The position numbers were made by a program, and so were the translations under genes. This document shows, in pieces, positions 1 through 64,000 of a DNA stretch of 64,000 nt (positions are counted from its first letter, which is position 1; the number at the start of each line of letters is the position of its first letter). Under the pieces are notes generated by a model. The model saw nothing but the letters and a program-made list of their open reading frames with translations. It was not told where the DNA came from and ran no database searches. Origin of the DNA: Streptomyces globisporus (GTDB lineage Bacteria; Actinomycetota; Actinomycetes; Streptomycetales; Streptomycetaceae); NCBI GenBank assembly GCA_014649555.1, contig BMTG01000019.1, positions 25,290 through 89,289 on the forward strand, given 5' to 3'.

Positions 1-363
1 GGCCTTGAGCTCGGTGACGGACCCCATCTCGCCGAGCGCGTTGCCCATGCAGGTGATCGCGTCGAAGGTGCGGCCCAGGTCGAACGAACGCATGTCACCG
101 GCGTGCAGCGGGACGCCGGGAAGCCGGCCCGCCGCCTGCTCCAGCATCGCGGGCGCGTACTCGAGGCCCTCCACATGGCCGAAGAGCGTGGCGAGCGTCT
201 CCAGATGGGCTCCGGTGCCGCAGGCGACGTCCAGGAGCGACACGGCGTCGGGGCGGGCGGCGAGGATCAGCTCGGTGAGCCCGCGGGCCTCCAGGTCGAA
301 GTCCTTGCCGCGGCTGCGGAACACGAGGTCGTAGAACTTCGCGTGCTCGGGGCCGTACTCCAT
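1..363 (-). CDS. sgcA5: Aminosugar N,N-dimethyltransferase (partial, cut by left edge)
   Basis: This is the first 121 codons of a SAM-dependent methyltransferase; the 3' part lies outside the window. The product begins MEYGPEHAKFYDLVFRSRGK and has the SAM-binding motif LLDVACGTGAHLETL followed by VEGLEYAPAMLEQA and GDMRSFDLG, which is the pattern of the DesVI/TylM1 family that dimethylates an amino group on TDP-sugars. Its ATG shares one base with the stop of the upstream C-methyltransferase (TGATG), so the two are probably translationally coupled. In a C-1027-like pathway this enzyme would make the dimethylamino group of the deoxyaminosugar. The family call is firm; the exact substrate is inferred from context. 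Confidence 0.8.
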   Translation of the reverse strand, partial: MEYGPEHAKFYDLVFRSRGKDFDLEARGLTELILAARPDAVSLLDVACGTGAHLETLATLFGHVEGLEYAPAMLEQAAGRLPGVPLHAGDMRSFDLGRTFDAITCMGNALGEMGSVTELKA

Positions 364-1634
364 CAGACGAGCTCCTTCGCAGACTGGGCGGAGATGATTC
401 TGGGCTCCGGGATGGGAACGATGAACTTCCCTCCCGCCTCCAGGAAGCGGCGCTCCTTGCGGACGACCTCGTCGGTGTAGTTCCAGGCGAGGAGGAGGTA
501 GTAGTCCGGCTCGGTGGCGGCGACCTCCTCCGGAGGAAGGACCGGGATGCGGTTCCCCGGCAGCAGTTTGCCGTGCTTGAGGCTGGTGGTGTCGCCGCAG
601 ACGGTGATGTCCTGATCCGTCAGACCGCAGGCCATCAGCAACTGGGTCCCCTTGGACGGCGCTCCGTAGCCGGCCACGCGGTGGCCGTCCGCGGCCAGAC
701 CGCGAACGAGCGTACGGATCGCTTCGGTCACGCGCGTCACCCGCTCGGCGAACGCCCGGTAGGGGGCATCCGTCAGCAGTCCGCGCTCCTCCTCCAGGCC
801 GAGCAGCGCCGCGACCGAGGGCTCCGGGGCCCGTGCGGCCGACTCGCGCGCGGCGACGACCGCGATCGAGCCGCCGTGCACGGCGACCCGCTCCACGTCG
901 ATGATCCGCAGGCCGTGCGCGCCGAAGAGGTGGCGCAGTGTGTGCAGGGAGAAGTACGACAGGTGCTCGTGGTAGATCGTGTCGAACTGGTTCTCGTCGA
1001 GCAGGTTCAGCAGGTACGGCACCTCGATGACCAGGACGCCGTCGTCGTCGAGCACTGCGTCGACGCCGTCCAGGATGCGGTGCACGTCGTCGATGTGCGC
1101 GAAGCACTGGCGGCCGATGACGGCCTTGGCCCTGCCCTGCTCAAGGGCGATGCGGCCCGCGGGCTCCGGGCCGAAGAAGTCCGGGTCCGTGGGGATCCCC
1201 CGGGCGTTGGCGATCTCGGCGAGGTTGGCCGCCGGGTCGACCCCGGCCACCCGCATGCCCGCCGCCCTGAACATCGCGAGCTGGGTGCCGACGTTGCTGC
1301 CCAGCTCCACGACCAGGTCGCCGGAGGCGAGGCTCGCCCGGCGGGTCGCCAGCCCGACGATGTGCGCCATGTGCTCGCGGATCTGGTCGGAGTCGGAGGA
1401 GACGTAGACGTAGTGCTTGAACAGTGTCCCGGGGTCGACGACATGGCGAAGCGTCATCAGCCGGCACGACCGGCACACGATGACGTCGAGCGGGAAGACG
1501 TCCTGCGCCTCATCGGCGTCGGCCGGATCGACGAAACCGTTGGCCAGCGGCAGCGAACCGAAGGAGATCACCTCGGTCCAGTCGTCCGCACCGCATACAC
1601 GGCACGTCTCGTCCCGCCTGCATTTCTCCAGCAT
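363..1634 (-). CDS. sgcA3: NDP-hexose C-methyltransferase
   Basis: This 423-residue protein belongs to the TylC3/SgcA3 family of SAM-dependent C-methyltransferases acting on NDP-4-keto sugars. It has the N-terminal zinc-binding cysteines (CRVCG near residue 11 and CRSC near residue 54), the SAM motif VVELGSNVGTQL, the segment YHEHLSYFS and a C-terminal domain with GYGAPSKG, all typical of the family. The ATG at 1634 was chosen because AGGAG stands 5 bases before it; a longer reading frame has no ribosome site. It is followed immediately by the N-methyltransferase gene. C-methylation at C5 is expected for the C-1027 sugar, but the position methylated here cannot be read from sequence. Confidence 0.88.
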   Translation of the reverse strand: MLEKCRRDETCRVCGADDWTEVISFGSLPLANGFVDPADADEAQDVFPLDVIVCRSCRLMTLRHVVDPGTLFKHYVYVSSDSDQIREHMAHIVGLATRRASLASGDLVVELGSNVGTQLAMFRAAGMRVAGVDPAANLAEIANARGIPTDPDFFGPEPAGRIALEQGRAKAVIGRQCFAHIDDVHRILDGVDAVLDDDGVLVIEVPYLLNLLDENQFDTIYHEHLSYFSLHTLRHLFGAHGLRIIDVERVAVHGGSIAVVAARESAARAPEPSVAALLGLEEERGLLTDAPYRAFAERVTRVTEAIRTLVRGLAADGHRVAGYGAPSKGTQLLMACGLTDQDITVCGDTTSLKHGKLLPGNRIPVLPPEEVAATEPDYYLLLAWNYTDEVVRKERRFLEAGGKFIVPIPEPRIISAQSAKELV

Positions 1635-1740
1635 GAAGTCTCCTGACGGCGAATGCCGACGCATCGGGCCCGTCGGTCCGGGGACGGTCAATCTAGGGTT
1701 CCGGCCGACGGGCGCTCCACTTCGTATGTGCCCTACTGGT

Positions 1741-2898
1741 TCAGCGGAGCGGACGGGTGAACGCCCGTACGTCCTCGATGAGGAGCTGCGGCTGCTCCAT
1801 GGCCGCGAAGTGCCCGCCGCGGTCGAACTCGGTCCACCGCGTCAGGGTCGGCAGGATGCCCTCGGCGAACGCCCGGATCGGCCGGGTGGCGTCGTCCGGG
1901 AACACCGCGACGCCGACGGGGGCCGTCAGCGGCCAGGGCCCGCCCCAGGTGCGGGCGAAGTCCGCCATGCCGCGAGCCGACTCGTAGTACAACTGAGCGC
2001 TGGAACCGGCCGTCGCGGTCAGCCAGTAGATCATCACGTGGGTGAGCAGCCGGTCCCGGGAGATGGCCTCCTCCACGTTCTTGCCGCCGCTCCACTCCTG
2101 GAACTTGTCGAGAATCCAGGCGAGCTGGCCGACCGGGGAGTCGGTGAGGCCGTAGGCCAGGGTCTGCGGGCGGGTGGCCTGGATGCGCTGCCAGCCGATG
2201 CCGGTGTCGGCGAACTCCCCGCTGTGCGCCAGCTTGCCCAGGTCGCTCTCGTCCAGGCGCCCGATGGCCTCCGGGTCGTCCTGGGGCGGGAAGGTCACCA
2301 GCATGTTCAGGTGGACGCCGGCCACGTGCTCGGGGTCGGCCAGCCCCAGCTCCAGCGAGACGACCTTTCCCCAGTCGCCGCCCTGGGCGACGTAACGCTC
2401 GTAGCCGAGGCGGTTCATCAGCTCCGCCCAGGCGCGTGCGATCCGCCGCACGTCCCAGCCCGGCTCGGCCGTCGGGCCGGAGAAGCCGTAGCCCGGCATG
2501 GAGGGGACGACGACGTGGAAGGCGTCCGCCGGGTCGCCGCCGTGCGCGCGCGGGTCGCTCAGCGGCCCGATGACGTCGAGGAACTCGGCGACCGAGCCCG
2601 GCCAGCCGTGGGTGAGGATCAGCGGGATCGCGTCCGGCTCGGGCGAACGCACGTGCAGGAAGTGCACGTCGGCGCCGTCGATCGTGGTGACGAACTGGGG
2701 GAACGCGTTCAGCTCGGCCTCCGCGGCACGCCAGTCGTAGCCGTGGCGCCAGTGGTCGGTGAGCTCCTTGAGGTAGGACAGCGGCACTCCGCGGTCCCAT
2801 CCGGATCCGGGTATCTCCGACGGCCACCGGGTCGCGTCGATCCGGCGGTTCAGGTCGTCGATGTCGGACTGGTCGATCTCGATACGGAAGGGACGCAC
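1741..2898 (-). CDS. sgcF: Enediyne epoxide hydrolase (SgcF type)
   Basis: A 385-residue alpha/beta-hydrolase epoxide hydrolase with the N-terminal EHN domain. Visible landmarks are the oxyanion segment LTHGWPGSV, the nucleophile elbow QGGDWG with its Asp, the sequence [12 protein letters not shown], and the C-terminal catalytic His in [10 protein letters not shown]. The length fits microsomal-type bacterial epoxide hydrolases. In C-1027 and neocarzinostatin pathways the homologous enzyme opens an epoxide on the enediyne core to a vicinal diol, which then carries the peripheral acyl groups. The start is GTG at 2898. It follows the glutaminase gene after about 70 bases on the same strand. Regiochemistry and stereochemistry cannot be predicted here. 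Confidence 0.88.
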
Positions 2899-2971
2899 AG
2901 TGAATCCACCCTCGTGATTGTGGGAGCGGGGCGGCGCGAGGCGGCCGCCCCGAGGTGATCGGGGACCGTGC

Positions 2972-3634
2972 TCAGGCCGCTTCGGCCGGCGCGGCCGCGC
3001 CGGCCGAAGCGGTGAAGGACCGCACGGAAGACAGGAAGTTGCGGATCATCGGCATGCCGTGTTCGGTCCGGAAGCTCTCCGGATGGAACTGGACGGACTC
3101 CACCGGCAGCGAACGGTGGCGCAGGCCCATCACGTAGCCGTCGTCCGTGGAGCGCGCGGTGACCTCGAGGGACGGCGGGACCGTGCCCTCCGGCACGATC
3201 AGTGAGTGGTAGCGGGTCGCTGAGAACCCCGCGGGCAGCCCGGTGAACACTCCGCGCCCGTCGTGCGTGATCCGGCTCGTCTTCCCGTGCATGAGATGCC
3301 GGGCGGGGACGGTGGCGGCGCCGTAGGCGCGGGCGACGGCCTGATGCCCCAGACAGACCCCGAGCAGCGGGACCCGGCCGGCGAAGGCCTGGACGATCTC
3401 GACGTGCCCGGAGGTGTCGGGGTGGCCGGGGCCCGGCCCGAGTAGGACTGCGTCCGGCCGCATCAGCCCCATCTCGTCCGGGGTCATGAGGTGCGACCGC
3501 ACCATGACAGGCTCCGCGCCGGCGGACATCAGATACTGGCGCAGGATGTCGACGAAGCTGTCGAACGCGTCGACCACCAGGACCCGCGGGGCCTCGGTGC
3601 CTGCGCCGGATCCGTCGGGAGACCACAAGCTCAC
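2972..3634 (-). CDS. Anthranilate synthase component II-like glutamine amidotransferase
   Basis: A 220-residue TrpG-type class I glutaminase. The triad is visible: Cys94 in GVCLGHQAV, and His184 and Glu186 in VQFHPES. The oxyanion region reads [14 protein letters not shown]. It should supply ammonia to the neighbouring SgcD-type synthase for amination of chorismate. The GTG start overlaps the stop of that gene by four bases (GTGA), so the subunits are coupled. Its location among benzoxazolinate genes argues against primary tryptophan metabolism. I recall this subunit being called SgcD1 in C-1027 but am not certain, so no symbol is given. Confidence 0.88.
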
Positions 3635-5112
3635 AGCAACTCCTCTCCGGTGACCGCCCAGTGAGTGGCGCTCATCTTGGCCAGCGTCTCCGTCCACTCC
3701 GCCCCCGGTTCGGAATCGGCGACGATTCCGGCCGAGGCCCGGGTGCGGTAGACGCCCTCGTGGTGGAAAAGGGTCCGGATGCACAGCGCGAGGTTGGTGT
3801 ACCCGCCCACGTCGAGGAGGCCGAGCGCCCCCGCGTACAGGCCGCGGCGGCTGCGCTCGACGGACTCGATGATCTCCATGGCGCGGATCTTCGGCGCGCC
3901 CGTCATGGTGCCGGCGGGGAACAGGGCGGCGATGCTGTCGAAGGCGTCGGTGTCCACCCGCGCCCGGCCGACCACCGTGGAGACCAGGTGCAGCACGTGG
4001 GAGTAGCCCTCCACGTCCAGCTGGTCGGGTACGTCGAGCGTGTTCGGCCGGGCGATCCGTCCGATGTCGTTGCGGCAGAGGTCCACCAGCATGGTGTGCT
4101 CGGCGATCTCCTTGGGATCCGACCTCAGCCGGACTCCCGCGGCGATGCCGCCGTCCGCACCGGATCGCGGCACCGTGCCCGCGATCGGCCGCATCGTGAC
4201 CTCGCCGTCCTCGATGCGTACGAACAGCTCGGGGCTGGCGCCGATCAGACGGTGCCCGTCGATGCCCGCCAGATACATGTACGGGGAGGCGTTCCGCCCG
4301 CGCAGCCGCTGGTAGACGTCCGCGGGGTCGGCCGTCGAGCGGATGGAGAGCTCGTGACCGATCTGCACCTGGTAGATGTCGCCGACGGCGATGTGCTTCA
4401 GACACCGCTCGACGTCGTTCGCGAACACCTCGGGGGCGCTGTCGTCGGTGACCGCCGAGGCGGGGAAGCCGTCGGCGGACGGATCGGGCCAGGCCCGCTC
4501 CGCGTCGGCCAGGAGCCCGGTGACGGTCTCCGGCGCGAGGCCGGGCCAGTACGGGGACTCGTGGAGCAGCAGTTCGCATCGGCCGGTGGCGAGATCGGTG
4601 ACCACGCTGCCCCGGTGCAGGACCATGCGGACGTCGGGCAGGCCCGGCCGGTCCTCGATGAGGTGGGGCAGGTCCTCGATGTAGCGGGCCGTGTCGTACC
4701 CGAAGAAGCCGAGGAACCCGAAGCGGAAGCCGGACGCGGACCCCTCGGCGTCGAACATGTCCCGCATGGCCCGCAGCAGCGGCCACAACCCGCCCGCGGT
4801 ACGCAGCCGCAGCCCCTGGGGGCCGTCCTCCAGGAGCGCGCCGGCCCGCTCCAGGAGCAGGCCCCGCAGGGCGGGTACGCCCTCGACGCGCACCACCCGG
4901 TCGGTGACCGAGAGCGAGAGCAGCGCGCCGAAGCCGACGAACTGGTGCCTGCGGTCGCGGGCCGGGCCGGCCGCGGACTCCAGGAGGTAGACCTCGTCGG
5001 GGCCGAAGTGCTCGGCCAGCGCGCGGTAGGCGGGCAGGGCGCCCGTCTCCTTCACATCGAGGCGTCGTGTCCGAACCCGCACCGGGGCCGAGACCACGCA
5101 CTGGTCGGTCAT
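3631..5112 (-). CDS. sgcD: 2-amino-2-deoxyisochorismate synthase (anthranilate synthase I-like)
   Basis: A 493-residue chorismate-utilising enzyme with a TrpE-type N-terminal domain and a full chorismate-binding domain. Typical segments are FGFLGFFGYDTARYIEDLPH, GDIYQVQIGHELS, RPIAGTVPRSG, VDLCRNDIGR, FPAGTMTGAPKIRAMEII and the C-terminal RASAGIVADS. In C-1027, SgcD stops at 2-amino-2-deoxyisochorismate (ADIC) without pyruvate loss, and SgcG then oxidises it to 3-enolpyruvoylanthranilate. Sequence alone does not prove ADIC rather than anthranilate as product; the SgcG-type neighbour is the main argument. The ATG at 5112 has an upstream GGGAGGACC ribosome site. It lies 17 bases after the ligase gene and overlaps the glutaminase gene. 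Confidence 0.87.
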   Translation of the reverse strand: MTDQCVVSAPVRVRTRRLDVKETGALPAYRALAEHFGPDEVYLLESAAGPARDRRHQFVGFGALLSLSVTDRVVRVEGVPALRGLLLERAGALLEDGPQGLRLRTAGGLWPLLRAMRDMFDAEGSASGFRFGFLGFFGYDTARYIEDLPHLIEDRPGLPDVRMVLHRGSVVTDLATGRCELLLHESPYWPGLAPETVTGLLADAERAWPDPSADGFPASAVTDDSAPEVFANDVERCLKHIAVGDIYQVQIGHELSIRSTADPADVYQRLRGRNASPYMYLAGIDGHRLIGASPELFVRIEDGEVTMRPIAGTVPRSGADGGIAAGVRLRSDPKEIAEHTMLVDLCRNDIGRIARPNTLDVPDQLDVEGYSHVLHLVSTVVGRARVDTDAFDSIAALFPAGTMTGAPKIRAMEIIESVERSRRGLYAGALGLLDVGGYTNLALCIRTLFHHEGVYRTRASAGIVADSEPGAEWTETLAKMSATHWAVTGEELL

Positions 5113-5129
5113 CCTGGGGTCCTCCCGGA

Positions 5130-6584
5130 TCACGTGGTGATGGCGTAGCGGTGTGCCACCTGACGGGCGGTCAGCACCGCCCGGTCGGGGCCGGAGCGGT
5201 TGTCGACGACGCGCGCGGCCTTCCAGCTGACGAAGGAGCCGGTGTGGGTCACGGGGTCGAGGTCGGTGTCCACGACGATGCCGGCGTGCGCGCCGGTCCG
5301 CTCCCTGAGCCGGGCGGCGACGGCCTCGCCGATGCCCTGCCGTTCCCCCTCGGCGCCGGCCAGCAGGTCCATGCGCACGGTGACGGCGTCGCTGCCGTCG
5401 TCCTGCCGGTCGATGACGACCTGGTAGCCGAGGCAGCCGCCGACCCCGTCGAGGATCGCGGCCTCCAGCTCGGCGGGCTGGAGGGTCACGTCGCCCAGGG
5501 GGATGCGGTCCGCGACCCGGCCGATGACCTGGATCCGCGGTCCCGGCAGCGGGTCCCCGGGGCCCGCCGGAAGGATGCGGACCAGGTCCCCGGTGCGGTA
5601 GCGGATCAGTGGTTTGATGCCGTCCACCAGCATGGTGAGGACGAGTTCGCCCTCTCCCGTGTCGCCGACCACGGCGCCGGTGTCCGGTTCGACGAGTTCG
5701 GTCAAGTAGTTGGGCTGGGCGAGGTGGAGCGCTCCGGTGTCCGCTCCGGTGGCGATGCACAGGGCTTCCTGGGAGCCGTAGAGCGTGGGCCGCACCACGG
5801 CTTGCGGCCAGAGGGTCGCCACGTTGTCGGCGAACTGCGGGGTGCAGATCTCCCCCAGCGTGAGGAAGAGCTTCACGGGAAGCCGGGCCAGGTCGTAGCC
5901 GTAGTGCAGGGCCGCCTTGGCAAGGCTCAGGCACAGCGCCGGAGCACAGACGACGACCTCGACCTCCAGCTCCTCGATCAGCCGCAGCGCCTTGCGGAAC
6001 CCCACCCTGGGGGACTCGGGCCAGATCTTGACGTGGCAGGCCCCCAGCTCCGCCGCCACCGCGGTGAACACGTCCCCGAACGCGTACAGCTCCGACGGCC
6101 CCATCAGGCCCACGACGGGCATCCGCCCCCCGAACCGGGCTTCCAGCATGCGGCGCCAGGACTCCCGGACGGCGATGTTGCTGGTCGCGATGTCCTTCTC
6201 GCCGCGCGGGCACGGGGTGGCCGCCCCGGTGGTCCCGGTGGTCTCGTAGTAGATGCGCGCTTCGTGCAGCGGGCCCGACAGGACGTCGTGCATCTCCCGC
6301 CGCAGGTCGTCCTTGGTGGTGAAGGGCAGGTCCGCCAGGTTCGCGGGGGTGACGGCCTCGACGTCCATGCCTGCCAGGTGGCGGCGGTAGAACGGCGAGC
6401 GGCGGGTGACGTGGCGCAGTACGGCCGTCAGCCGTTCGCCCTCCCAGCGCTCGCGGTCGGCGGCGGTGAGTTCGCCGCGGTAGAACGCGTCGCTCACCTG
6501 CCCGTAGGCGGACCAGAACCCGCTGTCCGCGTCGGGGCCCAGCGGCCCGGTCCCGCCGGGACCGGGCCGCCGGCCGTCTCTCAC
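5130..6584 (-). CDS. PaaK-like aryl-CoA ligase, benzoxazolinate branch
   Basis: A 484-residue member of the phenylacetate-CoA ligase branch of the adenylate-forming enzymes. It carries the nucleotide-binding loop [13 protein letters not shown], the motif TLYGSQEA, and GDLVR followed by [23 protein letters not shown], the hinge and C-terminal region. It starts at GTG 6584, overlapping the SgcG-type gene by four bases (GTGA), and sits between that gene and the ADIC synthase. The most likely role is activating an aminohydroxybenzoate or benzoxazolinate acid for cyclisation or transfer, like the CoA ligase of the C-1027 D-series. A second PaaK-like gene at 14986-16296 makes it unclear which one corresponds to SgcD5. 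Confidence 0.82.
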
Positions 6585-7252
6585 GGCTGTGCCTGGAGTT
6601 CGTTGAGCGCGAGGCCGACCCGCTCGTTGACCTCGCTGGAGGCCAGCACGTCCGAACGGCCGGTGAGCCGACGGTGTTCGTCGAGCAGTTCGATCATGTC
6701 CGTCATCCTTTCGACCAGGCGCGAGACGTTGGTGAGGCCCTCCTCGTCCTTGAGCGCGTCGCCCCGGTGCAGCGCGTGCACCGTCGCCGGGAAGCCGCTG
6801 CCCACCAGGATCATCCGGTTGAGCAGGGCATTGACGGTCAGCTGAGCCCATACCTCGCCGGCGCTGTAGCGGCGGGCGACCGAGATGATCCCCGCGACCT
6901 TGTTGCTCAGCGGCCGGTCGAAGCGCAGATATCCGACTCCGGCACGCTCGATGAAGGTCTGCATGAGGCTGGCCGTGCCGAATCCGTGCACGGGCGCCGC
7001 GAAGATGATCCCGTCCGCCGCGACCATCTTCGCCACGACCTCGGGCACCCCGTCGGCCAGGGTGCAGGCCACCGGCCTGTCGTTGCAGTCCCCGCAGGGC
7101 CCGCACCGCTCCATCCTGATCGAGCGCAGGTCGACGGCCTCGAAGTCGACGCCGCGGTTCTCGGCTACGCGTGCCGCGTGCCGCAGTACGTCGGCGGTGT
7201 TGCCGTCACGTTCCGAACCGTTGATCGCGAGGATCTTGAGTTGTGCGCTCAC
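6581..7252 (-). CDS. sgcG: FMN/iron-sulfur ADIC dehydrogenase
   Basis: A 223-residue flavodoxin-fold NAD(P)H/FMN oxidoreductase. The N-terminal FMN loop reads [14 protein letters not shown], and a cysteine cluster follows: Cys50, Cys53, Cys56 and Cys63 ([17 protein letters not shown]). This combination matches SgcG of C-1027, an FMN enzyme with an iron-sulfur cluster that oxidises ADIC to 3-enolpyruvoylanthranilate, the first committed step to benzoxazolinate. The start is GTG 7252 with a perfect AAGGAGG ribosome site. Its stop overlaps the start of the CoA ligase gene. With the adjacent chorismate aminase this is the strongest evidence for a benzoxazolinate-type moiety. Confidence 0.88.
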
Positions 7253-7271
7253 GAGGGGCCTCCTTGGTGAG

Positions 7272-8594
7272 TCAGGTGCGCTCGGCGGTCGGCTCGGGGG
7301 AACTGTCTGGCCGCCGCTGGTCCGGGAGCCGCAGGGCCGGCTCGGCGGGGGCGGGAGGAAGACCGCCCCGCGGCGGGCCGCCGCGCTCGCCGAACCGGAT
7401 GAGGGGCTTCTCGACGAGATAGAAGCTGATGGTCGCCAGCACGACGCTGATCGAGATCGTGAAGAGGAACAGTTCCCAGAACCCCATGTCACCCCGGAAT
7501 TCCGGCGTTGGCACGGGAGACTTGCCGAAGATGCTGCCGTTCCTGAGCCAGAGGTTGATCACGATCTCGTGCCAGAGGTAGACGCCGAGGGAGATCTGGC
7601 CGAGGAAGAGGATCGGCTTGCTGGTGAAGAGCGCGTCCGAGAACCGGGACTCGGCGCCGGGGACCGTCATCGGTGCCAGGAGCAGCAGCGTGAAGGAGGT
7701 CAGGATGAAGTGGTCGACGAGCTCCTGGGCCAGGGCCGCGTTGTCGCCCATACCCGGGATGCCGATGGGCTTGGTGGCGTAGAGGAGGTACAGCGGGATG
7801 AGCGGGACCCAGCAGATCAGCGGGCGCCGGATCACGAACCGGTAGAAGCCCGGGGTCCCGGGCGTCGCCTCGGCGTACGCGGAGTAGATGGCCAGTGCCA
7901 TGCCCGCGGCGAAGCAGCCGGCGTAGTAGGGCGGCCAGTACCACTGCATCGTCGCACCGGTGGAGGGGAGGTTGGTGTACGTGACCCAGCCGATGGCCAT
8001 GACTTCCAGCGCGGCCAGCGGCAGCAGGAGGCGGCGTGCCTTCTGCCCGGGAGTGCTGCCGCCCCGCGCGAGCCGGTGGCCGATCCAGGCGATCAGCGGC
8101 AGGGCGAGGTAGAACGTGAACTCGGCGGGGACCGTCCAGGTGGGCTCGATGCCGTGCATCGGCTGGCCCTCGGGCAGGTAGAAGTGCATGAGCAGCACGG
8201 GCCGCAGGACATCGCTGACGCTGTCGATCTCGAACCAGTTGTAGCCGGGGATCGCGAACACGAGCAGCAAGTAGTAGGCGGGCAGGATGCGCAGGGCCCG
8301 GCGTTTGAGGAACCGTCCGGTGGCGGGCCGCTTCGTCCCGCTGATGGTGACGCGGGCGTAGGGCTTGTACAGCATCATTCCGGACAGAGCGAAGAAGGGG
8401 GGAAGGCATACCCCCAGACCGTCCGCGAGGACGCCCCAGAACGGTTTGCCCGGCTCACCGACGAAGCTGCCCACTCCGGCCTGGAAGGCGACGTGGTAGA
8501 CGACCACACCCAGCGCGAGGACACCTCGCAGTCCCTCGAACTTCGGTATTCGCTTGCTTTTTGCGCCACCTGTGTCGCGAAGGACGTCCCCCAT
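7272..8594 (-). CDS. sgcD6: Integral membrane acyltransferase (acyltransferase 3 family)
   Basis: A 440-residue OafA-type membrane acyltransferase. The N-terminus has the family signature [19 protein letters not shown] with the conserved Arg and His, followed by about ten hydrophobic segments. The tail after residue 400 is rich in Pro, Gly and Arg and is probably cytoplasmic. In C-1027 the acyltransferase SgcD6 is thought to transfer the benzoxazolinate acyl group from CoA to the enediyne core; the membrane location would couple this late step to export. ATG 8594 is preceded by AAAGGGGAC. It lies 19 bases before the SgcG-type gene on the same strand. Confidence 0.82.
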
Positions 8595-8692
8595 GGAACA
8601 GTCCCCTTTCCCTTGGCACTTGCTCGTTGACTTCCCGAAATAGTCGGGTCTGCGGAGTGTGAGCCGCATCTCCAATCGTGCTGTTCCGGTGC

Positions 8693-9271
8693 TCAGGACG
8701 ACTTGTTTCGGCCTGAGTGGGAAGGCAGCCACCCCCGCCGCCCCGCCTCAGCCAGGCCGGGGGCCGAGGAGTCCCGTTCCGAGAGGATCGGAGTGATCTC
8801 CGGCGGCCAGGCGATGCCCACCTCCGGATCCAGCGGATTCAAGCCATGTTCGAGCCGGGGGTCGTAGGCCGCCGAGCACAGGTAGACGATCACCGCCTCG
8901 TCGCTCAGCGTGAGGAATCCGAAGCCCAGCCCCGCGGAGACGTACAGCGCCCGTCCGTTCTCCTCGCCGAGCTCCACGGTCCGCCAGCCCCCGAAGGTGG
9001 GCGACCCCACCCGGATGTCGACCACGGCGCCGAGCACGCTGCCGCGCAGGCAGCTGAAGTACTTGGCCTGGCCGGGTACGCCCCCGGCGAAGTGGATGCC
9101 CCGCAGCACCCCGTGGGAGGAGATGGCGCAGTTCGCCTGCCGCAGGTCGAAGGAGTGGCCTACGGTGCGGCGGAAGGGCTCGCCCTGGAACCACTCGCGA
9201 AACGAGCCCCGTTCGTCACGGAAGACCTGCTTCTCCTCCGTCCACGCTCCCGAGATCCCGATCGGCTTCAT
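8693..9271 (-). CDS. dTDP-4-keto-6-deoxyhexose 3,5-epimerase-like (RmlC)
   Basis: A 192-residue RmlC-type cupin epimerase. The catalytic His lies in HGVLRGIHFAGG, and the segments VVDIRVGSPTFGGW and ALYVSAGLGFGFLTLSDEAVIVYLC follow the family closely. It would epimerise a dTDP-4-keto sugar made by the 4,6-dehydratase at 12.3 kb. The usual LRGLHYQ is IHFAGG here, a small deviation near the active site, so 5-epimerase or 3-epimerase specificity is open. ATG 9271 has GAAGGGG upstream. The gene starts a minus-strand run and faces the plus-strand FAD oxygenase gene across about 250 bases that should hold divergent promoters. Confidence 0.87.
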   Translation of the reverse strand: MKPIGISGAWTEEKQVFRDERGSFREWFQGEPFRRTVGHSFDLRQANCAISSHGVLRGIHFAGGVPGQAKYFSCLRGSVLGAVVDIRVGSPTFGGWRTVELGEENGRALYVSAGLGFGFLTLSDEAVIVYLCSAAYDPRLEHGLNPLDPEVGIAWPPEITPILSERDSSAPGLAEAGRRGWLPSHSGRNKSS

Positions 9272-9521
9272 CGCTGGCCCCTTCTCTCGACTTCTCTCGA
9301 CGACTCGCGGGAGGCGGCCGAGGGGTCCGCCGGGCCCGTGGGAACGCCGCAGTCTAGATGCGGCGGCACCGGGGGCAGGGGGGTGCGGACGACGTCCGCC
9401 CCACCTCAGCACACCGGGAGATGCAGGTCGGTGACGGGCGACGTGACGATGCAACGGTCCGAGGCCCGGTTGCCCGGACGACGGCCCACAGAGCCATCGG
9501 AGCAACGGAGGCGGACCGCAG

Positions 9522-10877
9522 ATGACCAAGCACGCCCGTGACCGCGCGGTAGTCCTCGGCGCAGGGATGGCGGGGCTGCTCGCCGCGCGCGTCCTGTCCG
9601 AGACGTACAAGGAAGTGCTGGTGATCGACCGGGACCGGTTGGGCGGCACGGAGCAGCGCCGCGGTGTCCCGCACGGACGCCACGCCCACGCGCTGCTGGC
9701 CAAGGGACAGCAGATCCTCAACGAACTCTTCCCCGGACTCGACACCGAACTCACCTCGGCCGGAATCCCCGCCGGGGACATCGCCGGGAACCTGCGGTGG
9801 TACTTCAACGGCCGCCGGCTCCAGCCCTTCGACACCGGTCTGATCAGCGTCTCGGCGACGAGGCCCGAGCTGGAGTCCCACGTGCGCGCACGGGTCGCCG
9901 CGCTGCCACAGGTGAAGATCATGGACGGGTGCGTGATCCGGGGCCTGACCGCCTCGGCCGACCGCAGCCGCGTCACCGGTGTCGAGGTGGTCGACGAGTC
10001 GGGTACGGACACCCCGACGCGCCTGGAGGCCGACCTCGTCGTCGACGTCACGGGGCGCGGCTCGCGGACTCCCGCCTGGCTGGAGGAGTTCGGATACGAG
10101 CGGCCCGCGGAGGACCGCTTCAAGATCGATCTGGCGTACACCACGCGCCACTTCAAGCTCAAGGAAGACCCCTACGGCACGGACCTGTCGATCAACCCGG
10201 TGGCATCGCCGAGCAACCCGCGCGGCGCGTTCTTCCCCCGGCTCGCGGACGGCAGCTCCCAGCTCTCCCTCACCGGAATCCTCGGCGACCACCCGCCCAC
10301 CGACGACGAGGGCTTCCTGGCGTTCGCCAAGTCGCTTGCCGCGCCGGAGATCTACCGGGCCGTCCGCGATGCCGAACCTCTCGACGAACCGGTCACCTTC
10401 CGCTTCCCGGCGAGCGTCCGCCGCCGTTACGAGAGGCTGCGCCGTTTCCCCGGCGGGTTCCTCGTCATGGGCGACGGCGTGTGCAGCTTCAACCCCGTCT
10501 ACGGCCAGGGCATGACGGTCGCCGCCCTGGAGGCCGTGGCGCTGCGGGACCACTTGCGCGACGCCCCGGACCCCGACGCCCTGCGCTTCTTCCGGCGTAT
10601 CTCCACGGTCATCGACGTTCCGTGGGACATCGCCGCCGGAGCGGATCTGAACTTCCCCGGGGTGGAGGGCCCCCGGACCATGAAGGTGAAGATGGCCAAC
10701 GCCTACATGGCCCGCCTGCACGCAGCGGCTGCCGTCGACGGTGCGGTGACCGGGGCGTTCTTCCGGGTGGCCGGGCTGGTGGACCCCCCGCAGGCCCTGA
10801 TGCGCCCCTCCCTCGCCCTGCGGGTCATGCGCAACTCCTCGGCGAAGCCGTCGGTCCCTTCGGGCGCCGCCGTATGA
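9522..10877 (+). CDS. FAD-dependent monooxygenase
   Basis: A 451-residue class A flavoprotein. The Rossmann loop is VVLGAGMAGLLAARVL, the second FAD motif is GDGVCSFNPVYGQGMTVAALEA, and the DG-type region reads LVVDVTGRGSRTP. The flavin-halogenase signature WxWxIP was not found, so I call a monooxygenase and not the SgcC3-type halogenase expected in C-1027. The substrate is unknown; candidates are the aromatic acyl units or the core. Start ATG 9522 follows CGGAGGCGG. It is the first gene of a plus-strand run with the glycosyltransferase and 4,6-dehydratase, which might also mean a sugar or late tailoring role. Confidence 0.75.
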   Translation: MTKHARDRAVVLGAGMAGLLAARVLSETYKEVLVIDRDRLGGTEQRRGVPHGRHAHALLAKGQQILNELFPGLDTELTSAGIPAGDIAGNLRWYFNGRRLQPFDTGLISVSATRPELESHVRARVAALPQVKIMDGCVIRGLTASADRSRVTGVEVVDESGTDTPTRLEADLVVDVTGRGSRTPAWLEEFGYERPAEDRFKIDLAYTTRHFKLKEDPYGTDLSINPVASPSNPRGAFFPRLADGSSQLSLTGILGDHPPTDDEGFLAFAKSLAAPEIYRAVRDAEPLDEPVTFRFPASVRRRYERLRRFPGGFLVMGDGVCSFNPVYGQGMTVAALEAVALRDHLRDAPDPDALRFFRRISTVIDVPWDIAAGADLNFPGVEGPRTMKVKMANAYMARLHAAAAVDGAVTGAFFRVAGLVDPPQALMRPSLALRVMRNSSAKPSVPSGAAV

Positions 10878-10920
10878 CCGCGCGGCCCGTCCGGGGCGGC
10901 TGCCGGGGCCAGGAGCCGAC

Positions 10921-12300
10921 ATGCGGGTGATGATCACGGTGTTCCCGGCACGGGCGCACTTCCTGCCCCTGGTGCCCTATGCCTGGGCCCTGCAGAGCGC
11001 GGGCCACGAGGTATGCGTCGTGGCGCCCCCGGGCTACCCCACCGGGGTGGCCGACCCCGACTTCCACGAGGCCGTCACCGCGGCCGGCCTGAAGTCGGTG
11101 ACCTGCGGGCAGCCGCAGCCGCTGGCGGTCCACGACCGCGACGACCCCGGCTACGCGGCGATGCTGCCGACCGCCGCGGAGTCGGAGCGCTACGTGCGGG
11201 CCCTCGGGATCAGCGAGAAGGAGCGCCCCACCTGGGACGTCTTCTACCACTTCACCTTGCTGGCGATCCGCGACTACCACCCGCCGCGGCCGCGGCAGGA
11301 CGTGGACCAGGTGATCGAGTTCGCCCGGATCTGGCAGCCCGATCTGGTGCTGTGGGACGCCTGGTTCCCCTCCGGCGCGATCGCGGCGCGGGTCAGCGGC
11401 GCCGCGCACGCGCGGGTCCTCGTCGCCCCCGACTACACCGGCTGGGTCACCGAGCGGTTCGCCGCCGCGGGCCCCGCGGCGGGGGCCGACCTCCTTGCCG
11501 AGACGATGCGGCCGCTGGCCGAGCGGTACGGCGTGGAGGTCGACGACGATCTCCTGCTCGGGCAGTGGACGGTCAATCCGTTCCCGGCGCCGATGAACCC
11601 GCCGACCCGGCTCACGAACGTTCCGGTGCGCTACGTGCCCTACACCGGCGCCAGCGTCATGCCCACGTGGCTGTACGCGCCGCCGTCGCGGCCGCGGGTG
11701 GCGCTGTCGCTCGGAGTGTCCGCGCGGGCGTTCCTCAAAGGTGACTGGGGGCGTACCGCCAAACTGCTGGAAGCGGTCGCGGAGCTGGACATCGAGGTGA
11801 TCGCCACACTCAACGACAACCAACTGGCCGAGAGCGGGCCGCTGCCGGACAACGTCCACACACTCGACTACGTACCGCTCGACCAGTTGCTACCCACCTG
11901 CTCGGCCGTCATCCACCACGGATCGACGGGCACCTTCGCCGCGGCGAGCGCGGCCGGGCTGCCCCAGGTGGTCTGCGACACCGACGAGCCGCTCCTGCTC
12001 TTCGGCGAGGACACCCCCGACGGCATCGCGTGGGACTTCACCTGCCAGAAGCAGCTCACCGCGACGCTCACCTCCCGCGTGGTCACCGACTACGGCGCGG
12101 GGGTGCGCATCGACCACCAGAAGCAGACCGCCGGACAGATCCGCGAGCAACTACGCAGGGTGCTCACCGAACCTTCCTTCCGCGAGGGCGCGCGACGAAT
12201 CCGGGAAGACCGGAATTCCGCCCCCAGCCCGGTCGAACTCGTATCGCTCCTGGTAGAACTGACGAAGCGTCATCGCCGTGACAGGGAGGCGGACCGATGA
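10921..12300 (+). CDS. sgcA6: Enediyne glycosyltransferase (GT1 family)
   Basis: A 459-residue GT-B glycosyltransferase like the macrolide and enediyne activator-independent enzymes. The N-terminal segment MRVMITVFPARAHFLPLVPYAWAL is the acceptor-domain start, VLWDAWFPSGAIAA is a linker-region match, and the nucleotide-sugar site is present as DYVPLDQLLPTCSAVIHHGSTGTFAAA with the conserved His. It is expected to attach the aminosugar to the enediyne core. The start has CCAGGAG upstream. Its stop overlaps the start of the 4,6-dehydratase (ATGA), tying sugar synthesis to transfer. Confidence 0.86.
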   Translation: MRVMITVFPARAHFLPLVPYAWALQSAGHEVCVVAPPGYPTGVADPDFHEAVTAAGLKSVTCGQPQPLAVHDRDDPGYAAMLPTAAESERYVRALGISEKERPTWDVFYHFTLLAIRDYHPPRPRQDVDQVIEFARIWQPDLVLWDAWFPSGAIAARVSGAAHARVLVAPDYTGWVTERFAAAGPAAGADLLAETMRPLAERYGVEVDDDLLLGQWTVNPFPAPMNPPTRLTNVPVRYVPYTGASVMPTWLYAPPSRPRVALSLGVSARAFLKGDWGRTAKLLEAVAELDIEVIATLNDNQLAESGPLPDNVHTLDYVPLDQLLPTCSAVIHHGSTGTFAAASAAGLPQVVCDTDEPLLLFGEDTPDGIAWDFTCQKQLTATLTSRVVTDYGAGVRIDHQKQTAGQIREQLRRVLTEPSFREGARRIREDRNSAPSPVELVSLLVELTKRHRRDREADR

Positions 12301-13295
12301 GGATGCTGGTGACGGGCGGAGCCGGTTTCATCGGCTCGCAGTTCGTGCGGGCCACACTGCACGGCGAGCTGCCGGGTTCCGAGGACGCCCGGGTGACGGT
12401 CCTGGACAAGCTGACGTACTCCGGCAACCCGGCCAACCTCACCGCCGTCGCGGCCCATCCGCGGTACACCTTCGTCCAGGGCGACACCGTCGACCCGCGC
12501 GTCGTCGACGAGGTGGTCGCCGGCCACGACGTCATCGTCCACTTCGCGGCGGAGTCGCACGTGGACCGCTCGATCGACACCGCCACCCGGTTCGTCACGA
12601 CCAACGTGCTCGGGACCCAGACGTTGCTGGAAGCGGCTCTCCGGCACGGGGTCGGCCGGTTCGTGCACGTGTCGACCGACGAGGTCTACGGTTCGATCGC
12701 CTCCGGCTCATGGACCGAGGACACCCCGCTCGCCCCCAACGTCCCCTACGCGGCGTCGAAGGCGGGTTCGGACCTGATGGCGCTTGCCTGGCACCGTACC
12801 CGGGGCCTGGACGTCGTCGTCACCCGGTGCACCAACAACTACGGCCCCTACCAGTACCCCGAGAAGGTGATCCCGCTCTTCGTCACCAACATCCTCGACG
12901 GCTTGCGGGTGCCCCTGTACGGGGACGGCGCCCACCGCCGGGACTGGCTGCACGTGTCCGACCACTGCCGGGCCATCCAGATGGTCATGAACTCCGGCCG
13001 GGCCGGGGAGGTCTACCACATCGGCGGCGGCACCGAACTCTCCAACGAGGAACTCACCGGCCTGTTGCTCACGGCGTGCGGCACCGACTGGTCCTGCGTG
13101 GACCGGGTGGCCGACCGGCAGGGGCACGACCGCCGCTACTCGCTCGACATCACGAAGATCCAACAGGAACTGGGCTACGAGCCCCTGGTCGCCTTCGAGG
13201 ACGGCCTGGCCGCGACGGTGAAGTGGTACCACGAGAACCGTTCGTGGTGGCAGCCGCTGAAGGAAGCGGCCGGCCTCCTGGACGCCGTCGGCTGA
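12297..13295 (+). CDS. dTDP-glucose 4,6-dehydratase
   Basis: A 332-residue short-chain dehydrogenase of the RmlB type. It has the NAD-binding loop VTGGAGFIGSQF, the motif HFAAESHVDRSI, the catalytic STDEVYG, the YAASK pair at about residues 151-155, and TRCTNNYGPYQYPEKVIPLF, all diagnostic for dTDP-glucose 4,6-dehydratase. It converts dTDP-glucose to the 4-keto-6-deoxy sugar that feeds the epimerase, C-methyl- and N-methyltransferases of this cluster. Nucleotidyltransferase and aminotransferase genes for the pathway are not in this window and probably lie to the left. It overlaps the glycosyltransferase gene by four bases. Confidence 0.93.
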   Translation: MRMLVTGGAGFIGSQFVRATLHGELPGSEDARVTVLDKLTYSGNPANLTAVAAHPRYTFVQGDTVDPRVVDEVVAGHDVIVHFAAESHVDRSIDTATRFVTTNVLGTQTLLEAALRHGVGRFVHVSTDEVYGSIASGSWTEDTPLAPNVPYAASKAGSDLMALAWHRTRGLDVVVTRCTNNYGPYQYPEKVIPLFVTNILDGLRVPLYGDGAHRRDWLHVSDHCRAIQMVMNSGRAGEVYHIGGGTELSNEELTGLLLTACGTDWSCVDRVADRQGHDRRYSLDITKIQQELGYEPLVAFEDGLAATVKWYHENRSWWQPLKEAAGLLDAVG

Positions 13296-13337
13296 CGGCA
13301 CCTACCGCTCGGACACCCCAGGAAAGGAGCCACCTCC

Positions 13338-14903
13338 GTGACAGCAGTCAAGGAGCCGACGTCCCGCGCAGGACGGCGGGAGTGGATCGCTCTCGTCGTC
13401 CTCTCCTTGCCCACGATGCTGTTGATGCTGGACATCAACGTCCTCATGCTGGCCTTGCCGCAGTTGAGCGAGGATCTCGGCGCGAGCAGCACGCAACAGC
13501 TGTGGATCACCGACATCTACGGATTCGCGATCGCCGGCTTCCTGGTGACCATGGGCACCCTCGGCGACCGGATCGGCCGCCGCAGGCTGCTGCTCGGGGG
13601 CGCGGCCGTCTTCGCGGTCGTGTCCGTCGTCGCCGCGTTCTCCGACAGCGCGGCGATGCTCGTCGTCAGCCGCGCCGTGCTCGGCGTCGCCGGGGCCACG
13701 GTGATGCCCTCGACGCTCGCGCTCATCAGCAACATGTTCGAGGACCCCAAGGAGCGGGGCACCGCCATCGCCATGTGGGCGAGCGCCATGATGGCCGGGG
13801 TCGCCCTCGGGCCCGCCGTCGGCGGCCTGGTCCTCGCCGCGTTCTGGTGGGGATCGGTGTTCCTCATCGCCGTGCCGGTGATGCTGCTGGTGGTGGTCAC
13901 CGGCCCCGTGCTGCTCACCGAGTCCCGCGACCCGGACGCCGGACGGCTGGACCTGCTGAGCGCGGGGCTCTCCCTCGCGACCGTGCTGCCGGTGATCTAC
14001 GGACTGAAGGAGCTCGCCCGGAGCGGGTGGGACCCGCTCGCCGCCGGCGCGGTGATCCTCGGCGTGATCTTCGGCGCGCTGTTCGTCCAGCGTCAGCGGC
14101 GTTTGGCCGACCCCATGCTGGACCTCGGCCTCTTCGCCGATCGCACCCTGCGGGCGGGCCTGACGGTCAGTCTGGTCAACGCCGTCATCATGGGGGGGAC
14201 CGGACTGATGGTCGCCCTGTACCTCCAGACGATCGCCGGTCACTCCCCGCTGGCCGCCGGGCTGTGGCTGCTGATCCCGGCCTGCATGCTCGTCGTGGGC
14301 GTACAGCTGTCGAACCTGCTGGCCCAGCGGATGCCCCCTTCCCGGGTGCTGCTGGGCGGACTGCTGATCGCGGCCGTCGGACAGCTCCTGATCACCCAGG
14401 TGGACACCGAGGACACCGCCCTCCTCATCGCGGCCACCACCCTGATCTACTTCGGCGCCTCACCGGTGGGGCCGATCACCACGGGCGCGATCATGGGAGC
14501 CGCGCCCCCGGAGAAGGCGGGTGCCGCCTCGTCGCTGTCCGCCACCGGCGGCGAGTTCGGAGTGGCGCTCGGCATCGCGGGCCTGGGGAGTCTGGGCACC
14601 GTCGTGTACAGCGCCGGAGTCGAGGTGCCGGACGCGGCCGGGCCCGCCGACGCCGACGCCGCGCAGGAGAGCATCGCCGGCGCCCTGCACACGGCCGGTC
14701 AGCTGGCACCGGGCAGCGCCGACGCCCTGCTGGACTCCGCGCGCGCGGCCTTCACCAGCGGCGTGCAGTCCGTCGCCGCCGTCTGCGCCGTGTTCTCCCT
14801 GGCGCTCGCCGTCCTCATCGGCACCCGGCTGCGGGACATCTCCGCGATGGACCACGGGCACGGCGAGGAACCGGCCGAGAACGACGCTCAACCGGCCACA
14901 TGA
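13338..14903 (+). CDS. MFS efflux transporter, DHA2 (14-TM) type
   Basis: A 521-residue transporter of the EmrB/QacA family. It shows about 14 hydrophobic segments, the motif A region GTLGDRIGRRRLLLGGA, and the motif C-like segment SAMMAGVALGPAVGG in TM5. A likely role is export of the enediyne or its chromophore and self-protection, as for SgcB in C-1027. The start is GTG 13338 with AAAGGAG seven bases upstream. It continues the plus-strand run 42 bases after the dehydratase. Which of the three pumps in this window is the main exporter cannot be decided. Confidence 0.88.
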   Translation: MTAVKEPTSRAGRREWIALVVLSLPTMLLMLDINVLMLALPQLSEDLGASSTQQLWITDIYGFAIAGFLVTMGTLGDRIGRRRLLLGGAAVFAVVSVVAAFSDSAAMLVVSRAVLGVAGATVMPSTLALISNMFEDPKERGTAIAMWASAMMAGVALGPAVGGLVLAAFWWGSVFLIAVPVMLLVVVTGPVLLTESRDPDAGRLDLLSAGLSLATVLPVIYGLKELARSGWDPLAAGAVILGVIFGALFVQRQRRLADPMLDLGLFADRTLRAGLTVSLVNAVIMGGTGLMVALYLQTIAGHSPLAAGLWLLIPACMLVVGVQLSNLLAQRMPPSRVLLGGLLIAAVGQLLITQVDTEDTALLIAATTLIYFGASPVGPITTGAIMGAAPPEKAGAASSLSATGGEFGVALGIAGLGSLGTVVYSAGVEVPDAAGPADADAAQESIAGALHTAGQLAPGSADALLDSARAAFTSGVQSVAAVCAVFSLALAVLIGTRLRDISAMDHGHGEEPAENDAQPAT

Positions 14904-14985
14904 GCGCACTTCCGGAGATGCAACGGCCGCCGTCGAGGTATGAGGATCACCTTCCGGGGTGCACCTGCACGGCAACGGAGGCGTA

Positions 14986-16296
14986 GTGGAGTACTGGAAC
15001 AGCACGGCGGAGACCATGCCCCGCCAGGAACTCGAACAGTGGAAGTGGCGCAGGCTCCAGGCCGCCATGGACCACGCCAGAAGGCTTTCGCCCTTCTGGC
15101 GGGAACGACTCCCCGAGAACATCACCTCCATGGCGGACTACGCGGCGCGGGTGCCTCTCCTGCGCAAGGCCGACCTCCTCGCCGCGGAAGCCGCGTCTCC
15201 CCCCTACGGCACCTGGCCCTCGCTGGATCCGGCGCTCGGAGTGCGCCATCACCAGACCAGCGGCACCAGCGGTAACCCCCCCATCCGGACGTTCGACACC
15301 GAACGCGACTGGGCCTGGTGCGTGGACACGTTCTGCACGGCGCTCCACAGCATGGGCGTGCGCCCGCACCACAAGGGTCTGGTGGCGTTCGGCTACGGGC
15401 TGTTCGCCGGATTCTGGGGCATGCACTACGGCCTCGAGCGCATGGGCGCCACGGTCATCCCGGCCGGCGGCCTCGACTCCCGCTCCCGGGTACGGCTGCT
15501 GGTCGACTACCAGATCGAGGTGCTCGGCCTCACACCGAGCTATGCGATGCGGCTGATCGAGACGGCCCGCGAGATGGGCATCGACCTCGCCCGCGAGGCC
15601 AACGTCCAGATCATCCTGGCCGGGGCGGAGCCGCGCTCCGCGTTCACCACCCGCACCATCGAGGAGGCCTTCGGTGCCCGGGTCTTCAACGCCGCGGGCA
15701 CCACTGAGTTCGGGGGGGTGTTCATGTTCGAGTGCACCGCCCGGCGCGAGGCCTGCCACATCATCGAACCCTCGTGCATCGAGGAGGTGCTCGACCCGGT
15801 GACGGAACAGCCCGTCGGCTACGGCGAGGAGGGCGTCCGAGTCACCACCGGGCTGAACCGTGAGGGGATGCAGCTCTTCCGGCACTGGACCGAGGACGTC
15901 GTGGTCAAGCGGCCCCACAGCGAGTGCGGCTGCGGCCGGACGTGGGACTTCTACGACGGCGGCATCCTTCGGCGCGTGGACGACATGCGCAAGATACGCG
16001 GGGTCTCGATCACCCCGGTGATGATCGAGGATGTGCTGCGCGGCTTCGACGAGGTGAACGAGTTCCACTCGTCCATCCGGACCGTCCGCGGACTCGACAC
16101 GATCCACGTCAAGGTCGAGGCGGGAGACATCTCGGGTGAGGCGGCCGAGAGACTGTGCGGCCGCATCACCGAGGAGTTCAAGCGTGAGATAGGCATACGG
16201 CCCCAGGTGGAGCTGACCCCCGCGGGCAGCCTCCCCCGATCGAAGTGGAAGGCGGCACGACTTCATGACGAGCGCGAACTCGCCCCTCAGGCCTGA
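14986..16296 (+). CDS. PaaK-like adenylate-forming ligase, second copy
   Basis: A 436-residue phenylacetate-CoA-ligase-type enzyme. The loop is [16 protein letters not shown], the middle motif is [12 protein letters not shown], and the C-terminal region carries [10 protein letters not shown] with three cysteines and [27 protein letters not shown] at 14986 with GGAGG just upstream was preferred to a GTG at 14959. It is not closely similar by eye to the ligase at 5130-6584 and probably acts on a different acid. Its last 32 bases overlap a small gene, and the SgcC-type hydroxylase follows. It could be the D-series CoA ligase of the benzoxazolinate path or activate an aromatic or starter acid. 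Confidence 0.8.
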
Positions 16297-16474
16297 GCAG
16301 GTGGAGCAGCTCCTGGGGAGCTACCGGAGCCTGGGCCTGCTGGAGCAGAGCTGCGCGGTCCCGGCCGTGCTCGCCGCGGTCAGGGCCGCCCGTGCGGAAC
16401 TCCGTATCGCCCTGGACGGCCAGGGCGTGGAGTTCGAGTACTACCGGGGGCACGACGACAGCCTCGTGGCCTGA
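16265..16474 (+). CDS. Small hypothetical protein coupled to the ligase
   Basis: A 69-residue protein with no family I recognise. It is mainly alpha-helical by composition, with [19 protein letters not shown], an Ala/Arg-rich helix ([16 protein letters not shown]) and a tail with [10 protein letters not shown]. No membrane segment or cysteine motif beyond one Cys is present. The ATG lies inside the end of the PaaK-like gene with GGAAGGCGG upstream, so it is probably coupled to it. A small partner or allosteric subunit of the ligase is possible but is only inferred from overlap. Confidence 0.6.
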
Positions 16475-16514
16475 ACCCACCCCCGGTTCGCCGGGTCAGA
16501 CGAAAGGGAGACCG

Positions 16515-18098
16515 GTGCCCCACGGTGCAGAGCGCGAAGCGAGCCCGGCCGAGGAGAGCGCCGGCACCCGGCCGCTGACCGGCGAGGAGTATCTGGAGAG
16601 CCTGCGGGACGCGCGGGAGGTGTACCTCGACGGCAGCCGCGTCAAGGACGTCACCGCGCATCCCGCGTTCCACAACCCGGCCCGGATGACGGCCCGGCTG
16701 TACGACAGCCTGCACGACCCCGCCCAGAAAGGGGTCCTGACGGCGCCCACCGATGCCGGTGACGGTTTCACCCACCGCTTCTTCACCGCACCGCGCAGCG
16801 TCGACGACCTGGTCAAGGACCAGGCCGCCATCGCATCCTGGGCGCGCAAGAGCTACGGCTGGATGGGGCGCAGCCCCGACTACAAGGCGTCGTTCCTCGG
16901 CACGCTGGGGGCCAACGCCGACTTCTACGAGCCCTTCGCGGACAACGCCCGGCGCTGGTACCGGGAGTCGCAGGAGAAGGTGCTGTACTGGAACCACGCC
17001 TTCCTTCACCCGCCGGTCGACCGGTCGCTGCCCGCCGACGAGGTGGGCGACGTCTTCATCCACGTCGAGCGGGAGACCGACGCGGGCCTGGTGGTGAGCG
17101 GGGCCAAGGTCGTCGCGACCGGATCGGCCCTCACCCACGCGGCGTTCATCTCGCACTGGGGACTTCCCATCAAGGACCGGAAGTTCGCCCTGGTGGCCAC
17201 CGTGCCGATGGACGCGGACGGCCTCAAGGTGATCTGCCGTCCCTCCTACTCCGCAAACGCGGCGACCACGGGCAGCCCGTTCGACAACCCGCTGTCCTCA
17301 CGGCTGGACGAGAACGACGCCATCCTCGTACTCGACCAGGTGCTGATCCCCTGGGAGAACGTGTTCGTCTACGGCAACCTGGGCAAGGTACACCTCCTCG
17401 CCGGACAGTCCGGGATGATCGAACGCGCCACCTTCCACGGGTGCACCCGGCTCGCCGTGAAGCTGGAGTTCATCGCCGGGCTGCTGGCCAAGGCGCTGGA
17501 CATCACCGGGGCGAAGGACTTCCGCGGCGTGCAGACCCGGCTCGGAGAAGTCCTGGCCTGGCGCAACCTCTTCTGGTCGCTGTCGGACGCGGCGGCCCGC
17601 AACCCCGTCCCCTGGAAGAACGGCACGCTCCTGCCCAACCCTCAGGCGGGTATGGCCTACCGCTGGTTCATGCAGATCGGCTACCCGCGGGTCCTGGAGA
17701 TCGTCCAACAGGACGTGGCCAGCGGCCTCATGTACGTCAACTCCTCCACGGAGGACTTCCGCAACCCCGAGACCGGCCCCTACTTGGAGAAGTACCTCCG
17801 GGGCAGCGACGGCGCAGGCGCCGTCGAGCGTGTCAAGGTGATGAAGCTGCTGTGGGACGCGGTGGGATCCGACTTCGGCGGCCGGCACGAACTCTACGAG
17901 CGGAACTACTCCGGGAACCACGAGAACACCCGGATCGAGTTGCTGCTGTCGCAGACGGCGAGCGGCAAACTGGACTCGTACATGGACTTCGCCCAGGCAT
18001 GCATGGACGAGTACGACCTGGACGGCTGGACCGCTCCCGACCTGGAGTCGTTTCACGCGATGCGTTCCGCTTCCCGCGACCTTCTCGGAGGGCTGTAG
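16515..18098 (+). CDS. sgcC: FAD-dependent beta-tyrosyl-PCP 3-hydroxylase (SgcC type)
   Basis: A 527-residue member of the two-component 4-hydroxyphenylacetate 3-monooxygenase (HpaB) family. Recognisable segments are [77 protein letters not shown] and [15 protein letters not shown]. In C-1027, SgcC hydroxylates the 3-position of beta-tyrosine while it is bound to the carrier SgcC2, using reduced flavin from SgcE6; homologues of both partners are in this window. Start GTG 16515 has AAAGGGAG upstream. A long perfect hairpin follows directly after the stop. Confidence 0.9.
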
Positions 18099-18100
18099 TT

Positions 18101-18161
18101 CCCCGACGGTGTACTGCGGCCCCCGGACGCGATGTCCGGGGGCCGCAGTACACCGTCGGGG
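18101..18161. terminator. Perfect 28-bp inverted repeat, bidirectional terminator
   Basis: The arms at 18101-18128 and 18134-18161 are exact reverse complements with a 5-base loop (gcgat). The repeat sits between the convergent sgcC-like and alpha/beta-hydrolase genes, beginning two bases after the sgcC stop. There is no T-run, so this is a hairpin-type bidirectional terminator of the kind seen in streptomycetes. Confidence 0.85.
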
Positions 18162-18171
18162 CGGCTGGTGC

Positions 18172-19008
18172 TCAGCCGCGCAGGAATCCGATGAGCTCGG
18201 GGGCGAGCTTCTTGGGCGCCATGGCGACGGCACCGTGGTTGAGCCCGTTCAGGGTGCGGTGGCTCGCGTCGGGGAGGACTCCGGTGAGTTCCTTCGCGGC
18301 ACGCTGGAAACCGTCGGGGCTCTTGGAACCGGTCAGCACCAGGGTCGGGGCCGACGCCGCCGACCACGGCTCGGCGGGGAGCGGCTTGCCCTGCTGGGTG
18401 TCGCCCATCACCGCGATGTCGTAGGGAAGCGTGTTGGCCAGGCCCTTGAGGTTGGACCAGACACCGGGCATCAGGCGCATGGCACCGACCATGAAGGAGG
18501 GCATGCCCTGCGCCTTGACCATGAAGGCCTTGACCGCGTCGCTGCGTCGGTCCTCCGCCAGAAGGCTGTCGATCTGACCGCCGAAGCCGGCGGGCGGGCC
18601 GAAGCCGTCCGAGGTGACGGAGAACGGCGGCTCGTAGACCGCGAGCTTGTTCACCTTCAGGCCGGCGGCGGCGGCTCGCAGGGCGAGCACCGCGCCGGAA
18701 GAGCTGCCGAACAGGGAGGCTGAACCGCCGACCTGGTCGATCAGCGCCGCGATGTCCTCGATCTCGCGCTCGACCGCGTACGCCGGACCGTCGGCGCTGG
18801 CGCCGCGGCCCCGACGGTCGTAGTTGACGACCGTGAAGTGCTCGGCGAGGAGACCGGCGAGCTTCTTGGCGTCGGAGCGGTCGGCCAAGGCGGAGGCCAC
18901 CAGGATCACCGCCGGCCCCTCGCCCGACTTGTCGAAGGCGATCGTGGTGCCGTCGGCCGATACCGTCGTCGATTCCACCTTGGCTGCTTTCTCACGGGTT
19001 GAAGACAT
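18172..19008 (-). CDS. Alpha/beta hydrolase
   Basis: A 278-residue alpha/beta-hydrolase-fold protein. The oxyanion and sheet region reads VILVASALADRSDAKKLAGLL, followed by VVNYDRRGRGASADG, and the nucleophile elbow is LFGSSSGAVLA with a central Ser. The His late in the chain is probably in TLNGLNHGAVAM. Such proteins are common in antibiotic clusters as hydrolases or as stress and resistance factors; no specific substrate is indicated. ATG 19008 has GAGGGAAGC upstream. It follows the SgcJ-like gene on the same strand after about 220 bases that may carry its own promoter. Confidence 0.75.
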   Translation of the reverse strand: MSSTREKAAKVESTTVSADGTTIAFDKSGEGPAVILVASALADRSDAKKLAGLLAEHFTVVNYDRRGRGASADGPAYAVEREIEDIAALIDQVGGSASLFGSSSGAVLALRAAAAGLKVNKLAVYEPPFSVTSDGFGPPAGFGGQIDSLLAEDRRSDAVKAFMVKAQGMPSFMVGAMRLMPGVWSNLKGLANTLPYDIAVMGDTQQGKPLPAEPWSAASAPTLVLTGSKSPDGFQRAAKELTGVLPDASHRTLNGLNHGAVAMAPKKLAPELIGFLRG

Positions 19009-19229
19009 AGCTTCCCTCAGATCACATTGTGGGGCGTGCTGCCGACAGTGGAGACCGGCGTCCGGAGGAAAAGTAATCGGTCCTGCCGGAATTGGGGTTC
19101 CGGAGGGCACGCCGACCGTTGCACGACGGCGCGCCCCGACCTTCCGGACATTGTCGTGCCCTCAGGTGCGTTTCGCATCTTCAGGAGTGCTCAGTGATCC
19201 GTGAGGTGAGATAGCGGACGGTGGTCCGG

Positions 19230-19652
19230 TCAGTCGTTGCCGCGCGGGCTGTTCTGGTAAGCGGCCAGACGCCACTGCCCGTCCTGTTCGACGGCCAGCC
19301 AGGAGGCCCGGACGGCGCCGTCGCCGCTCGCCTCGGTCTCCCCCGGGGCGAGGATGCCGCCCTCGGTGATGAGCAGGGCGATGCCGTCGCCGAGCAGGCG
19401 CGCGTCGATGGGGCTGCCGATGACACGGGTGCCCTTGTACGGGCCCGCGAAGGCGGCCGCCATGTGGGTGCGGATGTTCTCGCGGCCCTTGCGGAAGAGG
19501 CCGGGGAGGATCATCGTCCCGTCCTCGGCGAAGACGTCGGCGAACCGGTCGGCGTCGTGGTCGGCCCAGGCGGCCACGATGCGCGCCGGCAGAGCGGCTA
19601 CCGCTGCCAGGGCGGCGTCGGGAGCGGAGGTGGTCGAGTCGGTGCTGGTCAT
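19230..19652 (-). CDS. sgcJ: SgcJ-like SnoaL/NTF2-fold protein
   Basis: A 140-residue protein of the SnoaL/DUF4440 type with an NTF2-like cone fold pattern: VAALPARIVAAWADHDADRFADVFAEDG, then GRENIRTHMAAAFAG and RASWLAVEQDGQWRLAAYQNSP. Homologues (SgcJ in C-1027) occur in 9-membered enediyne clusters and are structurally known but functionally unclear; a role in core modification, such as binding a reactive intermediate, is suggested only by conservation. The start ATG 19652 has a weak GGGAA ribosome site. It is divergent from the MFS pump at 19879, so the roughly 225 bases between them should contain two promoters. Confidence 0.75.
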   Translation of the reverse strand: MTSTDSTTSAPDAALAAVAALPARIVAAWADHDADRFADVFAEDGTMILPGLFRKGRENIRTHMAAAFAGPYKGTRVIGSPIDARLLGDGIALLITEGGILAPGETEASGDGAVRASWLAVEQDGQWRLAAYQNSPRGND

Positions 19653-19878
19653 ATCGCGGTTCCCGTCCGTTGGTTGGCGGTTTCGGCACGGCCCGCAGCC
19701 CTGCCCGAGCCCGACGCTGGCAGGCGGCCCCGTCATCAGGCATCTCCTGCGTTGCGCCCCACGCCAGTCACTTCACGGCCAGAACAAGTCGCGCATTCTG
19801 GAAGAAGCTGAGGCCCGCGACCCGGTGCGACGATCTGCGGTGTCACGGAGTTCGCACACGTTTACGCACGGAGGCTCG

Positions 19879-21204
19879 ATGCCCGCTGTCAATGGATCGG
19901 TGCAGTCAGGCCAGTCGCACCGACGCTCCGTCGTGGCGACGGTGGTGGGCAACTTCGTGGAGTCGTTCGACTGGCTCGCCTACGGGCTCTTCGCTCCTCT
20001 CTTCGCGGCTCAGTTCTTTCCCTCGTCCAACCAGTTCACCTCCCTGCTCGGCGCGTTCGCGGTCTTCGGCACGGGCATGCTCTTCCGGCCGATCGGCGGG
20101 GTCCTGCTGGGCCGCCTCGCCGACCGGCGCGGCCGGCGCCCCGCCCTGATGCTGGCGATCGGACTGATGACCGGCGGCTCGACCCTGATCGCCGTCGTCC
20201 CCACCTACGAGCACATCGGGATCCTCGCCCCGCTGCTTCTGCTGCTCGCCCGGCTCGCCCAGGGAGTCTCCTCGGGCGGGGAATGGACAGCGGCGGCCAC
20301 CTACCTGATGGAGATCGCGCCGAAGAACCGCCGGTGCCTCTACAGCAGCCTCTTCTCCGTGACGACCATGGCGGGCCCCTTCGTCGCATCGCTGCTGGGC
20401 GCGGGCCTCGGCGTGTGGCTGGGAACCGCGACGATGGAGGCCTGGGGCTGGCGGGTGCCGTTCCTCCTCGGCGGCGTCTTCGGCGTGATCCTGCTGTTCC
20501 TGCGCCGTCGGCTCACCGAGACCGAGGTCTTCCGCCGGGAGGTGCGGCCCCGGGCCCGGCGCGGCTCACTGGGCCAGCTGATCGGAGCCCACCGCCCCCA
20601 GGTGCTGCTGGCCGTGATGTTGGTGGCCGGACTGGGCGTCATCGGCGGAACGTGGTCGACCGCGGTCCCGGCGATGGGCCACCGTCTGATCGGCTCGCAG
20701 ACGATGTTCTGGGTGGTGGTCTGTGTGACCGGCTCGGTCATCCTGCTGCAGGTACCCATAGGGCTGCTCGCCGACCGGGTGGAACCGGGCAGGTTCCTGA
20801 TCGTCTCCAGCGTCGTCTTCGCCGCTGTGGGCTCGTACGCCTACCTCACCGTCCAGGACTCCTTCGCGAGCCTGGCGTTCACGTACAGCACCGGAGTGAT
20901 CTTCCTCGGCTGCGTCACCATGGTGCTGCCCAAGATGCTCTCCAGAATCTTCCCTCCGCAGATACGCGGCCTGGGCATCGGGCTGCCGCACGCCTCGACC
21001 ACCGCACTCCTCGGCGGGGCGGGGCCACTGCTGGCCGCCTACTCCGACGAGCGAGGCGCCTCGGGCTGGTTCATCGCCGCCGTGATGGCCGCGGTCCTGC
21101 TCGCCTGGCCGGCCGCCCTGTGGGAGCGGCGGCTGTTCCGCGCCCGGACGGCCCCGGGAAGCGAGCCGGTTCCCGAATCCGCCGTCGCCCGCCCCGTCGG
21201 GTGA
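19879..21204 (+). CDS. MFS transporter, metabolite:H+ symporter family
   Basis: A 441-residue, 12-TM member of the MHS family (proline/betaine or shikimate-permease-like). Typical features are GNFVESFDWLAYGLFAPLF at the first helix, the motif RPIGGVLLGRLADRRGRRPAL, and LLLARLAQGVSSGGEWTAAATYLMEIAPKNRR. MHS members usually import carboxylates, but related proteins in enediyne clusters have been annotated as exporters. ATG 19879 is preceded by GGAGGCTCG, which rules out the much longer frame upstream. The SgcC5-type gene follows about 70 bases downstream. Confidence 0.82.
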   Translation: MPAVNGSVQSGQSHRRSVVATVVGNFVESFDWLAYGLFAPLFAAQFFPSSNQFTSLLGAFAVFGTGMLFRPIGGVLLGRLADRRGRRPALMLAIGLMTGGSTLIAVVPTYEHIGILAPLLLLLARLAQGVSSGGEWTAAATYLMEIAPKNRRCLYSSLFSVTTMAGPFVASLLGAGLGVWLGTATMEAWGWRVPFLLGGVFGVILLFLRRRLTETEVFRREVRPRARRGSLGQLIGAHRPQVLLAVMLVAGLGVIGGTWSTAVPAMGHRLIGSQTMFWVVVCVTGSVILLQVPIGLLADRVEPGRFLIVSSVVFAAVGSYAYLTVQDSFASLAFTYSTGVIFLGCVTMVLPKMLSRIFPPQIRGLGIGLPHASTTALLGGAGPLLAAYSDERGASGWFIAAVMAAVLLAWPAALWERRLFRARTAPGSEPVPESAVARPVG

Positions 21205-21272
21205 CCGTCCGCACTTCCGCATCCCGTCCGGCACCGAGCGCCGGCGACCTTCCCGACTGAGAGGTTGACATC

Positions 21273-22652
21273 ATGACGACGTCCGACACCACCGACCGGT
21301 CCCAGGACGGCGTGCCGCCGCTCTCCTTCCACCAGGAGTTCCTGTGCATGTTCGACAGCGGGAACGACGGCGCCGACGTGGGGCCGTTCGGCCCCATGTA
21401 CCACATCGTCGGAGCCTGGCGGCTGACCGGCGGGATCGACGAGGAGACCCTGCGCGAGGCGCTGGGTGACGTCGTCGTGCGCCACGAGGCCCTGCGCACA
21501 TCGCTGGTCCGCGAAGGTGGCACGCACCGGCCGGAGATCCTGCCTGCGGGGCCCGCCGCGCTGGAGGTCCGTGATCTCGGCGACGTCGACGAGTCGGAGC
21601 GTGTGCGGCGCGGTGAGGAACTGCTCAACGAGGTGGAGTCGACCGGTCTGAGCGTGCGGGAGCTGCCCCTGCTGCGGGCCGTGCTCGGACGCTTCGACCA
21701 GAAGGACGCGGTGCTGGTCCTCATCGCCCACCACACCGCCGCGGACGCCTGGGCCATGCACGTCATCGCCCGCGATCTGCTCAATCTGTACGCCGCCAGG
21801 CGCGGGAACCCGGTTCCCCCGCTCCCCGAGCCGACCCAGCATGCCGAGTTCGCCCGCTGGGAGCGCGAGGCTGCCGAGGCACCGCGGGTCGCGGTCTCGA
21901 AGGAATTCTGGCGCAAGCGCCTCCAGGGCGCGCGGATCATCGGGCTGGAGACGGACATACCGCGCTCGGCGGGGCTGCCCAAGGGCACCGCGTGGCAGCG
22001 CTTCGCCGTACGCGGGGAACTGGCCGACGCCGTGGTGGAGTTCTCACGGGCCGCCAAGTGCTCCCCGTTCATGACCATGTTCGCCGCCTACCAGGTGCTG
22101 CTGCACCGCAGGACGGGCGAGCTGGACATTACCGTGCCGACCTTCTCCGGGGGGCGCAACAACTCGCGGTTCGAGGACACCGTGGGTTCCTTCATCAACT
22201 TCCTGCCGCTGCGTACCGACCTCTCCGGATGCGCATCCTTCCGCGAGGTCGTGCTGCGCACCCGCACCACCTGCGGAGAGGCGTTCACCCACGAGCTGCC
22301 CTTCTCCCGACTGATCCCGGAGGTGCCGGAGCTGATGGCGTCGGCGGCCTCCGACAACCACCAGATCTCCGTCTTCCAGGCCGTGCACGCGCCCGCGTCC
22401 GAGGGGCCCGAGCAGGCCGGGGACCTGACGTACTCGAAGATCTGGGAGCGGCAGCTGTCGCAGGCGGAGGGCTCCGACATCCCCGACGGGGTGCTGTGGT
22501 CGATCCACATCGACCCCTCGGGCTCCATGGCCGGCAGCCTCGGGTACAACACCAACCGCTTCAAGGACGAGACGATGGCTGCCTTCCTGGCCGACTACCT
22601 CGACGTGCTCGAGAACGCGGTGGCCCGGCCGGACGCCCCCTTCACCTCCTGA
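21273..22652 (+). CDS. sgcC5: Stand-alone condensation enzyme (SgcC5 type)
   Basis: A 459-residue free-standing NRPS condensation domain. The active-site motif is HHTAADA, an HHxxxD variant with Ala after the Asp in place of Gly. Other family segments are VRHEALRTSLV, VGSFINFLPLRTDLSG and ELPFSRLIPEV. In C-1027, SgcC5 joins the carrier-bound beta-tyrosine derivative to a hydroxyl of the enediyne core, forming an ester. Here it stands next to the carrier protein and close to the aminomutase and adenylation enzyme, the complete beta-tyrosine set. The ATG has TGAGAGG upstream. Confidence 0.9.
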   Translation: MTTSDTTDRSQDGVPPLSFHQEFLCMFDSGNDGADVGPFGPMYHIVGAWRLTGGIDEETLREALGDVVVRHEALRTSLVREGGTHRPEILPAGPAALEVRDLGDVDESERVRRGEELLNEVESTGLSVRELPLLRAVLGRFDQKDAVLVLIAHHTAADAWAMHVIARDLLNLYAARRGNPVPPLPEPTQHAEFARWEREAAEAPRVAVSKEFWRKRLQGARIIGLETDIPRSAGLPKGTAWQRFAVRGELADAVVEFSRAAKCSPFMTMFAAYQVLLHRRTGELDITVPTFSGGRNNSRFEDTVGSFINFLPLRTDLSGCASFREVVLRTRTTCGEAFTHELPFSRLIPEVPELMASAASDNHQISVFQAVHAPASEGPEQAGDLTYSKIWERQLSQAEGSDIPDGVLWSIHIDPSGSMAGSLGYNTNRFKDETMAAFLADYLDVLENAVARPDAPFTS

Positions 22653-22696
22653 GACAGTTCCGGCGGCGGCGAACCCGCCCGAAGAAAGGAAAGCCA

Positions 22697-22978
22697 GTGT
22701 CCACCGTTTCCGACACAGCGGCCGGCTCCTCCCTGGAGGAGAAGGTCACCCGGATCTGGACGGGTGTTCTCGGCACGTCCGGTGAGGAAGGCGCGACGTT
22801 CATCGAGCTCGGGGGGCAGTCGGTCTCGGCCGTGCGCATCGCCACGCGTATCCAGGAGGAGCTCGACATCTGGGTCGACATCGGCGTCCTCTTCGACGAC
22901 CCGGATCTGCCGACCTTCATCGCGGCGGTCGTCCGGACGGCCGCCGCCGCGGGCGGCGAGGGCTCCGGAACGCAGTGA
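22697..22978 (+). CDS. sgcC2: Discrete peptidyl carrier protein (SgcC2 type)
   Basis: A 93-residue free carrier protein with the phosphopantetheine site IELGGQSVSAVRIATR. It would carry (S)-beta-tyrosine loaded by the SgcC1-type enzyme, present it to the SgcC-type hydroxylase and deliver it to the SgcC5-type condensation enzyme. The start GTG 22697 follows AGAAAGGAAAGCC. It is 44 bases downstream of sgcC5 and closes this plus-strand run; a long palindrome follows. The PKSE has its own fused phosphopantetheinyl transferase, so a separate transferase may serve this carrier. Confidence 0.92.
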   Translation: MSTVSDTAAGSSLEEKVTRIWTGVLGTSGEEGATFIELGGQSVSAVRIATRIQEELDIWVDIGVLFDDPDLPTFIAAVVRTAAAAGGEGSGTQ

Positions 22979-23007
22979 GACTCGCCGGGCGCCGTCTCCC
23001 CGCGGCG

Positions 23008-23075
23008 CCCGGTTTCACATGGCTGAGGCGGTTCACCCGGTACCGGGTGAACCGCCTCAGCCATGTGAAACCGGG
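23008..23075. terminator. 68-bp perfect palindrome, bidirectional terminator
   Basis: The arms 23008-23041 and 23042-23075 are exact reverse complements, 34 bases each, with no spacer. It lies between the convergent carrier-protein gene and the aminomutase gene, 5 bases from the latter's stop codon. As RNA it folds to a hairpin with a minimal loop from either strand, and no T-run follows. Confidence 0.85.
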
Positions 23076-23080
23076 CCTGG

Positions 23081-24700
23081 TCAGCGCAGCTGGATGTCCG
23101 TCTCCCGGGCGATCGCCCGGAGGAACTCGCCGCGGGACAGCGCGTCGGCGACCAGCTCGATGTCGTCGGCCATGTACCGGTCGACGCCCAGCGTCGGAAC
23201 CAGCCGGCGCACCGCTTCGTACGTGGCCTTCGCCGCCGGGCTCAAGCCGTCGAACCGGCCGGAGATGTCGACCGCCTGGGCGGCGGCCAGGTACTCCACC
23301 GCGAGGATCTTGTTGTTGTTCGACAGGACCCGGCGGGCGTTGCGGGCCGAGATCAGGCCCATGCTCACCACGTCCTGGTTGTCGCCGTTGGACGGGACGC
23401 TCTGGGTGCTGGCCGGGCCGATCGTCCGGTTCTCGGCCACCAGTGCGGTGGCCGGGTACTGGGCGCCGGCGAATCCGCTGTGCAGCCCCGGGTCCCCGGA
23501 GACGAGGAACTCCGGGAGGCCGTAGCTGAGGTGCCGGTTCAGGACCCGGTTGATCTGCCGCTCTGCCAGGACGCCGAGCTGGGTGAGCGCGATGGTCACG
23601 AAGTCCATCGCGAACGCGATCGGCTGACCGTGGAAGTTCGCCCCGTGGAAGATCTCCTTGCCCTCGAAGAAGAGCGGGTTGTCGTTGGCCGAGTTGAGCT
23701 CGATGCGCAGCTTGTGCCGCGCGTGGTACAAGGTGTCGCGCACCGCCCCGACGACCTGGGGGATGGCCCGCAGCGAGTAGGCCTTCTGCAGGTAGATCTC
23801 CGAGCGCTGGACGTCCTTGCCGGCCTCCTTGTCCTTCTGGAGTTCTCGGCGCAGGTCGGCGTGCTCGACCGTCAGTCCGCTGCCCCGCATCAGGGCCCGC
23901 ATGTTGGCGGCGGTGTCGATCTGGCCCTCGTGCGGGCGGGCTATGTCGTGCCCCTCCGCGAGGAAGGGGCTGGTCGATCCGCGTACCGCCTCGATGAGCA
24001 GAGCCGTCACGATCTCGGCCTGCTGGGCCTGCTCCAGGGCCCGTCCGACGACCAGGGAGCCCAGACCGGTCATCCCGGACGTGCCGTTGATCAGTGCGAG
24101 GCCCTCCTTGAAGCGCAGTTCGAGCGGCTCGATGCCCCGCTCGGCCAGCACCTGGGCGGTCTCCACCGGCCGTCCGTCGCGCAGGACGTAGCCCTCTCCG
24201 ATGAGGGTGCTCGCGACGTGGGAGAGGGGAGCCAGGTCGCCGCTCGCCCCGAGTGACCCGATCTCGGGTATGGCCGGGGTGATGCCCTCGTTCAGGTACT
24301 GCGCGAGGCGTTCGAGGATGATGGGGCGTACCGCGGAGTGGCCCTTGGCGAGGGTGTTCAGCCGGGCGGCGACGATCGCCCGCGCCTCGTCCTCGGCGAA
24401 CAGCGGACCGACTCCCGCGCTGTGGCTACGGACGAGATTGGTCTGCAGTTCGACTTCCTTCGACTTGTCGACCTGCATGTAGATCATCTCGCCGTACCCG
24501 GTGGTCACCCCGTAGATGGGGATGTTCTGTTCGGCGATCCCCTCGAAGATCTCCCGGCTCTTCTGGGCCTTCGCGATGGATTCGGCCGGTACGTCGACCG
24601 CCGCGCGTTCCTCCGCGACGCGGCGTACGGCTTCGACGGTCAGGGTCTCGCCGTCGACGGAAACCGGGACGATCTCGGTCTCGACTTGAGTCAATGCCAT
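23081..24700 (-). CDS. sgcC4: MIO-dependent tyrosine 2,3-aminomutase
   Basis: A 539-residue aromatic aminomutase of the ammonia-lyase superfamily that forms the MIO cofactor autocatalytically. The MIO triad is Ala152-Ser153-Gly154 in GASGDLAPLSH. Tyr63 and Glu71 (YGVTTGYGEMIYM) and His93 (RSHSAG) sit at the numbers I recall for SgcC4 of C-1027. The enzyme converts L-tyrosine to (S)-beta-tyrosine, the precursor of the aminoacyl side chain. ATG 24700 was chosen by alignment to the family; a GTG three bases upstream is equally possible and the ribosome site is poor. The adenylation gene lies 65 bases upstream on the same strand. Confidence 0.94.
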   Translation of the reverse strand: MALTQVETEIVPVSVDGETLTVEAVRRVAEERAAVDVPAESIAKAQKSREIFEGIAEQNIPIYGVTTGYGEMIYMQVDKSKEVELQTNLVRSHSAGVGPLFAEDEARAIVAARLNTLAKGHSAVRPIILERLAQYLNEGITPAIPEIGSLGASGDLAPLSHVASTLIGEGYVLRDGRPVETAQVLAERGIEPLELRFKEGLALINGTSGMTGLGSLVVGRALEQAQQAEIVTALLIEAVRGSTSPFLAEGHDIARPHEGQIDTAANMRALMRGSGLTVEHADLRRELQKDKEAGKDVQRSEIYLQKAYSLRAIPQVVGAVRDTLYHARHKLRIELNSANDNPLFFEGKEIFHGANFHGQPIAFAMDFVTIALTQLGVLAERQINRVLNRHLSYGLPEFLVSGDPGLHSGFAGAQYPATALVAENRTIGPASTQSVPSNGDNQDVVSMGLISARNARRVLSNNNKILAVEYLAAAQAVDISGRFDGLSPAAKATYEAVRRLVPTLGVDRYMADDIELVADALSRGEFLRAIARETDIQLR

Positions 24701-24765
24701 CACTCCATGGGTAGCGGCCGAGGCCGGTGTACGACAGGTCAGGGGGTGGGTTCGTGAGGCGCGGC

Positions 24766-27399
24766 TCAGCGGGTGAGCCGGGAGCGGTCCACCTTCCCCG
24801 CGGCGTTGCGCGGCAGGCGTGAAGTCAGGCGGGTGAAGACGGCGGGCAGTGCGAGGGGGCCGAACTGGCCGCGCAGATGGGAACGCCACGCCCGGATGTC
24901 CGCGCGCACGTCCTCCCGGCCCTCTCCTTGTGGCACCACGTACACGGCGAGGCGGGTCACCAGGCCCTGGCCGTTGACGTGGGGGAGGACCGCGCACTCC
25001 AGGACCGAGGGGTCACGGTTCAGCGCGGCCTCGATCTCGGTGAGTTCCAAGCGGTTCCCGAACAGCTTGACCTGGAAGTCCTTGCGGCCCCGGAATTCCA
25101 GGGCTCCGTCGAACCGTACCCGCGCCAGATCCCCGGTCCGGTACCACCGGTCACCGTCCGGGGCGAGGCCGGCGAGGGGCGCGAACAGCGCGCTGTGGTC
25201 CGGGCCGCCCTCGACGGCGAGGTATCCCGGCGTCACGTACGGGGAGCGGATCACCAGTTCGCCGGTGACGCCGGCGGGGCTCGGCCGGTCGTCCGCGTCC
25301 ACGACGAGTACCTGGCGGCCGGGGAGCGGGTACCCGATCGGGGCCGGGCCCGTGACCGGCCCGGTGATCTCGTGCCAGGTCGCGGCGATCGTCTCGGTGG
25401 GCCCGTAGAGGTTGATCAGGCGGGTCCGGGGCAGGGCCGCGCGCAGTCCGTCCACGAGTTCGCCGGGCAGCGCCTCGCCCATCAGGAGCAGGTGGCTCAG
25501 GGTGCCGGGCCGATCGCCCGGGTCGGAGGCGGTGATCACTCCCAGGAGGTCCCGGGCGAAGCTGGGCACGGTCTGGAGATGAGTGATCCGCTCCTGGACG
25601 AGCCACGGCACCAGCTTGTCGGGGTTCACCCTGACGCGCTCCGGCACCGGACACAGCGTCCCGCCGGCCACGAGCGTCGCGAAGACCTCGGCCAGCGCCG
25701 GGTCGTGCTCCGGGGAGACCCACTGCGCCACCCGCGCGCCCGGCCCCATCGCGAACCGTTCGCCCATCCAGCCCGCGAACTGGCCCAGCGCGGCATGCGA
25801 CTGGGCGATCCCCTTGGGCCGCCCGGTCGAACCCGAGGTGAACGCCACGTAGGCCAGGTCTGCCAGGCCCGGCCCAGCCGCGGTCGTCGCGTCCGGACCG
25901 GCGGCGGGTCGAGGGCCGAGCACCGAGGAGGCGTCCAGCAGGGTGGCGCCCGGTTCACCGGCGTACCAGAGCGCCAGCGGATCCTCCTGCGGATCGCCGT
26001 CGAGGACCAGGCACGCCGGGCGCAGATCGCTGAGCATCGACCGGTGTCGTTCGCCCGCGCCGTCCGGAGCGAACCACGCCAGGTGGGCGCCCGCCTCCAG
26101 GACTCCCAGCAGCACCGCGATCCGGCGGGCGCCCGGCTGCATCCGCACCGCCACCGGCGAGCCGTGCCCCGCGCCGGCCGCGGTGAGGGCCGAGGCGACG
26201 CGGGCCGCGTCCGCGGTCAGTTCGGCGTAGCTTGTGCGCGTGCCGCCGAACGAGACGGCGACACCGTCGTGTTCCGCGTGGCGGCGGACCGAGGCGTGCA
26301 CCGGCCGCGTCATGTGCCCGCCGGACGCCCGGCGGTCCGAAGCGCGCAGGGCGTGGTCCCGGTGGCGGTCGTCGTCCAGCGGCAGAGCGCCCACGGGTGT
26401 GTCCGGATCCGTGGTCGCGGCGGTCAGGAGGACGGCCAGCTGATCCAGCATCCGCCGGGCCGAAGCGGGCTCGAACAGAGCTTCGCGGTACTCCAGGTAG
26501 CCGGTGACCGAGGGTGCGGTGTCCTGCAGCACCAGGGTCAGGTCGGCGGCGGCAGTGCCGTTGTGCACGGACAGCCGCCTTACCTCGGCGCCCGGTATCC
26601 GCAGGCCCGGCCGCCCCTCGTGGACGAACACGGCGTCGGCCCCCTCGATCCGGCACGGCCCGGGGGCCGGGGCCGGCGTCGTGTGCAGCAGCTCCCGGAA
26701 GGCGGTGGCCGGCGGGCCGTCGTCCTGTCCGGCGTAGCGGTGGACCAGGGCTCGGAATCCGGCCAGCACCACGGCCGCGGCGGTGACCCCTTCCGCTTCG
26801 GCGAGCCGGGCCGTACGGAAGCCGAGGTCCGGACTCCAGCCGAAGGCGACGGTGCTCCCCGCGTGCGAGGGCAGGTGCGGGCGGTTCCGGTCGGCGGGCA
26901 GGACCTGTCCGGAGGCGGTCGCCGAAGGCTCCTCGCTCCCGGGCGCCCGGGGCGTTTGCGGCGCGGGCGCAGTGGGAGGCCGGCCGCCGGTGGTGACGGC
27001 GAGGTACGCGTTCGACAACGCGGCCGGCAGGGGCCCGGACGGCCCGTCCCAGGCTCCGGCGTGCGAGGCCACCAGGAGAAGCAGGTGTGCGCGTGGGCCT
27101 CTGCGGGCGATGTGGAGCCGTGCGGGCGCGTCACCCTCGGCGAAGGGACGGGCCGCCCAGCGAGCGCAGAGTTCCTCCTCCCCGCACTCCTCGTCGGCAC
27201 TCGGCCCGTCCACGGCGGCCCCGTCTCCGGCGGCGGCCCGCCAGGCCGTCCGCAGGGCCTCCAGGTCGAGTCCGCCGCTCACGTGGTAGGCCGCGTACCG
27301 GTGCAACACCGCAGATCCGGAGGCCGGCAAAGGCCCCCGGTCCGGCTCGGTCACAGTCACGTCATTCGCCACGACGCCCATCTTGGGGCGGCGGCGCAC
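24766..27399 (-). CDS. sgcC1: Beta-tyrosine adenylation enzyme with degenerate N-terminal condensation-like region
   Basis: An 877-residue protein. Roughly residues 1-390 resemble a worn condensation domain: the expected HHxxxDG is SHAGAWDG. Residues about 400-877 are an NRPS adenylation domain with AYVAFTSGSTGRPKG, LYGPTETIAATWHEI, GELVIRSPYVTPGYL, YRTGDLARV, FRGRKDFQVKLFGNRLELTEIE and the A10 segment LPRNAAGKVDR. No carrier domain is fused. It should activate (S)-beta-tyrosine and load it on the discrete carrier. The start is taken as GTG 27399 with AAGGAG upstream; ATG 27381 is an alternative. It is divergent from the MMPL gene. Confidence 0.88.
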   Translation of the reverse strand: MRRRPKMGVVANDVTVTEPDRGPLPASGSAVLHRYAAYHVSGGLDLEALRTAWRAAAGDGAAVDGPSADEECGEEELCARWAARPFAEGDAPARLHIARRGPRAHLLLLVASHAGAWDGPSGPLPAALSNAYLAVTTGGRPPTAPAPQTPRAPGSEEPSATASGQVLPADRNRPHLPSHAGSTVAFGWSPDLGFRTARLAEAEGVTAAAVVLAGFRALVHRYAGQDDGPPATAFRELLHTTPAPAPGPCRIEGADAVFVHEGRPGLRIPGAEVRRLSVHNGTAAADLTLVLQDTAPSVTGYLEYREALFEPASARRMLDQLAVLLTAATTDPDTPVGALPLDDDRHRDHALRASDRRASGGHMTRPVHASVRRHAEHDGVAVSFGGTRTSYAELTADAARVASALTAAGAGHGSPVAVRMQPGARRIAVLLGVLEAGAHLAWFAPDGAGERHRSMLSDLRPACLVLDGDPQEDPLALWYAGEPGATLLDASSVLGPRPAAGPDATTAAGPGLADLAYVAFTSGSTGRPKGIAQSHAALGQFAGWMGERFAMGPGARVAQWVSPEHDPALAEVFATLVAGGTLCPVPERVRVNPDKLVPWLVQERITHLQTVPSFARDLLGVITASDPGDRPGTLSHLLLMGEALPGELVDGLRAALPRTRLINLYGPTETIAATWHEITGPVTGPAPIGYPLPGRQVLVVDADDRPSPAGVTGELVIRSPYVTPGYLAVEGGPDHSALFAPLAGLAPDGDRWYRTGDLARVRFDGALEFRGRKDFQVKLFGNRLELTEIEAALNRDPSVLECAVLPHVNGQGLVTRLAVYVVPQGEGREDVRADIRAWRSHLRGQFGPLALPAVFTRLTSRLPRNAAGKVDRSRLTR

Positions 27400-27616
27400 A
27401 GGACGCTTCTCCTTGAGTGCGGAGCTCCGCGTACGGCGCCGAAGCGTTCGGTCAAACCTTGTTCGACCAACTGCGCAATCTGGAAGTTGACGTCTTCCAG
27501 GTGGAGTTGGGAACGATGGAGGCCCCCGTCGGCCGCGTCGGAACGGCCGTGCAGTGCGGCCCTCTCCAACACTCCCGGCCATCGCGGAATCCGAGACGTG
27601 CACGAAGGAGCCCCCC

Positions 27617-29725
27617 TTGCAAGCCTGGTTCAAGCGCACCAGTGGTGTGCCCGGTGACAGACGTGGAAAGTGGCTGGTCCTGGCCGCCTGGCTCATCATC
27701 GCGATGGCGCTGGGCCCGCTGGCGGGGAAGCTCGCCGACGTCCAGGACTCCAGCGCCAACGCCTTCCTTCCGCGCAGCTCGGAGTCCGCGAAGCTGAACA
27801 AGGAACTGGAGAAGTTCCGCGCCGACGAGCTGATGCCGGCCGTGGTGGTCTACAGCGCCGACGGCTCGCTGCCCGCCGAGGGGCGGGCCAAGGCCGAGAA
27901 GGACATAGCCGCCTTCCAGGAGCTGGCCGCCGAGGGCGAGAAGGTCGAAGCGCCCCTGGAGTCGGAGGACGGCCAGGCGCTCATGGTCGTCGTTCCGCTG
28001 ATCAGCGACGCCGACATCGTCGCCACGACGAAGAAGGTCCGCGATGTCGCGGACGCCAACGCCCCCCCGGGCGTCGCCATCGAGGTGGGCGGGCCCGCCG
28101 GGTCGACGACCGACGCCGCCGGCGCTTTCGAGTCCCTCGACTCCATGCTGATGATGGTCACCGGCCTGGTGGTCGCCATCCTGCTGCTGATCACCTACCG
28201 CTCCCCCATCCTGTGGCTGCTGCCCCTGCTCTCCGTCGGCTTCGCCTCCGTGCTGACCCAGGTCGGCACCTACATGCTCGCCAAGTACGCCGGGCTGCCG
28301 GTCGACCCGCAGAGCTCCGGCGTCCTGATGGTCCTCGTGTTCGGTGTCGGCACCGACTACGCCCTGCTGCTCATCGCCCGCTACCGTGAGGAACTGCGCC
28401 GCGAGCAGGACCGGCACGTGGCCATGAAGACCGCGTTGCGACGGTCGGGCCCGGCCATCCTGGCCTCGGCCGGCACCATCGCCATCGGCCTCGTCTGCCT
28501 GGTCCTCGCGGACGTCAACTCCTCCCGCTCCATGGGCCTGGTCGGCGCGATCGGCGTGGTCTGCGCCTTCCTCGCCATGGTCACGATCCTGCCCGCGCTG
28601 CTGGTCATCCTGGGCCGCTGGGTGTTCTGGCCCTTCGTTCCCCGCTGGACGCCGGAGTCGGCCGCGGCCCCCGAGGCACCGGCGTCCCACAGCCGCTGGG
28701 AGCGCATCGGCTCCGTCACGGCCGCCCGGCCGCGCCGCGCCTGGGTGCTGTCCTTGGCCGCGACGGGGCTTCTCGCCCTCAGTTCCCTCGGCCTCGACAT
28801 GGGACTCACCCAGAGCGAACTGCTCCAGACGAAGCCCGAGTCCGTCGTCGCCCAGGAGCGGATCTCCGCCCACTACCCGTCCGGCTCCTCCGACCCCGCC
28901 ACCGTCGTCGCACCCAGCGCGGACGTGGCCGAGGTCCGCCGGGCCGCCGAGGGGACCGACGGAGTGGTCTCCGTCCAGGACGGCCCCACCACTCCCGACG
29001 GAGAGCTGACCATGCTGTCCGTGGTGCTGAAGGACGTTCCCGACAGCAGTGGGGCCAAGGACACCATCGATGCACTGCGGGACAACACGGACGCTCTCGT
29101 GGGGGGTACGACGGCCCAGAGCCTGGACACCCAGCGCGCCTCGGTCCGTGACCTCTGGGTCACCGTCCCCGCGGTCCTGCTGGTGGTCCTGCTCGTCCTG
29201 ATCTGGCTGCTGCGCTCGGTCACCGGACCGCTGATCATGCTCGGCACCGTGGTCGTGTCGTTCTTCGCGGCCCTGGGGGCGTCCAACCTGCTCTTCGAGT
29301 ACGTGATGGGGCACGCCGGCGTCGACTGGTCGGTGCCGCTTCTCGGGTTCGTGTACCTGGTCGCCCTCGGAATCGACTACAACATCTTCCTCATGCACCG
29401 GGTGAAGGAGGAGGTCGCTCTGCACGGCCATGCCAAGGGCGTGCTCACCGGCCTGACCACCACCGGGGGCGTCATCACCAGTGCCGGCGTGGTCCTGGCC
29501 GCGACGTTCGCCGTCATCGCCACACTGCCGCTGGTCCCGATGGCCCAGATGGGTGTCGTGGTCGGCCTGGGCATTCTGCTGGACACCTTCCTCGTCCGGA
29601 CGATTCTTCTGCCGGCCCTGGCGCTCGATCTGGGCCCCCGGTTCTGGTGGCCGGGCGCGCTGTCGAAGACGTCCGGGGGACCGGCCCCCGTCCGCGAGGA
29701 CCGCACGTCCCAGCCCGTGGGCTGA
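27617..29725 (+). CDS. MMPL/RND-type membrane transporter
   Basis: A 702-residue transporter of the actinobacterial MMPL family with two repeats, each made of one TM, a large extracytoplasmic loop and a five-TM block. Typical segments are VFGVGTDYALLLIARYREELR in repeat one and LVALGIDYNIFLMHRVKEEVALHG in repeat two, with the proton-relay Asp residues (GTDY and GIDY). It probably exports a hydrophobic product or lipid and may protect the producer. The start is placed at TTG 27617 because AAGGAG stands six bases before it; an upstream GTG at 27554 lacks a ribosome site. Divergent from the adenylation gene across about 217 bases. Confidence 0.85.
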   Translation: MQAWFKRTSGVPGDRRGKWLVLAAWLIIAMALGPLAGKLADVQDSSANAFLPRSSESAKLNKELEKFRADELMPAVVVYSADGSLPAEGRAKAEKDIAAFQELAAEGEKVEAPLESEDGQALMVVVPLISDADIVATTKKVRDVADANAPPGVAIEVGGPAGSTTDAAGAFESLDSMLMMVTGLVVAILLLITYRSPILWLLPLLSVGFASVLTQVGTYMLAKYAGLPVDPQSSGVLMVLVFGVGTDYALLLIARYREELRREQDRHVAMKTALRRSGPAILASAGTIAIGLVCLVLADVNSSRSMGLVGAIGVVCAFLAMVTILPALLVILGRWVFWPFVPRWTPESAAAPEAPASHSRWERIGSVTAARPRRAWVLSLAATGLLALSSLGLDMGLTQSELLQTKPESVVAQERISAHYPSGSSDPATVVAPSADVAEVRRAAEGTDGVVSVQDGPTTPDGELTMLSVVLKDVPDSSGAKDTIDALRDNTDALVGGTTAQSLDTQRASVRDLWVTVPAVLLVVLLVLIWLLRSVTGPLIMLGTVVVSFFAALGASNLLFEYVMGHAGVDWSVPLLGFVYLVALGIDYNIFLMHRVKEEVALHGHAKGVLTGLTTTGGVITSAGVVLAATFAVIATLPLVPMAQMGVVVGLGILLDTFLVRTILLPALALDLGPRFWWPGALSKTSGGPAPVREDRTSQPVG

Positions 29726-29745
29726 GACCCGTCCCGACGAGACCC

Positions 29746-29785
29746 GTACGGCGGGCGGCCGGTTCCCCCGGGCCGCCCGCCGTAC
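29746..29785 (+). terminator. 15-bp stem hairpin after the MMPL gene
   Basis: The arms 29746-29760 and 29771-29785 pair perfectly around a 10-base loop, about 20 bases after the MMPL stop. There is no T-run. It probably ends or attenuates transcription before the O-methyltransferase gene. Confidence 0.7.
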
Positions 29786-29875
29786 GACTGAGCAACCCAG
29801 AAGATGGGCCGCCCGCGACCAGGCGTCACGATGGTGGCCCACCGGCCGCAGGCCGATCTCCCGGAAGGAAGCGCC

Positions 29876-30880
29876 GTGTTGGGCGATGAGGACGGCAAGG
29901 CCGCCGAGCTGTGGTCGATGGCGAACCTGGGTACTCCGATGGCCGTGCGCGTCGCGGCGACCCTGCGCATCGCCGACCACATCACGGCCGGAGCGCACAC
30001 CGCCGGCGAACTCGCCGAAGCGGCCGCCGTGCACGAGGAATCCCTCGACCGGCTGCTGCGCTACCTCACCGTCCGGGGCCTGCTGGACCGTGACGGGCTC
30101 GGCCGGTACACGCTGACCCCCCTGGGCCGGCCGCTGTGCGAGGACCATCCCGCCGGCGTCCGGGCCTGGTTCGACATGGAGGGAGCGGGGCGGGGCGAGC
30201 TGTCGTTCGTCGACCTGCTGCACAGCGTACGGACCGGGAAGGCCGCCTTCCCCCTGCGCTACGGCCGCCCCTTCTGGGAGGACCTGGCGGAGGACCCCCG
30301 CCGCGCGGAGTCCTTCAACCGGCTGCTCGGCCAGGACGTCGCCACTCGCGCCCCGGCCGTGGTGGCCGGCTTCGACTGGGCGAGCACCGGTCATGTCATC
30401 GACCTCGGAGGCGGCGACGGCTCCCTGCTGACCGCACTGCTGACCGCCTGTCCGTCACTGCGCGGCACGGTCCTGGACCTGCCCGAAGCGGTGCAGCGTG
30501 CCAAGGAGTCGTTCGCCGTGTCCGGACTGGACGACCGGGCGAACGCGGTCGCGGGCAGCTTCTTCGACGCCCTCCCCGCCGGCGCGGGCGCCTACGTCCT
30601 GTCCCTGGTCCTGCACGACTGGGACGACGAGGCGTCCGTCGCGATCCTGCGGCGCTGCGCCGAGGCGGCGGGGCAGACGGGATCGGTGTTCGTCATCGAG
30701 TCGACCGGCTCGGCGGGGGACGCCCCGCACACAGGTATGGACCTGCGCATGCTGTGCGTCTACGGAGCCAAGGAGCGCCGCGTGGAGGAGTTCGAGGAAC
30801 TCGCCGGCCGGGCCGGGCTCCGGGTCGTCGCCGTCCACCCCGCGGGCCCTTCCGCGATCATCCAGATGTCCGCGGTCTGA
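29876..30880 (+). CDS. sgcD4: SAM-dependent O-methyltransferase (SgcD4 type)
   Basis: A 334-residue methyltransferase of the plant COMT-like family with an N-terminal winged-helix dimerisation domain (AAAVHEESLDRLLRYLTVRGLL) and a Rossmann domain with HVIDLGGGDGSLLTALL. The catalytic His is in SLVLHDWDDEAS. C-1027 benzoxazolinate carries a methoxy group placed by SgcD4, and the neighbouring P450 supplies a hydroxyl, so this pair fits that step. GTG 29876 was chosen for its GGAAGGA ribosome site; the frame extends upstream without one. The P450 gene starts 56 bases after its stop. Confidence 0.85.
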   Translation: MLGDEDGKAAELWSMANLGTPMAVRVAATLRIADHITAGAHTAGELAEAAAVHEESLDRLLRYLTVRGLLDRDGLGRYTLTPLGRPLCEDHPAGVRAWFDMEGAGRGELSFVDLLHSVRTGKAAFPLRYGRPFWEDLAEDPRRAESFNRLLGQDVATRAPAVVAGFDWASTGHVIDLGGGDGSLLTALLTACPSLRGTVLDLPEAVQRAKESFAVSGLDDRANAVAGSFFDALPAGAGAYVLSLVLHDWDDEASVAILRRCAEAAGQTGSVFVIESTGSAGDAPHTGMDLRMLCVYGAKERRVEEFEELAGRAGLRVVAVHPAGPSAIIQMSAV

Positions 30881-30936
30881 CCGCCCGGAGCCCCGGCCCA
30901 TCGCGGCGCGGGCCACGGCAGACAAGGAGAGAGCGT

Positions 30937-32193
30937 ATGGCCGGCCTGGTCATGTCGCCGGTGGAGGCGCTCGACGCGCTGGGCACGGTGCAGGGGCGTC
31001 AGGACCCCTATCCCTTCTACGAGGCGATCCGCGCGCACGGGCAGGCGGTCCCCACGAAGCCCGGCCGCTTCGTGGTGGTCGGCCACGACGCGTGCGACCG
31101 GGTGCTGCGGGAACCGGCCCTGCGCGTCCAGGACGCCAGGAGCTACGACGTCGTCTTCCCCTCGTGGCGGTCGCACTCCTCGGTCCGGGGGTTCACCAGC
31201 TCCATGCTCTACAGCAACCCACCCGATCACGGCCGGTTGCGCCAGGTGGTGAGCTTCGCGTTCACCCCGCCCAAGGTGCGCCGGATGCACGGGGTGATCG
31301 AGGACATGACCGACCGGCTCCTCGACCGGATGGCCCGGCTCGGCTCCGGCGGCTCCCCGGTCGACCTCATAGCCGAGTTCGCCGCCCGGCTGCCCGTCGC
31401 GGTGATCAGCGAGATGATCGGCTTTCCGGCGAAGGACCAGGTGTGGTTCCGCGACATGGCCTCCCGGGTCGCCGTGGCGACGGACGGTTTCACCGACCCC
31501 GGCGCGCTCACGGGGGCCGACGCCGCCATGGACGAGATGAGCGCCTACTTCGACGACCTCCTGGACCGTCGCCGCCGCACCCCGGCCGACGACCTGGTCA
31601 CCCTGCTCGCCGAGGCCCACGACGGCTCCCCCGGGCGACTGGACCACGACGAACTGATGGGCACCATGATGGTGCTGCTCACAGCCGGGTTCGAGACAAC
31701 GAGCTTTCTGATCGGCCACGGGGCGATGATCGCCCTCGAACAACGGGCGCACGCGGCCCGGCTGCGTGCCGAACCCGACTTCGCCGACGGCTACGTCGAG
31801 GAGATCCTCAGGTTCGAGCCGCCGGTCCACGTCACCAGCCGGTGGGCTGCCGAGGACCTCGACCTGCTGGGCCTGTCCGTACCGGCGGGCTCCAAGCTGG
31901 TCCTGATCCTGGCCGCCGCGAATCGCGATCCCGGCCGATACCCCGAGCCCGGCCGCTTCGACCCCGACCGCTACGCGCCCCGGCCGGGCGGGCCGGAGGC
32001 CACCAGACCGCTGAGCTTCGGCGCGGGCGGCCACTTCTGCCTCGGCGCCCCGCTGGCGCGGCTGGAAGCCCGGATCGCGCTGCCGCGTCTGCTGCGCCGC
32101 TTCCCGGACCTGGCCGTGTCCGAGCCGCCCGTCTACCGCGACCGCTGGGTCGTCCGCGGCCTCGAAACCTTCCCCGTGACCCTCGGGTCCTGA
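30937..32193 (+). CDS. sgcD3: Cytochrome P450 hydroxylase (SgcD3 type)
   Basis: A 418-residue soluble bacterial P450. The I-helix reads LLTAGFETTSFLIG, the ExxR is in EEILRFEPPVH, and the heme loop is FGAGGHFCLGAPLARLEARIAL with the Cys ligand. Class I P450s need ferredoxin and reductase, for which no genes are seen here. Pairing with the O-methyltransferase suggests ring hydroxylation of the benzoxazolinate precursor before methylation, as proposed for SgcD3. It starts at ATG 30937 with AAGGAGAG and is followed by a strong hairpin. It is distinct from the E7-type P450 at 46.4 kb. Confidence 0.86.
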   Translation: MAGLVMSPVEALDALGTVQGRQDPYPFYEAIRAHGQAVPTKPGRFVVVGHDACDRVLREPALRVQDARSYDVVFPSWRSHSSVRGFTSSMLYSNPPDHGRLRQVVSFAFTPPKVRRMHGVIEDMTDRLLDRMARLGSGGSPVDLIAEFAARLPVAVISEMIGFPAKDQVWFRDMASRVAVATDGFTDPGALTGADAAMDEMSAYFDDLLDRRRRTPADDLVTLLAEAHDGSPGRLDHDELMGTMMVLLTAGFETTSFLIGHGAMIALEQRAHAARLRAEPDFADGYVEEILRFEPPVHVTSRWAAEDLDLLGLSVPAGSKLVLILAAANRDPGRYPEPGRFDPDRYAPRPGGPEATRPLSFGAGGHFCLGAPLARLEARIALPRLLRRFPDLAVSEPPVYRDRWVVRGLETFPVTLGS

Positions 32194-32237
32194 GCACCCG
32201 CCGGCCGGAACACGTGACCGTCCCGGCCGGCGGGTGC
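32194..32237. terminator. Hairpin between convergent P450 and oxygenase genes
   Basis: The arms 32194-32208 and 32223-32237 are perfect complements of 15 bases with a 14-base loop. The left arm begins on the base after the P450 stop codon, and the oxygenase gene ends 9 bases to the right. It can act on transcripts from both directions. Confidence 0.8.
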
Positions 32238-32245
32238 GCGCCCTC

Positions 32246-33427
32246 TCAGACGTACAGGGTGTTGGGCCCCTGACCACACAGCACCCGGCCGTACAGCTCC
32301 AGGTTGGTGCTCGGGTTCATGAGCGCGTGCAGCGTGATGCTCTGGGCATCGCGCTGCACGCGCTGGATCGGGACGTCGTTGTAGATCGAGGACCCGCCGC
32401 TCGCCTGGGCGAGGATGTCCACCGACTCCTTGCCCAGTCGGCACGCCCGCCCCAGCAGGCCGCGGCACAGCACCCGCTCCTCCAGCGTCCAGGCCTCGCC
32501 CGAAGCCCCCTTGGAGTCGACGAGGTCGGCCAGCCGATGGGCGTGGAACCGTGCCTCGTCGGCCAGCAGGGTCGCCTCGCCGAGCTGCAGGTGGGTGATC
32601 GGCGCCGAGCCCTGCTCCTCGTACTCGGTGTAGGTGATCTTGCGGCCGGGCAGCCTCCCGCGGAAGACGTCCTGGGCGGCCGCGGCCAGTCCGGTCATGG
32701 TGCCGACCGACGAGGCCGAGGCCACGGCCAGCATCGGCGCCCGGAACATCGGCGATCCGGCGTTGAGTTCGGAGGCGTACTGCTGCTGGAGCACCGCGCC
32801 CAGCGGAAGGACGCGCTCCTGGGGAACGAAGACGTCCGAGGCGATGGTGCTGACGCTTCCCGAGCCCCGGAGACCCGAGGTGTGCCAGTCGTCGACGATC
32901 TGCAGCTGGTCGGTCGGCACCAGGGCCATCACGGGCTGCATGCCGCCGTCGGGGGTCGGTGAGACGGCGATCAGAACCTGCCAGTGACTGTGCCAGGCAC
33001 CGCTGATGAAGCCCCACTTGCCGTTCACTACGACACCGCCGTCGACCGGGGCCGCCATGCCGCCGGGACTGAGGGTGCCGGAGACCCGGACATCCGGCCG
33101 GGAGAACACCTCGTCCTGCACGTGGTCGGGGAAGAGGCCCGCCATCCAGGTGGGTATCCACCACACCGAGGCCGTCCAGGCGGCCGATCCGTCGCCGCGC
33201 GCCAGCTCGGCGGCCACGTCCACCAGGGTGCGGGCGTCGGACTCGAAGCCGCCGTAACGGGCCGGCACGCGCATGCGGAAGATCCCGGCTTCGGCCATCG
33301 CCTCGACCGACTCCTCGTGCAGCCGCCGGTTCTCCTCGGTCCAGGCCGCGTGGGACTGGAGCAGCGGCCTCAGCTTCGAGGCCCGTTCCACCAGTTCGGT
33401 ACGGGCGGGCGTAGACGTCTGGTCCAC
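32246..33427 (-). CDS. Acyl-CoA dehydrogenase-fold flavin monooxygenase
   Basis: A 393-residue protein of the acyl-CoA dehydrogenase superfamily, resembling the group D flavin monooxygenases (such as HsaA-type hydroxylases) more than true dehydrogenases. Segments include MRVPARYGGFESDARTLVDV, ARGDGSAAWTASV, VNGKWGFISGAWHSHW and DDWHTSGLRGSGSV. The usual catalytic Glu of dehydrogenases is not obvious. Reduced flavin could come from the SgcE6-type reductase. It may hydroxylate the benzoxazolinate precursor or another aromatic; I recall a D-series monooxygenase in C-1027 but do not assign a symbol. GTG 33427 follows TGGAGGATCGA. Confidence 0.75.
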   Translation of the reverse strand: MDQTSTPARTELVERASKLRPLLQSHAAWTEENRRLHEESVEAMAEAGIFRMRVPARYGGFESDARTLVDVAAELARGDGSAAWTASVWWIPTWMAGLFPDHVQDEVFSRPDVRVSGTLSPGGMAAPVDGGVVVNGKWGFISGAWHSHWQVLIAVSPTPDGGMQPVMALVPTDQLQIVDDWHTSGLRGSGSVSTIASDVFVPQERVLPLGAVLQQQYASELNAGSPMFRAPMLAVASASSVGTMTGLAAAAQDVFRGRLPGRKITYTEYEEQGSAPITHLQLGEATLLADEARFHAHRLADLVDSKGASGEAWTLEERVLCRGLLGRACRLGKESVDILAQASGGSSIYNDVPIQRVQRDAQSITLHALMNPSTNLELYGRVLCGQGPNTLYV

Positions 33428-33729
33428 TCGATCCTCCAGGAATCATGAGACGCCCTGTCCGCGGTATGCGGAAGCAGGCGTCTGCGCGCATCGGTCAGGA
33501 CGGCGTCGCCCTGCTCCCGCATGGTTCACCGAGTCCCGCGGACGTCGCATCTCCTTGATTGCCGGTCACCTACCCGATGCCGATCGGGCTCGTGCGACAG
33601 CGCATCCCACGAGAAGTCCACGAACGGTCCGGGAAGCCAGAATGTGCTTCTCGGCCGGAGCCACGGCCGGCGCCGGCGCCCGTCGCCGGTCACGCCGGAC
33701 CGCGCCCGGACCGGTCATGGAGGCAGCCC
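33428..33729. other. Intergenic region between divergent genes
   Basis: These 302 bases separate the flavin monooxygenase gene (minus) and the small protein gene (plus) and should carry both promoters. An interrupted inverted repeat spans 33448-33483, with outer arms agacgcc and ggcgtct at 33448-33454 and 33477-33483 and an inner 5-bp stem; it overlaps the 5' leader of the minus-strand gene and may be an operator or leader hairpin. I see no convincing gene. Confidence 0.45.
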
Positions 33730-34065
33730 ATGAGTGACAACGACAGCCCGTCCCGGGCGCCGGCCGCGGTGGCACCCGCCACCGCGAAACCGTCGGCCGG
33801 CACGGTCCTCGGCGCCGCGGTGGCTTCGCCCGCCGCCTACACCGCGGCGACCGCCCAGGAAGCGGCGACCGCGCTGGTCCGCATGCTGATGGAACAGATG
33901 GTGCTCGGTCCCGGCGCGGTCGGTCCCGAGACCCGCGCGGACGGCCCGGCGCGGCGGATCGGCTCCGACGACGGCCCGGCGCCGCAGCCCGGACCGGACG
34001 CGCCGGGCGAACCCCCGCCCACGTGGGCGCCGAACCTCGACGACGGGAAGGTAGGAGGACGATGA
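33730..34065 (+). CDS. Hypothetical small Ala/Pro-rich protein
   Basis: A 111-residue protein without a family I recognise. The N-terminal third is Ala/Pro-rich, the middle has one possible helix (AQEAATALVRMLMEQMVLG), and the C-terminal half is rich in Gly, Pro and Asp and looks disordered. No signal peptide or cysteine is present. Its stop overlaps the start of the following AhpD-like gene (ATGA), so the two are coupled and probably work together. It may be a small partner of that enzyme. Confidence 0.6.
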   Translation: MSDNDSPSRAPAAVAPATAKPSAGTVLGAAVASPAAYTAATAQEAATALVRMLMEQMVLGPGAVGPETRADGPARRIGSDDGPAPQPGPDAPGEPPPTWAPNLDDGKVGGR

Positions 34066-35102
34066 GGCCGCTCGTTCGGGCAGTGCTGCGGGGTTCCCTG
34101 CGGCAGGTGAGGTACGTGGACGTGGTCTCCCCGCGCCGGGCGCGCTCCCTGGTGGCGCGGGTGTACCGGGAGACGGAGGAGCAGTTCGGCGTGCTCGCGC
34201 CCCCTCTGGCCCTCCACTCGCCCGCCGCGGCGTCGTTGGCCGCGACGTGGCTCATGCTGCGGGAGACACTGCTGGTCGACGGGCGGGTGAGCCGGGCGGT
34301 GAAGGAGACGGTCGCCACCGAGGTCTCCCGTGCCAACGACTGTCCGTACTGCGTCCAGGTCCATCAGGCGGTACTCGGGACACTGCCTCCGGACGGCGGC
34401 CAGGCCGGGCTCCTGCGGTGGGTCCGGGAGGCAGGCCGACGGCCCGGCGGCGGTGCGGCGGGCGGCGGGCGGTCGCTTCCGTTCAGCGGTGAACAGGCGC
34501 CGGAACTGTGCGGCGTCGTGGTCACGTTCCACTACATCAACCGCATGGTCTCCCTCTTCCTCGACGACTCCCCCATGCCGGCCCGGACGCCGACACCGTT
34601 GCGCGGGCCCATCATGAGGACCACCGCACTGGCCATGCGCCCCGTCGGCCCGGGGCCGCTGACACCGGGCGCATCGCTCGACCTGCTGCCTCCGGCTCCC
34701 CTGCCGCCCGGACTGGAGTGGGCCGAGGGCAACCCTTTCGTGGCCCAGGCGCTGGGGCGTGCCGTCGCCGCCGTGGACCAGGGAGCGCACTGGGTGCCCG
34801 AACCGGTCCGGGAGCGGCTGCGCACACGTCTGGACACCTGGGACGGATCGGCGCCGGGCCTCGGCCGGGGATGGCTCGACGAGGCCGTGTCCGGCCTGCC
34901 GCCCCAGGACGTGCCCGCGGCACGGCTGGCGCTGCTGACGGCCTTCGCCCCCTACCAGGTGCTCCCGGACGACGTCGAGGAGTTCAGACAGCGTCGGCCC
35001 ACCGACCGCGAACTCGTCGAGCTCACGTCCTACGCCGCGCTGACCACGGCCGTCCGTGTCGGTCGCACGCTCGTCGTGCCCGACGCCGCCGGGCCGGGAT
35101 GA
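34062..35102 (+). CDS. AhpD-like (carboxymuconolactone decarboxylase fold) protein
   Basis: A 346-residue protein with an AhpD-type redox motif: Cys94, Cys97 and His101 in ANDCPYCVQVHQAV, preceded by VSRAVKETVATEVSRA, the helix that normally carries the proton-relay Glu. AhpD proteins are thiol peroxidases or reductase adaptors, usually about 170 residues; this one is twice that length, and the C-terminal half (PPGLEWAEGNPFVAQALGRA and onward) has no motif I recognise. It could handle peroxide or a thiol/disulfide step. It is convergent with the SDR gene, whose unshifted frame ends 31 bases away. Confidence 0.72.
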   Translation: MRPLVRAVLRGSLRQVRYVDVVSPRRARSLVARVYRETEEQFGVLAPPLALHSPAAASLAATWLMLRETLLVDGRVSRAVKETVATEVSRANDCPYCVQVHQAVLGTLPPDGGQAGLLRWVREAGRRPGGGAAGGGRSLPFSGEQAPELCGVVVTFHYINRMVSLFLDDSPMPARTPTPLRGPIMRTTALAMRPVGPGPLTPGASLDLLPPAPLPPGLEWAEGNPFVAQALGRAVAAVDQGAHWVPEPVRERLRTRLDTWDGSAPGLGRGWLDEAVSGLPPQDVPAARLALLTAFAPYQVLPDDVEEFRQRRPTDRELVELTSYAALTTAVRVGRTLVVPDAAGPG

Positions 35103-35132
35103 ACGGCCCCGCAACGGCTCGGGAAGGCTGTC

Positions 35133-35991
35133 TCACGGCCGGAGGCGTACGCCGGTGAGGTGCTCGGACTCCTCCCAGAGGCGGCGCCGGGCCCCGGGGT
35201 CGACGGCCGCTCCGCCGGGGCGCACGAGCCCGGGTGCGCCCCGCCCGCAGACCGGGCAGCATCCCCGCCGCGGCGGGCTGCAGGAACAACGGGGCGAGCG
35301 GGGAGCCGAGCCTGCGCACGGGCGCGGGAAAGTCCCGGCCCAGACCGGTCGCGGTCAGCCCGGGATGAGCGGCGAGCGAGGCCAGCTCCGCGCCGGACTC
35401 CGCCAGTCTGTGATGGAGTTCCAGCGCGAACATGAGGTTGGCCAGCTTGGACTGGTTGTAGGCCCGGTACCGGCTGTAGCGGCGTTCGCCGTGAAGGTCG
35501 CGGAAGTCGATGCGCCCCAGCCGGTGCAGATAGCTGCTGATCGTCACGACCCGCGCGCCCGGCGCGGCCCGCAGGCTGTCCAGGAGCAGGCCGGTGAGGG
35601 CGAAGTGCCCCAGGTGGTTCGTGGCGAACTGGAGTTCGTGACCGTCCGGGGTGCGGGCCCGGTCGGTCCACATCACGCCCGCGTTGTTGACCAGCAGGTG
35701 GATGCGCGGGAAGCGGTCGCGCAGTTCCTCGGCGCCGGCACGCACCGACGCGAGACGGGAAAGATCCAGCCGTCTGACCGTCAGTTGCGCCGACGGCACC
35801 CGGCTTTGGATGCGGGCCGCCGCGGCGACCCCGCGGTCCGGATCGCGCACGGCCAGCACCACGTGGGCGCCGTGCCGGGCGAGCTCCTGCGCCAGGTGCA
35901 GTCCGATGCCGGAGCTGGCACCGGTGACCACCGCGGTGGTTCCGGTACGGTCCGGGACATCGGCGGCGCTCCAGCGTCGCCGCGTTCTCAT
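35133..35991 (-). pseudogene. Short-chain dehydrogenase with a 3' frameshift
   Basis: An SDR of the retinol-dehydrogenase-like type: VTGASSGIGLHLAQEL (NAD(P) loop), LLVNNAGVMW, FATNHLGHFALTG, ISSYLHRLG and the catalytic YNQSK. Up to about GMLPGLRAG the frame is normal. After that the reading frame runs 110 bases past the expected end and turns into Arg/Pro-rich sequence lying antisense to the AhpD-like gene. One base over in phase, the sequence continues PGLVRPGGAAVDPGARRRLW and then EESEHLTGVRLRP followed by TGA at 35133-35135, a normal SDR tail. One G too many in the ggggcgc run near 35240 explains it. ATG 35991 has GGGAGGG upstream. Confidence 0.75.
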
Positions 35992-36015
35992 CGGTCGTCC
36001 CTCCCGGGGGATGCG

Positions 36016-36567
36016 TCAGCCGGCCTGGGCCATCGCGGCCCGGTAGCCGTTGGCGACGATCTGCCGGGCGGAGTGCTCGTAGTACTCGTCGTCCTTCGGC
36101 AGCTCCGTGGCGAGACCGCTGACGTACCGGTTGAACATGCAGAACGCGGCGGCGATCAGAACGGTGTCGTGCAGAGCGGTGTCGTCCGCTCCCTCGGCCC
36201 GCGCCGAGGCGATCGCCCCTGCGGAGACCGGGCGCGCCGCGCTCTGGACCTCGGCGGCGACGGCCAGCAGCGCGCGCGTCCTGCCGTCGATGGGCGCGGT
36301 GGCGGGGTCGGCGAGGACGGCCTCGACGAGCTGCCGGCCTCCCGGCAGCTGCGCGGCGGCGAAGGCCCCGTGGGAGGCGGCGCAGAACTCGGTGGAGTTG
36401 AGATGCGAGACGTACGCCGCGATGAGCTCGCGTTGCCCCGGTTCCAGCGAGGACGGCGCCCGCAGCAGGGCGTTCGCGAGATCGCCCAGCGGTGCTGCGG
36501 TGCCGGGGTGGTGAGCCATCAGACCACTGATGCCGGGGAGGTCGTTGTCGAGTGCTATGTGGGGCAC
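36016..36567 (-). CDS. AhpD-like peroxidase-related protein
   Basis: A 183-residue carboxymuconolactone-decarboxylase-fold protein of the peroxidase-related group. The active motif is NSTEFCAASHG with Cys62 and His66; the second Cys of CxxC is Ser65 here. The helix ELIAAYVSHL precedes it. A single-Cys site suggests a peroxidase or other chemistry instead of a disulfide reductase. GTG 36567 follows GGAAGGAAG. It is 24 bases before the SDR gene and 41 bases after the VEWP peptide gene on the same strand, so the three probably form one operon starting near 36800. Confidence 0.8.
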   Translation of the reverse strand: MPHIALDNDLPGISGLMAHHPGTAAPLGDLANALLRAPSSLEPGQRELIAAYVSHLNSTEFCAASHGAFAAAQLPGGRQLVEAVLADPATAPIDGRTRALLAVAAEVQSAARPVSAGAIASARAEGADDTALHDTVLIAAAFCMFNRYVSGLATELPKDDEYYEHSARQIVANGYRAAMAQAG

Positions 36568-36608
36568 GGCTCTTCCTTCCGGGTGGACGAGGGGCGGACG
36601 GCGGCGGA

Positions 36609-36776
36609 TCAGGGCCATTCGACTTCGTCGTCGGCGGCCGCGCAGATGCGGGTGAAGGGCCATTCCACGTCTTCCCCTCCCGTTGCGGAGTGGGCGGAGG
36701 CCGTGGTGAAGAGGGTGACGAGTCCGAACGTGCCGAAGAGGAGGGACAGTCGGGCAACGTGAAGTGCGGTACCCAT
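36609..36776 (-). CDS. Small exported peptide with two VEWP motifs
   Basis: A 55-residue product. Residues 1-28 look like a signal peptide: one Arg at position 9, a hydrophobic core (LSLLFGTFGLVTLF) and an ASA cleavage site. The predicted mature part of 27 residues carries DVEWPF near its start and ends in EVEWP, with one Cys between. AGGAG stands five bases before ATG 36776, which supports real translation. It leads an operon with an AhpD-like enzyme and an SDR and lies near an XRE-TPR regulator. It could be a peptide signal, a ribosomal peptide precursor or a small exported cofactor protein; none of these is proven. Confidence 0.62.
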   Translation of the reverse strand: MGTALHVARLSLLFGTFGLVTLFTTASAHSATGGEDVEWPFTRICAAADDEVEWP

Positions 36777-36856
36777 GCGAGCTCCTAGCGAGGGCGGCGT
36801 GACCGCGGGACGGTGAGACCTCGTGATGCCAGGAAGCTAGCGAATCGGACTGAGGG

Positions 36857-36889
36857 TGGCAACGATATGCCAGACTTTGGCAACTTGCC
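36857..36889. promoter_or_regulatory. Inverted TGGCAA/TTGCC operator-like motifs, site 1
   Basis: This short AT-richer stretch upstream of the peptide gene has TGGCAA at 36857, TGCCA at 36868 and the inverted pair TGGCAA-c-TTGCC at 36878-36889. The same half-sites recur at two other promoters of the island. They are candidate binding sites for the XRE-TPR regulator encoded at 37.8 kb. Confidence 0.5.
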
Positions 36890-36895
36890 TGGGTA

Positions 36896-37513
36896 TCAGC
36901 CGGACTGTCGGCCGCTGGTGAAGACGGAACGGCGAGATCCCGCGACCGCGTCGCTGAGCAGCAGGGTCTGCTCACCCAGCGTCGGGGCGGCCAGCATGTC
37001 GCGTACCGGGAGCGTGACGCCCAGCTCGCGGTTGATCCTGCGGACCAGCCGGGTGATGAGCAGGGAGTCGCCGCCGTGGGCGAAGAAATCAGCACCTTCG
37101 GAGGGGTCCGGGAAGCCGAGCAGGTCACCCCAGCCGCGCACCAGTACCTGGCGGATGTCGCCGGTGGTGACGACCGTGCGCCGGGAGCCCCGACGTGCCG
37201 AGCGCAGCCGCGTGGCATGCACCAGCGCCACCTGGTCGCCGAGGTTGCGCCGCGACAGCTCGCGCAGCGACACCGTGACGCCGAACCTCTCGGTGATCCT
37301 GCGGACCAGCCGCGTGATCAGCAGCGTGTCCCCGCCGCGCGCGAAGAAGTCCGAATGCTCGGTGAGGTCGGAGCGGCCGAGGAGCTCGCTCCACGCGCCG
37401 ACCATGAACTCCCCCACGTCACCGAGCCGGTGCTCGTTGCCGTCGGGGCCCTTCGACGCGCCGGATCCCGCGGAACGGTTCCGGCCGGAGACGGCAGAGC
37501 GGTCACTGGTCAC
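36896..37513 (-). CDS. Tandem carrier protein, two PCP-like domains
   Basis: A 205-residue protein made of two similar carrier domains and nothing else. Domain one (about residues 28-100) has FFARGGDTLLITRLVRRITE with Thr63 at the phosphopantetheine site. Domain two (about 118-190) has FFAHGGDSLLITRLVRRINR with Ser150. The near-identical motifs point to internal duplication. Only domain two has the usual Ser; Thr is not normally modified, so domain one may be a non-loaded partner. The GTG start has GGAGG upstream. No adenylation enzyme sits next to it, so the acyl group it carries is unknown. Operator-like motifs lie in front of it. Confidence 0.83.
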   Translation of the reverse strand: MTSDRSAVSGRNRSAGSGASKGPDGNEHRLGDVGEFMVGAWSELLGRSDLTEHSDFFARGGDTLLITRLVRRITERFGVTVSLRELSRRNLGDQVALVHATRLRSARRGSRRTVVTTGDIRQVLVRGWGDLLGFPDPSEGADFFAHGGDSLLITRLVRRINRELGVTLPVRDMLAAPTLGEQTLLLSDAVAGSRRSVFTSGRQSG

Positions 37514-37582
37514 TTTCGCCACCTCCATGGGCATGTGTCGGCTGCATCGGCTTCCCGCCACGGTACGGGAGCACATGTTGCA

Positions 37583-37731
37583 TGGCAATACCTTTCCAAG
37601 TCGGTGGCAACCCTCCTTGCCATCCACCCGCCGCAGTTGGGCGAGATGTGTAGGCAGTCGAGGTCGGCAGGTTTGCCAAGCCGCGCGCGACCGGCATACT
37701 CTCTGGCACAACTGGAATGAGTAGCGTGGCA
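37583..37731. promoter_or_regulatory. Inverted TGGCAA/TTGCC operator-like motifs, site 2
   Basis: In the divergent region between the tandem carrier gene and the XRE-TPR regulator gene, TGGCAA occurs at 37583 and 37605, TTGCCA at 37617 (forming TGGCAA-n6-TTGCCA) and TTGCCAA at 37673, with partial copies TGGCA at 37704 and 37727. This is the densest cluster of the motif and is where autoregulation and control of the carrier gene would act. Confidence 0.5.
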
Positions 37732-37793
37732 GGCCACGGGGACCGGGCCGGGCCAGGAACCTTCGTCCTCCATCTATTCGCTGGGGCGTGCAC

Positions 37794-39029
37794 GTGTTGG
37801 AGCAGCCATCTTTCGGCCGTCGCCTGAGGCAGCTGAGGACCGAGCGGGGTCTTTCCCAGGCCGCGCTTGCGGGGGACGGCATGTCTACGGGCTATCTCTC
37901 GCGCCTGGAGTCGGGCGCCCGGCAGCCCTCCGATCGCGCCGTCGCCCACCTGGCCGGACAACTCGGCATCAGCCCGTCGGAGTTCGAAGGCTCCCGGGCC
38001 ACCTCGCTCGCCCAGATCCTCTCCCTCTCCACTTCCCTGGAGTCCGACGAGACCAGTGAGCTTCTCGCCGAGGCGGTACGTTCCGCGCATGGCCAGGATC
38101 CGATGCTCCGCTGGCAGGCCCTGTGGCTGCTGGGACAGTGGAAGCGCCGGCACGGCGACTCGGCCGGCGAGCACGGCTACCTCCAGCGTCTGGTGACGCT
38201 GAGTGAGGAGATCGGCCTGGCCGAGTTGCGCGCACGGGCCCTGACCCAGTTCGCCCGGTCGCTGCGGGTACTGGGCGAGATCGTTCCGGCGGTGGAGGCC
38301 GCCGCCGCCGCCCACCGGCTCGCGGTGGACCATGCGCTGTCCAGCCAGGACAGGGCCGCTTCGCTGCTGGTTCTGGTGTCGGTGGAGGCCGAGGCGGGAC
38401 GGATGCCCGATGCCCGGCGCCACGCCGACGAACTGACCGTCCTGGTGAGGGGACGGTCCGACACTCTGTGGGCCGAGGCGTTGTGGACGGCGGGCGCGTT
38501 GAAGGTGCGGCAGGGCGAGTTCGCCGCGGCCGAGGTCCTTTTCCAGGAGGCTCTGGACGGGTTCGACAGCCGGGAGAACCTGACGATCTGGCTGCGGCTG
38601 CGCATCGCGATGGCCGAACTCCACCTGCAGAAACTTCCCCCCGAGCCCGACGCCGCGCAGCTCTGCATCGAGGCGGCGGAGGCGGCCCTTCCCTTCGCCC
38701 GCACATCCGCTCTGGAACAGTCCCTCGCCGCTCTGCGGGCGCGCCTCGCCTTCCATGAGGGCAGGTTCGCCGATGCCCGCGCGTTGTTGGAGAGGCTCGG
38801 CAGGACCGAGCTCCGGCTGCCCTATCAGAGCCGGATCCGCCTGGAGGTCCTCGGTCATCAGCTGCGCATCCTGAGCGGGGAGGAGGAGGAAGGCCTGGCC
38901 GGCCTCCAGCTCCTGGCCGAGGAGGCGCAGGAGAACTCCAACATCAACCTCGCCGCGGAGATCTGGCGGCTCGCGGCGGAATGCCTGATGCGGGCGCGCG
39001 GGAAGGTCCGCGGCGCCACCGGCGGCTGA
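37794..39029 (+). CDS. XRE-family regulator with TPR-like domain
   Basis: A 411-residue transcriptional regulator. Residues about 5-60 are a Cro/CI-type helix-turn-helix: FGRRLRQLRTERGLSQAAL, then STGYLSRLESGARQPSD and LAGQLGISPSEF. The rest is an all-helical tetratricopeptide-like array. This architecture is shared with the peptide-binding RRNPP regulators and with many actinomycete XRE-TPR proteins. A GTG at 37794 was preferred to one at 37788 for spacing from GGGG. It is divergent from the tandem carrier gene, and repeated TGGCAA sites flank it. A ligand is not known; the exported peptide gene one kilobase away is a candidate. Confidence 0.82.
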   Translation: MLEQPSFGRRLRQLRTERGLSQAALAGDGMSTGYLSRLESGARQPSDRAVAHLAGQLGISPSEFEGSRATSLAQILSLSTSLESDETSELLAEAVRSAHGQDPMLRWQALWLLGQWKRRHGDSAGEHGYLQRLVTLSEEIGLAELRARALTQFARSLRVLGEIVPAVEAAAAAHRLAVDHALSSQDRAASLLVLVSVEAEAGRMPDARRHADELTVLVRGRSDTLWAEALWTAGALKVRQGEFAAAEVLFQEALDGFDSRENLTIWLRLRIAMAELHLQKLPPEPDAAQLCIEAAEAALPFARTSALEQSLAALRARLAFHEGRFADARALLERLGRTELRLPYQSRIRLEVLGHQLRILSGEEEEGLAGLQLLAEEAQENSNINLAAEIWRLAAECLMRARGKVRGATGG

Positions 39030-39555
39030 CGCCGCGCCGGTTCGCGAGGTCCACCGCGCCGCCGTGGCCACCGCCGTCGGCGTGAGGCGCCGGCGTGTGC
39101 CGCCCCCCACGGTTGCTCGCCCCCGGTGGTGCATCTGTTGGCACATATGTACCTCCTGCACAGTCAATTGTTGCCAAAATTGTCGAACCGAATGGCAATT
39201 GCTTGCCTTTGCTGAAGAGGCGTGCTGATATGCAAGCCAAGTAGCCTCCTCCGATCTCGGGCGGCCATATGGGAAACATCGAGTTGAGCGGCGAAGGCGT
39301 TCGTCAGTGCTGCCGTTCTGGCCAGGCAACCGATGCCGATGGGGATGGCAAGATTTTGCCGAAAACCGATACATGTCTGTCCGTCCCGGACAGCCTTCGA
39401 CCCCTGGGTGACACTGCTCCGCCATGGCTCCGGTTTCTCGTCGCCCGGCCGACGGACCGCACCGTCCGGAACGAGGCGCCGGTGTGCGTCCGCTGATGGG
39501 CACAGCGGCCTCGGCCGCAGCAGGTTCCCACCGAGAAGAATGCCGAGGCCCAGCC
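39030..39555. promoter_or_regulatory. Intergenic region with operator-like motifs, site 3
   Basis: These 526 bases between the regulator and the proline-dehydrogenase-like gene hold no convincing gene. They include AT-richer stretches with TTGGCA at 39138, TTGCCAA at 39171, the pair TGGCAA-n4-TTGCC at 39193-39207, and another pair TGGCAA-n4-TTGCC at 39346-39360. They probably form the promoter of the gene at 39556. Confidence 0.5.
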
Positions 39556-40530
39556 GTGAACCACGACATGTCCCAGCGTGCCTTGCTGGAGGCGGCGGCC
39601 GAGGGGTTGCGGCGGCTGGCCGGCGACGCGCGGTGCCGGAGCGTTTCGGCCGCGCCCTCCTCGGCATTGAGGGACATGTTCTCCCCCGCCGCCCGCCGGT
39701 ACGTGCTCGCCTCGGACCGCGCGGGGTTCTTCGAGCAGGCTGTCCGGCTGCGCTCCCGGGGGTACCGGGTGAGCGCGGAGTTCGTCGGCCCCGATCAGGG
39801 AGCCACCGACGCCCTCCACGCGGAGCACGTGGTCGAAGAGCACCTGAGGCTGCTCGATCAGGAACCGGCCCCTGACCGGATCGGTGTGGATATCTCCCGG
39901 ATCGGCCTCGCCCACTCGGCGCAGACGGCCCTGCGCAACACCGGGCGGCTGGCTGCCGCTGCGGCGCTCCGCGGGAGCGAGGTCGTCCTGCTCATGGAGG
40001 GGTCCGAGGACATCGACACCGTGCTGGCCGTCCATGACGCCCTGGTGAACCGTTACGACAACGTGGGGATCACCCTTCAGACGCACCTGCACCGCACCGT
40101 GGACGACGCCATGGCGGTCGCGGGCCCTGGCCGCACCGTGCGGCTGGTCATGGGCTCCTCGGCCGAGCCCGCCGGCACCGCTCTGTCCCGGGGCCCCGCT
40201 CTGGAGGACCGGTACCTCGACCTCGCGGAGCTTCTCGTGGACCGTGGCGTCCGGCTGAGTCTGGCCACTCCGGACGCCGAGGTCCTGGCCGGGGCGCAGG
40301 AGCGTGGTCTGCTCGAACGCGTCCAGGACATCGAGATGCTCTACGGTGTGCGGCCCGAGCTGCTGCGCCGCCACCGGGCGGCGGGCCGCCCCTGTCGCAT
40401 CCATGCGGCCTACGGGATGAACTGGTGGCTTCCCCTGCTGCGGAGGCTGGCCGACAACCCGCCGATGGTGCTCAACGCCCTGGCCGACATCGGCCGGGAC
40501 CGGGAGCCCGTCGCCCACCAGGCGTACTGA
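39556..40530 (+). CDS. Proline dehydrogenase-like flavoenzyme
   Basis: A 324-residue protein that resembles the single-domain proline dehydrogenase TIM barrel. Points of similarity are VGITLQTHLHRTVDDA (the QxxL strand), the Arg-rich segment before it, and the C-terminal RIHAAYGMNWWLPLLRRLADNP, which parallels the YGxxWxxxxxRRLxExP substrate-binding helix. The N-terminal third (FFEQAVRLRSRGYRVSAEFVG) also fits. It may oxidise proline or another cyclic amino acid, free or carrier-bound; the nearby tandem carrier protein makes the second option attractive. GTG 39556 has GAGG upstream. No second pathway enzyme of proline catabolism is adjacent. Confidence 0.68.
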   Translation: MNHDMSQRALLEAAAEGLRRLAGDARCRSVSAAPSSALRDMFSPAARRYVLASDRAGFFEQAVRLRSRGYRVSAEFVGPDQGATDALHAEHVVEEHLRLLDQEPAPDRIGVDISRIGLAHSAQTALRNTGRLAAAAALRGSEVVLLMEGSEDIDTVLAVHDALVNRYDNVGITLQTHLHRTVDDAMAVAGPGRTVRLVMGSSAEPAGTALSRGPALEDRYLDLAELLVDRGVRLSLATPDAEVLAGAQERGLLERVQDIEMLYGVRPELLRRHRAAGRPCRIHAAYGMNWWLPLLRRLADNPPMVLNALADIGRDREPVAHQAY

Positions 40531-40532
40531 CC

Positions 40533-40572
40533 CGCCCCGGGCCGCGATCCGCGGGGCACCGGCCCCGGGGCG
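40533..40572. terminator. GC-rich hairpin between convergent genes
   Basis: The outer arms cgccccggg (40533-40541) and cccggggcg (40564-40572) pair over 9 bases, and the loop contains a second hairpin, ccgcg-atc-cgcgg. It lies between the proline-dehydrogenase-like gene and the E11-type gene and separates the accessory island from the enediyne core. Confidence 0.6.
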
Positions 40573-40576
40573 CCGG

Positions 40577-41380
40577 TCAGCTCCCGGTCGCCGCGAACTG
40601 CCCGGGCCTGCGCCCCTCGCCCGCCGGCCCCCGGTAGGCCTGGGCGATGTCCAGCCACTTCTCCGCCTCCTGACCAGACGCGGTCAGGGCGAGGTCGTCG
40701 CGGTGGCGGCGCCGGGTGACCAGCAGGCAGAAGTCGTGCGCGGGACCGCTGACCGTCTCGGTGGCGTCCTCGGGGCCGACCGTCCAGACCTCGCCCGAGG
40801 GGGCGGTGAGCTCGAAGCGGAACGGCGCGGCCGGCGGCGTCAGACCGTGGGACTCGTAGCCGAAGTCGCGTGTCAGCCAGGCGAAGTCGACGATGTTGCG
40901 AAGCCGCTCGGTGGGTGTGCGCCGGACACCCAGGGCGTCGGCGACGTCCTGGCCGTGGGCGAACACCTCCATGATCCCGGCGCAGCCCAGAACGACCGGC
41001 GGCAGCGGGTTGACCAGCCACGGAACCACCTGGCCGGCGGGGACCGCGGCGAGCGCCTCGACCGAGGCCCGCCCCATGCCCCGGAAGCGGGTGAGCAGTT
41101 CCTGCGGCGGGAAGCCCTTGAACTGCTGCAGGGCCGCGTTGACCGCTCCGTCGAAGTTGCCTGCCGCGGCGGCCGTGACGGCCTTGAACTCCTCCGGCGC
41201 CGCCGCCGCGGTCCTGGCCAGGTTGAAGACGAAGGTGAGGTGGGCGATCTGGTCGGTGACGGTCCAGCCGGGCGCCGGCGTCGGAGTGTTCCAGGCTTCG
41301 TCGTCGATCTTCTCGACCAGCTGCGCCAGCTCCTCGATGTCGGTGGCCAGGTGCTTGAGGACGTCGTCGAGCGAATTCAT
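40577..41380 (-). CDS. sgcE11: DinB/MDMPI-like metal-binding protein (SgcE11 type)
   Basis: A 267-residue protein with an N-terminal mycothiol-dependent maleylpyruvate-isomerase-like four-helix bundle of the TIGR03084 kind. Metal-site candidates are the His in TVTDQIAHLTFVFNLA and the His/Asp in MEVFAHGQDVADAL. The first line reads like an uncharacterised thiol-dependent enzyme. Its place directly downstream of the E10 thioesterase fits E11 of the C-1027 numbering, which I assign by position, with moderate certainty. Function in enediyne synthesis is unknown; thiol-dependent isomerisation or detoxification is possible. ATG 41380 is used. Confidence 0.68.
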   Translation of the reverse strand: MNSLDDVLKHLATDIEELAQLVEKIDDEAWNTPTPAPGWTVTDQIAHLTFVFNLARTAAAAPEEFKAVTAAAAGNFDGAVNAALQQFKGFPPQELLTRFRGMGRASVEALAAVPAGQVVPWLVNPLPPVVLGCAGIMEVFAHGQDVADALGVRRTPTERLRNIVDFAWLTRDFGYESHGLTPPAAPFRFELTAPSGEVWTVGPEDATETVSGPAHDFCLLVTRRRHRDDLALTASGQEAEKWLDIAQAYRGPAGEGRRPGQFAATGS

Positions 41381-41482
41381 CTCGTACTTCCTTCACTGGG
41401 GGTGTTCCGGGCTGGGACGGATGTCCCACCGGGTGGGCCGGCGGCCGGCGGAAGCGCCGTCGCGGAGCGTCGGCGACAGTCG

Positions 41483-41953
41483 CTAGGCGGCGCGTCCCGC
41501 GTAGGAGCCGGCCCGGTCGGAATAGGGCGCGAGCGCCTCGGCCAGGGCTTCGGGTATCAGGGTCGGCACGGTCGCCGTGTTGGGGCCGCGCATGCAGGCG
41601 ATGCGCTGGCGTCCCCGCGCCACCAGGGTCTCGCCGCCGTCGTCGCCCAGCTTGATGTAGTCGAAGGTGAACTCCAGCTGGGTCTGCCGCAGCTCCGAGA
41701 GCCTCATCCGGATCGACAGCTCGTCGAAGGCGGTGATCTCCGCGAAGAACTCGCAGTCCACCTTGAGGGTGAAGAGCTTGAGGTCCTCCTGGACCTCGGC
41801 GAGCACCGAAGGCGCCCTCTCCTTGAGAAAGAGTTCCCGGCAACGCCCTTGCCAACGAAGGTAGTTGACGTAGTAGACGTTGCCGACGAGGTTCGTCTCC
41901 TCGAAGCCGACGGTGTGGCGGAGCTCGAAGTAGTCAGGATTCGTCGCGGTCAT
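41483..41953 (-). CDS. sgcE10: Enediyne thioesterase (E10/TEBC)
   Basis: A 156-residue hotdog-fold thioesterase of the CalE7/DynE7/SgcE10 family. The characteristic core is FEETNLVGNVYYVNYLRWQGRCRE, with Asn25, Tyr28 and Arg37 in the region that forms the active site of this acid-base-independent family, and a conserved C-terminal RIACMRG. It releases the nascent polyene from the PKSE carrier domain and is one of the five genes found in every enediyne cluster. Length and motif match without gaps by eye. It lies between the E11- and E9-type genes on the same strand. Confidence 0.95.
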   Translation of the reverse strand: MTATNPDYFELRHTVGFEETNLVGNVYYVNYLRWQGRCRELFLKERAPSVLAEVQEDLKLFTLKVDCEFFAEITAFDELSIRMRLSELRQTQLEFTFDYIKLGDDGGETLVARGRQRIACMRGPNTATVPTLIPEALAEALAPYSDRAGSYAGRAA

Positions 41954-42089
41954 AGGTCTGTGCCCTTCGTCGTCGGGGCCGGTCGTCGCACCGAGTTGCG
42001 TGAAGCAACTCACTGGTCGCGATGGCCTGCGGGGTCGGTGGCCCGCGCTCCGGGCGGAGAGTGCGGGCGGGGTGCCGGCCGGCGCGGGG

Positions 42090-43745
42090 TCAGCCGCGCG
42101 CCGACGGCAGCAGGGGAAGGACCCTCTCGCGGCCGCTCGTGGAGCCGTCGGGGGCCGGTGCGCCGTAGGTGACGGAGATACCCCGGCTCTGCGCGGCGCG
42201 CACGATCCCCGGCATCGCGCGTTCGGCGAGCGCCGCGATGGTCATCGCGGGATTGACCGTCAGCGCGCCGGGAACCGACGAGCCGTCGGTGACGAAGATC
42301 CCCGGGTGGTCGCGGAGCTCGTTGCTGTCGTCCAGGGCGGATGTGTGGGGGTCGTCGCCCATCCGGCAGGAGGAGAGCGGGTGGACGGTGTAGGCGCCGA
42401 CGAGGTCGTTGGTCCAGGGCATGACCTTGGCCAGGCCGTCCTTCTCCAGGATCTCCTTGACCTCGGCGTCGGAGGCGGCCCAGGCGCCCAGGGTGTTCTT
42501 CGTCGGGTCGTAGCGCAGGTTGCCCCGGCCGAGCATCTGCTGGGAGATGCGGTGGGCGTTACCGGTGGCGGGAGGGGGGCCGAAGACGCCTTCGTTGTCG
42601 TCCTCGATCATCGTGAAGATCGTGAGCCAGGAGGTCCACTGCTTCAGGATCTCCTTCTTCTCCTTGCCGAACCAGGAGGGGCCGGTGGCGCCGGGCACCT
42701 GGGCGAGGATCGTGCCGAGGCCCGGCGGGAAGTAGAGCTGTTCCAGGGAGTAGCGGGAGTACTCGGGCAACGAGCCGTCCAGCCTGTCCCAGCTCGCCAC
42801 TGTGGGTCCCTTGCCGATCTGGTTGGCCGCGTAGGCGAGCCCGTCGCCCCGGTCCAGGCCGAACAGCTCGGCCGCCTTGGCCTCGTCGATGATGGCGGTG
42901 TTGAGCCGCTCGCCGTTGCCGGAGAAGTAGCGTCCGACCGCTCGTGGCATGGTGCCCAGGTGGGCCTCGCTGCGCTGGAGGATCACCGGGGTCGCGCCCG
43001 CGCCGGCCGCCATCACCACGATCTTCGCCTCGATGACGCCGCTGCCCGCCTGGAGGCGGTAGTCGTCGTCGTGCACGACGTTGTAGTGCACCCGGTAGGA
43101 GCCGTCGGGGGTGCGCGAGAGGTGCTGGACCTCGTGCAACGGGCGGATGCGCGCCCCATGGGCGATGGCGGCGGGCAGGTAGTTGACCAGCAGGGACTGC
43201 TTGGCCTCGAAGCGGCAGCCGGCCATCATCCAGTTGCAGTTCACGCACTTGGTGTTGTCGATGGCGACGGCGAGGGGGTTGGCGGTGCGGCCGGCGTGGT
43301 TGCACGCCGCGGCCCACAGTCCGCCGGCGTAACTCACGTCGTTCCAGTCCTGCCGGGTCACGGAGAGGGACTCCTCGACACGGTCGTACCAGGGGTCCAG
43401 GGTTTCGCGGCTCACCGCCTGCGGCCACATCCGGCGTCCTATGGATCCCTGCCGGTCGAAGACGAAGCGCGGGGCCCGGGGCATCGCGGCGAAGTAGACG
43501 ACGCTGCCGCCGCCCACACAGTTCCCGCCGAGGATGCTCATGCCGTCCCCGACCGTGAAGTCGAACGCCCTCGTGTACGAGGAGCCGAGCTTGTAGTCGT
43601 GCTCGAACTCCTTGCTCTCCAGCCACGGCCCGCGTTCCAGGACGGTGACGTCGGCGCCCCCCGCCGCCAGGTGGTAGGCGGCGATGGCACCGCCGAATCC
43701 GCTGCCGATGACGAGGACGTCCGTGCGCTCGGCCGTGGTGCTCAT
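42090..43745 (-). CDS. sgcE9: GMC-type FAD oxidoreductase (SgcE9 type)
   Basis: A 551-residue glucose-methanol-choline oxidoreductase, close in layout to cholesterol oxidases. Visible are the FAD loop VLVIGSGFGGAIAAYHLAAGG, GGNCVGGGSVVYFAAMPRAP, a Cys-rich stretch TKCVNCNWMMAGC, AAGAGATPVILQRS and the C-terminal DGSSVPGALTVNPAMTIAALAERA. The His of VGAYTVHPLSSCRMG is a likely catalytic residue. E9 homologues are conserved in 9-membered enediyne clusters and are thought to act on the core. The ATG overlaps the stop of the E8-type gene by four bases (ATGA). Confidence 0.88.
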   Translation of the reverse strand: MSTTAERTDVLVIGSGFGGAIAAYHLAAGGADVTVLERGPWLESKEFEHDYKLGSSYTRAFDFTVGDGMSILGGNCVGGGSVVYFAAMPRAPRFVFDRQGSIGRRMWPQAVSRETLDPWYDRVEESLSVTRQDWNDVSYAGGLWAAACNHAGRTANPLAVAIDNTKCVNCNWMMAGCRFEAKQSLLVNYLPAAIAHGARIRPLHEVQHLSRTPDGSYRVHYNVVHDDDYRLQAGSGVIEAKIVVMAAGAGATPVILQRSEAHLGTMPRAVGRYFSGNGERLNTAIIDEAKAAELFGLDRGDGLAYAANQIGKGPTVASWDRLDGSLPEYSRYSLEQLYFPPGLGTILAQVPGATGPSWFGKEKKEILKQWTSWLTIFTMIEDDNEGVFGPPPATGNAHRISQQMLGRGNLRYDPTKNTLGAWAASDAEVKEILEKDGLAKVMPWTNDLVGAYTVHPLSSCRMGDDPHTSALDDSNELRDHPGIFVTDGSSVPGALTVNPAMTIAALAERAMPGIVRAAQSRGISVTYGAPAPDGSTSGRERVLPLLPSARG

Positions 43746-44332
43746 GCGGGGCTCCCGGTGGACGTGGTGTCGGGGTGGAGGCGGGCGAACTCACGCCCGT
43801 AGCTGTAATCCTTGAAGCGCCACAGGCCGTCGGCGTCCGGCATGCTCAGGCCCATGGCCTCCAGTCCCGGATGGCCGTCCTCCATCGCCTGTGCCGTGTT
43901 GAGGTGCGCGGCCGAATCGAAGGCCATGTTGCAGAAGAGGGACAGCAGCACCCAGAACTCCTTCTCGGGGTGGCCGGGTGTCGTCAGCCGCTGGATCAGC
44001 GCGGCCCGGTCCGGGTAGTCGAGCGCCACGAAGGGCGGGACCGTCGGGTCGGGAGCCAGGCGCCGCTCCGTCGCGTAGGCCAGCGCGTGCTCGTTCACCA
44101 GGCGCACCAGGTCGTCCAGACCCTCGTGGATGCCGGTCGCATCCCATTGCAGGAGCTCCAGGGCTCCCGCCTGGACGGCGCCACCGCCGGTGGACACCCC
44201 CGCGATGGCCCGGTCGTCCGCGAAGCGCTTCTGGCCCGGCACGATCGTGTCCGCGTAGGCCTCCAGGGTCATGGTCCGGATATCGCCGGCCGGCGCCCCT
44301 CGCTCATTGTCGTCGCGCAACTCGCTCTCCAT
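43742..44332 (-). CDS. sgcE8: DUF5987-type partner of GMC oxidoreductase (SgcE8 type)
   Basis: A 196-residue protein that begins with MTLEAYADTIVPGQKRFADD from residue 21, the pattern of gluconate 2-dehydrogenase subunit 3-like small partners of GMC enzymes, and has LLSLFCNMAFDSAAHLN and SYGREFARLHP. It probably forms a complex with the E9-type protein, whose gene overlaps it by four bases. No signal peptide is seen, unlike many subunit 3 proteins. E8 is my positional assignment. ATG 44332 is the first in frame. The regulator genes R1 and R2 start divergently about 257 bases away. Confidence 0.75.
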   Translation of the reverse strand: MESELRDDNERGAPAGDIRTMTLEAYADTIVPGQKRFADDRAIAGVSTGGGAVQAGALELLQWDATGIHEGLDDLVRLVNEHALAYATERRLAPDPTVPPFVALDYPDRAALIQRLTTPGHPEKEFWVLLSLFCNMAFDSAAHLNTAQAMEDGHPGLEAMGLSMPDADGLWRFKDYSYGREFARLHPDTTSTGSPA

Positions 44333-44589
44333 TCTCGCAGTCCGGAGTGGGATGCCTTGTGGCGAGGAGAAAGCTAGGTTCGTTCGACCGGTTCAAGCAA
44401 CTAGCCAAAGTCGAGGCGACCTTGAAACCGACTCCACGGAGTTGGCGCGAAGCGGCGGATGGATTACACGCGCGGGCGAGCGGCTCACTAGTCTGGCCGC
44501 ACGGATGTCTTCATCACCTGCACGTGGAAAAGCTTCTGCACGGGCACCGCATGTGGAAGTGAGCCCTGGTCTCATGTCTTGGGGGAAAC

Positions 44590-45669
44590 GTGAAAAGTGA
44601 CTCTGCCCAACGCGCCGTGGAGCGTTCACGCCGTGTCGTACGGATCGATGAACTCATTCCCGCCGATTCCCCGCGCCTGAACGGAATCGATCGTTCCCAT
44701 GTGCAGCGCCTCGCGACCGTGTACGCGTCCCTGCCGCCGGTCCTGGTGCACCGCCCGACCATGCGGGTCGTCGACGGCATGCACCGCATCGGCGCGGCCC
44801 GCCTGAAGGGGCTGGACACGGTCGAGGTCACCTTCTTCGAGGGCGCCGAGGAGCAGGTGTTCCTGCGTTCCGTCGCGGCGAACATCACCAACGGCCTGCC
44901 GTTGTCGGTGGCCGACCGCAAGACCGCCGCGGCCCGCATTCTGGCCTCCCACCCGACCCTGTCCGACCGCGCGGTCGCCGCACACGTCGGCCTCGACGCC
45001 AAGACCGTGGCGGGGGTACGGACGTGTTCAGCCGCGGGTTCTCCGCTGCTGAACATGCGCACCGGGGCGGACGGCCGCGTCCACCCGTTGGACCGCACCG
45101 CCGAACGCCTGCACGCGGCCGCGCTGCTGACCCAGGACCCGGGACTCCCGTTGCGCTCCGTCGTCGAGCAGACGGGACTGTCGCTGGGCACGGCCCACGA
45201 CGTCCGCCGCCGGCTGCTGCGGGGCGAGGACCCGGTCCCGCAGAACCGGCAGAGCGCGATGCTGGAGCCGGGACTCGCCCCGCAGAAGAAGGCGACGGCC
45301 AAGCCGCCCGTCGGCCCGGCCGCCCGGCCGGTCCCGAAGGTGCAGCCCGCCGTCGCCGGCAGGCCGCCGGTGTCACCGCGGTCCCGGGCCCCGCTGGAGG
45401 CGCTGCGCAAGCTCTCCAACGACCCCTCCCTGCGTCACTCCGACCAGGGGCGCGAACTCATGCGCTGGCTGCACAACCGGTTCGTCGTCGACGAGGCGTG
45501 GCGCCGGCGCGCGGACGCGGTCCCGGCCCACTGCGTCGACTCGATGGCGGAGCTGGCGCAGCACTGCTCGGACGCCTGGCACCGGTTCGCCGAGGAGATG
45601 GTTCGGCGCCGGCACAGCGCCGCGGCCGACGGCTCCGGACTCCGCACGACTCAGCCAACTCGCCGTTGA
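44590..45669 (+). CDS. sgcR1: StrR-like ParB-domain transcriptional activator (SgcR1 type)
   Basis: A 359-residue regulator with an N-terminal ParB-like domain: ELIPADSPRLNGIDRSHVQRLA, VLVHRPTMRVVDGMHRIGAARLKG and TVEVTFFEGAEEQVFLRSVAANI, followed by a helix-turn-helix at LSDRAVAAHVGLDAKTVAGVR. This is the StrR family of pathway activators. In C-1027, SgcR1 is StrR-like and is paired with an AraC-type SgcR2, exactly as here. A Pro/Ala-rich linker around residues 230-265 separates a C-terminal helical domain. Start is GTG 44590. StrR-type proteins bind inverted repeats, but I did not identify sites. Confidence 0.88.
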   Translation: MKSDSAQRAVERSRRVVRIDELIPADSPRLNGIDRSHVQRLATVYASLPPVLVHRPTMRVVDGMHRIGAARLKGLDTVEVTFFEGAEEQVFLRSVAANITNGLPLSVADRKTAAARILASHPTLSDRAVAAHVGLDAKTVAGVRTCSAAGSPLLNMRTGADGRVHPLDRTAERLHAAALLTQDPGLPLRSVVEQTGLSLGTAHDVRRRLLRGEDPVPQNRQSAMLEPGLAPQKKATAKPPVGPAARPVPKVQPAVAGRPPVSPRSRAPLEALRKLSNDPSLRHSDQGRELMRWLHNRFVVDEAWRRRADAVPAHCVDSMAELAQHCSDAWHRFAEEMVRRRHSAAADGSGLRTTQPTRR

Positions 45670-45694
45670 CGGCCTACTTCGACAGGGAGTTACG

Positions 45695-46561
45695 GTGACC
45701 ACGAACACCATCGAGGACGCGGTCCGCCGGGTCGTCGAGTACATGCACGTCAACCTCGGTCAGAACCTCACGATCGATGACATGGCGCGCACGGCGATGT
45801 TCAGCAAGTTCCATTTCACCCGCATCTTCCGCGAAGTCACCGGTACCTCTCCCGGGCGTTTCCTGTCCGCCTTACGGATTCAGGAGGCCAAGAGACTTCT
45901 CGTGCACACTGCACTCAGTGTGGCCGATATCAGCAGTCAGGTCGGCTACAGCAGTGTCGGTACTTTCAGTTCTCGCTTCAAGGCCTGTGTGGGGCTTTCC
46001 CCGAGCGCCTATCGCGACTTCGGCGGGGTGCAGCCGGGTTTTCCCTCCGCCGCGGCCCGTCTCACTCCCACCGCGCACAATCTCTCCGTGCGCGGCCGCA
46101 TTCACTCCGCCCCGGGTGACAGGCCCGGAAGGATCTTCGTGGGCCTGTTCCCCGGCAGGATGCGCCAGGGCCGCCCGGCGCGCTGGACCATCATGGAGAG
46201 TCCCGGGGCCTTCGAGCTCCGGGACGTGCCCGTGGGCACCTGGCACATCCTGGTCCACTCCTTCCCCGCCGGACACCGGCCGCACCAGCTCGACTCCGAA
46301 CCGCTGTTGCTCGGGCACAGCGGACCGCTCGTGGTGCACCCCGGTGCCCTGCTCCGGCCGGCGGACATCCTCCTGCGCGCGGTGGACGCCCTCGATCCAC
46401 CGGTCCTGCTGGCCCACTTCGCGCTGGAGAGCCGCCTCACCTCGCCGTACTCACCGTCATCGGTAGCCCTCCGCGCATCCGCAGGGAGAGCATGGGTTCG
46501 GCAACCGCCCGGTGTCCGGCGACGGTACGCAGATCGAGATCGCGGGTCACCAGGGCCGTGA
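45695..46561 (+). CDS. sgcR2: AraC-family regulator with TTA codon (SgcR2 type)
   Basis: A 288-residue protein with the AraC DNA-binding domain at its N-terminus: YMHVNLGQNLTIDDMARTA, FHFTRIFREVTGTSPGRFL, then IQEAKRLLVHTALSVADISSQVGYSSVGTFSSRFK. Codon 60 (45872-45874) is TTA, a rare leucine codon read by the bldA tRNA in streptomycetes, so translation may depend on developmental state. The last 40 or so residues run antisense through the P450 gene end (125-base overlap) and look like low-complexity Arg/Pro sequence, so the functional protein may end earlier. It follows R1 by 25 bases. GTG 45695 has AGGGAG upstream. Confidence 0.86.
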   Translation: MTTNTIEDAVRRVVEYMHVNLGQNLTIDDMARTAMFSKFHFTRIFREVTGTSPGRFLSALRIQEAKRLLVHTALSVADISSQVGYSSVGTFSSRFKACVGLSPSAYRDFGGVQPGFPSAAARLTPTAHNLSVRGRIHSAPGDRPGRIFVGLFPGRMRQGRPARWTIMESPGAFELRDVPVGTWHILVHSFPAGHRPHQLDSEPLLLGHSGPLVVHPGALLRPADILLRAVDALDPPVLLAHFALESRLTSPYSPSSVALRASAGRAWVRQPPGVRRRYADRDRGSPGP

Positions 46562-47786
46562 CGAACACCGCCTCCATCATCCCGAGGTTGCTGCCGACGC
46601 AGAACCGGGGCCCCGCGCCGAACGGGATGTACGCGTACCGCGGCCGGTCGGCGGTCTGCCGGGGTTCGAACCGCTCGGGGTCGAAGCGCTCGGGGTCCTC
46701 CCACAGCCCCGGATGGCGGTGCATGATGTACGGGCAGACCAGCACATCCGATCCGGCGGACACCGTGTAGCCGCCGACCACATCGCGTTGCTGGGCCACC
46801 CTGGGCAGGATCCACACGGGAGGGAACAGCCGCATCGCCTCCTGCACCACCATCGTGGTGTACGTCAGCCGATGCAGGTCCTCCGGTCCGGGGACGCCGT
46901 CGCCGAGGGCGGCACGGGCCTCGGCGCGGACCCGGTCACGTACCTCGGGGTGACGTTCCAGCAGATGCAGGGTCCAGCCGAGCGTACTGGCAGTGGTCTC
47001 GTGGCCCGCCAGGAGCAGGGTGACCAGTTCCTCGCGCAGCCTGTTGCGAGCCCGGGCGGGGTCGTCCCGGCGCATGTCCGCGGCGACGATGATCCGGGAC
47101 AGCGCGTCGTCGCCCGGCCCGCCGTCGGCCATCCTGGAGCGCCGGTCGGCCACCAGCAGGTCGGCCACCCGGTACAGCTCCCTGCGGGCGCGCCGGAAGC
47201 GTGCTTGCGGAGGCAGCGGCAGCCAGGCCGGCACCATGCCCTGGCTCACCATTTCCAGCATGGCCTGGTCCTGGACCTCCTCGAAGGAGTGGGCGAGCGA
47301 CTCGTGCGCGGTGAGGTTCGAGTCGAGCAGGGTCCGGCCCAGTACGCCGAGGGTGAGACCGGTGACCTCCTGGAGAACGTCCACGGGACCGCCCCCCTCG
47401 TGACCGCGCAGCAGGGCGACCAGCTTGGCCGCCTCCTCGGCGACGGCGGCCGCCTGCTGGTTGATGCGGCCCGGTTTGAACGCCGGCTGCACGATCCTGC
47501 GCTGTTCGCGCCACGTCTCACCGTCACTGGTGAGCAGCCCGTCGCCCAGCACCCGGCGGGACTGCACCAGACCGATGCCCTTGTGGTAGTTGTCGCTGTT
47601 GTCCGCCAGGACGTGCTTGGCGTAGTCGGGGCGGTTGAAGATGTACAGCTTCTTGGGCCCCATGGAGACGCGGACGGCGTCCCCGAGCCCGGCCGCGTCC
47701 CTCATCATCCCGAGGCGGTCCACCGCCAGCTTTCTCAGCAGTCCCGGAAGCGCCCGGAGGGGCGGGCCGGGCGGGTCGATCCTCAT
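46437..47786 (-). CDS. sgcE7: Cytochrome P450 (SgcE7 type)
   Basis: A 449-residue P450 with the I-helix LLLAGHETTASTLGW, the ExxR in VQEAMRLFPP, PERFDPERFEP and the heme loop FGAGPRFCVGSNLGMME. The layout (proline-rich start, long helices, FGxGxRxC) is that of the CYP family with high similarity to fatty-acid hydroxylase types, and E7 homologues occur in 9-membered enediyne core loci. A role in oxygenating the core is inferred. The ATG overlaps the E6-type stop (ATGA). Its 3' end overlaps the AraC-type gene on the other strand by 125 bases. Confidence 0.87.
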   Translation of the reverse strand: MRIDPPGPPLRALPGLLRKLAVDRLGMMRDAAGLGDAVRVSMGPKKLYIFNRPDYAKHVLADNSDNYHKGIGLVQSRRVLGDGLLTSDGETWREQRRIVQPAFKPGRINQQAAAVAEEAAKLVALLRGHEGGGPVDVLQEVTGLTLGVLGRTLLDSNLTAHESLAHSFEEVQDQAMLEMVSQGMVPAWLPLPPQARFRRARRELYRVADLLVADRRSRMADGGPGDDALSRIIVAADMRRDDPARARNRLREELVTLLLAGHETTASTLGWTLHLLERHPEVRDRVRAEARAALGDGVPGPEDLHRLTYTTMVVQEAMRLFPPVWILPRVAQQRDVVGGYTVSAGSDVLVCPYIMHRHPGLWEDPERFDPERFEPRQTADRPRYAYIPFGAGPRFCVGSNLGMMEAVFVTALVTRDLDLRTVAGHRAVAEPMLSLRMRGGLPMTVSTAR

Positions 47787-48331
47787 GCCGCCCTTCCTTC
47801 GTCCGCATCCGGAGCGAAGCGGCGGAAGCGGCCGCCGGAGAACAGCATCCCCTCGCGGGCCGGCCAGCGTGTCGCCGTGATGACCTCGCCGAGGAAGATG
47901 GTGTGGTCGCCGCCTTCGTAGAGCCGGTGTTTCGCACATTCCAGGTGGGCCACCGCACCTGCGATCAGCGGTGCGCCGGATTCCTCTCCGAGCACCCAGT
48001 CCACGGTGTCGAACTGGTCCACGCCCGGGGGGCGCGAGTGGTCCGCGAAGTGCCTGGCGGCCTTCTCCTGCCCGGCCTCCAGCACCGATACGGCGAACGT
48101 CGGCAGCGCGGTGAGGCGTTGGTGCATGACGGCGTCCTTGCCGACGCAGATCAGCACCAGGGGGGGTGAGAGCGAGACGGATGTGAACGAGTTGGCGGTC
48201 ATTCCCCGGGGCTCGCTTCCGCCGACGGTCACCACGGTGACGCCGGTCGGGAAGTCCCCGAACACCCTCCTGAGCTGTACGCGGTCTTTCGGGTCGACCA
48301 GTTCTGCGGGCGGAGCGATGATCGGACTCAT
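47783..48331 (-). CDS. sgcE6: NADH-dependent flavin reductase (SgcE6 type)
   Basis: A 182-residue flavin reductase of the HpaC family. The core reads VFGDFPTGVTVVTVGG, GMTANSFTSVSLSPPLVLICV and FAVSVLEAGQEKAARHFA, with the C-terminal GGDHTIFLGEVITA. It should supply reduced FAD to two-component oxygenases such as the SgcC-type hydroxylase and possibly the acyl-CoA-dehydrogenase-fold oxygenase. In C-1027, SgcE6 plays this role for SgcC. It is coupled to the E7-type P450 and lies between that gene and the PKSE gene on the same strand. Confidence 0.9.
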   Translation of the reverse strand: MSPIIAPPAELVDPKDRVQLRRVFGDFPTGVTVVTVGGSEPRGMTANSFTSVSLSPPLVLICVGKDAVMHQRLTALPTFAVSVLEAGQEKAARHFADHSRPPGVDQFDTVDWVLGEESGAPLIAGAVAHLECAKHRLYEGGDHTIFLGEVITATRWPAREGMLFSGGRFRRFAPDADEGRAA

Positions 48332-48457
48332 TTCTGCCTCCCTGCCGGCTGCCGGAGCCCGGCTCGATGGTGTGCCGGCGGATCGGGGGATCGATGGGAA
48401 GGGGGACCGGTGCGGGCGGGGGCTCGGCTTCGCTCCCCCGCCCGCACCGGTACCTGC

Positions 48458-51400
48458 TCATGCGCGGGCGCTCCCGGGGGCCGCATCGTCCGTGCCGGCG
48501 GTGAGGAACGCGAGCACCACGGGCTCTTCGACGTGCCGCAGTGTGGTGGCGAAGGTCGCGATGCGCAGCCCGCCCGCCGTCAGGACGATCCACCCGCTTC
48601 TGACCTGCGGCTCCAGGGTGAGAGGCGCCCCGGCCGGAAGGCCGGCCTTCTTCAGGCACTCGACGGCCGTCCACACGCGGGTCGCCGCGTGGTCCGGCGT
48701 CTCCCCGGTCTCCTTGGCGACCAGGGCCGCCAGGTTCCCGTGCTCGCCGAGGAGTCCCTCCCACGCCTGCGCACCGCGAGCGGTGACCGCCTCGATGTCG
48801 CAGGCCACCGTGGTGGTGCCGACGACGCCCAGTGTCACCCCCGGGCCGTGTGCTGCCGACAGGCGGCGCACGCCGTCGAGTTCGGGCCGCCCGTCGGGCC
48901 GGTATCGCACCTTCACACTCTCACCGAGCGCCCGCTGGACGGCCCGTGCGGTGGCCTTGCGGCGATCGGCCACGGAGCCCCCGGAGTCTGCTGGGACCGG
49001 CTCCACGGCGACGTCGACATGGGTGCCGAGCACTTCCTCCAGGGTTCTTTCGAGATAGGAGCCGAGCAGCGGCGCGACCCATGGGCCGGACCCGTCCGAC
49101 TTGCGCACGGCATGAAGGGTGAGCCCGTCCCACCGCTCGACGACGGAGCCGTCGGGAGTCCGCACGGCGATGTCGTACACATAGGTGTCGCCGTCCCGGT
49201 GGCGCTCGGTCGCGCAGTAGCGGACCAGCTCCGGGAGATCCTCGCCGGCCGCCATCGGATACAGCCGCTCGATGCCGGACGGGAGCAGGGTCGCGTCGGG
49301 GACGCACACCTGGTTTCCGTGCATCAAGGCGTCGCGCATCCCCGGGTCCGAGAGCAGCAGCGTGCCCGGCAGGAAGCCGGCGAACCAGCCGGACGCCGTG
49401 TCGAGCGCCACCTCGGCGTCGACGTGCCGGGCTGCGGCCCGGTGGAAGCGCCGCAGCCGCTGGAAACGCTCGCCCTGGAAGAGCACCCCGCCGTACAGGT
49501 CGGTCGCGGGGTCCAGCGGAGCCGCCGGCACCTTCGGCCCCACCTGGTCGGGGGCGCCGTCCGGGATCGCCACGCCGCCGTAGACCAGCCGCGCCCGGAA
49601 GTGCTCCGCCGCGAAACCGGTGTCCTGCGCGTGGACGGCCACGTCCACACGGTCGGTGCCGGTGACGGTGGCCGCGATCCGGATGCGGGTCGTGCCGCCG
49701 GGTGGCACCACGATCGGCCGCAGGAACCGGGCGTCCTCGATGACCGGCACGTCCCGCCGGCCGGTGACGGCTGAGCCGACCTGGACCATGGCCTCCATTC
49801 CGATCACCGCGGGCAGCAGCAGGTTGCCGTCCAGCATGTGGTCGGTGAGGTAGAGGTCCGTGCCGGCGTTCAGTTCTGCCTCGGTGACGAGTTCCACGCC
49901 GTGGTAGCGCACCAGGGGCTCCCCGGTGAAACGCAGCAGCGGCAGCGGGGGCTGCTCGCGCCGGACGGTTCCGATGCCTTCCGTCCGGCCGCTGATCACC
50001 GTCACCACCGGGGCGTCGGGGTCGGAGATCAGACGCAGCAGAATCTCGATGCCCTGGTCGGGCGAGACCGGCACGATGCCCTCGCGGGAGAGGGACTCGA
50101 CGACGGACAGCTTCTCGCCCATGCCGACGCCGGACCAGACGGACCATTCCATGCACAGCGCCCGGCAGTCCGGGTTCCGGCGGGCCACGTCCTCGGTGAG
50201 TCCGGCCAGCCACTCGTTGGCCGTGGCGTAGTGGGCCTCCCCTCGAAGCCCCGCCCGGCCGATGATGCTGCCGAAGGTGACCAGGAGTCTGAGGTTCTGC
50301 TCGCCGACCACGTCCAGCACGTGCCGCAGCCCGTCGACCTTGGGGGCGAGCGTGCTGCGGACGGCGGCCATGTCCAGCCCGCCGAGCGCAGTCGGCTCGT
50401 TGCGTCCCGCACCGTGCAGGACAGCGGTCACGGATCCGAGTGCCTCGGTCAGTTCGGCGACGGCCCCGGCGACGCGCACCGGATCGGTGACGTCGGCGGC
50501 CGCGTAGGCGACGCGGATCCCGCTCTCCCTCATCCGTCCCAGGTTCGCGGCGAGGTCTTGGTCGCTGCCCGGGTCCGAGCGGCCCAGCACGGCCAGCGCC
50601 GCGCCGGTCCGCTCGGCGACGGCCAGCGCGCACTCGGCGGTGATGCCCTTGCCGCCGCCCGTGACGAGCAGGACGTCGTCCGGGCCCAGCACCTGGTCGG
50701 TACGGTCCGGGGCGAAGGGCAGGGCCCGCAGCACGGGCACCCGCCGGGTGCCGTCCCGGTCGAGGTGCACCTCGCTGAAGTGCGTGGTCGCCGCGACCTC
50801 GGCCGCCACCCGGTCCGCGGCTCCGTCGGCCACCGGAGTGTGGACGACGGTGGTTCGCAGGTGGGGCGCCTCCAGGTGCAGGGTCTTGGCCAGACCGGCC
50901 GCGCCCCGGTCGTGCTGCACCAGGACGAAGCGTCCCTCCTGGCTGCCCGCGAGGGCCGATCTCGCCCCGTCCAGGGCGAGTTCGAGCTGATCAGGGGAGC
51001 AGCCGGCCGGCAGGCACACCAGAACTCCGGAACCCACCGCGGCGTCCTGGAGAGCGCGCCGGACTTCCTCGGCGAACGGGTGGTCGGCGGAGGTGAACAG
51101 CTCCCACGTGCCGTCCTTCTCATCCGCCACCGCCGGAGGGAGGGGCAGTTCGTCGAGGTCGACGGAGAAGGGCCGGGCCCAGGCCGCGGACCCGGTCACG
51201 ACGGGCGCCGCCGTCGGGTCCGCACCCGTCTCGACCAGGGTCGTGAGGGCCGAGGCCAGTTCCGCCAGGGTCGCCGTGGCGAAGTTCGTCGGAATGCTGG
51301 ACGGGGCGAGTCCGAGCCGGACAGCCGTCTGGTTGACGATCTGGCCGACGGTGATCGAGCTCATGTGCAGATCGTCGAGGAGACTGCTGTTCTCGTCGAT

Positions 51401-54277
51401 CAACTCGCTCGGAAGCTCCGCCCGCTCGGCCACCAGTGCGCGCAGCACGTCCAGCGCCGACTCCTCCGCCGTGTCGCCGGCGCCCGCGGTCGTCGGGGCG
51501 TCGTGCTCCTGGACGAGCGGTTCACGAGCGGCGGCGGGAAGCGTGAACTCGGGGGCCTGCTCGCAGGGGCTGGACAGGAAGAGGAACTCCTTGCCCACCT
51601 CCAACGGCCGGGTCAGCCGGTCGTTGAAGAGCCGCTCGTGAATGATCGGGGCCCCGATCACGAAGGCGGCGCCGACCACCTGCAACAGCCCGCGCAGCGA
51701 CTCGTCGTCGGTGTTCAGCGCGACAGCGGGTTTCCCGGCGGCCTCCGCGGCCAGGACGCTCAGCACCCGGCCGGGCCCGACCTCGACGAACAGGTCGACC
51801 TCGGCCGCCGCCGCCCGGACCGCCTGGGTGAACAGCACCGGGTCGGTGATCTGCTGCCGCAGCAGCTTGGCGAGATCGGTGTCGCGCTCCAGCTCCGCAC
51901 CGGTGACGGTGGAGACGACCCGGCGTCCCAGCCCACCCAGCGGAGCCTTTGCCAGCCAGTCGCCGAAGGACTCGGCGGCCGGGGCGACGAGAGGGGAGTG
52001 GAAGGCGTGCGACACGGCCAGACGGGTGAAGGCGATCTCCGCGGCCGCCGCCCGCTCCCCGACACTCTCCACGGCCTCGACGGTCCCGGCGACCACCGTC
52101 TGCCGGGGACCGTTGTACCCGGAGATCACGACCGGCAGCCCCTCGACGAGCCTGACCGCCTCCTCCGGGGTGGCCGTCAGGGAGGCCATCGTGCCCGAAG
52201 CGCTGTGCGCGGCCATGGCCGCACCGCGGGTGCGTGCGGCCTCCAGCAGCGTGGCCTCGTCCAGAGCACCCGCCCAGTGCAGGGCGGAGAGCTCGCCGAG
52301 ACTGTGACCGAGTGCGATGTCGGCCTCGACGCCCAGAGCTTCCAGTACCCGGAGTCCGGCCGTGGAACCGGTCACGATCCGCGGCTGGGCCACATGGGTG
52401 GCGACCATGTCTCCAGCGGTGGGAAGGCCTGCGCGCGCGTAGACCTCGGCGGCCTCGGTGAACCTGCGGGCGAGCGCACCGCCGGCCGTCGAAGTGCCGG
52501 AACCCTGTCCCGGGAAGAGGAAGCCGACGCGGGCTCCCTCGGCGGCGGTGCCGAGGAAGGCACGGCCGTCCTGGGAGAAGACCGGGCCGTCGTCGGGCGT
52601 CCGCCCCCCGGCGGTATCGGCCAGTCCGCGCAGCCTGAGCTCGGCGTCCTCCGGCGAGGTGACCACGACGGCGGCCCGGTGGGGCAGGTCGCGCAGTTCC
52701 CGCTGGAGGGTCGCGGCCAGATCGCCGAGCTGGGCATAGGAGACCTGCGCGGCGAAGTCGGCGACCTGGGTCAGCCGGCGGGCCAGCGCCGCGGGCGATT
52801 CCCCGTCCAGGAGCAGCAGTTCGGAGTCCTGGAGGGAGTTGGCCAGCAGCGTGGTCCGGCGGTTGACGGCAGGGCGGCGCCCGGAGGCGTCCGACCTGTC
52901 GAGGACGACATGGGTGTTGATCCCGCCGAAGCCCATGGCGGTGATGCCGGCCCGCAGCGGCGCGTTCTCGGGCCATGACTCCGCCTTGCGCAGGACGCGC
53001 AGGTTGGCGGACTCGTCGGTGAGCAGGTCGTGGGGGTCCACGCAGCCGATGGCGGGGGGCAGCACCCCGGAGTCCAGGGCCATCACCGCCTTGATCAGTC
53101 CGGCGATCCCCGCTGCCGCCTTGGTGTGGCCGATCATGCCCTTGATGGAGGTGATGACGGCGCTCGGGGCGTGGGGGTCGGCTGCGGCGCGCGCACTCAT
53201 GATCGCCCGGAGTTCGGTGGCGTCACCGACCGCGGTACCCGTGCCGTGGCCCTCGAAGAGCGGCACGGTCTCGATGCCGAAGCCCGCCCGGTCGTAGGCG
53301 CGCGACAGCGCGAGCTGATACCCGCTCACCTCGGGCCGGGTGATACCTCCCTGGCCGTCGGACGAGATGCCCCAGCCGGCGATGGACGCGTAGACGCGGT
53401 GCCCGGAGGCGACCGCGTCCTCCTCGCGCATGAGGACCACCATGCCGCAGCCCTCACCCGGCCAGAAGCCGTTGGATCCGCGGTCGTAGAGCCGCATCTC
53501 CTTGCGGGCGAGCGCCCCGGTCTTGGCGAAACCGATGATCTCGAACGGGTCGATGGACAAATCGACGCCACCGGCGACGGCCACGTCGAGGTCGCCGCTC
53601 TGCAGCGAGGTGGCCGCGGTGGTGATGGACAGCAGCGAGGACGAGCAGGCGCCGTCGACGGTGTAGCCGCCGCCGTTCAGGTCGAAGTGGTTGCAGATCC
53701 GCCCGGCGATGGTGTTGGACAGGCCCCCCGCGAGGGTGTCCTCGTCCACGGCGGGGAAGGGCTTCTTGTACGCCTCTTCCACGCCTCGGAGGAATGCGCC
53801 GAGGCGGTCGTCGTCCCACTCCTGCTCCTGGAGGGCGTCGGCGAGGATCCGGCGTACGTAGGGCCACCGCAGTCGCAGGCCATTGGCGCGGGAGAACTCT
53901 CCGGTCAGCGTGTTGCCGACGACGACTCCGGTGCGCTCGGAGGGCAGCCCCTCACCGGCCGGGAAGCCGGCGTCCGCCAGCGCTCGGGTCGCCGTGTCCA
54001 GGGCGAGCCAGTGGGTGAGGTCGGTGGAGCGGAAGGTGCTGCCGGCGATCCGGTGGGCGACGCGGTCGAACTCCCAGCCCTCCAGCACCGCCGCATTGCG
54101 GGCGTAGAAGGTGTCGGGGACCGTGGGGTCCGGGTTCCAGTAGTCGTCCAACCGCATCCGGACGTCGGGCAGTCTGCGGAAGGCCCGTCGTCCGGCGACG
54201 GCGTTCTCCCAGAGCTCCCGGGGGGTGGTGGCGTCGGGGTACGTGCACGCGACGCCGACGATGGCTATTCGGCTCAT
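48458..54277 (-). CDS. sgcE: Iterative enediyne polyketide synthase (PKSE)
   Basis: A 1939-residue iterative type I PKS with the enediyne domain order. Ketosynthase: Cys211 (DGACSSSL), His344 (EGHGTGT) and His384 (GHTKAAAG). Acyltransferase: Ser659 (GHSLGEL). Carrier domain: Ser974 in LDDLHMSSITVGQ. Ketoreductase: TGGGKG and Tyr1350 (YATAN). Dehydratase: His1480 in DHMLDGNLLLPAVIG. C-terminal phosphopantetheinyl transferase: Asp1827 and Glu1829 (CDIE) and VWTAVECLKKAG. All key residues are present, and the length and numbering fit those recalled for SgcE of C-1027. It makes the linear polyene precursor of the core. The ATG overlaps the E5-type stop by four bases. Confidence 0.97.
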   Translation of the reverse strand: MSRIAIVGVACTYPDATTPRELWENAVAGRRAFRRLPDVRMRLDDYWNPDPTVPDTFYARNAAVLEGWEFDRVAHRIAGSTFRSTDLTHWLALDTATRALADAGFPAGEGLPSERTGVVVGNTLTGEFSRANGLRLRWPYVRRILADALQEQEWDDDRLGAFLRGVEEAYKKPFPAVDEDTLAGGLSNTIAGRICNHFDLNGGGYTVDGACSSSLLSITTAATSLQSGDLDVAVAGGVDLSIDPFEIIGFAKTGALARKEMRLYDRGSNGFWPGEGCGMVVLMREEDAVASGHRVYASIAGWGISSDGQGGITRPEVSGYQLALSRAYDRAGFGIETVPLFEGHGTGTAVGDATELRAIMSARAAADPHAPSAVITSIKGMIGHTKAAAGIAGLIKAVMALDSGVLPPAIGCVDPHDLLTDESANLRVLRKAESWPENAPLRAGITAMGFGGINTHVVLDRSDASGRRPAVNRRTTLLANSLQDSELLLLDGESPAALARRLTQVADFAAQVSYAQLGDLAATLQRELRDLPHRAAVVVTSPEDAELRLRGLADTAGGRTPDDGPVFSQDGRAFLGTAAEGARVGFLFPGQGSGTSTAGGALARRFTEAAEVYARAGLPTAGDMVATHVAQPRIVTGSTAGLRVLEALGVEADIALGHSLGELSALHWAGALDEATLLEAARTRGAAMAAHSASGTMASLTATPEEAVRLVEGLPVVISGYNGPRQTVVAGTVEAVESVGERAAAAEIAFTRLAVSHAFHSPLVAPAAESFGDWLAKAPLGGLGRRVVSTVTGAELERDTDLAKLLRQQITDPVLFTQAVRAAAAEVDLFVEVGPGRVLSVLAAEAAGKPAVALNTDDESLRGLLQVVGAAFVIGAPIIHERLFNDRLTRPLEVGKEFLFLSSPCEQAPEFTLPAAAREPLVQEHDAPTTAGAGDTAEESALDVLRALVAERAELPSELIDENSSLLDDLHMSSITVGQIVNQTAVRLGLAPSSIPTNFATATLAELASALTTLVETGADPTAAPVVTGSAAWARPFSVDLDELPLPPAVADEKDGTWELFTSADHPFAEEVRRALQDAAVGSGVLVCLPAGCSPDQLELALDGARSALAGSQEGRFVLVQHDRGAAGLAKTLHLEAPHLRTTVVHTPVADGAADRVAAEVAATTHFSEVHLDRDGTRRVPVLRALPFAPDRTDQVLGPDDVLLVTGGGKGITAECALAVAERTGAALAVLGRSDPGSDQDLAANLGRMRESGIRVAYAAADVTDPVRVAGAVAELTEALGSVTAVLHGAGRNEPTALGGLDMAAVRSTLAPKVDGLRHVLDVVGEQNLRLLVTFGSIIGRAGLRGEAHYATANEWLAGLTEDVARRNPDCRALCMEWSVWSGVGMGEKLSVVESLSREGIVPVSPDQGIEILLRLISDPDAPVVTVISGRTEGIGTVRREQPPLPLLRFTGEPLVRYHGVELVTEAELNAGTDLYLTDHMLDGNLLLPAVIGMEAMVQVGSAVTGRRDVPVIEDARFLRPIVVPPGGTTRIRIAATVTGTDRVDVAVHAQDTGFAAEHFRARLVYGGVAIPDGAPDQVGPKVPAAPLDPATDLYGGVLFQGERFQRLRRFHRAAARHVDAEVALDTASGWFAGFLPGTLLLSDPGMRDALMHGNQVCVPDATLLPSGIERLYPMAAGEDLPELVRYCATERHRDGDTYVYDIAVRTPDGSVVERWDGLTLHAVRKSDGSGPWVAPLLGSYLERTLEEVLGTHVDVAVEPVPADSGGSVADRRKATARAVQRALGESVKVRYRPDGRPELDGVRRLSAAHGPGVTLGVVGTTTVACDIEAVTARGAQAWEGLLGEHGNLAALVAKETGETPDHAATRVWTAVECLKKAGLPAGAPLTLEPQVRSGWIVLTAGGLRIATFATTLRHVEEPVVLAFLTAGTDDAAPGSARA

Positions 54278-55404
54278 ACAGGCACCGCCGCCTTTTTCTT
54301 CGACGCTCGTTCGGCTGCGCACTTGCCGTGGAAGCAGGTGCCGTCCTTGCAGGGGTTGCCCGAGAGGACGACCGTCGCCGGCTCGGGCGATCCGTCCACC
54401 GGTCCGGAAGCGGCGGCGGTCGCCGGGGCGGCCGCCATCTGCTCGACCGCGGTGTCGGGGCCGTGGCCCTGGACCCCGAGGGCGGGAGGCGCCTGAGCCT
54501 CACGCTGCTTGGCGAGGAAGTGCAGCCCCCACAGGTAGCCCCCGCGGATCAGGCAGATCAAGGCGGTCGCGAAGAAGATGCCGTACGCGATTCCGAGAGC
54601 GGTCAGCACGCCGTACATCGCCGCGACCCCGGCTCCGAAGAAGATCTGGGAGGATCGCTTGGAGGGTGAGGTGCCGGGGTCGGTGACCATGTAGTTGGTG
54701 AAGAGCACGAAGGCGACGCCGGTCATCATGCCGAGTGCCGCGGGGATGGATGTGCCCATGACCAGCCCTCGGACGACGGCCTGCACCACGAAGCCGCCGA
54801 GCCAGGCCATGATCAGCCACATGCGTCCGGTCAGCTTGGCGTTGAGCATGGTGCCCAGGACCAGGATGATCGCGGGGAGCACCCAGTCCGCCGGGCCGTA
54901 CAGGTACTCGGTGAAGTGGTAGGGCGGCGCGATGCTCGCCCACGGGAAGAGGACCAGGATCATTGCGATCCCGAAGTTCGACGGGTTCATGTAGTGCCGC
55001 ATGCGGCCCTTGAGCGGAGCCCGCAGCACCCACTTGGTGCCGACGGCCACGATGACGCCGAAGACCATGACCCACACGCGGTCGTTGACGTAGGTCAGCA
55101 TGTTCACGGCGAGGCCCGTGATGTGGGCGGGGAAGAGGAATTCGACCATCCCCTTGAACCCCCCGCCGGCGTAGCGGGGCGCCCGCTTCTCGCCGCGGGC
55201 GCTGACGGCCTCCAGGACGATCTCCACCGCATAGGCGGTGAGGACCGCGATGAAGGGCCACAGCCATGGCTGTTCGAAGCCGAGGAAGGTGTACCCGGCG
55301 ATGTTGAGGATCGAGATCGAGATCGCGAACCGGCGGAGGGCGGTGGTGACCTTCACATCGTGCCGGGGGGCGGGCGTGAGCGTCTTTGAACCGGGCACGG
55401 TCAC
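54274..55404 (-). CDS. sgcE5: UnbU-type membrane protein (enediyne E5)
   Basis: A 376-residue integral membrane protein with about eight to nine hydrophobic helices (ISISILNIAGYTFLGFEQPW, WVMVFGVIVAVGTKWVL, NFGIAMILVLFPW, and others). UnbU proteins occur in the minimal enediyne cassette and resemble the RnfD/NqrB membrane subunits (MNPSNFGIAMIL, FTNYMVTDPGTSP). They are thought to help transform the polyene. The C-terminal tail ends in a Cys-rich segment NPCKDGTCFHGKCAAERASK. GTG 55404 overlaps the E4-type stop by four bases. Confidence 0.9.
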   Translation of the reverse strand: MTVPGSKTLTPAPRHDVKVTTALRRFAISISILNIAGYTFLGFEQPWLWPFIAVLTAYAVEIVLEAVSARGEKRAPRYAGGGFKGMVEFLFPAHITGLAVNMLTYVNDRVWVMVFGVIVAVGTKWVLRAPLKGRMRHYMNPSNFGIAMILVLFPWASIAPPYHFTEYLYGPADWVLPAIILVLGTMLNAKLTGRMWLIMAWLGGFVVQAVVRGLVMGTSIPAALGMMTGVAFVLFTNYMVTDPGTSPSKRSSQIFFGAGVAAMYGVLTALGIAYGIFFATALICLIRGGYLWGLHFLAKQREAQAPPALGVQGHGPDTAVEQMAAAPATAAASGPVDGSPEPATVVLSGNPCKDGTCFHGKCAAERASKKKAAVPV

Positions 55405-57329
55405 TTCTCCTTCACGTCGGCGCCGAGTTCCAGCGCGTGCCTGCCGGGAGTCAGCTGGAGGTCCTTGTTGCGCACCTGACCGGTGCGGTCGCGCCAGGTC
55501 AGACGGGTCTGCATCGGGCCGTCGGCCTCCTGGCCGAGTCCGATGTGCACGTCCTGGCTGCGCTTGCCGGAGTGGCCGCTGCCGCCGTCGACGCGGCCCA
55601 GGCGGGTGCTGCCGTCGGACAGGGTCACGGTGACCTGCGCGCCGATCACGGGCGATCCGGCCTCGTCGACGAGGCTGAGGTTGAGGTATTCCCCGGTGTC
55701 CTTGCTCATGTTGCAGTAGAAGACCGGGTCCTCCCACTGTCGGGCGACCACCATGTCCAGGCGGCCGTCCCCGTCGGCGTCGCCGGTGGCGATGCCCCGG
55801 CTGGGCACGGGCACAGCCAGACCGAGCTGCTTGGACAGGTCGCTGTAGGCCTCGCCGTCCTTGTCCTGGACGAAGAAGCGCAGGTGCTGATCGCCGGCGA
55901 GGTCGTCGCCCTCTTCCACCCGGGGCCAGAAGCGGGGGTGCTTGACCAGCGCGTCGTTGGCGGTGGCGAGCTCCTGGAGCTGGGCCCAGCGGTTGCGCTT
56001 GCCCTTGACGAAGCCGACCGCCTGGGTGATCTCCTGGATTCCGTTGTTGTCGAAGTCCCCCATCTTCACGTCCCAGCCCCAACCGGACCAGGCGAGGTTG
56101 AGAGGTGCGCTCTCGTCCTTGTAGGGGGCGACGCCGTCACGGAACTTCGCCCGCAGGTCCGCCTTGTCGCGAGCGGTCGCGACGAAGGCGAAGTTCGACT
56201 CCTGGATGCCGAAGGAGGTGGTGATGTTGGAGACGAAGGCGTCGTACAGGCCGTCGTTGTCCAGATCACCGAAGTCGACGCCCATGCCCTTGAAGGAGCT
56301 GCGGCCGATCTCCTTGGACTTCGGAGTGGTCGCGGTGTGTACGGCCTTCACCTCGCTGAACTTGAACGTTCCGGGGGTCGACCTGTTGTACAGCAGCGCC
56401 GAGGTTCCGAAGTCGTGCGCCAGGTACATCTCGGGGCGCTGGTCGCCGTCCAGGTCGGTGGCCGAGACGGCAAGTGTCCAGCCCCGGTCGATGCCCTTCG
56501 GCAGGACGTTCTTGACCTCCTCGAAGCCGGAGGGGGTCCAGCGGAAGAAGTGACCGCCGCCGCCGTTCTGGGCGTGGGAGAGCGAGTCGTTCATCGTCAC
56601 GCCGCCGTGCACGCTGTCGTCCAGGACGGGGCTGTCGGGGAAGTAGTTCCCGATGTAGATGTCATTGTGACCGTCGCCGTCGAAGTCGGCGACCGTCGCG
56701 GCGTTGGAGTTCCACAGGGGGCCCTTGTAGGTGCTGCCGTTGCTGCCGGGAACCAGTTCGACGGGCTTGAAGGACTTCGGGTCCATCGCCGTGGTGTCCT
56801 CCCCTGGCTTCCTCTCCGCCTGGAAGATCACCGGGGTGCGGCCCCAGTAGTAGACGAGCAGATCCATCGCGCCGTCCTCGTTGAAGTCCCCGGGGACGCA
56901 GCCGATCGGCGCCATGATGTCGCTCTTGGGCAGCGGAGCCGGGTCGAGCACGAAGGGGGCGTACGTGGGACTCTCGCGACCGGGCGCCGGGGCCGGGGTG
57001 ACGACCGTCTGGTCGATCTGCGGATCGGTGATGCAGAGGTCGTTGGGCAGGCCGTCGCCGTCGATGTCGTTCATGGCGACGCCGGCGCCGACGGAGGAGA
57101 TCCACGCCTCGATGTGCTTGTAGGCCTTGTTGACCTTGCGGACGCTCTGTTTCTTGTAACCGCCAGGCATGGAGATCGCCATCGGCTCGAAAGTGAAACT
57201 TTCCGCCATTTCCTTTTTCTCGGCGGCGCTCGACTCCGACGGCTTCACCGCGTAGAAAGTGCCGACCATGACAGCGAGTGCGACGACCCCCGGAGCCTGC
57301 TTCCGCAGCCACGAAATTGGATGTGTCAT
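55401..57329 (-). CDS. sgcE4: UnbV/ASPIC-type FG-GAP repeat protein (enediyne E4)
   Basis: A 642-residue exported protein. The N-terminal helix VVALAVMVGTFYAV is a signal or membrane anchor. Seven Asp-rich calcium-binding blades follow, such as NDIDGDGLPND, GDFNEDGAMDLL, ADFDGDGHNDIYIGN, TDLDGDQRPEMYLAHD, GDLDNDGLYDAFVSN, GDFDNNGIQEIT and GDADGDGRLDMVVA, consistent with a beta-propeller, and the C-terminal UnbV_ASPIC domain is near LGRVDGGSGHSGKRSQDVHIGLG. UnbV is part of the universal enediyne cassette, acting outside the membrane or on its surface. The ATG overlaps the E3-type stop. Confidence 0.92.
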   Translation of the reverse strand: MTHPISWLRKQAPGVVALAVMVGTFYAVKPSESSAAEKKEMAESFTFEPMAISMPGGYKKQSVRKVNKAYKHIEAWISSVGAGVAMNDIDGDGLPNDLCITDPQIDQTVVTPAPAPGRESPTYAPFVLDPAPLPKSDIMAPIGCVPGDFNEDGAMDLLVYYWGRTPVIFQAERKPGEDTTAMDPKSFKPVELVPGSNGSTYKGPLWNSNAATVADFDGDGHNDIYIGNYFPDSPVLDDSVHGGVTMNDSLSHAQNGGGGHFFRWTPSGFEEVKNVLPKGIDRGWTLAVSATDLDGDQRPEMYLAHDFGTSALLYNRSTPGTFKFSEVKAVHTATTPKSKEIGRSSFKGMGVDFGDLDNDGLYDAFVSNITTSFGIQESNFAFVATARDKADLRAKFRDGVAPYKDESAPLNLAWSGWGWDVKMGDFDNNGIQEITQAVGFVKGKRNRWAQLQELATANDALVKHPRFWPRVEEGDDLAGDQHLRFFVQDKDGEAYSDLSKQLGLAVPVPSRGIATGDADGDGRLDMVVARQWEDPVFYCNMSKDTGEYLNLSLVDEAGSPVIGAQVTVTLSDGSTRLGRVDGGSGHSGKRSQDVHIGLGQEADGPMQTRLTWRDRTGQVRNKDLQLTPGRHALELGADVKEK

Positions 57330-58312
57330 GCGACGGCGCCCTTCTGCGTGGGAGGAATGGAACTGATGGTGGCGGCGATCTGCTGCCGCCAGGTCTCGAA
57401 GGCCGGGGTCTCCCCGCCGGCACAGGTGGCGGGCCGTGCGTCCGTGCACACCTGTGCGGCTTCCGCCGGGGTCCGGCCGCCGCACAGGATCTGGGCGGCC
57501 AGGTGCGTGTGGGCGGTCGTCGTCCCCGCCCGCTCCCGCGCCTCGCAGGCGAAAGCGGAGCCCTGTACGAGGCTGGGCAGATGGTCGCCCGCGTGCTTGG
57601 CGAAGCGCCGCAGTTCGTCCCCGTCCACGCTTCCCGCGTAGGTGCAGGCCAGCCCGGCGCCCGCGTAGAGGTCGGCGTGGCGGTGCTCGGGGAACGTGCC
57701 GATGAGGTCGGCCACGACGTCGGGGTCGGTGCCCCCGACGAACCACATGGCCCGGCCGATGCCCTGGTCGATGGCGCGCGCGCTGTAGGCGTCCGGGCCG
57801 CCCTTCCAGGTGAAGGGGTGCTCGGCGGCGGGATTGCGAACGTAGGAGTCCGTCTTGAAGTACGCCTGGTGGAAGCCGTACCCGTCCAGGATCAGCCAGC
57901 GCAGCACCGGGTCGGTCGCGGTCACGTCGGGCCACAGGAACTTGGGGAGCCGGGCCATTGCCCACCCGATGCCGACGTAGATCATGTAGTTGTGACGCCG
58001 GCCCTCGCCCTCCAGGATCCCCGTCAGCCGCCGACTGCTCCCGGTGAGGGAGCCGAGCATGACCGCACCCATGCCTGCGCCCTCGTAGGCGAACCCGCGA
58101 AAGGCCCGGGGCACGGTCTCCAGCCAGTCGACGGCCTGGCTCGCCGAACGGGCCTCGACCGCGTACGCGTACCCCTGCAGGAAGCTCGTCCCGACCGTCT
58201 CCAACTGGTGCTTGGCCTCCGCGTCCTTGATGTGGAAACCCCGTGTTTCCAGCTGTGTTTCCCGAACACTGGGAGTGAGAATTCGGCGCCTCAGCGCTCG
58301 CAACATGGACAC
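57326..58312 (-). CDS. sgcE3: DUF1702 protein (enediyne E3, UnbL)
   Basis: A 328-residue DUF1702 protein. Family segments are FLQGYAYAVEARS, PRAFRGFAYEGAGMGAVMLG, GRRHNYMIYVGIGWAMARLP, DGYGFHQAYF, RAIDQGIGRAMWFVGG and ADLYAGAGLACTYAG. DUF1702 proteins belong to the minimal enediyne cassette (E3) with unknown biochemical role. The start is uncertain: GTG 58312 or ATG 58306; neither has a strong ribosome site. It lies 95 bases downstream of a paralogue (58408-59388) and overlaps the E4-type gene. Confidence 0.9.
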   Translation of the reverse strand: MSMLRALRRRILTPSVRETQLETRGFHIKDAEAKHQLETVGTSFLQGYAYAVEARSASQAVDWLETVPRAFRGFAYEGAGMGAVMLGSLTGSSRRLTGILEGEGRRHNYMIYVGIGWAMARLPKFLWPDVTATDPVLRWLILDGYGFHQAYFKTDSYVRNPAAEHPFTWKGGPDAYSARAIDQGIGRAMWFVGGTDPDVVADLIGTFPEHRHADLYAGAGLACTYAGSVDGDELRRFAKHAGDHLPSLVQGSAFACEARERAGTTTAHTHLAAQILCGGRTPAEAAQVCTDARPATCAGGETPAFETWRQQIAATISSIPPTQKGAVA

Positions 58313-58407
58313 CTGAAAGACCGCCCCTCGATTCTCTTGCCTGACATCCTCATTGGCTCAGCCGAACTTATTCAATTGAGGTGACCGAATGTCTACTCCG
58401 GAAATGC

Positions 58408-59388
58408 TCAGGGGTATTTGAGCGGAAGCTTCTCGCGTACTGATCTGCGCCAGATCTCGTAGCTGGGAACACCGTCGCCGACGCCCGCGGGGGGCGCGGC
58501 GTCATCGGCGAGTTCGGCAGCGGACTCGACGGTGAGGCCGGTCAGGGCGTGCAGCGCTGTCCGGGTGTGCTCGGGAACCGTCAGCGAGAAGTGGCGCGCC
58601 TTGGCGGCGAAGACCGAGCCCTGGGCGACATGCCCGGCCAGGTCACCCGACCGTACGCGAAGCGTGTCCAGTTCCGCCGCGGTGGAGCAGCCGGCGAACG
58701 TGGCCGCGAGCCCGACACCGGCCCACAGATCCGGCCTGCGATCGGAGGCGAACCGGTTGACCGCGGCGCACACGGCATCCACCGCGGCGCCGTGGATGAA
58801 CCACAGGGCTCGCCCGATGCCCTGGTCCACCGCCCGCTGGAAGTAGCCGGGCCGGTCCTCCCAGCCGTACGGGGTGTCCAGCCGCTGCTCGTCCACCCAT
58901 CGCTCCGGGGCGAAGTAGGCGCGGTCGAAGCCGTAGCCGTCGACCGCGAGCCAGCTCATCGACGGGTAGAGGTCGTCGCCGTCGAGCGCGGGCACGGCCT
59001 TCTTCCACAGCGGCCTGGGCAGCTTGGCCATCGCGAAACCGATGCCGATGTAGTTGAGGAAGATGTGGCGGCGTCCGGCTCCCTGGAGCAGTTCCGCGGT
59101 GCGGCCTCCCCGGCCGGGCATCGAGTCCCGGATCACCGAAGCCATGGTCGCGCCCTCGTAGGCGAAGCCCCGCAGCTCTTCGTCGACCAGGGAGAGCCGT
59201 CGCTCGGTCTCCCACAGGCTCTTCGACTCGATGCCCCACTCGAATCCGGTCACCACCGTCTGGGGGATGGTCTCCAGTTGGCGGGTCGCGGCGGTCTCGA
59301 CCACCGGGAAACCCCGGCCCGCGAAGCTCACGTCGGCCAGGGACGGAGCCATGAGAAGTCTGCGCAGGGATCCCGGTACCGATGCCAC
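58408..59388 (-). CDS. sgcE2: DUF1702 protein, paralogue of E3 (SgcE2 type)
   Basis: A 326-residue paralogue of the E3-type protein, sharing ELRGFAYEGATMASVI, GRRHIFLNYIGIGFAMAKLP, DGYGFDRAYFAPERWVDEQ, RAVDQGIGRALWFIHGA and PDLWAGVGLAATFAG. The two copies diverge over most other positions, so duplication is old, and each probably has its own role or they form a heteromer. GTG 59388 is chosen for GGAGG seven bases upstream. E2 is assigned by its position next to E3. It ends 95 bases before E3 on the same strand. Confidence 0.85.
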   Translation of the reverse strand: MASVPGSLRRLLMAPSLADVSFAGRGFPVVETAATRQLETIPQTVVTGFEWGIESKSLWETERRLSLVDEELRGFAYEGATMASVIRDSMPGRGGRTAELLQGAGRRHIFLNYIGIGFAMAKLPRPLWKKAVPALDGDDLYPSMSWLAVDGYGFDRAYFAPERWVDEQRLDTPYGWEDRPGYFQRAVDQGIGRALWFIHGAAVDAVCAAVNRFASDRRPDLWAGVGLAATFAGCSTAAELDTLRVRSGDLAGHVAQGSVFAAKARHFSLTVPEHTRTALHALTGLTVESAAELADDAAPPAGVGDGVPSYEIWRRSVREKLPLKYP

Positions 59389-59572
59389 GCGTGTGCCTCC
59401 CTCGACCGGCCACCAGGGGGTGGCGAAGGGCCTCATGGTCGGCTCGGCGCGAAGATCAGAGCATCTTCGCAAATGCGCAACACCCTTGTGCTGCAAGGGG
59501 GTTTGAGGATGAATGAACGCGCTGGCAACTCGTGCCGTGCGCAATGCCGTCCGGCTCTCACGGAGCCCGGAA

Positions 59573-60016
59573 TCAGCGCGTCCGGCGTACCGCCACCTCG
59601 TCCTCGTGGACGTCCCGCCCGCAGGACGCGCAGCCCAGCCGCACCCGTACACCGCCGTCGCATCCGGTGTGCTGCGCCTGCCGGGACGGTCCCAGCTCCG
59701 CGGGCAGGTTCCGGTCGCCCCACTGCATGAGGGCGACCACGGCGACGGTGAGTTCACGGCCCATGGGCGTGAGCGGGTACTCGTGGCGTACCGGCTTCTC
59801 CTGGTACACGACCCGCCGCATGACACCCAGGTCGACGAGACGGCCGAGGCGGTCGGCCAGCACGTTCCGGGAGATCGGCATCTGGCGCAGGAACTCGTCG
59901 TACCGGCAGGCGCCCAGCAGGGCGGAGCGGACGATCAGCAGGTTCCAGCGCTCTCCGATCACTTCCAGGGACCGGGCCAGCGAGCAGTCCTGTCCTTCGT
60001 ACGTCCGTGGCAGCAT
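59573..60016 (-). CDS. sgcE1: HxlR-family regulator (SgcE1 type)
   Basis: A 147-residue winged-helix regulator: CSLARSLEVIGERWNLLIVRSAL, RYDEFLRQMPISRNVLADRLGRLVDLGVMRRV, YQEKPVRHEYPLTPMGREL. This is the HxlR pattern. The C-terminal tail has a CASCG pair with a possible metal or redox role. In C-1027, SgcE1 is an HxlR-type regulator of the cluster. The ATG at 60016 was chosen because the family starts here; an extension upstream gives Ser/Arg-rich sequence. It is divergent from the membrane protein gene at 60164. Confidence 0.86.
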   Translation of the reverse strand: MLPRTYEGQDCSLARSLEVIGERWNLLIVRSALLGACRYDEFLRQMPISRNVLADRLGRLVDLGVMRRVVYQEKPVRHEYPLTPMGRELTVAVVALMQWGDRNLPAELGPSRQAQHTGCDGGVRVRLGCASCGRDVHEDEVAVRRTR

Positions 60017-60163
60017 GCCTGACCGTACCGTTCGAGTTGTTTCACAGGACCCACGGAAGGCCCGGCTCACGGAGAAGAGAGCACTCCGGAAGAAGCCCGC
60101 GCGCGCGAAGTGCTGGTGTGATGACCCACTGCCCCCTCCCACTCCGACCGTGGAGGCCCAGAG

Positions 60164-60727
60164 ATGGCCATCAGTACCGAAGCATCACCTTTCACACTTC
60201 GCGGCGGGATCGAAGCCGTCAACACCCGCCACCACCAACTCGGCCTGCGCGTGTTCATGTTCATCGTCGTCGCGCACTGGGCGGAGCACCTGGTCCAGGC
60301 CTACCAGATCTACGTCATGGGCTGGCCCATTCCGGAGGCCCGCGGCGTCCTCGGGATGCCGTTCCCCTGGCTGGTCACCTCGGAGTGGATGCACTACGGC
60401 TACGCCCTGGTGATGATGGTCGGCCTGTTCCTCCTGCGGCCGGGGTTCACCGGGCGCTCGGCCACCTGGTGGAAGATCTCCCTCGGCATCCAGGTCTGGC
60501 ACCACATGGAGCACCTGCTGCTCCTGGTGCAGGCACTGGCCGGGGCCAACCTGCTGGGGAGGCCGGCGGCAACCAGCCTTATCCAGCTGATCGCGCCCCG
60601 CGTGGAGCTGCACCTCTTCTACAACACCCTGGTGACGGTTCCCATGGTGGTCGCGATGTACCTGCACACCCGCCCCGGCCGACCGGACAACGCCGACGCA
60701 CGGTGCTCCTGCGCCCCGAAGGCCTGA
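60164..60727 (+). CDS. His-rich integral membrane protein
   Basis: A 187-residue protein with about four hydrophobic helices. Histidine clusters lie at helix ends: NTRHHQLG, HWAEHLVQ, WMHYGYALVMM, VWHHMEHLLLL and ELHLFYN. This arrangement resembles metal sites of integral membrane di-iron enzymes but has no known family match I can name. GGAGG is seven bases before ATG 60164. It lies just beyond the E1-type regulator, so its membership in the cluster is likely but not certain. It is followed by a second membrane protein four bases later. Confidence 0.65.
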   Translation: MAISTEASPFTLRGGIEAVNTRHHQLGLRVFMFIVVAHWAEHLVQAYQIYVMGWPIPEARGVLGMPFPWLVTSEWMHYGYALVMMVGLFLLRPGFTGRSATWWKISLGIQVWHHMEHLLLLVQALAGANLLGRPAATSLIQLIAPRVELHLFYNTLVTVPMVVAMYLHTRPGRPDNADARCSCAPKA

Positions 60728-60731
60728 CCCC

Positions 60732-61193
60732 GTGACGACGAGCGGCAGAAGACCTTCGGGGTTCGTGTCCTTGCTGCTCCTGCTTCTCGGAGTCCTGCTG
60801 TTCTGGCTGACGGTGCCGAACCTGGGTGACGCGGCCCGGACCGCCACGGCGGACGGGCCCCTGGGCACCTTCACCGCCACCCGCCTGGTGTGCGCCGGGC
60901 ACGCCGGACACACCACCTGCGAGTGGCTGGGGACGTTCCGCTCCACCGACGGCACCGTGGATCTCGGGAACGTCAAGCTGTACGGAAGCGATCGCGACGC
61001 CTTCGAAGCCGGCCGGACCGCTCCGGCCGTGGACGTGGGCAACCCCGGGCGGGTCTACGATCCGGCCGGTTCGTACACCTGGATCGTCACGGTCGGGCTG
61101 GCCGTTCTCTCCTACGCCCTGCTCATTACGGTCGCCCGCCGCCACCTCGGGCCTCCCCCGCGGGCGACGAGCGTACTGCCGACGGCGAGCTGA
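60732..61193 (+). CDS. Two-TM hypothetical protein
   Basis: A 153-residue protein with an N-terminal TM helix (SLLLLLLGVLLFWLTV), an extracellular loop with two Cys in LVCAGHAGHTTCEWLG that could form a disulfide, and a C-terminal TM helix (WIVTVGLAVLSYALLITV). It starts at GTG 60732, four bases after the stop of the His-rich membrane protein, so the two are probably expressed together. No family is recognised. A hairpin terminator follows at 61217. Confidence 0.65.
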   Translation: MTTSGRRPSGFVSLLLLLLGVLLFWLTVPNLGDAARTATADGPLGTFTATRLVCAGHAGHTTCEWLGTFRSTDGTVDLGNVKLYGSDRDAFEAGRTAPAVDVGNPGRVYDPAGSYTWIVTVGLAVLSYALLITVARRHLGPPPRATSVLPTAS

Positions 61194-61216
61194 GCGCCGG
61201 GGAGGGGAGAAGCGCG

Positions 61217-61241
61217 CGGGCGGGTCATCGGGACCCGCCCG
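61217..61241 (+). terminator. Rho-independent-type terminator
   Basis: The arms 61217-61226 and 61232-61241 (cgggcgggtc and gacccgcccg) pair perfectly around five bases and are followed by TTT. It separates the two membrane protein genes (plus) from the transposase gene (minus). Confidence 0.7.
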
Positions 61242-61275
61242 TTTCCCCATCGGCCGTCCACGGGGGTCGCGTCGC

Positions 61276-62463
61276 TCAGCTCCCTTCCTGGGAGCCGGGC
61301 CGGTGGCCGGACAGCTCCAGGAGGTTGTACGCCGAAGCCGCCGACACCAGAGTCATGTGGTGATGCCAGCCGGGAAAGGACCGTCCCTCGAAGTCGAGCA
61401 GACCGAAGTCGTCCTCCAGCGACTGCACTGCGGTGCCCGCCCGGTGCTGGAGCCCGGCCAGCGCCAGCAGTTCGTCGGTCCGCCGCTGCGTCATGTTGGT
61501 CAGCCAGATCCGCGCGGAGCGGGGCCCCGAGTAGGACGGCATACCGAAGATCCGGTACGTGGCGTGCGGCGTGTGACGAGCCAGCCGCACCTGCGGCAGC
61601 CGCACCAGCGTGGTCATCGTGGCGGTGCGATCGGCGCCGCCGTGCCCATCGTGGGCGCCGGGTCTGAGATGGCCGGCGTGCTTGAGGCCGAAGAGGCGCT
61701 GTGCCTCCACGGCGGCGGGCAGGTTCGCGGCGTACGCGCCGCGCGCCGTCGTTCTCCCCACCGGGACCACCGGGGTCCGGCCCGGCAGTGACACGACGAA
61801 CTCGCGTCCCCTGGCGGTGAGTCCGCGCACCAGCGAGATGACCCCGGAATGATGACTCAGATCGGCCACCACCGGCCGGGGACTCAGTTGCGTGCTCCCG
61901 CACAGCGCGTCGACGAGGTCCAGCGCATGCTGCTCCACGTTGCGCTGGCCGACCGATTCGGGGATGCGGGCGCGTGCGCGACGCGCATGATCCTCGACCC
62001 AGGCCCCGGGCAGCAGGAGCCCCCAGTGGACGGGCACGGCCGTCGCGCCGGTGGAGAGGAACGCACCCACCGCGAGCTGGCAGTTGACGGAGCGTCCGGT
62101 CGCGGGGACGAAGCGCCGGTGCACCCCGCAGGAGTGGTCTCCCCGCTTGCGTAATACCGCCACCGACAGGACCCAGGCGCGCGGATCGAGTTGCTGCTCG
62201 ACCCATCTCATCAGCTCGGCCCGTGCCGGGGCCCAGTCCCAGGGGCTGGCATTGAGGAACTGGTGCATCGACTGCGATGCGGTGGGCGAACGGGAGACGG
62301 TGGCGGCCATCCGCCTGATCGACTTCTTGCCATCGGTGGTCAGCAGCCCCGTCAGGTAGGCCTGGGCCCACGCCCTCTGATCGGCCCTCGGCAGGTGCCC
62401 GAAGATCTGATCGGCAAGTACGGAGACCGGCAGGTGCGCGTGCCTCACGTCGTGTGCCGCCAT
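61276..62463 (-). CDS. IS701-family transposase-like protein
   Basis: A 395-residue protein of the IS701 type: FGHLPRADQRAWAQAYLTGLL, TTDGKKSIRRMAATV, WVEQQLDPRAWVLSVAVLRK, VADLSHHSGVISLVRGL and FEGRSFPGWHHHMTLVSAA. The position where family members carry YRELK, with the catalytic Glu, reads VQSLED here, so the DDE triad may be broken. I found no convincing terminal inverted repeats. Such copies at cluster borders may be domesticated or relics. The start is ATG 62463. Confidence 0.75.
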   Translation of the reverse strand: MAAHDVRHAHLPVSVLADQIFGHLPRADQRAWAQAYLTGLLTTDGKKSIRRMAATVSRSPTASQSMHQFLNASPWDWAPARAELMRWVEQQLDPRAWVLSVAVLRKRGDHSCGVHRRFVPATGRSVNCQLAVGAFLSTGATAVPVHWGLLLPGAWVEDHARRARARIPESVGQRNVEQHALDLVDALCGSTQLSPRPVVADLSHHSGVISLVRGLTARGREFVVSLPGRTPVVPVGRTTARGAYAANLPAAVEAQRLFGLKHAGHLRPGAHDGHGGADRTATMTTLVRLPQVRLARHTPHATYRIFGMPSYSGPRSARIWLTNMTQRRTDELLALAGLQHRAGTAVQSLEDDFGLLDFEGRSFPGWHHHMTLVSAASAYNLLELSGHRPGSQEGS

Positions 62464-63756
62464 GGCTCGTTTCCCTTCTCCTGGGCAACCGATCGAGCGC
62501 CGCGATATCGCAGCGAGCGATAAGGTGTTCTACGGGGAGAGCGCTTCCGTCGGCCGGAGACCTGGCAGGGAACGTCGGCTCCCATGGGGCTCGAAGATCG
62601 CCGACATCCTGCCCCCTCCCCCGCTTGACCAAGCCTTTTACCTGCTTGATCGATTCGTGGTTGTCACCCGGTCGCCATTCCGCCGAAACTTGAGTGCCGT
62701 CGGCCTGCCCCCCCGGGCAAGGCTCCGAACCCCTTCGGCATAAAACTCCGCACGCTGCTTCGCCATGCCGATCATCGTCGGAGAGGACATCGTAAATCAG
62801 GATCGGCCGGTACGTACACGGAGCATGGTCTCGCGTTCCGGTACCGCACGGTTCGGGCGCTACGGCTGAAACGGGACCGTCCGGGAACCCGGGCGCCGAC
62901 GAAGGAACCAGCGGAAACGCCACCGGTGGATCGCTTCGACGGGCCTACGGCAACCGGGCATTGACGATGACGAAGTTCGTTGACCGGGCCGTGCCGGGCC
63001 GGCACTCCGGCGCCCCCGGTGCGCAAAGGGGGCGGGGCGCACGGCGGGATCGCCGACGGTGAGCGGATGGACGCTCCCCCGTCCGCACATCGTTCCGTCT
63101 GCCGCGACCCACCCGTCATCGCGCCCACGCGAACCTCCCCCTACATCCCCGTCGGCGACACGGGCTCGAACCCGGTCGCCGATTCGCAGGGGCACGACCC
63201 TAGCGGGAGTTGGGTGAATGGCCGAAGTCCTTTGGCAGAAAATCATCAAAAGCCCGGGCCGGTTGCCAGTGCCTCCGCCTACCCCGCGGACTCCCGACGT
63301 GCCGTGGGCGGCCTGAACCCGGCGTGCACACTTCTACAGAACACACCCTTTCTCGGGGTGAATCGGCCAAAAATTTTAGTCTCCCATGGACAAAAAAAGA
63401 ATCGTTCCTATGATGCATCGAAGGCGTTTTCCGGGGGTGCCTCGGCGCGTTCAGTCACGCGAACATGACCAGTTCCGATGATTCAGGAAGCGCACACGTG
63501 ATGAGTTCAGCCGAAGGCAACGCTTCGACCCGTCCACCGGGTCTGCGCCTCGCGGTGGCCGGTCCTCCGGCCCCCGGGGCCGCTCCCGGACCATCGCGAT
63601 ATGCCACTTCGGCGCCCGATGCCCCGGCCGCCGGCCGACAGGCCGAGCGATTCTGAGAAGCGGGACCGGTCCGTTCGACACCCGCCGCTCACGCGCGCGC
63701 GGGGCGGACATGCGCGGCTCAGCCCTTTTCTTATCCACCGACGGTCAGGAGCGCCC
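62464..63756. other. Largely non-coding border region
   Basis: About 1.3 kb without a convincing gene. Codon bias in all frames is poor, and the short frames present lack ribosome sites. A stem-loop lies at 63152-63182, with 8-bp arms and an inner GGG/CCC stem. The stretch 63355-63425 is unusually AT-rich, with short A-runs and T-runs, and may hold a promoter. This looks like the edge of the cluster or a remnant of the mobile element. Confidence 0.5.
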
Positions 63757-64000
63757 GTGGACGAGGCCGGCTCTGCAGGTCACTTTCGCTCGAACGCTGT
63801 GCCCGCCACACCGGTCGGCCCCCGCGGAACCTCCTCGGGACTGTCACCCGCCGCCCGCCCCCTCAGCCTTCCCGAGCGCCGGCGCACCGACTCGGCGCCG
63901 GTGCGCCGCAGACGCCTCCGGACCGTGCGCAGCACCCCCTCGGTGTTGGGGGTGGGGTTGTTACCGGATTCGTTGACGGATCGGGGGAACGCGAAGCTGT
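63757..64000 (+). CDS. Open reading frame cut by right edge (unidentified)
   Basis: From GTG 63757, with AGGAG five bases upstream, the frame is open for 81 codons to the window end. The start is VDEAGSAGHFRSN and the last residues read LRTVRSTPSVLGVGLLPDSL. I recognise no family. It could be the next gene of the cluster or an unrelated one; the unidentified N-terminus is consistent with a flexible leader. Only the continuation outside the window can decide. Confidence 0.35.
   Translation, partial: MDEAGSAGHFRSNAVPATPVGPRGTSSGLSPAARPLSLPERRRTDSAPVRRRRLRTVRSTPSVLGVGLLPDSLTDRGNAKL

Follow-up and report, generated by a model that had tools for sequence, protein, structure and literature searches.

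A candidate family of Trp-Pro-core peptide pheromones encoded beside SgcR-type XRE-TPR regulators of Streptomyces biosynthetic clusters

Actinomycetota usually signal with small molecules that are produced enzymatically. In the known RRNPP systems, a short precursor gene lies beside the receptor gene, and the precursor often carries a Sec leader and bears the signal at its C-terminus. A 64,000-nucleotide stretch of DNA from Streptomyces globisporus (hereafter, the window) raises the question whether such a system operates there, since a preliminary description had read a 55-residue open reading frame (ORF) and a nearby XRE-TPR regulator gene as a peptide-responsive module of an enediyne accessory island. 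Over its full 24.4 kb, the segment 30000-54400 of the window shares 99.2% identity with plasmid SGLP1 of S. globisporus C-1027, and its identity to four other S. globisporus plasmids is 99.9-100%. Because of the type I polyketide synthase encoded at 48458-54322 and the strain name attached to SGLP1, we take this region to be the C-1027 enediyne cluster. Passages of a 2009 paper (PMC2657911) present sgcR as an XRE-family gene of that cluster that might be regulatory, and these passages name no ligand or small peptide for it; on the basis of family and cluster, the XRE-TPR regulator of the window is probably sgcR. In the plasmid annotations, the two genes appear as "hypothetical protein" (peptide) and "helix-turn-helix domain-containing protein" (regulator).

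The peptide ORF is introduced by CTAGGAGCTCGC-ATG, which includes the strong ribosome site noted at the outset (Table 1), and it encodes MGTALHVARLSLLFGTFGLVTLFTTASAHSATGGEDVEWPFTRICAAADDEVEWP followed by a stop codon. Its layout comprises a hydrophobic N-terminal stretch, an AxA-like region and two copies of a short core, EDVEWP...DDEVEWP, the second of which directly precedes the stop codon. Here and for all precursors described below, "Sec-like leader" and "exported" denote calls made from hydrophobicity alone. Homologs were found in genomes G057 (83% identity) and G188 (41%), so that 3 of 199 genomes of the genus, including its own, encode the peptide, and 8 Streptomyces plasmid records carry it at 80-100% identity, again annotated as "hypothetical protein". 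Because G057 (with VYWP as its second core), G188 and locus L007 all retain the reading frame together with two cores, the ORF is a gene. In G057, the peptide is retained beside a receptor remnant. The window peptide matched no Pfam or NCBIfam family above cut-off, and in a PHROGs search for phage origin, the peptide had no match and the regulator matched in its HTH part alone. Across its own 8.2-Mb genome, the DNA pattern for [IV][DEG]WP-stop has 4 matches (3 for a control pattern), and judged by the ORFs in 3-kb stretches, only the window match is a short leader-bearing ORF; the other three have no adjoining XRE-TPR gene in the 3-kb stretch around each.

The regulator matches HTH_31 and HTH_3 in Pfam (E 2.6e-11 and 2.5e-9, respectively) and TPR_12 below Pfam's cut-off (E 1.6e-4). 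In the structural model, the HTH is followed by TPR-like helix pairs, and the predicted fold matches the structures of Rap, NprR, PlcR and AimR, with other TPR proteins matching as well, while sequence similarity to RRNPP chains (ComR/PlcR/Rgg) is significant mainly in the HTH. The RRNPP-type HTH-TPR architecture ascribed to the regulator is thus borne out, as is its proximity to the peptide gene: the start-to-start distance is approximately 1.0 kb, with one gene for a two-domain acyl carrier protein (ACP) in between. On the A helices of the receptor model, 16 polar or aromatic residues are conserved, including Arg and Trp residues that cluster on one helix set. The RefSeq start of the regulator corresponds to GTG 37794 of the window, which is probably the true start. 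On the minus strand, the ACP gene is followed by the genes for the peptide, a carboxymuconolactone-decarboxylase-like protein (CMD) and a short-chain dehydrogenase (SDR), and a proline-dehydrogenase-like gene (ProDH-like) lies on the plus strand.

Table 1. Genes, core copies and putative regulatory sites around the peptide gene, in window coordinates.
Feature	Coordinates	Strand	Basis or detail
SDR gene; probable target	35023..35991	-	
CMD/AhpD-like gene, downstream of peptide; probable target	36016..36567	-	
Precursor peptide gene, 55 aa, Sec-like leader and two cores	36609..36776	-	ORF list, homologs, hydrophobicity
C-terminal core copy EVEWP, residues 51-55	36612..36626	-	Stop codon directly after
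Internal core copy DVEWP, residues 36-40	36657..36671	-	Copy kept in L003, L004, L007
Ribosome-binding site AGGAG	36782..36786	-	
Putative operator sites upstream of peptide gene	36857..36883		TGGCAA-N4-ATGCCA 36857-36872; TTTGGCAA 36876-36883
Two-domain ACP gene, upstream of peptide, same strand; probable target	36896..37528	-	PF00550, two stretches
Putative operator sites, regulator/ACP intergenic region	37583..37679		Perfect inverted repeat TGGCAA-N6-TTGCCA 37605-37622
XRE-TPR regulator, probable peptide receptor	37788..39029	+	HTH/TPR domains, predicted fold
Putative operator sites upstream of ProDH-like gene	39171..39361		39171, 39193-39208, 39346-39361
ProDH-like gene; probable target	39424..40530	+	

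Relatives of the receptor were collected from four sources. Genome contigs supplied 12 loci; in the genus, 63 of 392 genomes had a match at E <= 1e-40; in the class, 11 of 394 genomes, representing 2 of 137 genera, had one at E <= 1e-70; and matching plasmid records numbered 36, or 29 with a different query. The genus search amounted to 75 match rows by hand count, the window and G188 among them; 60 regions were used, and 13 other rows (duplicates, fragments, rows with internal stops and second copies in a genome) were not used separately. The window, the 12 contig loci and the 60 genus regions, minus 3 duplicates, form a set of 70 loci, the receptors of which are 35-100% identical to the window receptor over the aligned part. 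A strict DNA pattern for [hydrophobic][DEG]WP-stop lies in the 1.8 kb upstream of the receptor at 35 of these loci, always as a single occurrence, for a total of 35 against 0.58 expected; it occurs 3 times in the 636 kb further away and is absent from the receptor genes and from 126 kb downstream. A relaxed motif was found at 54 of 76 loci (59 ORFs against 4.8 expected), with 4 occurrences downstream and 24 far away. Four further cores came from a scan of 22 loci lacking a core ORF (L072 and L081, each with a leader and two copies; L059 and L075, one copy each), which yielded no other consistent candidate. Clustering of the 76 receptors at 50% identity yielded 13 clusters, 10 of which include at least one core-positive locus; the loci are related by descent, and close ones are not independent.

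For the widest comparison, an ORF was counted if it lay no more than 2.6 kb upstream or 4.5 kb downstream of the receptor and had at least two cores, a C-terminal core, or a core headed by D, E or N and followed by a short tail; both the range and the copy criteria were set after the data had been seen. By this count, 61 of 89 loci with receptor relatives carry a short x-[IVL]-[DEGS]-W-P ORF (genus and contigs, 50 of 70; class level, 2 of 6; plasmids, 9 of 13); the peptide family and the XRE-TPR regulators therefore do co-occur, and absence of the peptide from homologous loci, named in the preliminary description as refuting its reading, is not the case. The 64 core ORFs fall within the 614 kb of this range, and none was found in the other 502 kb of the 89 loci. 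No core ORF was found by these criteria at 28 loci, among them plasmid loci L129, L132, L136 and L140; the distant receptors L096, L108 and L126, a group apart with weak support, also lack one. The 13 plasmid loci were fetched after the core motif had been fixed and were chosen from 29 records by skipping near-duplicates and records already included, with L129, L132 and L136 still looking like one lineage. A D/E/G/S core lies within 1.8 kb upstream in 6 of the 13, or in 8 if N and Y are allowed, the extra two (L129 and L132) being doubtful; 3 have a downstream core ORF, multi-core in two cases, and L135, L137 and L139 count as positive by the wide criteria via a downstream multi-core ORF. At the six class-level loci, a fixed regular expression found one core ORF (L122), and frames inspected by eye added L121 (DISWP copies) and L124 (DEDIGWP), the wide criteria counting L121 and L122. 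In the reverse direction, a DNA pattern for DIGWP/DIDWP matched 144 of 392 genomes; among the matches listed, most are isolated, and all six places with at least two matches within 400 bases (in G155, G209, G132, G385, G001 and G101) share a contig with a family receptor, five of them at less than 3 kb, with the receptor match of G001 being partial and located at a contig end.

The precursors themselves vary considerably around the core. A table of 46 peptide-receptor pairs was compiled by requiring a motif resembling a ribosome site, which for L103 picked a short start despite a longer leader-bearing frame. Among these 46 precursors, 30 end exactly at Trp-Pro and 20 contain two or more cores. 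Across the family, the cores either end the protein or are repeated 2-6 times, and a leader-bearing precursor on the G101 plasmid (L172), located 18.5 kb from the receptor and not part of the 61 positive loci, contains 13. There are several forms. Peptides ending in xI[DE]WP-stop are encoded immediately upstream of the receptor gene and in its orientation (L098, L099, L102, L104, L106 and L107); GIDWP/DIDWP precursors carry two or three cores (L071, L074 and L080); DIGWP precursors, encoded divergently from the receptor, carry two to four (L013-L015, L056 and L062); and a Kitasatospora ORF carries six (L135). A Sec-like hydrophobic N-terminal segment is present in 26 of the 46 precursors; the window peptide, described at the outset as exported, has such a leader, but the leader is not universal, the 20 leaderless precursors (e.g., L049, L008 and L050-L053) including shortened VEWP/LDWP precursors, an EIEWP group and an MKxxVPARRAAR group. 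Six of the nine precursors of the VEWP/LDWP clade are leaderless and reduced to 21-50 aa with the core at the C-terminal end. Six precursors searched against Pfam and NCBIfam matched no family above cut-off. The position before Trp is occupied by D in 27 of 55 pairs, by E in 15, by G in 12 and by S in 1, and the position preceding it by I (44), V (8) or L (3). Receptor columns 276, 150 and 138 are candidates for discriminating Gly from an acidic residue before Trp, and no candidate emerged for Glu versus Asp, in a comparison that is confounded by clade and includes nine pairs added by hand from relaxed scans (L059, L065, L070, L075, L077, L101, L105, L018 and L124). The recurrence of one core on unrelated leaders, in varied orientations and in varied copy numbers, provides the best indication that function resides in the core.

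The operator-like motifs that had been described as flanking both genes recur among the relatives. In the 64-kb window, 9 of the 15 TGGCAA/TTGCCA sites lie within 2.5 kb (36857-39346), where they occupy three gaps: before the peptide gene, between the regulator and ACP genes, and before the ProDH-like gene. De novo analysis of 8-mers upstream of the receptors gave mostly TTGGCAA/TTGCCAA/TGGCAA variants at the top, with approximately 17- to 70-fold enrichment relative to the remaining parts of the loci, while other enriched 8-mers derive from the IDWP codons themselves. A TTGCCA/TGGCAA half-site precedes 41 of 46 peptide genes and 38 of 46 receptor genes at a distance of no more than 200 bp, as compared to its presence in 6 of 454 random 200-bp windows; for divergent pairs, one site can serve both upstream counts. 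The spacing of the inverted repeat is weakly constrained, the best form being TGGCA-N6-TGCCA (12 loci). From this placement, we infer that the receptor binds TTGCCA/TGGCAA directly.

Taken together, we consider it likely that the 55-residue peptide is the precursor of a pheromone whose cytosolic receptor is the XRE-TPR regulator, and that the pair functions in the manner of RRNPP systems as far as anatomy can show. The precursor gene, preceded by the putative operators, would be controlled by the receptor. Leader-bearing precursors would be exported by the Sec pathway and trimmed to approximately five to seven residues ending in Trp-Pro, which for the window peptide, going by the conserved core, would be [D/E]VEWP. 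The peptide might then re-enter cells via an oligopeptide permease and bind the concave TPR face where the conserved Arg and Trp residues cluster. Binding would alter the interaction of the receptor with its TTGCCA/TGGCAA operators and could thereby switch both genes of the pair as well as biosynthetic accessory genes in their vicinity. Leaderless precursors may leave by a different exporter or may signal intracellularly.

The latter option leads to a different explanation, in which the peptide is an intracellular microprotein that binds the regulator in the same cell, export being incidental or lost, and no cell-to-cell signaling takes place. The 20 leaderless precursors, as well as operators before peptide genes, which fit feedback, would be in line with this. 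However, the other 26 precursors have a strongly hydrophobic N-terminal segment, leader-bearing multi-copy precursors make sense only if they are processed, and at L067, L068, L137 and L139 a single-core ORF without a leader coexists with a multi-core ORF that has one. Overall, we regard a purely intracellular role as unlikely.

The genes surrounding the module bear on a further alternative. In the VEWP clade, the peptide and receptor genes are accompanied by ACP, CMD, SDR and ProDH-like genes, which were rejected as general partners of the peptide, since only about 15 of the 76 loci contain them (17 if two weak matches are counted). Matches resembling ATP-grasp or L-amino-acid ligases lie near the regulator in 24 of the 76 loci, several of them weak (27-34% identity); none was found in the other 52 loci (with flanks of varying length) or in the window. 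Further receptor loci contain NRPS, MFS or SARP genes. The peptide was therefore rejected as an enediyne-specific feature: with relatives located beside ligase, NRPS and other genes, the module resembles a switch added on to biosynthetic clusters of various kinds. Could the repeated core instead be the product of such clusters, i.e., a RiPP (an ATP-grasp graspetide or a ligase-type RiPP was considered) or peptide antibiotic, with the XRE-TPR protein merely serving as cluster regulator? Multi-copy cores do resemble some RiPP precursors, the ligase-like matches would fit, and some leaderless precursors have a conserved leader (MKxxVPARRAAR or EVFVLRxARPG), as in RiPPs. Yet among the families tested (ligases, ACP, CMD, SDR and ProDH), no modifying enzyme is common to the loci, and the prevalence of Sec-like leaders also argues against a RiPP; the common partner is rather the receptor, whose putative operators precede the peptide gene. 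We consider a RiPP origin very unlikely.

That an unrelated small secreted protein is linked to the regulator by chance or descent is highly improbable: although the receptors are all homologous, so that linkage is heritable and close loci are not independent, the core survives changes in leader, length, orientation, copy number and distance and recurs in most of the receptor clusters. The peptide-responsive reading of the locus is thus supported and extends beyond enediyne clusters.

A pheromone-receptor pair of this kind resembles the RRNPP(A) systems of Bacillota (Rap-Phr, NprR-NprX, PlcR-PapR, Rgg-SHP, ComR-XIP and AimR-AimP) in its cytosolic HTH and TPR receptor (the HTH being absent in Rap) and in the pairing of a small precursor gene with the receptor gene at the majority of loci. 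With regard to an export leader and a C-terminal signal, the precursors are mixed, 26 of 46 having a Sec-like segment and 30 of 46 ending exactly at the core. It differs in its host phylum, Actinomycetota, in a sequence similarity limited mainly to the HTH, in its one near-invariant x-[IVL]-[DEGS]-W-P core, and in having precursors with up to 13 copies, leaderless precursors and, at some loci, two kinds of precursor. In yeast, the alpha-factor is made from a secreted precursor that repeats a single short pheromone in tandem; this is an analogy for which no homology is claimed, and the processing there is eukaryotic. Passages of PMC10075063, PMC9765709 and PMC12700828 present the RRNPP family as one of Firmicutes/Bacillota. 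The BldK-dependent 655 Da signal of Streptomyces coelicolor is likewise a short peptide imported by an oligopeptide transporter, but it is presumed to signal aerial-mycelium formation, according to passages of PMC9640686. SgcR1, SgcR2 and SgcR3, which form a cascade in C-1027 biosynthesis, are regulators of the same gene cluster as sgcR but are StrR-, AraC/XylS- and TylR-like, in contrast to the XRE-family sgcR. In the open-access literature searched, which excludes preprints and most subscription papers, neither a WP-core peptide nor an actinomycete RRNPP pair was found, and the whole words VEWP, GIDWP, DIGWP, EIEWP and DIDWP do not occur.

In conclusion, the x-[IVL]-[DEGS]-W-P peptides, in 1-13 copies per precursor and paired with SgcR-type XRE-TPR receptors, probably represent a previously undescribed actinomycete pheromone family that serves as a private quorum-sensing switch of many Streptomyces biosynthetic clusters, including that of C-1027, and thus RRNPP-type signaling outside Bacillota; synthetic pentapeptides are predicted to switch these clusters. 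The claim is cheap to test because the signal can be read from the DNA and purchased as a synthetic peptide. If it is true, short encoded peptides would regulate biosynthetic clusters, cluster by cluster, in the main antibiotic-producing bacteria, which would provide a candidate ligand for sgcR of a well-studied enediyne pathway, candidate signals for the oligopeptide importers of Streptomyces, and a way to switch on silent clusters.

Four loci (L067, L068, L137 and L139) each combine one XRE-TPR receptor, the probable peptide receptor, with two kinds of precursor, of which the upstream one is a leaderless DIGWP-type ORF and the downstream one a leader-bearing multi-core ORF. A precursor with a leader and 13 copies of [DAG]IGWP is encoded at L172 1145-1837 (G101:C2:88644-89336); this contig also carries the receptor gene, at a distance of 18.5 kb. 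Furthermore, the EIEWP-type precursors of L084-L088 and L090 have in common a similar non-Sec leader, EVFVLRxARPGxxRR-like.

At L125 (G573, a genome from a different bacterial family), two XRE-TPR receptors of the window regulator's family lie approximately 4 kb apart (start to start), and no core peptide was recognised at this locus. At L005 8657-9852, on contig G057:C2, only the C-terminal 114-117 residues of a receptor remain, and the adjoining peptide is retained, with 83% identity to the window peptide; 26 kb from this pair, the contig encodes another, full-length receptor (73%) with an ELDWP peptide of its own.

Within the window's accessory island, the SDR gene has a carboxymuconolactone-decarboxylase/AhpD-like gene on either side.

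Genes flanking the SDR gene of the accessory island (window coordinates).
Gene	Position
Carboxymuconolactone-decarboxylase/AhpD-like	34023-35099
Carboxymuconolactone-decarboxylase/AhpD-like	36016-36567

ATP-grasp/L-amino-acid-ligase-like genes are found near the regulator at 24 of the 76 loci (e.g., L014 13918-16203 and L104 2237-4829), the one at L014 13918 carrying a fused enolase-like (MR_MLE) domain.
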